This document shows, in pieces, positions 1 to 33,609 of a DNA stretch of 33,609 nt. A program made the translations under genes and the position numbers. Below the pieces are notes generated by a model that had not been told where the DNA came from, did not search any database, and saw nothing but the letters and a program-made list of their open reading frames with translations. Source of the stretch: Chthonomonadaceae bacterium (GTDB lineage: Bacteria; Armatimonadota; Chthonomonadetes; Chthonomonadales; Chthonomonadaceae); contig JANWZQ010000102.1 of NCBI GenBank assembly GCA_025054835.1, positions 1 through 33,609 on the forward strand, written 5' to 3'. Every line of letters starts with the position of its first letter. Position 1 is the stretch's first letter.

Positions 1-607
1 AACGGAACTCCCGCCCGGTGACGAAGCGCGCCAGATCGATCAGATGCGAGCCCAGATCTCCCAGGATCCCCGCGCCGCTGCGGTCACGCCATCCCCGCCA
101 GTTCGGTGGCCGCAACAGCCCGAACCCTCCACTGTAGCTCCCGACGATGTGCAGGGGCGTTCCGATTGCGCCCTGCGACAGCATCTGACGCATTCTCTGC
201 ACACAGGGGTTATCCCGGTACGGGAAGTTGGTCATGCCAATCAGGCCGCGCGCCCGCGCTGTCTGTGCCATCTCACGGGCCTGGGCCGCGTTGAGCGCCA
301 GCGGCTTCTCGCAATGCACGTGCAGGCCCCGGTGTAGTGCCGCCATGGTTACAGGGTAGTGCAGATCGTTGGGTGTGCAGACAATCACCCCGTCCAGGGA
401 TACCTGCTCCAGCATGTCCTCATAACGTGTGAAGTAGCGCGCGCTGGTGCCGTACTGGCTCTGCACCTCGGCAAGTGCGCGGGGTCGCTCCCCGCACACG
501 GCCACAATTTCCGCCTGTGGATGCGCCTTGATCGCCACCAGGTGCCAGTAGTCTACCCACCAGCTTGGCCCGACGATCCCGACGCGCACGGTCTCCAGTG
601 CACTCAT
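1..607 (-). CDS. Gfo/Idh/MocA-family oxidoreductase, N-terminal part (truncated by window edge)
   Basis: Reading the minus strand from an ATG at 607 gives about 202 residues open to the window edge. The start has a good upstream purine-rich site (GAGAGGGA). The N-terminus carries a Rossmann nucleotide-binding segment (VGIVGPSWWVDYW, a variant of GxGxxG), then VIVCTPNDLHYP and the family hallmark HCEKPLALN, whose EKP lysine is catalytic in Gfo/Idh/MocA enzymes. Later comes GDLGSHLIDLARF, a typical segment of the C-terminal domain. Family members are NAD(P)-dependent dehydrogenases acting on sugars, inositols or related polyols. The substrate cannot be read from the sequence and the rest of the C-terminal domain lies outside the window. 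The gene diverges from the secreted propeller gene at 838. Confidence 0.9.
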   Translation of the reverse strand, partial: MSALETVRVGIVGPSWWVDYWHLVAIKAHPQAEIVAVCGERPRALAEVQSQYGTSARYFTRYEDMLEQVSLDGVIVCTPNDLHYPVTMAALHRGLHVHCEKPLALNAAQAREMAQTARARGLIGMTNFPYRDNPCVQRMRQMLSQGAIGTPLHIVGSYSGGFGLLRPPNWRGWRDRSGAGILGDLGSHLIDLARFVTGREFR

Positions 608-837
608 GCATTCCCTCTCATTCGGTCCCATATGAAGCCCGGATTAAGCCGCCCCGGTATCTGTTAAATGTTTGTTAAATCTGGCGCGATCCGGGGCATA
701 CCGGTACTTCAACCGGGATTTCGGCACAGAATATGCACTTCCCTTCTGTGGGAGAGCATGCACTCCCGCAGTCTGTGGAAAGCGCGGGCGTCACGGAGCG
801 TCTGCGTCTTGCTCAGAGAAGAAAGGTAAGGCCAACG
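608..837. other. Divergent intergenic region
   Basis: This is 230 bp between divergent genes. It holds a direct repeat of GTTAAAT (663-669 and 673-679). A TTGTTA at 672-677 is a possible -35 for the rightward gene, but no convincing -10 lies at the right distance. The rightward gene has an AAAGG-type ribosome site just before 838. No small gene or stable RNA was recognised. Confidence 0.4.
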
Positions 838-2328
838 ATGCGTGTTCGATCTTGCTGGTTGCCAGCTGCCCTGCTCGCGGCACTGACGGGGGCAGGAGCT
901 CTGGCGCAGGATTTCCCCTACCTTCTGGTCAGCGACTTCAACAACGATGTGGTGCGACGCTACGATGCAAACACTGGCGCATTCGTGGACGTTTTTATCC
1001 CGACGGGCTCCGGAGATAGCCTGGTCAATGGGCCGCAAGGCCTGGCCATCGGCCCGGATGGGGATGTCTACGTGGGGATGCTCTACAGCAGCGTCACCGG
1101 CAACACCGGCATCGGGCGGATCAACCGGTACAACGGAAGAACCGGGGCCTTTGTGAGCACCTTCTTTGGTGGCAACCTCAACCGGGTCTATGGCATGACC
1201 TTCGGTCCCGACGGAAAACTCTATGTCTCAAGCGCGCAGAACCATCGGATCCTCCGGTACGATACCCTGACCGGCACGTCCGAGATCGTTGCTGAGGGCG
1301 GGTTCACCGGACAGGTCTTTGCAGTTCCGCACGCGATGACGTTCGACGCGAACGGCAACCTCTACTTCAGCTGCGTTAACGGGGGCTCTTTCCCCTTTCA
1401 CCGTGTGTTGAAGATCACTGCGAACCAGCTGGCGGGGCCCCTGCCGGTAACCCCGACTATTTTCATTGAGGGTGTTTCACTCCCCCTGAACTCCCCCCCG
1501 CAAGACAATCGTCTGGCCGGCCCGCGTGGCCTGCTGTTTGGCCCGGACGCCAACAACGATGGTACTCCCGATCTGTACGTGCTCAGTCGTGGAGGTGCTA
1601 ACACCTACACCGGTGCCATAGTGAATGCCGTGTTGCGCTACGACGGTCTGACCGGCGCCTACATCGACACCTTCGTGCCCTCCGGAAGCGGCGGCCTCAA
1701 TGTGCCTCTGGATCTGAAGTACGGTCCGGATAACAATCTGTACATCACGCACAGCGGCACTCCGACGTCAGCCAACGGGGTCTACCGGTACAACGGCACC
1801 ACAGGCGATTTCCTCGACACTTTCGTGATCAACCCGGCAGCTGGCCTCAACGGCCCGACCTTCATGGCGTTCCAGCCCCGTGTGGTCCTGCTGAGCGGCG
1901 TGCTTCAGCTGCAGGGGCGCACTTCTGCCAGTGTGCCGACGCTCATCACTTTTCAGCCTGCGGGTGGGGGCGTCCCCTTCAGCAAGTTTGTGACCCCGCA
2001 GGCCAGTGGCGCACTGGCTGTGACGATCCTGCCGGGCGCCTACTATGTAAAGGTGAAGCCGCGTTATTACCTGGCGAAGGTGTTTTCGGGGGAAGTCTCC
2101 TCGGATCTCAGCGGACTGGATCTCGGCGAGTTCCTCGCAGGGGACGCCAACGATGACAACGCCGTGGACGTGCTGGACCTCAGCATCCTGATCGAGGCGT
2201 TTGACGCAGGCCTGGGAGACCCCAACTGGAACCCCGGCGCCGACTTCAACAATGACGGCGGTGTGGACGTGTTTGACCTGGACCTGCTTATCAGCAACTT
2301 CGATGCCGTCGGGGATGAGCTCCCCTGA
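838..2328 (+). CDS. Secreted NHL/SMP-30-like beta-propeller protein with C-terminal dockerin-type repeats
   Basis: The protein has 496 residues from the ATG at 838, chosen because a classical signal peptide begins there (RVRSCWLPAALLAALTGAGALAQ) after an AAAGGTAAGG site; the frame is open further upstream. The mature part has repeated blades of the type GLAIGPDGDVYVG, MTFGPDGKLYVSS and LKYGPDNNLYITH, alternating with RYDxxTGAF segments, as in NHL/SMP-30-like propellers. The last 60 residues contain two EF-hand-like calcium loops (GDANDDNAVDVLDLSILI and ADFNNDGGVDVFDLDLLI), the arrangement of type I dockerins. In cellulosome bacteria dockerins bind cohesins. In Armatimonadota and Planctomycetota such modules are common on secreted proteins without cellulosomes, so here it may be a stabilising or anchoring tail. 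No catalytic residues were recognised. Confidence 0.85.
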   Translation: MRVRSCWLPAALLAALTGAGALAQDFPYLLVSDFNNDVVRRYDANTGAFVDVFIPTGSGDSLVNGPQGLAIGPDGDVYVGMLYSSVTGNTGIGRINRYNGRTGAFVSTFFGGNLNRVYGMTFGPDGKLYVSSAQNHRILRYDTLTGTSEIVAEGGFTGQVFAVPHAMTFDANGNLYFSCVNGGSFPFHRVLKITANQLAGPLPVTPTIFIEGVSLPLNSPPQDNRLAGPRGLLFGPDANNDGTPDLYVLSRGGANTYTGAIVNAVLRYDGLTGAYIDTFVPSGSGGLNVPLDLKYGPDNNLYITHSGTPTSANGVYRYNGTTGDFLDTFVINPAAGLNGPTFMAFQPRVVLLSGVLQLQGRTSASVPTLITFQPAGGGVPFSKFVTPQASGALAVTILPGAYYVKVKPRYYLAKVFSGEVSSDLSGLDLGEFLAGDANDDNAVDVLDLSILIEAFDAGLGDPNWNPGADFNNDGGVDVFDLDLLISNFDAVGDELP

Positions 2329-2364
2329 TCCTTTTCATCTCTTCCCACCCCTCCGCATAGCCTC

Positions 2365-2396
2365 GCCTGTCCCGCTCTGACGCGAGCGGGACAGGC
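2365..2396 (+). terminator. 12-bp hairpin downstream of the propeller gene
   Basis: A perfect inverted repeat, GCCTGTCCCGCT and AGCGGGACAGGC, is separated by 8 nt. It begins 36 bp after the stop at 2328. There is no T-run after it, so intrinsic termination may be weak or bidirectional. Its core reappears in the hairpin at 21519-21556. Confidence 0.55.
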
Positions 2397-2417
2397 CTCC
2401 GGTGGAAATGCCTCCAT

Positions 2418-2446
2418 TTGACACATCACCGCTTACGGGATATAAT
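2418..2446 (+). promoter_or_regulatory. Perfect consensus sigma-70 promoter for the glycosyltransferase/miaB unit
   Basis: TTGACA at 2418-2423 and TATAAT at 2441-2446 are separated by exactly 17 bp, an exact match to the housekeeping sigma-70 consensus. The predicted start near 2453 gives a leader of about 65 nt before the ATG at 2518. The promoter lies directly after the hairpin at 2365-2396. Confidence 0.85.
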
Positions 2447-2517
2447 CTCGTCACCTGCGCACGTATTAAGTTCCTGAGAAACTCTGCGCCGTACGAGCGA
2501 CAGGAAGCGGTTGGGCT

Positions 2518-3780
2518 ATGCGCGTTGCGATCTTTTCTGAATGCTACACACCGGTCACAAACGGGGTCGTCACATCGATCCTCACCCTGAGAAGCGCGTT
2601 GCGCGCGATGGGACACACCGTCTATGTGATTGCGCCCGGCCTGCCGCAACCGGATGACGACGCCGACGTCTTCCGGTTGCCGGAACTGCCTTTTCCCCGA
2701 CATCCCTACCACTTTGCCCGGCCCTTTCCCCGGCTCTCAGTGGACTTTCAGGCGCTGCACGTCGATATTGTGCACTGCCAGCACCCGTTCACTGTCGGAC
2801 GGATGGGAGCCGATCTTGCGCGCAAGTACGGCCTGCCCATGGTATACACAGCCCATTCTCTGTACGACCTCATGATTGAGTGTGCCCGGTCGCCGCTGTT
2901 GCGCAAGATGGGTCCGAGCGCAGCGCGCAGCATCGTGCGTCGCTTCTGTGAACGCGCCGCCTGCGTCATTACCCCGACCCGGCACACCCGGGACGCGCTG
3001 CGGGCGAGCGGCGTGCGAGCCCGTTTCGCAGTGGTCCCCAGTGGCGTGGCCCCTCCCGTCAGTCGGCCAGAAGCCCGCGAGGCGATCCGCAATCGCCTCG
3101 GCATCGCGCCGGACATCCCCGTTCTGCTCTACGTGGGACGACTTGGCCCTGAAAAAAGATTGGACCTTCTGCTGGAGGCGATGCGCTACCTGTCTGGCAT
3201 GTCCGCCCTGACTGCCTGCGGCAGGGACTTCCGCGTGGTACTGGTAGGAGATGGCCAGTGCCGCGACGCACTGGAGAAGCAGGCCAGGGCCTGCAGGTTG
3301 CAGGACCGCGTCTGTTTCGTCGGCGCGCAACCGCACGCGACGATCGGCGACTGGTACGCCGTCGGGGACATCTTCGTCCTGCCATCTCCATCAGAAACAC
3401 AGGGTCTGGTGGTTGTGGAGGCCATGGCGGCAGGCCTGCCGTGCGTTGTAGTGGATCAGGGCGGTCCACGCGAACTGGTGATCCACGAGGCAACCGGCCT
3501 CCGTGTTCCTCTGAACGCGGAAGCCTTCGCGCACGCCACAGCCCGGCTTCTGCAGAACCCGGAAATCTGTCGCCATTATGGCGCTCAGGGACGCCGGCAC
3601 GCCGCGCGCTTTTCCCCGGAAGCCATGGCCAGTGCCGTGATACAGGTCTATCGGGACGCGCTGGAGCGCCCCGTTACACCTCCGACTCCCCGGGTGTTCT
3701 CTCTGCCCGGCAGGCTTCGCAGACATCGAGAACAGCTCAAGCGGGCACACTCCCGCGTCTTTGCGCGTCGAAAAATGTGA
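2518..3780 (+). CDS. GT4-family glycosyltransferase
   Basis: The protein has 420 residues. The ATG at 2518 follows an AGGAAG site about 10 nt upstream. The N-terminal domain begins MRVAIFSECYTPVTNGVV, the usual glycine-containing acceptor-side start of GT4 enzymes that use a nucleotide sugar with retention. The C-terminal GT-B domain has LLYVGRLGPEKRLDLLLEAM and the E-x7-E region (SPSETQGLVVVEAMAAGLPCVV) that contacts the sugar donor. The nearest known relatives by pattern are diacylglycerol glucosyl- or mannosyltransferases and other membrane-lipid enzymes, but the acceptor is not certain. The basic tail (RRHREQLKRAHSRVFARRKM) fits peripheral membrane attachment. The gene has its own consensus promoter and is 53 bp from miaB, probably in one transcript. 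Confidence 0.92.
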   Translation: MRVAIFSECYTPVTNGVVTSILTLRSALRAMGHTVYVIAPGLPQPDDDADVFRLPELPFPRHPYHFARPFPRLSVDFQALHVDIVHCQHPFTVGRMGADLARKYGLPMVYTAHSLYDLMIECARSPLLRKMGPSAARSIVRRFCERAACVITPTRHTRDALRASGVRARFAVVPSGVAPPVSRPEAREAIRNRLGIAPDIPVLLYVGRLGPEKRLDLLLEAMRYLSGMSALTACGRDFRVVLVGDGQCRDALEKQARACRLQDRVCFVGAQPHATIGDWYAVGDIFVLPSPSETQGLVVVEAMAAGLPCVVVDQGGPRELVIHEATGLRVPLNAEAFAHATARLLQNPEICRHYGAQGRRHAARFSPEAMASAVIQVYRDALERPVTPPTPRVFSLPGRLRRHREQLKRAHSRVFARRKM

Positions 3781-3833
3781 GGGAACGTCGATCCGTGCAT
3801 TGTGGTCACGCGACGAACTGGCAACAGGGAGCT

Positions 3834-5342
3834 ATGAAGCAACAATCAGAGACAGCGCAACCAGAACGCCCCATTCCCGGCTATCACATCATGACGTGGG
3901 GATGCCAGATGAACGAGGAAGACTCCGAACAGATGGGGCTCTACCTCGAGAGCATCGGCTATCAACCCGTTGACAGCGCGGAGCGTGCCGACGTCGTCCT
4001 GCTGAACACCTGCTCGGTACGCGCCAAGCCCGAGGAGAAAGTCTGGAGCGAACTGGGCCGTCTGCGAGAGTTGAAACGCCAGCGTCCCGACATGATCATT
4101 GGCGTCTGTGGTTGTATGGCCCAGGTCGAAAGCGAGGAGATCACCCGGCGCGCGCCCTTCGTAGATCTGATTGTTGGCACAGGGAACATTGCCTCCATCC
4201 CGCGGCTGATCCGGCAGATCAAAGCGGGCGCGCCTGTGGAACCGCAAGCGCGGCTCCGGGATCTGATCCCGCTCACCCCGGTGCAACGGGACACCTCCGC
4301 GGGCCGCACTGCCGCACTCACTCTGGAAGCGCCCTCCGCAAGGCCCCATTCTCCTCTCACTGCATTGACACTGCCTCCACGGAAGGGAGCTATTGTCTCT
4401 GAGGTGCCGGAACGGCAGACCCGCAGGCGGCCGAAGCTCAAGGCGCACGTGCCGATCATGTACGGGTGTGACAAGTTCTGCACCTTCTGCATCGTGCCAT
4501 TCACGCGTGGGCGTGAGCGCAGCCGTCCCACGCAGGAGATCCTTGCTGAGATCGAGACACTGGCACAACAGGGCACACGCGAGGTCACGTTGCTGGGGCA
4601 GACGGTCAACTCCTATGGGAAGAATCTGCCGGAGGGGCGCGTCCCGTTCCACATATTGCTGGAGCGGATCAATCAGGTCCGTGGACTGGCCCGGATCCGC
4701 TTCACGTCTCCCTATCCCCGCGATTTCACGGACGAGTTGATCGACGCGATCGGCCGTCTGGACAAGGTCTGCGAACATGTTCATCTGCCCCTGCAGGTCG
4801 CCGACGATGACCTGTTGCGCGAGATGCGCCGGGGCTACACGGTCGCACAGTTCCGGGCCATTGTGGAGAAGCTCCGCGCCCGCGTCCCGGGGATTGCTAT
4901 CACCACGGACATCATGCTCGGCTACCCCGGCGAAACAGATGCACAGTTCCACAACACGCTGCAGTTCGTGGAGGAGATCCGATTCGACTCGGCGTTCATG
5001 TTCGCCTATTCCCCTCGCCCCAACACCCGGGCAGCGCAACGCACGGATCAGGTACCGCAGTCGGTCAAAATCGAGCGGTTGAACACGCTTATCGCGCTCC
5101 AGAACCGGATCACCGTGGAGATCAACCAGACGCAGATCGGGCAGATTGTGGAAGTGCTGGTAGAGGGCCCCAGCCAGAAAGACCCCTCGCGGCTGAGCGG
5201 CTACACCCGCACGCTGAAGATGGTCCATTTCCCTGCGCCTGCCACCCGCTCACCGGAGTCATTGATTGGCCGATTGGTGCCCGTACGCCTTCTGGAGGCC
5301 CATCTGACCGGCTTCCTCGGGGAGTGTGCAGACACGTTGTGA
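3834..5342 (+). CDS. miaB: tRNA-2-methylthio-N6-dimethylallyladenosine synthase MiaB
   Basis: MiaB is a radical-SAM methylthiotransferase that adds the 2-methylthio group to i6A37 of tRNAs. The ATG at 3834 gives 502 residues and precedes MKQQSETAQP; the frame stays open upstream across the previous gene but that part is not MiaB-like. The N-terminal UPF0004 domain has its three cluster cysteines at C24 (WGCQMN), C60 (NTCSVR) and C94 (CGCMAQ). The radical-SAM motif CDKFCTFC gives C212, C216 and C219, followed by RGRERSRP. A TRAM-like domain lies at the end, from about residue 435. Between C94 and C212 there are 44 more residues than between the matching cysteines of E. coli MiaB (C83 and C157). 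The extra residues, about 134-192, are rich in Pro, Thr, Arg and Ser. Confidence 0.96.
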   Translation: MKQQSETAQPERPIPGYHIMTWGCQMNEEDSEQMGLYLESIGYQPVDSAERADVVLLNTCSVRAKPEEKVWSELGRLRELKRQRPDMIIGVCGCMAQVESEEITRRAPFVDLIVGTGNIASIPRLIRQIKAGAPVEPQARLRDLIPLTPVQRDTSAGRTAALTLEAPSARPHSPLTALTLPPRKGAIVSEVPERQTRRRPKLKAHVPIMYGCDKFCTFCIVPFTRGRERSRPTQEILAEIETLAQQGTREVTLLGQTVNSYGKNLPEGRVPFHILLERINQVRGLARIRFTSPYPRDFTDELIDAIGRLDKVCEHVHLPLQVADDDLLREMRRGYTVAQFRAIVEKLRARVPGIAITTDIMLGYPGETDAQFHNTLQFVEEIRFDSAFMFAYSPRPNTRAAQRTDQVPQSVKIERLNTLIALQNRITVEINQTQIGQIVEVLVEGPSQKDPSRLSGYTRTLKMVHFPAPATRSPESLIGRLVPVRLLEAHLTGFLGECADTL

Positions 5343-5349
5343 CAGGCAC

Positions 5350-5381
5350 AAAAAAGGGAGCAGAACCTGACGTCTGCTCCC
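5350..5381 (-). terminator. Rho-independent terminator of the DUF1549/DUF1501 operon
   Basis: A 9-bp perfect stem (GGGAGCAGA at 5356-5364 and TCTGCTCCC at 5373-5381) with an 8-nt loop is followed on the minus strand by six T (A5350-5355 on the plus strand). It lies 30 bp after the DUF1501 stop. It could also stop miaB transcription from the other side, though that side has no T-run. Confidence 0.85.
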
Positions 5382-5411
5382 AACCTTCCAACTCAAGGAG
5401 AGAACCACACA

Positions 5412-6779
5412 TCACGCGATCAGTTCGCGAATGGGCCTGCCCTTCTCTGTGATAGCGATCGGCCGCCCGATCGGGGTCATCACTGTCTTGTCCGGATCCA
5501 TCCCCAGTAACGTGGCTACCGTTGCGAAGAAGTCTGGCACGGTAACCGGCTGGTGCACCACCCGGGCCCCGGTCTCATCCGTCTGCCCGTACACGATGCC
5601 CCTGCGGATCCCGCCCCCCGCCAGCACGGCACTCCAGGCCTGCGGGTAGTGATCCCGACCTTCACTACCGTTGATCCGTGGGGTGCGCCCGAACTCCCCC
5701 ATCCAGAGGATCAGCGTGCTGTCCAGCAGATTACGCTCTTTCAGGTCTCTGATCAGGGCAGCCATGGCCGGGGCAAAAATGCCACCGAGTCGCGCCACTC
5801 GATTGAAGTTGTCCTGATGCGTATCCCAGCCATCCAGCACCACTTCCACGAACTTCACTCCGGCTTCCACCAGACGACGGGCCATCAGGCACCCACGCCC
5901 GAAGTTGTTGTCCCCGTAGGCTTGTTTGACAGCCGTCGGCTCCTCGGTCAGATCGAAGGCCCTGAGGCGCGGGGAGTGCATCAACCGGATCGCTTTGCTG
6001 TACACGTCACGGCGCCCCTGCACCTTCGGGTCACCGGTCTGCGCAGCGAACTGTGCCTCCAGCAGGCTCAGCGCGTCCTGCCGGATCTGGAAACGTTCTT
6101 TGTTGACATTGCGCGGGTAGGCAATGTTCTGCGGCGGCTGTGCCGGGTTGTTCACCACGAACGGTCCGTGCTGCACTCCAAGAAACGCTGCCCCGATACT
6201 CGGTCCGCTGATGCTGACAAACGCCGGCAGGTCTGCCTGCGGGTCGCCCAGCTCCCTGCTGACCCATGCCCCCAGCGACGGGTGCGTGACGCTGCCGGTA
6301 GGCGCGTAGCCCGTGTGCAGCAGATACTGCGCCCGCTGGTGGTTCCCCTCGCGGCTGGTCATCCCCCGGATGATCGCCATTTCGTCCGTGCAGTCGGCCA
6401 GCGGGGCCACATATTCGCTGATCTCAATCCCCGGCACCCGGGTCCGGACCACCCGGGTTGGCCCTCCGGTAGAGGTACCGGGCTTGGGGTCGAACGTTTC
6501 CAGGTGACTGGGCCCGCCGTTCATCCAGAGCAGGATACAGGACCGCGCTGCGCCGGAGCGACCATTCTGCGCACAGGCCGCCCGGGGATCGAGCCACTGC
6601 GCGAATAGCAGGCTCAACAGCCCGCCAGTACCCACTCTGAGAAACCCGCGCCGATCGATCGTGGAAGTGAAAAGGTCCATCGGACCGGGACACCCCCCGC
6701 CGCATGCTTCCTGTTGCGGCTGCTCCTGCCATTCCTGCTGCCCATGCGGTTCCATCCCGTTATGCTCATATCGTGTCAT
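5412..6779 (-). CDS. DUF1501 family protein, Tat-exported
   Basis: The protein has 455 residues from an ATG at 6779, with an AGGAGG site 8 nt upstream. Residues 40-70 form a twin-arginine signal (R43 R44 in DRRGFLRVG, then the hydrophobic GGLLSLLFAQWL and an Ala-rich end), so export folded through Tat is likely. The rest matches the DUF1501 family, related to the alkaline phosphatase/sulfatase fold: LLWMNGGPSHLETFDPKP, GWDTHQDNF, WMGEFGRTPRING and GRDHYPQAWS with conserved His and Asp residues. DUF1501 genes nearly always sit beside DUF1549/DUF1553 genes, as here (33-bp gap). The biochemical role is not established; links to outer-envelope polysaccharide handling have been suggested for planctomycete relatives. 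Confidence 0.92.
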   Translation of the reverse strand: MTRYEHNGMEPHGQQEWQEQPQQEACGGGCPGPMDLFTSTIDRRGFLRVGTGGLLSLLFAQWLDPRAACAQNGRSGAARSCILLWMNGGPSHLETFDPKPGTSTGGPTRVVRTRVPGIEISEYVAPLADCTDEMAIIRGMTSREGNHQRAQYLLHTGYAPTGSVTHPSLGAWVSRELGDPQADLPAFVSISGPSIGAAFLGVQHGPFVVNNPAQPPQNIAYPRNVNKERFQIRQDALSLLEAQFAAQTGDPKVQGRRDVYSKAIRLMHSPRLRAFDLTEEPTAVKQAYGDNNFGRGCLMARRLVEAGVKFVEVVLDGWDTHQDNFNRVARLGGIFAPAMAALIRDLKERNLLDSTLILWMGEFGRTPRINGSEGRDHYPQAWSAVLAGGGIRRGIVYGQTDETGARVVHQPVTVPDFFATVATLLGMDPDKTVMTPIGRPIAITEKGRPIRELIA

Positions 6780-6812
6780 CGCGTTCCTCCTGCACTGGAT
6801 CCCGATCGAACC

Positions 6813-8612
6813 TCAGTGATTGAAGATGAATTCGCTCGAGTTCAGCAGTGCCCAGAACAGATCTTCGAACGCTTGCTGCTTCGGTTCGGGCTCCGGTAAT
6901 CGGGCGCGCGCAAGAACCCGGGCAAAGGGATCTGGTCCGCCCCCCATACGGCGCACCGGCCCACCGAGCCCTCTCTGCAGACGCCGTCCTGCTCCGGGCG
7001 TGCTGTCTGTCCGTACAACGGTGCGAGGCGCGTTCAGAAACGCCTGCCAGTGCTTCAACTCCGCCGCTGTCGGCTTGCGCGACAGCGTGCGCAGGTAGAG
7101 CTCCTCAATTTTCGCAGCATCATCGCCGGGGAGGGCCAGCACCTGCGCCAGCGCGTTGCCGGGCAGGAGCGACGCACCATTGTTCACCAGCGAACCGTTG
7201 AGCAGCAACAGAGCCTGCGGGATGGTGCCCTCAAAATCTTTCTGCTCGAACTCCTCGTCCACATCAAACAGGAAGATCAGCTGCCGCAGGATCTGCGCTT
7301 TCACGGCCTCCGCACCAGTGCCTGCAACGCGTTGCAATCCTTCCTCCATGCCCGTAGCGGTGATCAACGCGTCCAGTATCATCTCCGGCCCCATGGGTTT
7401 CAGGCGATAGCGCGACCAGTACAGGTTCTCCGGGTCGTTTCTGGAAGGCGCGGCGGAGAGCTGATAGGTCTGCGTGTTGCAGATCAATCGAATGAGCCGC
7501 TTCAGATCGTAACCATGTGCAACGAAGTCTTCAGAAAGCTTCTGGAGCAGTTCCGGCATGACAACCGGGTTGGACGGCCGGAAGTCGTCGATCGGGTCCA
7601 CGAAGCCCCGCCCCATGAAGTGCGCCCACATCCGGTTGACAATGGCCTGCGCAAAATAGGGGTTCTCAGGGGCGGTAATCCATGCTGCCAGCGCACGACG
7701 GCGGTTCGGGCTCTGCAGGAACTCGGTCCCGTCAAGCGCGGCAGGAGTAGCACTGGCGTACTCCCCTCCTCCGAAGCGCGGGCGATCGCGCAGGAAAGGC
7801 CGTTCGATGTCACGCAATTCGAAGCGACGAATGCCTCTGGGCTGATCCCGATTCAGGTCTACCGGCACCGGCCGGGTGCGAATGAAACAGGCGGTGAAAC
7901 GGCGGAAGTCCTCCCGGGTCCACTTTTCCGTTTTGTGGTCGTGGCACTGCGCGCACTGGATCTGGACCCCGAGAAAGATCCGGGAGACGGCTCCCGAGAG
8001 GTCTGCCGGTGTCTGCGCATACTTGAGGAACCAGTTGACTGCTCCGTTCACTTTTGCGGGATCGCCGGTCTCCTGCGCAGCGAACGGGGCGAGCATGGCC
8101 GGCATCTCCATTCCAGCTGCCCTGGCCAGGCTTCCCCCGGTGCTGTTCTGCCCGGTTGCCGTCAGGAGCTCATACACGAACTGATTGTAGGGCGTGTTCT
8201 TCTGGAACTTCTCGGTGAGCCACTGCCGGAACGCCACACGGTCTACTGTCGGCATGGGGCGCATGGCCCGCCCCATCAGCACGTCGTCCCAGTAGGCAAC
8301 CCAGCGCTTTACATAGCCGGGGCTTGCCAGCAACGTCTCAATGGCCCGTGCACGCTTATCAGGGGAACGATCCGCGAGAAACCGCCGTACCGTTTCGACA
8401 GCGGGCAGATTTCCTGTGATATCCAGCGTAACGCGCCGCAGGAAGCGGGCATCATCTACAGGGGGAGCCGGCGTGATTTTCTGCTTCTTCCACTCCGCAC
8501 GGATCATGCGGTCGATCCCGGCAGGAGTGAGCCCTGTCTCCCCGGCCCGTGCCATTCCCCCGCTGCCAACAAGACACAGAACGACGGCAAACGCCCGTTG
8601 CACGCGTATCAT
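6813..8612 (-). CDS. DUF1549/DUF1553 domain protein with a CxxCH motif, secreted
   Basis: The protein has 599 residues; the ATG at 8612 follows a GAGGAGGA site. A signal peptide spans about residues 1-24 (AFAVVLCLVGSGGMARA). The DUF1549 part runs from about residue 30 (RFLRRVTLDITGNLP, WVAYWDDVLMGRA, YNQFVYELL) to the CAQCHDH motif at C220-C223-H224, which could bind one c-type haem or a metal. The DUF1553 part follows (ALAAWITAPENPYFAQAIVNR, WAHFMGRGFVDPIDDFRPSNP, LIRLICNTQTYQLS) and ends in NSSEFIFNH. This is the usual upstream partner of DUF1501, forming a two-gene operon here. Function is unknown; export and a possible haem place it outside the cytoplasmic membrane. Confidence 0.92.
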   Translation of the reverse strand: MIRVQRAFAVVLCLVGSGGMARAGETGLTPAGIDRMIRAEWKKQKITPAPPVDDARFLRRVTLDITGNLPAVETVRRFLADRSPDKRARAIETLLASPGYVKRWVAYWDDVLMGRAMRPMPTVDRVAFRQWLTEKFQKNTPYNQFVYELLTATGQNSTGGSLARAAGMEMPAMLAPFAAQETGDPAKVNGAVNWFLKYAQTPADLSGAVSRIFLGVQIQCAQCHDHKTEKWTREDFRRFTACFIRTRPVPVDLNRDQPRGIRRFELRDIERPFLRDRPRFGGGEYASATPAALDGTEFLQSPNRRRALAAWITAPENPYFAQAIVNRMWAHFMGRGFVDPIDDFRPSNPVVMPELLQKLSEDFVAHGYDLKRLIRLICNTQTYQLSAAPSRNDPENLYWSRYRLKPMGPEMILDALITATGMEEGLQRVAGTGAEAVKAQILRQLIFLFDVDEEFEQKDFEGTIPQALLLLNGSLVNNGASLLPGNALAQVLALPGDDAAKIEELYLRTLSRKPTAAELKHWQAFLNAPRTVVRTDSTPGAGRRLQRGLGGPVRRMGGGPDPFARVLARARLPEPEPKQQAFEDLFWALLNSSEFIFNH

Positions 8613-8919
8613 TCACATCCTCCTCGCGGCTCGGAATGGCCCGAGGCCACAACCGTACAGAGAGGCCCCGGACCTCGGAAACACTGGCACATGTCTCCGA
8701 GCCTTTTCCGAACAACCATGCTCATCCGTTACAGACGGAATGAGGGCTCGAAGGTTCATTTTTGCCCGAAGGATCCGGCACGAACATACGATAATGATGT
8801 GGATCATCGGACATCATTCCGCACGGGGAGAACTCCGGCACGGCAGCTACCGCCTGTTACAGGAGTAGCACGCTGAAGTGCCGAAGTGGTTCTATAGTCT
8901 GCCATGGAGAAACGAAGCC
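8613..8919. other. Divergent intergenic region with an inverted repeat
   Basis: This 307-bp stretch separates the DUF1549 gene (leftward) and the foldase gene (rightward). It must hold two promoters, but I see no consensus pair. An inverted repeat of AATGATGT (8793-8800) and ACATCATT (8811-8818) with a 10-bp gap overlaps a GATAAT that could be a -10 for the rightward gene. It may be an operator. No small gene was recognised. Confidence 0.4.
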
Positions 8920-9918
8920 ATGATCATCAGGCGTTGCTCATCCTTCTGGGCTCTGGCCAGTATCCTGACGTCGCTCGAGATGTGTCCCGTGCAGGCGCAG
9001 GACTTCTCCAACACGATCATCGCCACGGTTAACGGACAGGCGATCACGCAAGGAGAGTTCCTGAACCGCCTCCAGCGGTTGCGCGCGCAGGACTTCATTA
9101 TCTCGCTCAACCCGCTGGCGGTGCGTACTGAGAGCGCCGGCATCATTGTGCTCAACGCACTCATCAACGAGCGCCTGATCGTCCAGTGGGCCACGAAGAC
9201 CAATCAGATGCCCTCCGAAGAAGAAGTCAATACCGCACTGGAAAACCTGCGGCGTCAGCCCAATGTGGTACAGGCGCTGACCAGCGGAGAGCTCACAGAG
9301 GAGATATTGCGCCACGAGATCCGGGTGCAGCGCGCGCACTTCAATATTGCCACGACCGCTATCTCCGTTACCCCGGCAGAGGTGGAAGCGTTCTACAAAC
9401 GGAACATCGCCAGTTTCACCCAGCCAGAACGCTGGACGGTCGCCGCTCTGCGTCTAACACGCCCGGACAACCTGGCAAAGATACAGGCGGATCTGAAGGC
9501 CGGGAAATCGTTCACCGACGTGGTCAAAACGTACGGGGAGGACGAGGCGACGCGCAAAAACGCAGGGCAGACCACGGTCATTGCCGCCAATAACCCGGTC
9601 CTACCCGAGGAGATCCGCAAAGCCATCACTGCCATGAAAGTGGGCGACGTCTCCGCGCCCATCAAGATCGAGTACCCTCTGGGCGCCAACCAGACGAAAG
9701 TGGCCAACTGGTGGATTGTACGTCTGGTGGGCAAGGAGCCGGCCAAGCCCATTCCTTTCTCGGAGGTCAAGGAGCAGGCGGAACGCGCAGCTATTCTAGA
9801 AAAGGCAGGGGGCATGAAGGAAGCGGATCGGAAGATTACGACCTTCCGCGCTCAGTCTGTCATCAAAATTATGATCCCGGGGTACAAAAGCCTGGAGAAT
9901 ACCCCGAAGTCTCCCTGA
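8920..9918 (+). CDS. SurA/PrsA-like peptidyl-prolyl isomerase (extracytoplasmic foldase)
   Basis: The protein has 332 residues from the ATG at 8920. This start is preferred over the upstream GTG at 8878 because it places a signal peptide at the terminus (RRCSSFWALASILTSLEMCPVQAQ) with GGAGA about 10 nt upstream. The N-terminal part is the SurA/trigger-factor-like chaperone region: IATVNGQAITQGEFLNRL and LNALINERLIVQWATKTNQM, then SEEEVNTALENLRRQPN. ITPAEVEAFY-type text (VTPAEVEAFYKRNIASFTQPERW) leads into a parvulin-like segment with DLKAGKSFTDVVKTYGEDEATRKNAG and VGDVSAPIKIEYP. These enzymes help exported proteins fold at the envelope. The parvulin domain looks divergent, so isomerase activity is less sure than the family. 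Confidence 0.85.
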   Translation: MIIRRCSSFWALASILTSLEMCPVQAQDFSNTIIATVNGQAITQGEFLNRLQRLRAQDFIISLNPLAVRTESAGIIVLNALINERLIVQWATKTNQMPSEEEVNTALENLRRQPNVVQALTSGELTEEILRHEIRVQRAHFNIATTAISVTPAEVEAFYKRNIASFTQPERWTVAALRLTRPDNLAKIQADLKAGKSFTDVVKTYGEDEATRKNAGQTTVIAANNPVLPEEIRKAITAMKVGDVSAPIKIEYPLGANQTKVANWWIVRLVGKEPAKPIPFSEVKEQAERAAILEKAGGMKEADRKITTFRAQSVIKIMIPGYKSLENTPKSP

Positions 9919-9943
9919 GCCGCATCTGCGTGCACGCTCAGGG
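9913..9943. terminator. Convergent hairpin containing both stop codons
   Basis: CCCTGAGC (9913-9920) and GCTCAGGG (9936-9943) form an 8-bp stem with a 15-nt loop. The TGA of the foldase gene (9916-9918) and the TGA of the SPOR gene (9938-9940, read on the minus strand) fall in opposite arms. Only 19 bp separate the two genes, so this is a plausible bidirectional terminator, though no T-run is present. Confidence 0.5.
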
Positions 9944-10738
9944 TCGAGGCTGCGCGACGTCCGGTCCCTGCACCACACTCGCGATACCGGCGGCTTCGAG
10001 ACGCTCCCGCGCCGCTTCTGCGTTGGCGCGATGCCGGTAGGCTCCGTACTGCAGGCGGTAGAGTGTTTTCCCGTTGATCGAGGTAGCCTGTACCACAGTT
10101 TCGATCCCACGCGCAGCGAGCGCACGGGATTCCCTTTCCGCAGCCTCCCGGGTTGAGTAGACGCCAACCTGCACGCGATACAGGGTGGACGGGGCGTTAT
10201 CAGCGGGAGCGTCTGGCGGGTTGTCTGCTGCGAGTGTGCGCCCGACGCCACCCTGTCCCGTATCCGGGGTTCCCGGAGATTGCACCGGGTCCGTCACCTG
10301 TGTGGCTGCCTCACGCTCTGCGCCTGCCACAGACCCGGGCGATGGCGGCGGAACCGGGCGACTCTCTTGTGTGGGCTCTGTCCGGGAGCTGTCGGGTGTC
10401 TCCGGTGGTTGCAGGCCCTGAGGCTCTTCCGGATCGATTGTCGGTCCGGGTGGCGCAGCAGGCACTGGAGGTTGGAGAGGAGTTTCTGTTTCCTGTGCCG
10501 GAGCCGCACGGCCCTCTGCAGGCGCAGCACGACTTGCTTCTGTGGTTGCGGGAGCCGTCTCTCTGGTTGCAGATGTATCCGCCGGATTGAACCGGGGCAG
10601 GCGGGCCAGCACAAAAAACCCCAGAGCAAAACTGGCCACTGCAAGCGCCAGCAGCACGCCTGCTCCTCGCAACAGCTCCCAGGAACGATTGCGTTCTCTC
10701 CCCGGCCCGGGATACATTTCCTGCTCTCTGGGTCTCAT
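9938..10738 (-). CDS. SPOR-domain membrane protein
   Basis: The protein has 266 residues. A single transmembrane helix lies at about residues 24-46 (GAGVLLALAVASFALGFFVLA). A long low-complexity linker rich in Pro, Ala, Glu and Thr (about 50-185) follows, then a C-terminal SPOR domain at 186-257 (YRVQVGVYSTREAAERESRAL and YRLQYGAYRHRANAEAARERL). SPOR domains bind denuded glycan strands of septal peptidoglycan, so the protein likely acts in cell division or wall remodelling with the N-terminus in the cytoplasm. The first ATG (10738) has only a distant AGGA; a second ATG seven codons in follows AGCAGGAA closely, so the start is uncertain. It lies downstream of the PHP gene in the same direction (about 90 bp). 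Confidence 0.88.
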   Translation of the reverse strand: MRPREQEMYPGPGRERNRSWELLRGAGVLLALAVASFALGFFVLARLPRFNPADTSATRETAPATTEASRAAPAEGRAAPAQETETPLQPPVPAAPPGPTIDPEEPQGLQPPETPDSSRTEPTQESRPVPPPSPGSVAGAEREAATQVTDPVQSPGTPDTGQGGVGRTLAADNPPDAPADNAPSTLYRVQVGVYSTREAAERESRALAARGIETVVQATSINGKTLYRLQYGAYRHRANAEAARERLEAAGIASVVQGPDVAQPRP

Positions 10739-10829
10739 CTGACTTTATGTCCTGCGACCATCGCACGCTCAGCAGACAGTCTCAGAGCTCGCATGAGCGC
10801 CCCTGTATCGTTGCCCGATCTGTGCGCGG

Positions 10830-12104
10830 TTATCTCCGGTAGCGGGCAATCACTGCGGCCCCGAGCTTGCTGTAGGCCGCAATCCGGTCCTCGTCGGTCG
10901 CGTATGCGGGATCGAGCCTGCCCTGCGCGTCCACGAATCCCGGATACTCCCGCATGCGGAGGTACTGATGCGCCACCACCACGCAGGCCCCTTCCCGGAA
11001 GATGTGCTGGACCTCTGCCGGAATGGGCACCCCGCCGGCGCAGGCCGGTACTAACGGCAGCATCTCCCGGGTGTTGTGCTCGGTGCCCGCCGTTACCACA
11101 ATCCCTGCGGCACGCATGGCAAGCACATAACGCGTCAGGACCTCGGGCGTGTTGCGCACCGGGATGAACTCCGCACAGTAGATGTGGCGCGCTCTCAAAA
11201 CGTCAATCAACTGTTCGACAGGATCTTCGAACGGACAGAGGGTCGGTGCACCGTCCGCCAGTGTGGGGTAGCAGGGAATGCCTCCCATTGCCAGTACCAG
11301 CTGGTAGGCATGGTCGAATCCAACAAACGTTTCTTCCACGTATGCCGGCCGACCAGCCTTCATCAAGTACGATCGAATGGCATTCTGAACATCGGCGGCA
11401 CTGCCCGGATCAATCTGCGGAGCGGATCGAAACAGGCGTTCCAGAAAGGCTCGGCGCTCTGTCAGGGGAACTCGCTCGAACAACGCCTCCTGAAACGCTT
11501 GCGCCACGTGCCGCTCCTGCAGGTAGACCGTTTCCAACGGACATCCGTGTCGCTGCATCACCTGCTGCCGAACGGTGAGCGCGTCCAGCCCGGTCGGCAC
11601 TCCGGCCTCTGCAAACAGGCAGGCCAGTTGCGCGACCATGCTCTCCATGCGCGTTGCATCTTTGCGCCGGATCTCTTCCAGCAAGGGCATTGCTTCTGTG
11701 GATAGGGGCGCGAAATGCACGATCCCCTTGCCGCAGAGATACATCTTGCCCGGGTTGACCGGGTCGTTGATGCGCACTCCGGCCCGCTGTAGATCTTCCA
11801 GCAGCGCGATAATCTCGATGCCAAACAGGGGAACGATGCGCGCCGCACGGGCCCGTGCGGCAAAATCGTGGTAGACCGCGTAGTCGTAGTAATTACTGGC
11901 CCCGAGGACGTCGATCTGTTCCGAGGCCGCCTGTTGCACTGCCTGCTCCACAGAGTCGAATGCAGAGAAGTTCGGAGGCAGGTGAACGTGCGCATTGGCG
12001 CTCAGGCTCTGCATCACGCGCGCCCATTCCGGGGTCTGCAGAACCAGCGTCTCCGGCGTCTCCACGTCGGGGAACAGGTCCATTGCGCTCGCCATAACAG
12101 CCAT
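10830..12104 (-). CDS. PHP-domain-like metal-dependent hydrolase
   Basis: The ATG at 12104 gives 424 residues and has AGAAGG 7 nt upstream; an ATG 21 codons earlier (12167) has no ribosome site. The N-terminal part matches a PHP core: a His-x-His pair (H39, H41 in SANAHVHLPPNF), then AVQQAASEQIDVLGASNYYDY and RIVPLFGIEIIALLED, corresponding to the glutamate-bearing third PHP motif. Later motifs include FVGFDHAYQLVLAMGGIPCYP and AGIVVTAGTEHNTREMLPL, which supply more His and Glu. PHP proteins are usually phosphoesterases with a trinuclear metal site. The substrate is unknown; similar proteins sit near sugar-catabolism genes in related bacteria, which I recall only in general terms. It follows the signalling gene closely (72 bp from its stop to this start). 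Confidence 0.75.
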   Translation of the reverse strand: MAVMASAMDLFPDVETPETLVLQTPEWARVMQSLSANAHVHLPPNFSAFDSVEQAVQQAASEQIDVLGASNYYDYAVYHDFAARARAARIVPLFGIEIIALLEDLQRAGVRINDPVNPGKMYLCGKGIVHFAPLSTEAMPLLEEIRRKDATRMESMVAQLACLFAEAGVPTGLDALTVRQQVMQRHGCPLETVYLQERHVAQAFQEALFERVPLTERRAFLERLFRSAPQIDPGSAADVQNAIRSYLMKAGRPAYVEETFVGFDHAYQLVLAMGGIPCYPTLADGAPTLCPFEDPVEQLIDVLRARHIYCAEFIPVRNTPEVLTRYVLAMRAAGIVVTAGTEHNTREMLPLVPACAGGVPIPAEVQHIFREGACVVVAHQYLRMREYPGFVDAQGRLDPAYATDEDRIAAYSKLGAAVIARYRR

Positions 12105-12176
12105 TGCCACACCTTCTACGGGCCACCGGATTTGCTTCGGTGCCGCTGTCCGGGTTGCAAATACCATACCCGATTT

Positions 12177-14525
12177 TCACAGCACGCGGCTACCTTTCTG
12201 CGTTTCCGGCTCGTACAGGCATTCGACATCTTCCGTTTCCAGCAACTGCAGGAAAGCGTGCACCGCCCGGGGATCGAGTTGCTTGCCCGCAGCTTTCTTC
12301 AGGCGTGCGCGAGCCTCTGCCGGTGAGAGGCACCTGCGGTCCGGTTGCCCGGAACGCAGCGTATCGTACATCTCAACCACGGCGAAAAGTCGGGCGGACA
12401 ACGGGATCTCGTCCTCTTTTAACCCGCGCGGATATCCCTTTCCATCCCATCGCTCATGGTGACAGTAAGGGATATCGGCTGCTGCGTTCAGGCAGGCCAT
12501 GGGCGCCAGCAACGCATGGGCCCGGGCAGGATGCTGTTCCAGTGTCTCCTGCTCTTCTGGAGAGAGCGGCCGCGATCGGCGCAGGATAGTTTCAGTCAGA
12601 CCGAGCTTCCCGATATCGTGCAACATCGCCCCCCAGCGGATGTTGATCAACTCTTGCCCACCCAGCCCGATATGTCTGGCCAGACGTTCTGTGAGGTCGG
12701 CCAGCCGCTTGCTGCGCCCTCTGGATTTCCGATCGCGCAGGTCAATGAGATTGGCCCAATTCTGAATGGTCCTGTCGAGGGCATCGATCAGCGAGTTACG
12801 GAATTGCTCCCCGGTTTCGTAGGTGGTATCGACCTGCGCCGAGATCAGCATGTGGAGCATTTCCTCGTACCACTTCAGGTCACCGTCGTATGTCTCTGCC
12901 GAGTCGTCCAGATCCCGGGCGTGTGTGGCGCAGTTGCGCCCGCGTTGCTTGGAGAGGTACAGGGCTCTGTCGGCAGCGGCAATCAGGGCATCCGGCGTCT
13001 GATCGTAGTTGACCAGAGTGGCCACGCCGAAACTGCCGGTCACTGGCCGCAACGGCCATTCCGCCTGCTCTATCGCCGATCTCAATCGTTCTGCGGCCCG
13101 GAGCGCGCCCTCTGCGTCGGTGGTGGGCATCAACACGGCGAATTCCTCACCCCCGTAGCGGGCTACGAAGTCCGTCGATCGGGAGTTGGCCTGCAGCAGA
13201 TGAGCAACCTGCCGCAACACCCGGTCCCCTTCGGGATGGCCGAACGTATCGTTGTACTTTTTGAAGTGATCCACGTCCATCAATATCAACGACAGGGGCA
13301 TGCCGTGCCGTAGAAAACGGTGATACTCCTCTGTCAGACGCTCCTGGAACGTGCGGTGGTTGTAGATCCCGGTCAACCCGTCGACCGTAGCCAGCGCTTC
13401 CAGTCTCCGGTTCATCGCCTCCAGCTCGTGCTTCTGGAGCTCCATCGCCACGGCCTGCTCCTGGACCAGCAAAATCTGCTGTTCCAGTAACCGGTTGGCC
13501 TGTTCCATCTCTCTGTGGGCGGCTTCCAGCTCCTGCTCGTAGCGCTTGCGCTCGGTGATGTCCATCAGGGTTCCTACCAGACGGACCACCTGCCCCTGCG
13601 CGTCCGTAACCGGTTTGCCGACGGCATGCACCCATCGTAGCACACAGCCGTCACTGCCTACACGCCGCAGGTCGATGGCGTAACCGGCCTTTTCAGAAAC
13701 CGCCCGGTTCAGGCAGAGCCGCAATTGCTCCACGTCGTCCGGATGGAACAGGGTACATTGCGTCTCACAATCCGGCACCCCCTGCGCCGGGTCCACATCC
13801 AGGATCCGGAACAGCGCCTCGGACCAGTAGATCGCGCCGGTAGCAACGTCTATCTCCCAGTTACCAATCTGCGCCGTGTCCAGTACTTCCTGCAATCGCC
13901 GGGTGCCGAGTCGCTCACGCTCTACCCGCGCACCCAGTTCACGCTCACGTCGGTATAGACGAACGCGTTCCAGGGCCAGCGCGCATATCAGAGCTACATC
14001 TTGCAGGGTCTCCTGTACCGGGCCTTCACCGGGATCGCTCTTCGCGAAACCGAAACAGAGGGCTCCTATTGCTCGGTCCCGCAGCCGCATCGGCTGGATC
14101 CAGATGGAACGACACTCCGGGCTAAAAGGAGTATCAAACTCCGCGCAGACCCGGGAGTCTTGCGGGAGAGTATGCAGATAGCCAGCCGGGGATCCCTCTC
14201 GAACACACGTGGCCATTACATGATCTGCATCCAGCGAGACCTGTCGCCACCGCCCCGGCACTTCCGGGGTGCCTTCTGAGGCACCGATCGCCTGCAACCC
14301 GGTGCCTTCGTCATTGATCAACGCCACCAGACAGGCAGAAGCACCAATTCCTGGAGCGATCTGCTCCAGGAGGCATGAAACGACCTGTTGCTCGCTCTCG
14401 GCCGCAGCAATGCAGTGCAGAAAGCGCACAAGACCACCTGGATGCAGGGTCTTACAGGCAGGAAGGGGTACTGAGGAACTGTTGTCGAGGATATCACACC
14501 CGGCACCAGGCCGCGAAACCGTCAT
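12177..14525 (-). CDS. GAF-PAS-GGDEF-HD-GYP cyclic-di-GMP signalling protein
   Basis: The protein has 782 residues from the ATG at 14525, the in-frame start with a GGAGG upstream (12 nt, rather long). ATGs at 14546 and 14624 are alternatives and the frame is open to 14810. Domains in order: GAF (about 30-190), PAS with PAC (about 210-325, IGNWEIDVATGAIYWSEALF), coiled coil (325-380), GGDEF (380-530) and HD-GYP (575-775). The GGDEF signature is GGEEF (458-462), so cyclase activity is likely, and an RSTD I-site five residues upstream allows product inhibition. The HD-GYP part keeps HDIGK and HHERWDGKGYP, but the first histidine of the usual GHS motif is Arg604 (GRSKR) and the late VADxxDA aspartate is Glu. 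Opposed synthesis and hydrolysis, or one silent domain, are both possible. Confidence 0.92.
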   Translation of the reverse strand: MTVSRPGAGCDILDNSSSVPLPACKTLHPGGLVRFLHCIAAAESEQQVVSCLLEQIAPGIGASACLVALINDEGTGLQAIGASEGTPEVPGRWRQVSLDADHVMATCVREGSPAGYLHTLPQDSRVCAEFDTPFSPECRSIWIQPMRLRDRAIGALCFGFAKSDPGEGPVQETLQDVALICALALERVRLYRRERELGARVERERLGTRRLQEVLDTAQIGNWEIDVATGAIYWSEALFRILDVDPAQGVPDCETQCTLFHPDDVEQLRLCLNRAVSEKAGYAIDLRRVGSDGCVLRWVHAVGKPVTDAQGQVVRLVGTLMDITERKRYEQELEAAHREMEQANRLLEQQILLVQEQAVAMELQKHELEAMNRRLEALATVDGLTGIYNHRTFQERLTEEYHRFLRHGMPLSLILMDVDHFKKYNDTFGHPEGDRVLRQVAHLLQANSRSTDFVARYGGEEFAVLMPTTDAEGALRAAERLRSAIEQAEWPLRPVTGSFGVATLVNYDQTPDALIAAADRALYLSKQRGRNCATHARDLDDSAETYDGDLKWYEEMLHMLISAQVDTTYETGEQFRNSLIDALDRTIQNWANLIDLRDRKSRGRSKRLADLTERLARHIGLGGQELINIRWGAMLHDIGKLGLTETILRRSRPLSPEEQETLEQHPARAHALLAPMACLNAAADIPYCHHERWDGKGYPRGLKEDEIPLSARLFAVVEMYDTLRSGQPDRRCLSPAEARARLKKAAGKQLDPRAVHAFLQLLETEDVECLYEPETQKGSRVL

Positions 14526-14790
14526 GGGTACTCGATGCCTCCGCATTCTCTCCACACAGAGCCGGTCGACTGCGCGCACCACGGCGGGCAGGAAGAGTAG
14601 ACGATCATTATTATGGGAAAGCATTCTGCAAAATATCAGTCTCGCGTTAACAAAACTCGTAATTCTTCCTCCTGTGTGGAGGGAGACAGGGTCCGACACA
14701 ACAGGCGCAGGCAGGAAGCACGTTGCCCGTCGCGGAAATAGCTTTCTGATGCAACAATGTATCCCGAACAGGCACCGGAGAACCGAGGTC
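14526..14790. other. Divergent intergenic region between signalling gene and nusB
   Basis: This 265-bp stretch separates two divergent genes. The minus strand has CATAAT (14615-14610) as a possible -10 for the signalling gene, with a poor -35. It may be partly coding if the signalling protein starts at 14546 or 14624. An in-frame ATG for nusB also exists at 14749. No hairpin or RNA gene was recognised. Confidence 0.35.
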
Positions 14791-15852
14791 ATGATCAGTA
14801 CCCGTCGCATGGCCCGCGAATGGGCGCTGAAAATCCTGTATCAGATGGACGTGGGAAGGTGCTCCCTGCAGGAGGCTCTGGATCCTGCGCTGGAACGCCT
14901 GCGGATGGAGTTCGTGCAGCGCGGGTCGCGCACAGCCAGCGGTTCCATGGCAGAAGAGATCTGCCTGAACGCCATCACGATACACCTCGGTGATACGCTG
15001 CCAGATCTGCGCCTGCCCATGGAGCGTGTCCTGGAAATCGGGATCGAAAGGATCTTCGAGGAGGCGCCATACTGGCAGGAGGTCAAGCTGGAACGTGCGT
15101 TGAAAACGCGCTTCCCCGGCCTCATGCTGAACCCGCCCCGGCTGCTCACCCCGCTGCCTGAATCACGCCTGTTCCCTCCAATGCAGGAGACACTCGACGA
15201 ACTGGCAACGCATCTGGCACAGCTAACGGACGCGGAGCGCACACGTTATGCAGAATTCGTCTCCTATGCACGCACGGATCTGCCACGGCTTCTCTCTCCG
15301 GAAATGCGTCGGACCGTTCAGACGTTCATGAAACAGCTGGTAGCGGAACGCCCGATCACAGATGTGGCCGACTGGCTCCATCGGCGCCGCCGGGAGTTCC
15401 ACCGGGAACAGGCCCATCGATGGCGGAAAGTAGCCACCATGGTACAGAAGCAGACGGGGGACTGGTTGCGCACAGCAACCTTCACGCACAAACTGGTCAC
15501 CGGCGTGCACACGCATCAGCAGGAGATCGACGAGGCTATTGGCGCTCTGTCGGCCGGGTGGCGCCTGGAACGGCAGGTCGCTGTGGATCGCAATATCCTG
15601 CGTATGGCCGGGTACGAACTGCTCTTCCTGCCCGCGATCCCGGTCGCAGTCACAATCAATGAGGCTGTCGAGCTGGCCAAAAAGTACAGTACTGCCGAGT
15701 CCGGGCGATTCGTTAACGGGGTGCTGGGGGCGCTCGCCGCCCGCACCGGCAAAAAGCAGGACCTCGTGGCCGCACAGCACACGATCGAAGGAAATCCACA
15801 GGAGCATCTCGTGGAAATCGCTGCAGAACCGCTCCATTCTGCAACCGAATAG
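14791..15852 (+). CDS. nusB: Transcription antitermination factor NusB with a large internal insertion
   Basis: NusB with NusE binds boxA RNA and supports antitermination on rRNA operons. The ATG at 14791 follows GGAG by 10 nt and gives 353 residues; E. coli NusB has 139. The amino end is typical (RRMAREWALKILYQMDVG, residues 5-22), as is the carboxyl part (FTHKLVTGV at 231-239, DRNILRMAGYELLFLPAIP at 266-284, INEAVELAKKYSTAESGRFVNGVLGAL at 289-315). Between them, about residues 45-225 form an insertion of about 180 residues, charged and probably mostly helical, with no motif I recognise. No frameshift is needed, so it is one protein. It is followed by folD (55 bp) and xylA, likely co-transcribed. 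Confidence 0.88.
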   Translation: MISTRRMAREWALKILYQMDVGRCSLQEALDPALERLRMEFVQRGSRTASGSMAEEICLNAITIHLGDTLPDLRLPMERVLEIGIERIFEEAPYWQEVKLERALKTRFPGLMLNPPRLLTPLPESRLFPPMQETLDELATHLAQLTDAERTRYAEFVSYARTDLPRLLSPEMRRTVQTFMKQLVAERPITDVADWLHRRRREFHREQAHRWRKVATMVQKQTGDWLRTATFTHKLVTGVHTHQQEIDEAIGALSAGWRLERQVAVDRNILRMAGYELLFLPAIPVAVTINEAVELAKKYSTAESGRFVNGVLGALAARTGKKQDLVAAQHTIEGNPQEHLVEIAAEPLHSATE

Positions 15853-15907
15853 CCGGGGGTTTTGCGGCAACAAAACGTATATCGCACACAAGGATCATCG
15901 CTTCCAT

Positions 15908-16777
15908 ATGACCACACATTCTGGAGCTGGCTTGCTGGATGGGGCAGCTATCGCGCGCGCCATCCGGACGGAGGTAGCGGAAGGAGTTCAACGCCTGAAA
16001 GCGACCGGACGCCCCGTGCCGCACCTCGCTGCGGTACTCATTGGCACCAATCCGGCATCCGAGACCTACATCGCTATGAAACAACGCGCCTGCGGCTGGG
16101 TCGGGATGGCTTCATCGGTGCACCGTCTGGGGGACAACGCCACGCAGGCCGAGGCCGAGGCACTGGTCGCACGCCTGAACGCCGACCCGGCGGTGACCGG
16201 CATTCTGGTGCAACACCCCCTCCCGAAGCACCTGCATGAGCCCGCGGTTCTGGATCAGGTCTCCGCGCACAAGGACGTGGACGGGATCAGCCGGGTGAGC
16301 CTCGGCGCACTGATCAACGGGGAGCCGGCATTCCCCTCCTGCACTCCCGCCGGGATCCTTGCCCTGCTCGACCGTTATAACCTCCCTATCGAGGGCAAAC
16401 GTGCTGTGGTGGTCGGGCGGAGCATCATTCTGGGCAAGCCCATTGCCCTGATGCTGCTCAACCGGCACGCCACGGTCACCATCTGTCATTCGCGTACCCC
16501 CGACCTCGCAACGGAGACCCGGCAGGCGGACATTCTGGTCGCGGCAGCGGGACGCCCGGAGCTGATCACCGGCGACATGATCAAGCCGGGTGCCGTGGTG
16601 ATTGACGCTGGCTACAACCGGGTGGAGGGGCGCACCGGTGACGTGGGCGATGTCCACTTTGAGTCCGCTGCCAGAGTGGCTGGATGGATCACGCCAGTCC
16701 CCGGAGGGGTAGGTCCCATGACCATCGCGATGCTTTTGAGAAATACGTTGTTTGCAGCAGAAGGCCGATTTCCATAG
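15908..16777 (+). CDS. folD: Bifunctional methylenetetrahydrofolate dehydrogenase/cyclohydrolase FolD
   Basis: FolD interconverts 5,10-methylene-THF, 5,10-methenyl-THF and 10-formyl-THF in the cytoplasm using NADP, supplying one-carbon units. The ATG at 15908 gives 289 residues, the normal length. Catalytic and binding motifs are present: [12 protein letters not shown] with the catalytic lysine, [15 protein letters not shown] with the folate-contacting aspartate, PSCTPAGIL, the NADP-binding [17 protein letters not shown], and [15 protein letters not shown] near the end. The ribosome site is weak, since AAGGA lies 13 nt or more away. nusB-folD adjacency is widespread in bacteria, where xseA often follows; here xylA follows instead at a 16-bp gap. 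Confidence 0.97.
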
Positions 16778-16793
16778 AGGGGAGCTTCACGCC

Positions 16794-17960
16794 ATGAGCG
16801 ACTTCACACCAAAGAAGGAAGATCATTTCACGTTTGGCCTGTGGACGGTAGGCAACGTCGGCCGTGATCCGTTCGGGGAGCCGGTAAGGCCGCCACTCCC
16901 GCCCATCGAGGCCGTCAAAAAGCTATCGGAGCTGGGTGCATATGGCGTCAACTTCCATGACAATGACCTCGTGCCCATCGACGCCTCCCCGGCAGAGCGC
17001 GATCGGATCGTGCGCGAGTTCCGCAAAGCGCTGGATGACCATGGCATGAAAGTGCCCATGGCCACCACCAATCTCTTTTCTGACCCGGCGTTCAAGGATG
17101 GCGCCTTCACCTCCAACGACCCCCGGGTACGCGCCTACGCGGTGCAGAAAACCATGCGCGCCATGGATCTGGGTGCAGAGTTTGGCGCCGAAGTCTACGT
17201 CTTCTGGGGCGGACGTGAAGGCACCGAAACCGATGCCGCCAAGGATCCGCGCGACGCCATCAAGCGCTACCGGGAGTGCCTCAACTTCCTGGCCGAGTAT
17301 GACATCGCGCAGGGCTACAACTACCGCTTCGCCATCGAACCCAAGCCCAACGAGCCCCGGGGCGATATCTATCTGCCCACTGTGGGCTCCGCGCTCGGTT
17401 TCATCGCCACTCTGGATCGACCGGAGAAGTTTGGTCTGAACCCGGAATTCGCGCACGACACCATGGCTGGCCTTAACTTCGTGCATGCGGTCGGGCAGGC
17501 CCTCGATGCGGGGAAACTCTTTCACATTGACCTGAATGGGCAGAAGCCCGGCCGCTATGATCAGGACTATCGCTTCGGCGCCGAAGATCTGAAAACCAAT
17601 TTCTTCCTGGTCAAGCTGCTGGAAGACAGTGGCTACACAGGAATGCGTCACTTCGACGCACATGCCTACCGCACCGAGGACATCGAGGGTGTCTGGGATT
17701 TCGCCCGGGGATGCATGCGCACTTACCTCATTCTCAAAGAGAAAGCCCGGCAGTTCAACGCCGACCCGGAAATTCAGGGGCTCCTGCAGGAATTGAATGC
17801 CGACCCGGACAATCTCGGCAATCTGCTCCGCGCCTATTCCCGGGAGAATGCCGACAGGCTCTCCGCGATGGCGTTCGATCGGGCGGCACTTGGCAGGCGT
17901 GGCTATGCCTATGAGCGCCTGGATCAGCTGACCATCGAGCTCCTGATGGGGATACGCTAG
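16794..17960 (+). CDS. xylA: Xylose isomerase (short, actinobacterial/Thermus type)
   Basis: XylA converts D-xylose to D-xylulose, and often glucose to fructose, with two divalent metals. The ATG at 16794 has AGGGGAG just upstream and gives 388 residues, the length of the Streptomyces/Thermus class rather than the roughly 440-residue E. coli class. It shows [11 protein letters not shown] with catalytic H55, [16 protein letters not shown] with the metal-binding glutamate and lysine, and [19 protein letters not shown] with the metal-binding aspartates. [15 protein letters not shown] at the start is diagnostic of this class. No xylulokinase or xylose transporter is in the window. It is 16 bp after folD, so it is likely transcribed with housekeeping genes. 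Confidence 0.97.
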
Positions 17961-17989
17961 CGCCCGGCCCACACATGGCCCCGCTCATC

Positions 17990-18025
17990 CGAGGGGTGCT
18001 TCCATCTGACATCCGGCACCCCTCG
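17990..18025 (+). terminator. 10-bp hairpin after xylA
   Basis: CGAGGGGTGC (17990-17999) and GCACCCCTCG (18016-18025) pair perfectly around a 16-nt loop, 29 bp after the xylA stop. No T-run follows, so it may slow or partly stop transcription or protect the upstream mRNA. The rqcH start lies 17 bp further on. Confidence 0.45.
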
Positions 18026-18042
18026 CAGCACATCTCCGGATC

Positions 18043-19836
18043 ATGAGAGCGCGAGAGACACCGGTTAAAATCCCCTTCGACAGCCTGACTCTGCGTGCCA
18101 CAGTTCAGGAGCTGGCTCCGGTACTGACAGGTGGTTACGTGCAGGACATTCGTCAGCCAGAAGCATCGGATATCTGGCTCGACATCCGCAACCGGGGTCA
18201 CAACATCTGGATGATCCTCTCCTGTGACGCCCGCTTCGCCCGTGTTCACCTGACAGCACGCCGCCCACGCAACCCCGGCACGCCTCCGCCGTTCTGCATG
18301 GTGCTGCGCAAGTACATCCGCGATGGACGGATCACAGCCGTACGCCAGCGCGATTTTGACCGCGTCTTCGAGATGGAGATCGAGCGACGTGATGCGCTCG
18401 GGGAGCCCGTTAGCTACACGCTCATTGCCGAGCTGATGGGCAAACACAGCAACCTCATCCTGATCGATGCTCACGGTGTGGTGCTGGACGCGGCCAAGCG
18501 GATCACCCATCGGGTCAACCGGATCCGTCAGATCCTGCCAAACCGGCACTACACGCCTCCTCCCCGACAGGAGGACCATCTCTCACCCTTCCACAACGAC
18601 CCGCTCACGGTCCTGCATGAGGAACTGGCCGCGCTACAAACCTTTCCCCTGACCGATGCGGATCAGGATTGCCTGATCTCTCTGCTCGTCGAAACGTTCC
18701 TCGGCATGTCGCCCTTTCTGGCACAGGAGATCGTGACGCGCGTGCAGTATGCCTCCTCGCTTCAGGAGGGACTCCGGGAAGTATGGAAGCAGATCTTCGA
18801 TGCGGCGCGCTGCAATGACTACGCACCGGTACGGGTGACTTACCAGTACCGCGTTGCCGGGGCCTATCCGTTTCCGGTCGCGCAAATCCCTGCACAGCAA
18901 CAACGACCGGCTGCGTCGCTCAATGAAGCGCTCGATCAGGCCTTCGACACGCAGATGGCTCGTGCGGCGTTTTACGCCGCGGCCAGTGACCTGAAAGCCC
19001 GCATCGAGCAGGAGATCCGCCGGCTGGACCGACAGCGGGAGTCTGCATGGCGCTCTCTTCAGGAGATTGCAAACGCAGAAAGGCACCGCCGGTACGGCGA
19101 ATTAATACTGGCCCATGCATGGCGCATCGCCCCGGGAGCAGAGCGTGCTGTTGTACTGGACTACTTCGATCCGGCCACGCCAGAAATCTCTATCCCGCTG
19201 GACCCGGAACGAAATGCCCCGCAGAACGCAGAAGCCTACTTCCAGCGCTATCACAGGGCGCGCCGCAACGAAGCGATGATCCAGCAAATGCTGCAACAGG
19301 CGGAGGAGGCCGTCGCCCGGCTGGAGCAGGCCCGTGACCGCCTGACCGACTGGCTCACTACCGGTCAGGAAACGGTAGACAGCGTGCGGGAACTCCGGGC
19401 AGAACTGGTTCAGAAGGGGTTGCTACGCGCTTCCGAAATCGGTGACGCGGAGAAACACACCGCGCCGGACTTTGAGGGACATCGGATCAAGCGGTACACA
19501 ACGCCCGAAGGTTACGAGATCCTTGTTGGCGAGAGCGCCACAGCCAACGATTTCCTGACCACGCGCGTCGCCAGACCGGACGACCTCTGGTTGCATGTCC
19601 GTGCAGCCACAAGCGCGCATGTGGTTATTCGCACGCAGGGGCACCCTGCGAACGTCCCCGGGTCTGTCATCGAGCAGGCGGCGCTTCTGTGCGCACGCAA
19701 CAGCAGTCAGAAGCATTCACGACTTGTTGCCGTTGACTGCACGCTCAAGAAATACGTGCGCAAGCCCCGCGGGTCGCCCCCGGGCAGCGTGGACTACCAG
19801 CGAGAGACCACCCTGCACGTTAATCCGCAGGATTGA
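18043..19836 (+). CDS. rqcH: RqcH (NFACT/Rqc2 homologue), ribosome quality control
   Basis: RqcH binds stalled 50S subunits carrying peptidyl-tRNA and recruits tRNA-Ala to add C-terminal alanine tails for degradation; older annotations call it a fibronectin-binding protein. The protein has 597 residues from the ATG at 18043. The NFACT-N domain (about 10-235) carries [11 protein letters not shown], the Asp-Arg pair at D106-R107 ([17 protein letters not shown]) matching the functionally needed DR of known RqcH, and [14 protein letters not shown] helix-hairpin-helix-like region and long coiled coils follow (about 310-455). The C-terminal NFACT-R domain has [20 protein letters not shown] and the Gly-His segment [19 protein letters not shown]. 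It overlaps the converging rnz by 17 bp. Confidence 0.95.
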
Positions 19837-20779
19837 TCGAACCGGGCTCCCTCGGAGGGACCTCCACGCTCAGGAAATCGCGTGCCAGCTCCGTATCCGG
19901 AAAGACAGCGCGCGCTTCCTCCAGCAGCGCGTCCAGTCGCGCCCCTTCCCCCTCGTAACGCGCGCTGAAGTGCGTCAGGTAAAGACGTCGCACACCGGCC
20001 TGTCGGGCCACTTCGGCTGCCATGCGCGCGGTAGAATGCAGGGCGCGTCGCGCCAGAGGCAGATCCTCCTCCAGATGTGTCGCCTCGTGCACCAGCAGAT
20101 CCGCGCCCCGTGCCAGTCGTACACTCGCCGGCGAGAAGATAGTATCCCCGCAGATCACAATTTTGCGCCCGGGGCGGGGCGGACCTGTCAGGTCGGTGCC
20201 GCGCACTATCCGTCCATCAGGCAACGTGATGGTCTCTCCGCTTTTCAAACGGCCATACAGAGGCCCTTCCGGAATACCCAGCGCGCGGGCGCGCTCTACG
20301 TCAAAGCGCCCGGGCTGGATATGCTCCTCCACAGCGTACCCCCAGGAGGGCACCCGATGGGTCAGCAGCGCACAGGTCACCCGCACCTGCGTGTCCTCGC
20401 ACACAACTCCCTCATCGACCGTGCGCACTTCCAGTGGATATTGCAGCTGCGAGCCGCTCAGCTCCAGTGCATGCCGCACAAACGCCCCTACGCCCTCCGG
20501 ACCAAAGACGGTTACCGGAGTCTCGCACCCGCTCTGCATCGAGCGTGTGGCCAGCAGGCCGGGCAGGCCGAACAGGTGATCGCCGTGCATGTGGGTGATG
20601 AACACTTTCTCGATCTGGCTCAGACGCAGATGCGGGGCACGCAGGAACTGGTGTTGCGTGCCTTCACCACAATCGAATAGCCAGCAGGAGCTACGCTGCG
20701 GGAGTTGCAATGCCACTGCGGTTACGTTGCGGTGTCGGGTAGGCGCCCCTGCGCTGGTCCCCAGGAACGTCAGCTTCAC
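19820..20779 (-). CDS. rnz: Ribonuclease Z
   Basis: RNase Z is a zinc-dependent metallo-beta-lactamase-fold endonuclease that trims tRNA 3' ends. The protein has 319 residues, normal for the short bacterial form, and starts with GTG at 20779. It opens with [18 protein letters not shown], then DCGEGTQHQ, the zinc motif [12 protein letters not shown] (H63, H65, D67, H68), CGDT (the bridging aspartate), HEATHLEED and LTHFSARY near the end. The GTG overlaps a TGA by 4 bp (GTGA), so translation may be coupled to the upstream, seemingly broken frame at 20776-21309. The stop lies within the end of rqcH, a convergent 17-bp overlap. Confidence 0.96.
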
Positions 20780-21309
20780 TGGAACTCACCTGACCGCCCT
20801 GCAAAATGCCTGGCCAGTAGCTGCGTTCCTCTCATCTCGCCCGATGAACGGGTGCGCTCCGGAACAGCCAGTGCGGCGCCGTCGCGTGCATCGTAGCTCG
20901 ATAACCGGAACCCACCGGAATCTATCCCTCCTACCAGTACGTACTCCTCGCCCGATTGAGTCTCCCGCACGACGCTCCGACCAGTCCGACAACCTGCCCC
21001 CGGGTCAGCGGTACCGGCATGGTCACCGCACCATCCAGAACGATTGCCCGTGCACCCGCCAGCTCCAGTACCTGACGCGCCATCAGACCGGACACATTGA
21101 GGGTGTGGATTTGCCAGACGAGAGCGATGGACCTGCAGCCTCATCCGGATCCGATTACGCATGAATGCGATCTCCGGGTGCAAGAGAGGCTCCGATGCGG
21201 CCCGGAGTCTCCGGGGGGCGACTGTCACGCACAGCGATGTCTTGAGGCCGGATGCATTCGGAGGCATTGCGTCTTGCAGTGAAAGTACATGCACCTTGAG
21301 AAGGTGCAC
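20776..21309 (-). pseudogene. Broken or frameshifted coding region upstream of rnz
   Basis: The minus-strand frame ending at 20776 is open for about 177 codons, but only its last part looks like protein (from about 20976: SVVRETQSGEEYVLVGGIDS, then GGFRLSSYDARDGAAL). Upstream, protein-like text sits in the next frame, 21140-20931 (IALVWQIHTLNVSGLMARQV, ELAGARAIVLDGAVTMPVPL, TRGQVVGLVGA). The two join if one base is missing near 20970-20985. Its TGA overlaps the rnz GTG by 4 bp, as in real operons. I do not recognise the family. It may be a decayed gene, an assembly indel, or chance openness in an untranslated leader. Confidence 0.35.
21201..21308 (-). other. Two compact hairpins in the rnz upstream region
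   Basis: TGCACCTT-CTC-AAGGTGCA is an 8-bp stem with a 3-nt loop (21290-21308 as a palindrome). CCCGGA and TCCGGG pair around a 3-nt loop at 21201-21215. Both lie downstream of the promoter at 21456-21485 and would be in its transcript. They suggest a structured RNA leader or a small RNA, but no known RNA family signature (RNase P, tmRNA, SRP, riboswitch) was recognised. Confidence 0.35.
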
Positions 21310-21455
21310 GCGGGTTCAGAGGATCCGACGCGGATGCGTTGGGATAACAATCGAACGAAATGCCAGTACGCCATACCCGACGAGAGCAAGTGCGATATCC
21401 CGGCATGGAGGTTTTGCGCACAGGCCTGCATGGCAGAGAGTGGCGTCACGGCGTC

Positions 21456-21485
21456 ATTATAGAACCATGTTTGGAGAGTTGTCAA
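21456..21485 (-). promoter_or_regulatory. Near-consensus sigma-70 promoter pointing towards rnz
   Basis: On the minus strand TTGACA (21485-21480) and TATAAT (21461-21456) are separated by 18 bp. Both hexamers are perfect. The predicted start near 21449 is about 670 nt from the rnz start, with no intact gene between them. Confidence 0.75.
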
Positions 21486-21518
21486 GGCGCCTGCCAGCTC
21501 AAGCGCATCGCAAACACT

Positions 21519-21556
21519 GAAGCCGGGACAGGCCGCTGGCGGCCTGTCCCGGCTTC
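21519..21556 (-). terminator. 18-bp perfect hairpin after the small protein gene
   Basis: GAAGCCGGGACAGGCCGC and its exact complement are separated by 2 nt. It lies 41 bp after the stop of the 82-residue gene and upstream of the promoter at 21456-21485. Only a short TGTTT follows on the minus strand, so it may act with weak U-tract support. It shares the GGGACAGGC core with the hairpin at 2365-2396. Confidence 0.65.
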
Positions 21557-21596
21557 AAAACATGTGCTTTCTATATCGCAGCAGGTCTGTCGCGGC

Positions 21597-21845
21597 TCAT
21601 TCGGGGAGAGAGCGATGCCGGAAGAAGGCTCCCAGACTCGCGCGCTCCATCTCCCCGGTGTTAGCCAGAGCGTAGGCCGCGTGAGCCAGTTGCAGACGAG
21701 CCAGCATGCTCAACGGATTATCCTTCGCTTTCACCGGGCGCGGATGTGGCTGATCTCGCTCCAGCAATGCAATCAACCGCGACAACGCGTCCACACGAGC
21801 CTGATCATTCCGATCCTGTTCTAACGGTATGTTGTTGACCTGCAT
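21597..21845 (-). CDS. Small protein of unknown function (82 residues)
   Basis: The ATG at 21845 has GAGGAGA about 10 nt upstream, a good ribosome site, and gives 82 residues. The sequence has no signal peptide and no membrane segment. It is rich in Arg, Leu, Ala and Asp with likely helices at residues 12-29 (NDQARVDALSRLIALLE) and 45-66 (LSMLARLQLAHAAYALANT), joined by a proline-rich link. The helical pair suggests a small cytoplasmic binding or dimerising protein, but I do not recognise a family. It has its own terminator-like hairpin and lies in the same direction as the membrane transporter upstream (222 bp away). Confidence 0.65.
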   Translation of the reverse strand: MQVNNIPLEQDRNDQARVDALSRLIALLERDQPHPRPVKAKDNPLSMLARLQLAHAAYALANTGEMERASLGAFFRHRSLPE

Positions 21846-22067
21846 CGTTGTGTGATCTCCTCGTCTCTCTATTGGCCCCGGTCGCACGCGTATACCCGTT
21901 GTTTATAACACCCCGGCACAGGGCAGATGTGACATAATCCCTCGTACGCTCTATTCCACGTTCCACAGAGGCGAATACCTGTATGTTTCGCCAAGTTTTT
22001 ACTGTGCCTTTGCAAGATTCACTGACATAGACGAAGGAAATCCTGTGCGGTTACATGCCCTGCCAGA
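21846..22067. other. Intergenic region upstream of the 82-residue gene
   Basis: This 222-bp stretch is locally more AT-rich than its neighbours, with TTATAAAC on the minus strand near 21908 as a possible -10 for the small gene. No -35 is convincing. The leftward transporter ends here without a clear terminator hairpin. Nothing else was recognised. Confidence 0.3.
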
Positions 22068-23423
22068 TCAACGTGAAGGGTCCTCTGCGGGTACCTCCCT
22101 CTGAAAACTCAGTTCCCCGTGAGCTGTCGCTACCGATGCCTCTACGGGTGCCAGCATTCGGGAGACACATCGCCGCAGGTAGCGATACTCGGCCCACCCG
22201 GCTATGGTGAAAGCGCATGCAGCCACCTGCATGCCGGGCAGTTGCAGTGCAACACCGATCCACAGTACCGCAGTGTGCACCAGCAGGTTGCACACCATGC
22301 CCGTATACACTGCAGCGGTCTGCCGGCCTGCTACCAGCACACCCCGTGCCCACGAACCCAGAGCGGTCAGCCAGGGCAACAGGAGGGAATACAGGACGCC
22401 CGCACGCACATAAGGCTGCAGCAACTCCGGGAGGGAAACCACCCGGACGAGGTAAACATCCAGTAGCGGAGTGAACGCCACCAGTGCCGTGAACGCCGCA
22501 GAGAATCCCCCAACCAGCACGGTGAACCGCCACAGAGCCGGTTGAGACTGCGGGTGACGCGCCTGCGCCACACAGGTCTCTTGCAGAGCCAGCGCAGGCC
22601 CGCGGATCACCAGTAACGCCATAAAAGTCACTGGCCAGGCCGCCAGCGTTTCCGTGGGATGAGGCAGCCGGGCCAGTGCCGCCGACGTGAGCGGTTGCGC
22701 CAGGAGCGTGAGCAATGTGGTCCATGCGAGGGGCGCATGAAACGCACGGACCGCTTGCAACGTGAGATGCCCCTCCTCGTCCTGTACCGGCAGCACGTCG
22801 CGTCGCAGGGCAGGCTGCACAAACCCCAGGGTCAGAATGGCCTCTGTGGTCACTGCCACCATCAGCGTGAGCGCGGCCACCTGCGCGCCAGATAACGCTC
22901 CGCGAGACGTCAGGAAATATGCGCACAGCACCACGGCAAGCAATCGCACCACGGTCCCCCACGAGACCAGATGCGCCCCTCCATGTCGTATCAGTATCCC
23001 CTGAAAAAAGCGGCGCCAGGCGATCGCTGCCGTCCAGAACAGCATGATCTGCATGGCCGGTCGTGCCGCCTGCACAATCGGCCCCGGTTGTCGCATCCAT
23101 CCTCTACAGATCAGATCGAACAGCGGTGTGAAAGCGACCAGTGCGGTCAACGCAGTGCAGGCAGCAGAAAGCAGGAACGTGAAACGTTGCAGCACACGGA
23201 ACGACTGCTGGCCACGCACCAGCGCAATGGCCGTAGAGAGCAGCATGATGACCGGACTTTCGATCAACAGCGATAGCGACATGGTCAATCCCCACGCCGC
23301 CAGGTGCAATGCCGGGTCGGGCAGCACACCGATCGCCGCCTGCACTGCCGGCCCCTCCAGCATCATCAGTTCGAAACTGACCGCAAGGGGCAACCACAAT
23401 CGGAAGATAGTTCGAACGTGCAT
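22068..23423 (-). CDS. Polytopic membrane protein of the MATE/progressive-ankylosis (ANKH)-like superfamily
   Basis: The ATG at 23423 gives 451 residues; the frame is open upstream to 23591 but those residues do not look like protein. About 11-12 hydrophobic helices are visible (for example LWLPLAVSFELMMLEGPAVQ, SLSLLIESPVIMLLSTAIAL, TALTALVAFTPLFDLI, VTFMALLVIRGPALALQETC). Two halves repeat the phrase TALVAFTPLxD, consistent with the internal duplication of MATE/MVF-type flippases and antiporters. The motif ESPVIMLLS resembles what I remember of bacterial ANKH-like proteins, whose animal homologue exports pyrophosphate, ATP or citrate. The substrate here is unknown. A cytoplasmic loop precedes the second half (PVQDEEGHLTLQAVRAFH). 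It diverges from serS. Confidence 0.8.
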   Translation of the reverse strand: MHVRTIFRLWLPLAVSFELMMLEGPAVQAAIGVLPDPALHLAAWGLTMSLSLLIESPVIMLLSTAIALVRGQQSFRVLQRFTFLLSAACTALTALVAFTPLFDLICRGWMRQPGPIVQAARPAMQIMLFWTAAIAWRRFFQGILIRHGGAHLVSWGTVVRLLAVVLCAYFLTSRGALSGAQVAALTLMVAVTTEAILTLGFVQPALRRDVLPVQDEEGHLTLQAVRAFHAPLAWTTLLTLLAQPLTSAALARLPHPTETLAAWPVTFMALLVIRGPALALQETCVAQARHPQSQPALWRFTVLVGGFSAAFTALVAFTPLLDVYLVRVVSLPELLQPYVRAGVLYSLLLPWLTALGSWARGVLVAGRQTAAVYTGMVCNLLVHTAVLWIGVALQLPGMQVAACAFTIAGWAEYRYLRRCVSRMLAPVEASVATAHGELSFQREVPAEDPSR

Positions 23424-23463
23424 GCACACCCCGCTCACGTAACGGTCTGACCCGACCGCAGGG

Positions 23464-23472
23464 ATTGTAGCA
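23464..23472 (-). promoter_or_regulatory. Candidate extended -10 for the membrane protein gene
   Basis: The minus strand reads TGCTACAAT, an extended -10 (TGn plus TACAAT at 23469-23464), 41 bp before the ATG at 23423. The -35 region is poor, which extended -10 promoters tolerate. Confidence 0.45.
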
Positions 23473-23546
23473 CATTCCGCTGCCCCACGGACATCCGGGG
23501 AGCGAGCATCGGATCCGGCCAGGGCGCCCTGCGTGCCCGTATAAGC

Positions 23547-23576
23547 TTGACACGCTCTCATCGTTTGTGCGAAAAT
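23547..23576 (+). promoter_or_regulatory. Candidate sigma-70 promoter of serS
   Basis: TTGACA at 23547-23552 is followed after 18 bp by GAAAAT (23571-23576, four of six matches). The predicted start near 23583 leaves a very short leader holding only the GGAGGA site. No T-box leader fits into this space. Confidence 0.6.
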
Positions 23577-23596
23577 CGCTCCGGAGGACATCGGTC

Positions 23597-24886
23597 ATGC
23601 TGGATATCCGCCTGTTTCGTGAGCACCCCGAGATGGTAAAAGCAGGCTTTCAGAAGATGGGCACCGACCCGGGACTGGTAGATCGCGTACGCCATCTGGA
23701 TGAACGGATCCGTACACTCAAGCTGGAAGCGGAGACCAGAAAGGCAACGCTCAATGCGGAGAGCAAGGCCATGGGGCGCTCCCTGTCACCGGAGGAACGT
23801 GAGACCCGGCGCGCCGCGTTGCGCGCCCTTGGAGACGAGATCAGCACACTGGACGCACAGCGCGCGGAGCTCGAGAAAGAACTGCAGGATATCCTCTGGA
23901 TCGTTCCCAACCTGCCCGACGAACGAGTGCCGGTCGGACAGGGGGAGGAGAGCAATGTGGTGGTGCGTTCATTCGGTGAGCCACGCACATTCGAGTTCGC
24001 GCCGAGGCCACACTGGGAAGTCGGAGAGCGACTGGGCATTCTGGATATCGAACGCGGCATCAAAATCAGCGGATCACGGTTCTACGTGCTCCGGGGCGCC
24101 GGAGCCGCTCTGCAGCGCGCCCTGATTACCTTCATGCTGGATCTGCATATCACGCAACACGGCTACACCGAGGTATATCCCCCCTTTCTGGTCAAGGAAC
24201 AGTGCCTCTGGGGCACAGGGCAGCTGCCCAAGTTCGCCGATAACCAGTATCACGATGCGGAAGAGGACTACTGGCTGGTACCCACCGCAGAGGTCCCGGT
24301 AACCAATCTGCACCGTGACGAAATTCTGGATGCCACGCAACTGCCCCTCCACTACGTGGCCTACACCCCCTGTTTCCGCCGGGAAAAAATGTCGGCTGGA
24401 CGCGACGTGCGCGGCATTAAACGCGGACATCAGTTCGACAAGGTCGAACTGGTCAAACTGTGCACTCCGGAAACTTCCGATGCCGAACTGGAAACTCTGA
24501 CTCACAACGCGGAAGCCGTCTGTCGAGCGCTGGAGCTGCCCTACCGGGTCGTTCTGGTCTGTACCGGTGAAAAGGGCGACTTCAATGCCATTCAGTACGA
24601 TATTGAGGTGTACGCGCCGGCCAGCAAAGGCGAGGAGGGCGGTGAGTGGCTTGAGGTCTCCTCCTGCTCCAACTTCCGCGATTTTCAGGCGCGGCGAGCC
24701 AACATTCGCTACCGTCCGGCTCCCGGCGCAAAACCAGAATTTGTTCATACGCTCAACGGCTCGGGACTCGCCCTGCCCCGCGTGATGATCGCCATTCTGG
24801 AGAACTATCAGAACCCGGACGGGAGCGTCACGATCCCGTCGGTGCTGCGCCCCTACATGCACAACCAGACCGTAATTACGGCATGA
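23597..24886 (+). CDS. serS: Seryl-tRNA synthetase
   Basis: SerS charges tRNA-Ser (and tRNA-Sec) with serine in the cytoplasm. The ATG at 23597 follows GGAGGA by 8 nt and gives 429 residues, the usual bacterial length. Residues 1-110 form the long antiparallel coiled-coil arm that grips the tRNA variable arm (MLDIRLFREHPEMVKAGFQ through AQRAELEKELQDILWIVPNLP). The class II core has motif 2, CFRREKMSAGRDVRGIKRGH, and motif 3, LNGSGLALPRVMIAILENYQ. The conserved TAEVPVTNLHRDE segment, which contacts the serine, is present. Confidence 0.97.
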   Translation: MLDIRLFREHPEMVKAGFQKMGTDPGLVDRVRHLDERIRTLKLEAETRKATLNAESKAMGRSLSPEERETRRAALRALGDEISTLDAQRAELEKELQDILWIVPNLPDERVPVGQGEESNVVVRSFGEPRTFEFAPRPHWEVGERLGILDIERGIKISGSRFYVLRGAGAALQRALITFMLDLHITQHGYTEVYPPFLVKEQCLWGTGQLPKFADNQYHDAEEDYWLVPTAEVPVTNLHRDEILDATQLPLHYVAYTPCFRREKMSAGRDVRGIKRGHQFDKVELVKLCTPETSDAELETLTHNAEAVCRALELPYRVVLVCTGEKGDFNAIQYDIEVYAPASKGEEGGEWLEVSSCSNFRDFQARRANIRYRPAPGAKPEFVHTLNGSGLALPRVMIAILENYQNPDGSVTIPSVLRPYMHNQTVITA

Positions 24887-24996
24887 CGGCGCAGTGGATC
24901 GCCTCATCAGAACGCCGTCAGGCAGTTACCGTTGTTTCCACACGCAGATCAGGGATGCAGTGATCCCCCTGCCCCTGCGCCATTGTGCCCCCACGA

Positions 24997-25016
24997 ATGC
25001 CCCCATATCGGGGCAT
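24997..25016 (+). terminator. Short hairpin between serS and the aldolase fusion
   Basis: ATGCCCC and GGGGCAT pair around a 6-nt loop, about 110 bp after the serS stop. Only CTCTT follows, so it is a weak terminator candidate. It might instead act in the leader of the next gene, 44 bp downstream. Confidence 0.4.
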
Positions 25017-25059
25017 CTCTTGGAAAGAGCACTCTGGCGCGCGAGGAGAGAGAAAGAGG

Positions 25060-27264
25060 ATGGAACTCAAGTACCTTCAGGACCTGTGGGACTCGAACGA
25101 GACAACCGGCATGGACGAGCCGGAGCTGCTGCGCTACCGATCCAATCTGCTGGGCCGTGACCTGCGCCTGACCAACTTCGGAGGCGGCAACACGTCCGCC
25201 AAAGTGCCCATGCGTGACCCGGTGACCGGCGAGACCGTGACCGTGCTCTGGGTCAAGGGCAGTGGCGGCGACCTGGGCACGATCACACGCGAGGGGTTCG
25301 CCACCCTCTATCTGGACCGATTACACGCATTGAAGCAGCAGTACCGGGGTGCTGCACACGAGGATGAGATGGTGCCCCTCTATCCCCTCTGCACCTTCGG
25401 CAACAACCCGCGCGCCGCATCCATCGACACCCCGTTGCATGCCTTCCTGCCGTTTGCTCATGTCGATCACCTGCATCCGGACTGGGCGATCGCTCTGGCC
25501 GCCTGCGCCAATGGGCCGGATCTATTGCCCCTCCTTCAGGAAGAGACCGGGGTGAAGCTGGCCTGGCTCCCGTGGAAACGGCCCGGATTTGAGCTGGGGC
25601 TCTGGCTGGAGCAAACTGTGCAGGAACATCCCGATATCGATGGGATCCTCCTCGGGTCGCATGGCCTGTTCACCTGGGGTAACACCGCGCGCGAGTCCTA
25701 CCAGAACACACTGCGCGTGATCGACAGCATCGGGCAGTTTGTCCTGAAACGGGTGGCGTCAAAAGGCGAACAGCTCTTCGGCGGCGCACGATTTTACTCT
25801 CGCCCTGATCGTCACGCACTGGCTGCCGCGCTGCTCCCTGTGCTGCGCGGGATGGTCGGTCCCGCCATCGGCCACTTCATCGACGCGCCCGACGTGCTGC
25901 GCTTCGTCAACAGCATCCGGGCGCCTGCTCTGGCTTTCCAGGGCACTTCCTGTCCGGATCATTTCGTTCGCACCCGGGTACGCCCGTTGTATGTGGAATG
26001 GGACGCCACCAGCGGCACCACAGAGCAGCTGATCGCCGCAGCCCGGGCAGCTTTTCCCGCATACCGGGAAGACTACATCCGCTATTACGAGGAGAACCGA
26101 CAGCCCGACTCGCCATCGATGCGCTCGCCCGGCCCGACGGTGATTCTGGTCCCCGGCGTCGGGATGTTCAGCTTTGGCCGGAGCAAACCGGAGGCACGGA
26201 TCACCGGCGAGTTCTATGTGAACGCCATTCACGTCATGGAGGGCGCGACTGCCTGCCAGACCGGAGACGGACAGAGCATCGCCGCGCTGGAACCCCACAT
26301 CGCCCGATGGACGCCGGACCTGCAGCGCCCCACAGCGGTGGACAACTACGTGGCCCTTCCGTTACGGGAGGCTTTTGGCATCGAGTACTGGCAACTGGAA
26401 GAGGCCAAGCTGCGCCGACTGCCACTCGAGAAACCCCTGAGCCGCAAAGTGGCCGTGGTGATCGGATGCAGCCCCGGGATCGGACGTGCGACCGCCGAGC
26501 GACTGGCGCGTGAAGGCGCGCATGTGGTCGTGGCGGACCTCAACGCCACTCTCGCCCGGGAGACGGCCGAAGCCCTGCAGCAGGCATTCGGTCGGGAGTT
26601 CGCCCTGGCTGAAACGGTGGACTGTACTGACCGGGCCGCCCTGCGCAACATGCTGGAGCGTATCACGCTCGCATACGGTGGCATCGATCTAATGATCTGC
26701 GTGGCCGCTGTGTTCTTCCCACCGAACACCTCCGGGCGCACCACAGAAGCAGAGTGGCGCAAAACACTGGATGTGAACCTGCTGGGCTCCTACCTCGCTG
26801 CAGACGAGGCCGCGCAATGGATGCAGAAGCAGAACACCGGGGGCAGCATCGTGCTCATCAGCAGCGCCAACGCGGTGGTTCCCAAAACAGGGAGCTTCGC
26901 CTACGACGTCAGCAAAGCGGCCCTCAACCACCTGACCCGTGAGCTGGCCATCGCCTATGCCCCGCACATCCGGGTCAATGCAGTCGCACCGGCCAGCGTG
27001 GTAGAGGGATCACAGCAGTTCCCGCGCGAACGCGTTCTAACATCACTGGCCAAGTATGGTATTGCGTTCGAGGAGAGCGAGAGCACCGAGGTGTTGCGTC
27101 AGAAACTGGCCGACTTCTATGCGCAACGCACGCTCCTGAAGAAACGCGTCACTCCTGAAGACATTGCGCAGGCGGTCTTCCTGCTGGCCTCTGATGCCCT
27201 GCACAACACCACCGGACATGTTCTGCCAGTAGACGCAGGACTGGCCGAGGCCTTCCTGAGGTAA
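25060..27264 (+). CDS. Bifunctional rhamnulose-1-phosphate aldolase / short-chain alcohol dehydrogenase
   Basis: The ATG at 25060 follows a purine-rich AGGAG region and gives 734 residues. The first part (about 1-440) is a class II aldolase/adducin domain: FGGGNTSAKV, WVKGSGGDLGTI, the zinc-binding HVDHLHPD and GSHGLFTWG. The second part (about 480-734) is an SDR domain with VIGCSPGIGRATAERLA, a serine in LISSANAV and the YDVSKAALNHL YxxxK pair. In known fusions of this type (B. subtilis YuxG-like, RhaE-RhaW) the aldolase splits L-rhamnulose-1-phosphate to DHAP and L-lactaldehyde, and the dehydrogenase oxidises the lactaldehyde. No rhamnose isomerase, kinase or transporter is nearby, so the substrate is inferred. 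Its stop overlaps the next start (TAATG). Confidence 0.93.
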   Translation: MELKYLQDLWDSNETTGMDEPELLRYRSNLLGRDLRLTNFGGGNTSAKVPMRDPVTGETVTVLWVKGSGGDLGTITREGFATLYLDRLHALKQQYRGAAHEDEMVPLYPLCTFGNNPRAASIDTPLHAFLPFAHVDHLHPDWAIALAACANGPDLLPLLQEETGVKLAWLPWKRPGFELGLWLEQTVQEHPDIDGILLGSHGLFTWGNTARESYQNTLRVIDSIGQFVLKRVASKGEQLFGGARFYSRPDRHALAAALLPVLRGMVGPAIGHFIDAPDVLRFVNSIRAPALAFQGTSCPDHFVRTRVRPLYVEWDATSGTTEQLIAAARAAFPAYREDYIRYYEENRQPDSPSMRSPGPTVILVPGVGMFSFGRSKPEARITGEFYVNAIHVMEGATACQTGDGQSIAALEPHIARWTPDLQRPTAVDNYVALPLREAFGIEYWQLEEAKLRRLPLEKPLSRKVAVVIGCSPGIGRATAERLAREGAHVVVADLNATLARETAEALQQAFGREFALAETVDCTDRAALRNMLERITLAYGGIDLMICVAAVFFPPNTSGRTTEAEWRKTLDVNLLGSYLAADEAAQWMQKQNTGGSIVLISSANAVVPKTGSFAYDVSKAALNHLTRELAIAYAPHIRVNAVAPASVVEGSQQFPRERVLTSLAKYGIAFEESESTEVLRQKLADFYAQRTLLKKRVTPEDIAQAVFLLASDALHNTTGHVLPVDAGLAEAFLR

Positions 27265-28445
27265 TGCACGATGTGATCTTCATCGGGATGGAACTCTGGG
27301 GACCTGTCTGGCGGCGAAGCCATCATCTGATGGCTGGATACGCCCGGCGATTTCCAGAGCGCAAGGTGCTCTTCGTAGCGCTCCCGATCGACGTCTCACA
27401 CGGGGTGCGCACAGGCCGCCGCGAAGTGCTGGCGCAGGCACAGCGCCCGGTGCTTCCAGTACGGGTCGAGGGATTCACCAACCTCTACACCGTCCGCCCC
27501 GTCAAGTGGCTTCCCGACTCCCTGCCGGGAGGGCGCCGTTTCAATCAGAGCGTCGCACGGGCCCAGGTGCGGCGCGCAGCACGCCAGCTGCACCTGCAAC
27601 GTCCCCTCCTCTGGATCAAGCCGTACTGGGGCGCCCACTTCGCCGGCCGCATGGGCGAGTGCATCGTGCTCTACGACGTAGGAGACGACTGGACCACCAT
27701 CCGGCAGAGCGTCCGTGCGATGCGCTGGGCAGTACGCGAGGATCAGGAGCTCACGCAACGCGCCGATGCGGTGCTCGTTGTCAGTGAAGACCTCTACCAC
27801 AGGAAGCGTGCGCTTCGGAACGAAGTCTTTCTGGTGCCGAACGGAGTTGACGCGCCCCACTTCGCGGCGGTCTGGCAACGCACGTTACTCCCCCACCCGA
27901 TCACGTCTGGCTGGCAACGTCCCGTCCTGGGCTACACCGGTATGCTGCACGCGGAACGCTTCGACATGGAACTCACCATCGCACTGGCCCGGCGCATGCC
28001 ACAGGCCACGCTGGCTCTGGTCGGACCGAACCTGCTGGACGCCACGCAGACGGCTCGCCTCGCAGCAGAGCCCAACATCCGCCTTACCGGACCGGTATCT
28101 TACGAGGAACTGCCCCGTGTCATGACGGCGTTTGACGTCTGCATCGCCCCCAGCAGGATCAACGCCTTCTCGGAAAGTCAGAACCCATTGAAGCTCTGGG
28201 AATATCTTGCCTCTGGTCTGCCCGCAGTAGCCACCCCCGTCAACGGCTTCCGGGACTACCCGGAGCTGGTCTATCTGGCATCCACTCCGGAGGCGTTCGC
28301 CGCGGGCATCGACGCAGCGCTTCATGAGGCCCCGGACCTCCCCGCACGCCGTCAGCAGGCCGTCAGGGAGCAGACATGGGAAGCGCGCCTCGATACAATA
28401 CAGCAGATCGTGCGCAGGATCACCACGAAACACAGCACACGCTAG
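27264..28445 (+). CDS. GT4-like glycosyltransferase (TuaH-like)
   Basis: The protein has 393 residues. The ATG at 27264 shares its A with the TAA of the aldolase fusion, and GAGG lies a few bases upstream, so translation is probably coupled. The N-terminal domain starts HDVIFIGMELWGPVWRRSHHL and has IVLYDVGDDWTTIRQ, close to the teichuronic-acid-type transferases, where a similar DxxDD segment is seen. VLVVSEDLY and VFLVPNGVDAPHF mark the domain junction. The C-terminal domain has LGYTGMLHAERFD, RLTGPVSYEELPRVMTAFDV and the donor-site region SESQNPLKLWEYLASGLPAVAT. It probably adds a sugar to a cell-envelope polymer or lipid. Its TAG stop overlaps the TerC stop in a shared CTAG. Confidence 0.9.
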   Translation: MHDVIFIGMELWGPVWRRSHHLMAGYARRFPERKVLFVALPIDVSHGVRTGRREVLAQAQRPVLPVRVEGFTNLYTVRPVKWLPDSLPGGRRFNQSVARAQVRRAARQLHLQRPLLWIKPYWGAHFAGRMGECIVLYDVGDDWTTIRQSVRAMRWAVREDQELTQRADAVLVVSEDLYHRKRALRNEVFLVPNGVDAPHFAAVWQRTLLPHPITSGWQRPVLGYTGMLHAERFDMELTIALARRMPQATLALVGPNLLDATQTARLAAEPNIRLTGPVSYEELPRVMTAFDVCIAPSRINAFSESQNPLKLWEYLASGLPAVATPVNGFRDYPELVYLASTPEAFAAGIDAALHEAPDLPARRQQAVREQTWEARLDTIQQIVRRITTKHSTR

Positions 28446-29416
28446 TCCACGTGCGCCAGCTCTGCTGGCTCCGGCCCCTCCTGAGCTCCCATCGCCTGCT
28501 GACTCTCCTGCCGGGAGCGCAGGATGGAAAACAACACCGAAAGGCCCAGGATCAGGCCTACCACCCCCAGCGAGATCCCGATCGGGATCTTGATCTCCCA
28601 GTATGTCAGCAACATTTTGATGCCAACAAAGCCCAGCACAAACGCCAGACCTGTTGACAGGTACTGAAAGAGCTCGAGCACTCCTGATAGCAGGAAGTAG
28701 AGGGATCGCAATCCGAGGATAGCCAGAATGTTCGAGGTGAAGACGATGAAGGGGTCCCGGGTTATCCCGAAAATCGCCGGAATGCTATCCAGCGCGAACA
28801 GCACGTCGGTGGTCTCTACAAGAGCCAGAACCAGAAAGAGCGGTGTTGCGTAGAGCCGTCCATCGATGCGTGTAAAGAAACTCTGGCTCTCAATGGTCGA
28901 CGTGATCCGCAGGTGTCGGCGCAACCACCGCAGCACCGGGCTGTGTCCCACGTCAGGGGCTTCTTCACGACTCTGAAACATCTTCCATCCGGTGAAGATC
29001 AGGAAGGCTCCGAACAGGTAGGTCACCCAGTGAAATCGATGGATCAGTGCGGCTCCTGCCACGATCATCGCGCCACGCAACAGGATCGCGCTGAGGATCC
29101 CCCAGAACAACACACGGTGCTGGTACCGGGACGGCACCCCGAAGTACCGGAAGATCACGATGAACAGAAAGACATTGTCCACCGAGAGCGAAAGCTCGAT
29201 GATGTACCCTGCCAGAAACTCCATGCCCGACACGCGCCCCCGGTGATAGAAGACCCCGGCAGCGAAGATCATGGCCAGGGAGATCCAGATCGCACTCCAC
29301 GTTGCGGCCTCTCGAAACGAGAGAGCACGTGCTTTGCGATGCAGCACGCCCATATCCAGCGCCAGTAGAAACGCAATCCCCAGCGTGAACCCGATCCAGA
29401 GCGCTATGTTCCCCAA
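28442..29416 (-). CDS. TerC/Alx-family membrane protein (probable manganese exporter)
   Basis: The protein has 324 residues. It starts with TTG at 29416, preceded by AAAGGGA with 8 nt spacing; no ATG is suitable until residue 22. About eight or nine transmembrane helices are visible. Family motifs are ELSLSVDNVFLFIVIFRYF and ETTDVLFALDSIPAIFGITR, whose acidic residues in helices are thought to carry metal. TerC homologues such as Alx and YkoY export Mn2+ or supply it to exported enzymes. The upstream yybP-ykoY riboswitch supports a manganese role directly. The last bases overlap the converging glycosyltransferase in CTAG. Confidence 0.94.
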   Translation of the reverse strand: MGNIALWIGFTLGIAFLLALDMGVLHRKARALSFREAATWSAIWISLAMIFAAGVFYHRGRVSGMEFLAGYIIELSLSVDNVFLFIVIFRYFGVPSRYQHRVLFWGILSAILLRGAMIVAGAALIHRFHWVTYLFGAFLIFTGWKMFQSREEAPDVGHSPVLRWLRRHLRITSTIESQSFFTRIDGRLYATPLFLVLALVETTDVLFALDSIPAIFGITRDPFIVFTSNILAILGLRSLYFLLSGVLELFQYLSTGLAFVLGFVGIKMLLTYWEIKIPIGISLGVVGLILGLSVLFSILRSRQESQQAMGAQEGPEPAELAHVD

Positions 29417-29475
29417 TCAGCCTGTCCCTTTCAGACGCGTATATGATTGTATCTGGCATTTCCCGGGCAAACAGA

Positions 29476-29522
29476 AGACCTTCGACCCCGCCGGCACATG
29501 GTCGGCGTTCGGTCGAAGGTCT
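29476..29522 (-). terminator. Riboswitch expression-platform terminator
   Basis: On the minus strand AGACCTTCGACC (29522-29511) pairs perfectly with GGTCGAAGGTCT (29487-29476), 12 bp, followed by TCTGTTT. The 5' arm reuses the 3' P1 strand of the aptamer (29519-29514), so ligand-bound aptamer would prevent this hairpin and allow transcription into the TerC gene. Confidence 0.85.
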
Positions 29523-29615
29523 CGCATCTTACGACGGCAGGCCGGAGGTACTCACCACCTCGTCCTGACGACATGCCGTTCCGCTGGCAGCGGATTGCTA
29601 CTCCCCTTCGCACAG
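29514..29615 (-). promoter_or_regulatory. yybP-ykoY manganese riboswitch aptamer
   Basis: The minus strand carries the diagnostic GGGGAGTAGC (29606-29597) and, about 80 nt later, the second conserved segment GCGAGACCTTCG. A P1 helix forms from CGAAGG (29610-29605) with CCTTCG (29519-29514). A GC-rich stem (CCGC/GCGG) follows the first motif. In known members Mn2+ bridges two loops built from these conserved segments and switches on TerC-, MntP- or P-type-ATPase-family exporters. Position in front of a TerC gene and the overlap with a terminator arm strongly support the call. The exact 5' boundary is not fixed. Confidence 0.9.
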
Positions 29616-29694
29616 GTAAAATGTACGCGTTCTCGTATCTATGTACGCATGTGTGGGCACAGATCATGCCCGGCACGTGGTGTTTGCCCCTCCC

Positions 29695-29700
29695 ATTATA
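29695..29700 (-). promoter_or_regulatory. Candidate -10 box for the riboswitch transcript
   Basis: A perfect TATAAT lies on the minus strand (29700-29695) about 85 bp upstream of the aptamer. The -35 is weak (TACAGG at 17 bp). The predicted start is near 29688, just past the PPC gene stop at 29754. Confidence 0.5.
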
Positions 29701-29753
29701 CCCGGTCGCCAGCATGGCCCTGTACATGCGGCACGGCGCACTCTCCTCCGGGC

Positions 29754-31838
29754 CTACTTTTTCTCCGCAGGCTCCACTGTCAGCGAAACCGGCGGCGCCG
29801 CGTACCAGACCTTCATCACGAAATTGATGCTCACGTTGGCAAGGATCGCCAGGTTCCAGTCCCGGATGGGGGGCGCGTCCGGCGCAACCTTCAAGACCAG
29901 ATAGCCTTTCGTCTCGCCCTCGCCCAGCAGGGTCTTGCTGGCACCATCATCCACCGATACCCCGGGGGGCAGCGGATTGACAAAAACGCCCCCCAGATGC
30001 TGTATCCGCACGTCCAGAGTGACCGGCTTCGTGTAGTCCGGGCGGCGTTTGATTTCGACCTCAATCCTCGCAGTCTCCCCCGGCTTCAGGGAGAGTTGCG
30101 GCGGGCTTGCGGTTACCTCAAGGTCATTGGGCTCCGTGACAGCGAGCGCCTGCGTCTCCACCTCCAGCAACCCCCGTGCGCCCCCCGGAATGTATATCTC
30201 TGTGATGGGATGCGCCTTCCGGGTTACGCTGGCCCCATTGATGGTGGCCGTACCAACCACCTCCACCAGAGCGGCATCGACCGGAGCGTCTGGAGCGGCA
30301 ATTAGATAGAGCGTGCCCGTTGTCATATTGGCCGGGATGGTCACAGGAAGAGCGGTCACACCGGGGGGCAGGCCACGCACCTCCACGCGCACGTCCCCGG
30401 CGAAGCCATGTTTACGCTCCACCAGCGCATACCACGTTGTACGGTTTCCCGGCGCGATCATCGCGCGATCGGTATCGCACCGGATCCGGAAGTCCGGTTG
30501 CAGTCGCGTAGCTGTCAGGTTGTAAAAGCAGGCAGGCCCTCCACGTCGGGCAAGATCACGCACCTCGATAACGTACTGACCGTCCTCCGGTGCAGTCCAC
30601 TCGATCCGCGAGTCCTTACCCGAGTGATCGTCGTTCACTGCCAGAACCGCGCCCTGCATGTTGCGGATCTTTAGCTCCGTATCCACCTCCGCATCCAGGC
30701 GGCGCGCAGTCACCTCAAACCCCCAGGCCTCCCCTTTCCTGGCCGTGAAAGTGTAGCGATCGATCTGCCCGGGGTTCATCAGGACGTTGTTGACACCTCC
30801 CGGGAGATTCAGAGTGCCCGAAGCAGGTTGCGCCCCTTCATGCGTCTGCTGTGGTTGCTCCGTCACCAGCAACGCAACCGGGTTGGTAACTCCCCCGGGC
30901 AGGCTCAATGGAGTAGTCCAGATCCCTCGTGGTACATCGGACGGCACGGATAACTCGATCGTCTGCGTCTCCCCCAGCCCCACACCGTGCAGGCGCAGGC
31001 GTGCGGTTTGCCCGGGTACAACCGCACAGGGCACCACAGCCGTCACGTAAGGACGCGTTGTCATCTGAAGGCGATAGACCCAGTGGGGATTCCCCTTGTA
31101 TCCCACATCGCGGATCTCAACGAAGTACTCGCCGGAAGTATCAAACCGGTAGTGAAGCAGGCAGTCTGCACGGTAGTAGTCGTCGTTGCGCGCAATCTCG
31201 CGCCCCCGCGCATCGTACAGCACAATCAGGGGATCCGCATGCTCTTCCAGGTCATGCACCCGATCCTCCAGACGATGGCAGAGCACCGCAAATGTCACTG
31301 TCTGCCCGGCCGCAACCCGGAATCGGTAGAAATCCACATCCTCGCCCTGCTGGATGCGCCCGTTGATCACACAGGGCAACGTTGCCTCCTGTGCCTGCCC
31401 CCGGTCGTTGTTGGGCTCGGCTTCTATTTTCTCCGGCTCGTCGCCGATGACCAGTTGTCCGACCGTGGAAGTGCCCATGCGCCGGGTCGCAATGCGGAAC
31501 TCCCGTACCCCCGGTGGCGCGTCCGGGGCAACAGTTACCCGCATCTTCACTTCCCGAACCTCGGGCAGCTGCCACGGGTTCTTCTGATCCGGTGCAGGCC
31601 ACCCTTTCTCAGGAGGAACGATCTCCGCGGTAACGCCTGTGCCGGAGAAGAGGACCCGGTACGCGCCATTCAGGTTGGCTCCCCCCTTGCCTCCTGCGAT
31701 CACAGTCACCTCGGTGGTCGTGCCGCGTTGCACGCCCGCCGGGAACACACTGCCGATCATGGGGAACGAAGTCTGCGCCGATGCGGGTGACGCCAGCAGC
31801 AGTGCGATCAGAGCCCGGATATGATGTGACGTTTTCAT
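29754..31838 (-). CDS. Secreted protein with two pre-peptidase C-terminal (PPC) domains
   Basis: The protein has 694 residues; the ATG at 31838 follows GGGG with 8 nt spacing. A signal peptide covers residues 1-22 (HIRALIALLLASPASAQ). An Ig-like segment precedes the first PPC domain (EAEPNNDRGQAQEATLP, GEDVDFYRFRVAAGQTVTF, DPLIVLYDARGREIARNDDY). A second PPC domain follows (VLMNPGQIDRYTFTARKGEA, DTELKIRNMQGAVLAVNDDH, YVIEVRDLARRGG). The rest is a series of beta-sandwich modules with motifs such as LSLKPGETARIEVEIKR. PPC domains act as carriers or binders on secreted proteins; no catalytic domain is present. The gene is 42 bp behind the WD40/CxxCH gene, a pairing typical of Planctomycetota-like gene sets. 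Confidence 0.9.
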   Translation of the reverse strand: MKTSHHIRALIALLLASPASAQTSFPMIGSVFPAGVQRGTTTEVTVIAGGKGGANLNGAYRVLFSGTGVTAEIVPPEKGWPAPDQKNPWQLPEVREVKMRVTVAPDAPPGVREFRIATRRMGTSTVGQLVIGDEPEKIEAEPNNDRGQAQEATLPCVINGRIQQGEDVDFYRFRVAAGQTVTFAVLCHRLEDRVHDLEEHADPLIVLYDARGREIARNDDYYRADCLLHYRFDTSGEYFVEIRDVGYKGNPHWVYRLQMTTRPYVTAVVPCAVVPGQTARLRLHGVGLGETQTIELSVPSDVPRGIWTTPLSLPGGVTNPVALLVTEQPQQTHEGAQPASGTLNLPGGVNNVLMNPGQIDRYTFTARKGEAWGFEVTARRLDAEVDTELKIRNMQGAVLAVNDDHSGKDSRIEWTAPEDGQYVIEVRDLARRGGPACFYNLTATRLQPDFRIRCDTDRAMIAPGNRTTWYALVERKHGFAGDVRVEVRGLPPGVTALPVTIPANMTTGTLYLIAAPDAPVDAALVEVVGTATINGASVTRKAHPITEIYIPGGARGLLEVETQALAVTEPNDLEVTASPPQLSLKPGETARIEVEIKRRPDYTKPVTLDVRIQHLGGVFVNPLPPGVSVDDGASKTLLGEGETKGYLVLKVAPDAPPIRDWNLAILANVSINFVMKVWYAAPPVSLTVEPAEKK

Positions 31839-31880
31839 TCCCTCATCCCCGTCAGAACAACGAAACCCGGAACGCGCTCC

Positions 31881-33596
31881 TCACTTCTGAGGAGGTACCG
31901 TGGCTGTTTCCAGAGATGCAACCTGCAAAGCCCTGAGCACTTTTTCTGGCTGACGCAGAGAAGCCAGAAACAGCCTCATTCGCGGCGCGTTGACGGTGTC
32001 GTCTCCCAACCGCAACTGCATCCGGGACGCCCAGTCCGGTGAGGCATCGTAGTATCCTTCCGGCGTGATCGCGAACCAGTCAGGCGTCCGGGTCTTCTGC
32101 CCGTCGGGAGGCCAGAAGGCCAGCGTGAGCCGCAAGCGGCCCTCATCGGCCTGCCACAGACACACCCGACCATCCGCGCCTCCCCCGGCAACGACCTTCC
32201 CGTCCGGAGAGATCGCGACAGAGTAGATCCAGTCACCAGCCCCTTCCATGGCGCGGTGCCGCCCGCCCGCATTGCCGTCCCACAGCTGCACCGTCCTGTC
32301 CGCGCCGGCCGTCACAACAAATTTACCGTCCTGACTGAAGCACAGGTCGTTGACCGGCCCCCTGTGCCCGCTCATCTGGTTGACCTTGCTGCCGTCCTGC
32401 GGGTTCCACCAGCGCAACACGGGGTCCGTACCGGCAGCGACCAGAAACTTTCCGTTGGGGTTGACCGCCATTGCAGTTATGGCCTCCCCCTCCCCGGAGA
32501 TCGTCCGGAGCAGCTTGCCGTCCGACAGCTGAAAATGACGGATGCTGCGGTCATGACTTGCCGTGTAGAGAGAGTTACCGTCCGGTGTGAAGGCGACCCT
32601 GGCCACTGCGTCCGAATGTTCTCCGAAAACGTACAGCTCTTTCCCCGAGGGCCATTCGTACACGCGCGCCGTCCGGTCCTGACTGCCGGAGGCGAGGCGC
32701 GTGCCATCAGCGCTCCAGACTACACTGAACACCGTGTCGGTGTGCTTCCTGAGGGGCGGCCCGACAGGCTTCAGGGTCTTCACATCGAACACGCGCACCT
32801 CGCCGAGCATGCCCGGTTCCCCGCTGCCTGCTGCCAGCAGCGCCCCATCCGGACGGAACGCCAGGGCATGCACCGATCCGGCCAGATGGGTAATCGCCCC
32901 GAGTGGTCGCCCGGATGTCATGCTCCACAGCAACACGGCCCGATAACCCCCCACTGCCAGCACCTGACCATCGGGCGAGAACGCGAGAGCTGCCACAGGA
33001 GCCAGAGGTCCGACGCCGAGCGCAAGGGCCAGCCGGGCCTCCTTCGGTGTGTTTTTACCAACCAGATCCGCCGTCGGCACCATATGCGTCGGGATTGCGA
33101 TCGTCTGTGTCCCGGCACTGGCAGGCATGGGGGCAACGGTGCTCGTGGGCGCCACGGGAGCACCTTTCAACTCTTCACCGGGGGCACCCGCATCGATCCA
33201 CTGCCGGATCAACGCAATCTCCTGTGGTTTCAACGCGGGCCCTCCTTTCGGCATGCGCCGGGCCGGATCCGCCGTGACAAGTCGCAGGTAGAGCGCGCTC
33301 TGCGCACTCTTCCCGGGGACGAGCACGGCGCGCGACCGGCTCTGCTCCACAACCCCCTTGCGAATTGCCTGCAACGTATCCAGCGCAAGCCCTCCGGAGA
33401 GTGCGTGATGGTTCAGAGCCGCCTGCGCGTGACAGGCCACACACCGGGCTACCAGAATCGGCCGCACGCGGGCATAGGTAACGGGCGAGGACGTCACCGG
33501 CTTCTGAGCCCATGCGGCAACACAGCACAGGAACAGCACAGGAAGAAGAAAGGGCCACAGGCACCGGCACCACACCGATCCGGGTGCGCGATGCAT
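31881..33596 (-). CDS. Secreted WD40-repeat protein with an N-terminal c-type cytochrome-like CxxCH domain
   Basis: The protein has 571 residues from the ATG at 33596, which gives a signal peptide (CLWPFLLPVLFLCCVAAWAQ); upstream sequence is missing, so an earlier start cannot be excluded. The domain at about 35-145 has ILVARCVACHAQ (C52, C55, H56), RMPKGGPALKPQEIALIRQW and WIDAGAP, the planctomycete-type cytochrome c region. About six or seven WD40 repeats follow from residue 195 (VAALAFSPDGQVLAVGGY, VFSVVWSADGTRLASGSQDRT, VNDLCFSQDGKFVVTAGADRT, IYSVAISPDGKVVAGGGADGR). The propeller is probably a binding surface outside the membrane, and the haem may take part in electron transfer. It leads a two-gene operon with the PPC protein. 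Confidence 0.92.
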   Translation of the reverse strand: MHRAPGSVWCRCLWPFLLPVLFLCCVAAWAQKPVTSSPVTYARVRPILVARCVACHAQAALNHHALSGGLALDTLQAIRKGVVEQSRSRAVLVPGKSAQSALYLRLVTADPARRMPKGGPALKPQEIALIRQWIDAGAPGEELKGAPVAPTSTVAPMPASAGTQTIAIPTHMVPTADLVGKNTPKEARLALALGVGPLAPVAALAFSPDGQVLAVGGYRAVLLWSMTSGRPLGAITHLAGSVHALAFRPDGALLAAGSGEPGMLGEVRVFDVKTLKPVGPPLRKHTDTVFSVVWSADGTRLASGSQDRTARVYEWPSGKELYVFGEHSDAVARVAFTPDGNSLYTASHDRSIRHFQLSDGKLLRTISGEGEAITAMAVNPNGKFLVAAGTDPVLRWWNPQDGSKVNQMSGHRGPVNDLCFSQDGKFVVTAGADRTVQLWDGNAGGRHRAMEGAGDWIYSVAISPDGKVVAGGGADGRVCLWQADEGRLRLTLAFWPPDGQKTRTPDWFAITPEGYYDASPDWASRMQLRLGDDTVNAPRMRLFLASLRQPEKVLRALQVASLETATVPPQK

Positions 33597-33609
33597 GGAG
33601 CGACGGCAG

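Follow-up and report, generated by a model that had tools for sequence, protein, structure and literature searches.

Transcription of ribosomal RNA centres on NusB, a small and widely conserved protein that assists RNA polymerase in this task. In a 33,609-nucleotide stretch of the genome of Chthonomonadaceae bacterium (contig JANWZQ010000102.1; the whole of this stretch is called the window here), a gene of this family carries a long block of extra sequence between the regions encoding helices 2 and 3. The locus raises two questions: whether the product is still a NusB, and what a block of this size might be doing inside it. The features on which the answer rests are collected in Table 1.

Table 1. 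Coordinates of nusB, its parts and its downstream neighbour, numbered from the first base of the window
Feature	Coordinates	Strand	Basis
nusB, 353 aa, insertion-bearing	14791..15852	+	reading frame, PF01029, TIGR01951
N-terminal NusB segment with helices 1 and 2 (residues 1-41)	14791..14913	+	aligns with NusB that lacks the insertion (family f2; phylum)
Insertion separating helices 2 and 3 (residues 42-227)	14914..15471	+	alignment; conserved in Chthonomonadaceae
Conserved stretch 1, residues 42-56 (VQRGSRTASGSMAEE)	14914..14958	+	mean pairwise identity 0.49 in family
Conserved stretch 2, residues 91-105 (EAPYWQE...)	15061..15105	+	mean pairwise identity 0.42
C-terminal NusB segment from helix 3 on (residues 228-319)	15472..15747	+	PF01029, TIGR01951, PDB sequence and fold matches
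C-terminal tail, residues 320-353	15748..15849	+	weakly acidic in the window protein, acidic across most of the family
folD (THF dehydrogenase/cyclohydrolase), directly downstream of nusB	15908..16777	+	Pfam

The reading frame runs uninterrupted from ATG to stop (14791-15849, plus strand; 353 residues), and its product matches PF01029 over residues 229-315 (E 7.6e-32; 110.9 bits against a cut-off of 23.1); scored as a whole, the protein reaches 122.3 bits with the nusB model TIGR01951 (curated cut-off 88.35). Sequence matches in the PDB are to NusB chains only. NusB chains were likewise the best matches when the predicted NusB body was searched against PDB folds (E about 3e-3; TM-score by target 0.60-0.64), a search that was run with the AlphaFold2 model of the whole protein and from which the NusB matches alone were used, the low-confidence part being ignored. 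The complete helical fold of NusB is there, with helices 1-2 ahead of the insertion and the helices from 3 on behind it, and both halves align with insertion-free NusB; the N-terminal residues 1-41, which begin RRMAREWALKILYQMDVG, align with helices 1-2 of insertion-free relatives. Like standard NusB as defined by PF01029 and TIGR01951, the protein has both ends, the nusB-folD gene order and the core motifs RxxAREWAL, VDRNILR, NEAVELAKKYS and FVNGVLG, and it is encoded in single copy, the window gene being the sole NusB-family match in a genome that is 97% complete. RsmB was considered and rejected as an identity, given that the protein ends 34 residues past the NusB domain and that RsmB models score far under their cut-off.

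What the protein does not share with an ordinary NusB is size (353 versus about 140-155 residues) and a short loop between helices 2 and 3, where the alignment places 186 residues in the window protein and 1-4 in ordinary relatives. Size is a customary rather than a curated criterion, and the protein stays a member of the NusB family as a variant: it is the genuine single NusB of Chthonomonadaceae bacterium. The initial annotation, which described two standard NusB ends in one frame, a length about 2.5 times the normal and an insertion at about residues 45-225, is thereby borne out, the limits moving slightly to 42-227 once they were set by alignment with insertion-free NusB from f2, another family of the same order, and from the phylum.

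Two features set this protein apart from standard NusB, namely the block of approximately 185 residues that separates helices 2 and 3 and, in most Chthonomonadaceae, an acidic C-terminal tail. The tail shows a recurrent (I/V)(D/E)LP(D/E)... pattern in most members of the family (L003-L010, L012, L031), mostly with a net charge of about -7 to -21; the charge is -6 in the window protein, and the tail is missing in L011. Extra residues ahead of helix 3 may also occur in cyanobacterial NusB, which would be about 210 aa long with roughly 65-75 additional residues, fewer than here; a putative cyanobacterial sequence scores as NusB, with its match starting near residue 101.

Within the insertion, conservation is uneven. 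The two conserved stretches at residues 42-56, with the family pattern VQRGSRxASGSxxE, and 91-105 nearly match the NusB body in conservation, whereas in the rest of the insertion the mean pairwise identity in the family falls to 0.19-0.27, the middle of the insertion standing at 0.19. The sequence had been described as charged, probably helical and free of recognisable motifs. Its charge proved moderate (30% D/E/K/R, net +3). The helical character is supported by the periodicity of the alignment-averaged hydrophobicity, which exceeds that of shuffled columns with a z of 4.1 in the Chthonomonadaceae (f1) and of 7.3 in a further family of the order, f3, while the same alignment test revealed no strand periodicity. 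Structure prediction, which had been proposed as a check, gave a divided answer: AlphaFold2, given two sequences, modelled the insertion as all-helical, yet with low confidence over it whether the whole protein or the insertion alone was modelled (pLDDT mostly <50), the NusB parts being predicted better. Helix 3 is continuous with the last insertion helix in this low-confidence region of the model.

As for motifs, searches of Pfam, PHROGs and the PDB with insertions of family members or their profile returned chance-level matches only, the best of them to a spore coat protein (E 0.012), and we found nothing in the literature on an insertion in NusB. The lack of a recognised motif was therefore rightly noted as far as these known families are concerned, even though the two stretches above are conserved within the family.

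Comparison across relatives, another of the checks proposed at the outset, places the insertion within one family. A homologous block of 169-196 residues is present in 16/16 Chthonomonadaceae genomes with an identified nusB, spanning 11 genera and including that of G002, a 3.4-Mb genome in a single contig; the family member without a nusB match, G016, is 64% complete. Among the matches listed, NusB of f2 and of the rest of the phylum lacks the insertion, full-profile matches spanning about 360-465 bases; outside the order this absence covers the listed genomes and 30 low-scoring ones that were checked, three of which (L083-L085) are partial or weak. A profile of the family insertion, run against 251 genomes of the phylum, produced no convincing match besides nusB of the Chthonomonadaceae. 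Partial matches in two genomes of family f6 (E 6.5e-4 and 0.0096) lie in long open frames and were taken as chance. Among the genomes covered, the insertion is restricted to this clade. Two nusB loci contain one stop codon each inside the match (TAA in L011, TGA in L014), and the insertion of L014 is split over two frames, suggesting a frameshift or a sequencing error.

The NusB proteins of f3 offer a parallel. All 11 carry additional residues at the very site of the Chthonomonadaceae insertion, in a segment that is likewise predicted to be helical and is under purifying selection, but that is shorter (124-158 residues) and has no detectable sequence similarity to the former (HHalign probability 1.9%). 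A tree of the NusB body (133 columns) supports the Chthonomonadaceae as a single group and leaves the branching among f1, f2 and f3 unresolved, so that the two insertions may have one origin or two.

Absence from most of the phylum and the lack of a known homologue are what might be expected of selfish or neutral baggage, be it an intein, an intron, the remnant of a mobile element or an assembly error. Several observations speak against such an origin. In the same close pairs of genomes with unsaturated synonymous sites, dN/dS is 0.10-0.26 for the insertion and 0.06-0.14 for the NusB body; these Nei-Gojobori estimates are rough, several dS values being >1. Judged by these ratios, purifying selection acts on the insertion as protein, if more loosely than on the body. 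The G+C content of insertion and body is the same (0.61), the insertion profile matches the nusB gene alone in its own genome, with no second copy, and matches in phage and plasmid collections are confined to the NusB part. An intein was rejected because Pfam gave no intein match and the right-hand end has no HN/C-S-T junction (DWLR-TATF). The possibilities that the block might occur in one genome only, without selection on it, or stem from misassembly, both raised by the initial annotation, are countered by the 16 genomes, one of them a single contig, and by purifying selection. Baggage of any kind is the least credible of the explanations weighed here, with hardly any probability left to it.

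The surroundings of NusB appear ordinary. In a motif scan, most of the f1, f2 and f3 loci retained the order nusB-folD. On the other side of the window gene lies a divergently oriented gene for a GAF-PAS-GGDEF-HD protein (diguanylate cyclase plus HD domain; 12177-14810, minus strand), which in its longest possible frame would share 20 bases with the beginning of nusB but probably starts further inside. The gene for S10 (NusE) is ordinary in the 8/8 genomes checked, and boxA-like elements, picked by eye against the known consensus rather than with a tested model, occur shortly past the promoter in rRNA leaders of f1, f2 and f3 (for example, GCTCTTTGACAATC in G002 and GATCTTTGAAAACC in G026), some copies in f1 being degenerate (G011; the second copy of G002). 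Families with and without the insertion therefore both possess the core partners of NusB. Because NusB body, gene order, S10 and boxA-like leaders are all ordinary, core NusB function is probably kept. The NusB body would still pair with S10 on boxA of the nascent rRNA, as its conserved residues, the normal S10 and the boxA-like leaders lead us to infer.

A replacement of SuhB, or of another missing bridging factor, by the new domain would be one way of linking the insertion to this complex, since in E. coli NusB/E requires SuhB to enter the complex when NusA is present (PMC6614801). Inositol-phosphatase genes of the SuhB family, however, occur in genomes with and without the insertion, which does not tell which of them, if any, acts as SuhB, and we regard such a replacement as highly improbable.

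The rRNA leaders suggest a further possibility. The boxA-like element lies within the predicted leader-trailer helix of pre-16S processing and can pair with the trailer (L039, L041, L042, L043, L044, L048). In E. coli, the leader-trailer helix begins at boxC, 18-19 nt downstream, and NusB has been proposed to keep boxA tethered up to the emergence of the trailer (PMC10250234). NusB could be released when boxA pairs with the trailer. Both the position of the element in the predicted helix and the proposed tethering are in keeping with an insertion that contacts RNA, extending the boxA surface to the leader-trailer helix and acting in rRNA processing. But the arrangement is common to f1, f2 and f3 and is therefore independent of the insertion, f2 combining the same RNA arrangement with an insertion-free NusB; insertions of the Chthonomonadaceae carry almost no net charge (-4 to +3), and known RNA-binding families give no match. 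We consider RNA contact unlikely, albeit less so than a substitute for SuhB. A conserved GTCGCGTGTGACG-like motif after boxA, entertained as a target of the new domain, turned out to be part of the leader-trailer helix. In L041, L042 and L044, 16S and 23S seem unlinked, a protein gene beginning after the 16S trailer; in L044 it encodes MutS domain I (PF01624), and the start in L041 is similar.

We favour the reading of a genuine NusB bearing a projecting helical module that docks in the antitermination/processing complex, to which we give about even weight for and against. In place of the helix 2-helix 3 loop there would be an orphan domain of approximately 185 residues, structured and predicted to be all-helical. 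This domain would probably project from the body on lengthened helices 2 and 3 that carry further helices, and would probably, at a guess that extends to its partner, offer the rRNA antitermination/processing complex an accessory surface for docking. The proposal of the initial annotation, that a block next to the RNA- and NusE-binding body may alter antitermination complexes or attract a new partner, is compatible with these data. Yet a surface dedicated to binding should be more tightly conserved than the middle of the insertion, with its identity of 0.19, and neither a partner nor a co-varying gene nor a genomic neighbour gives a hint of the function. The insertions of f1 and f3 are not recognisably related, and a shared partner is therefore not indicated.

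The main rival is a role in stability or dimerisation, with the insertion as a structural add-on recruiting no new partner, its sequence drifting because the fold alone matters. Some NusB proteins are dimeric in crystals, and the weakly conserved middle, combined with a nearly constant length and a preserved helical pattern, is what such an add-on should look like, as is the f3 insertion, dissimilar in sequence at the same site. On the other hand, the stretches at 42-56 and 91-105 are nearly as conserved as the body, suggesting specific contacts, and other families of the phylum manage without the domain. An add-on of this sort seems to us rather unlikely, though clearly less so than contact with RNA.

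What is new here is a conserved, selected orphan block of about 185 residues in the NusB of one bacterial family. The presence of f1, f2 and f3 within one order provides a natural comparison of NusB with and without an insertion, and the NusB of the single-contig relative G002 would make the question of the domain testable. A selected orphan domain in NusB implies a part of the rRNA antitermination/processing complex that is not seen in E. coli. More tentatively, as a possibility that we think somewhat doubtful, a hot-spot loop of NusB may have gained lineage-specific helical domains, perhaps twice in one order, and may thereby have recruited a new component to the rRNA transcription complex of Armatimonadota.
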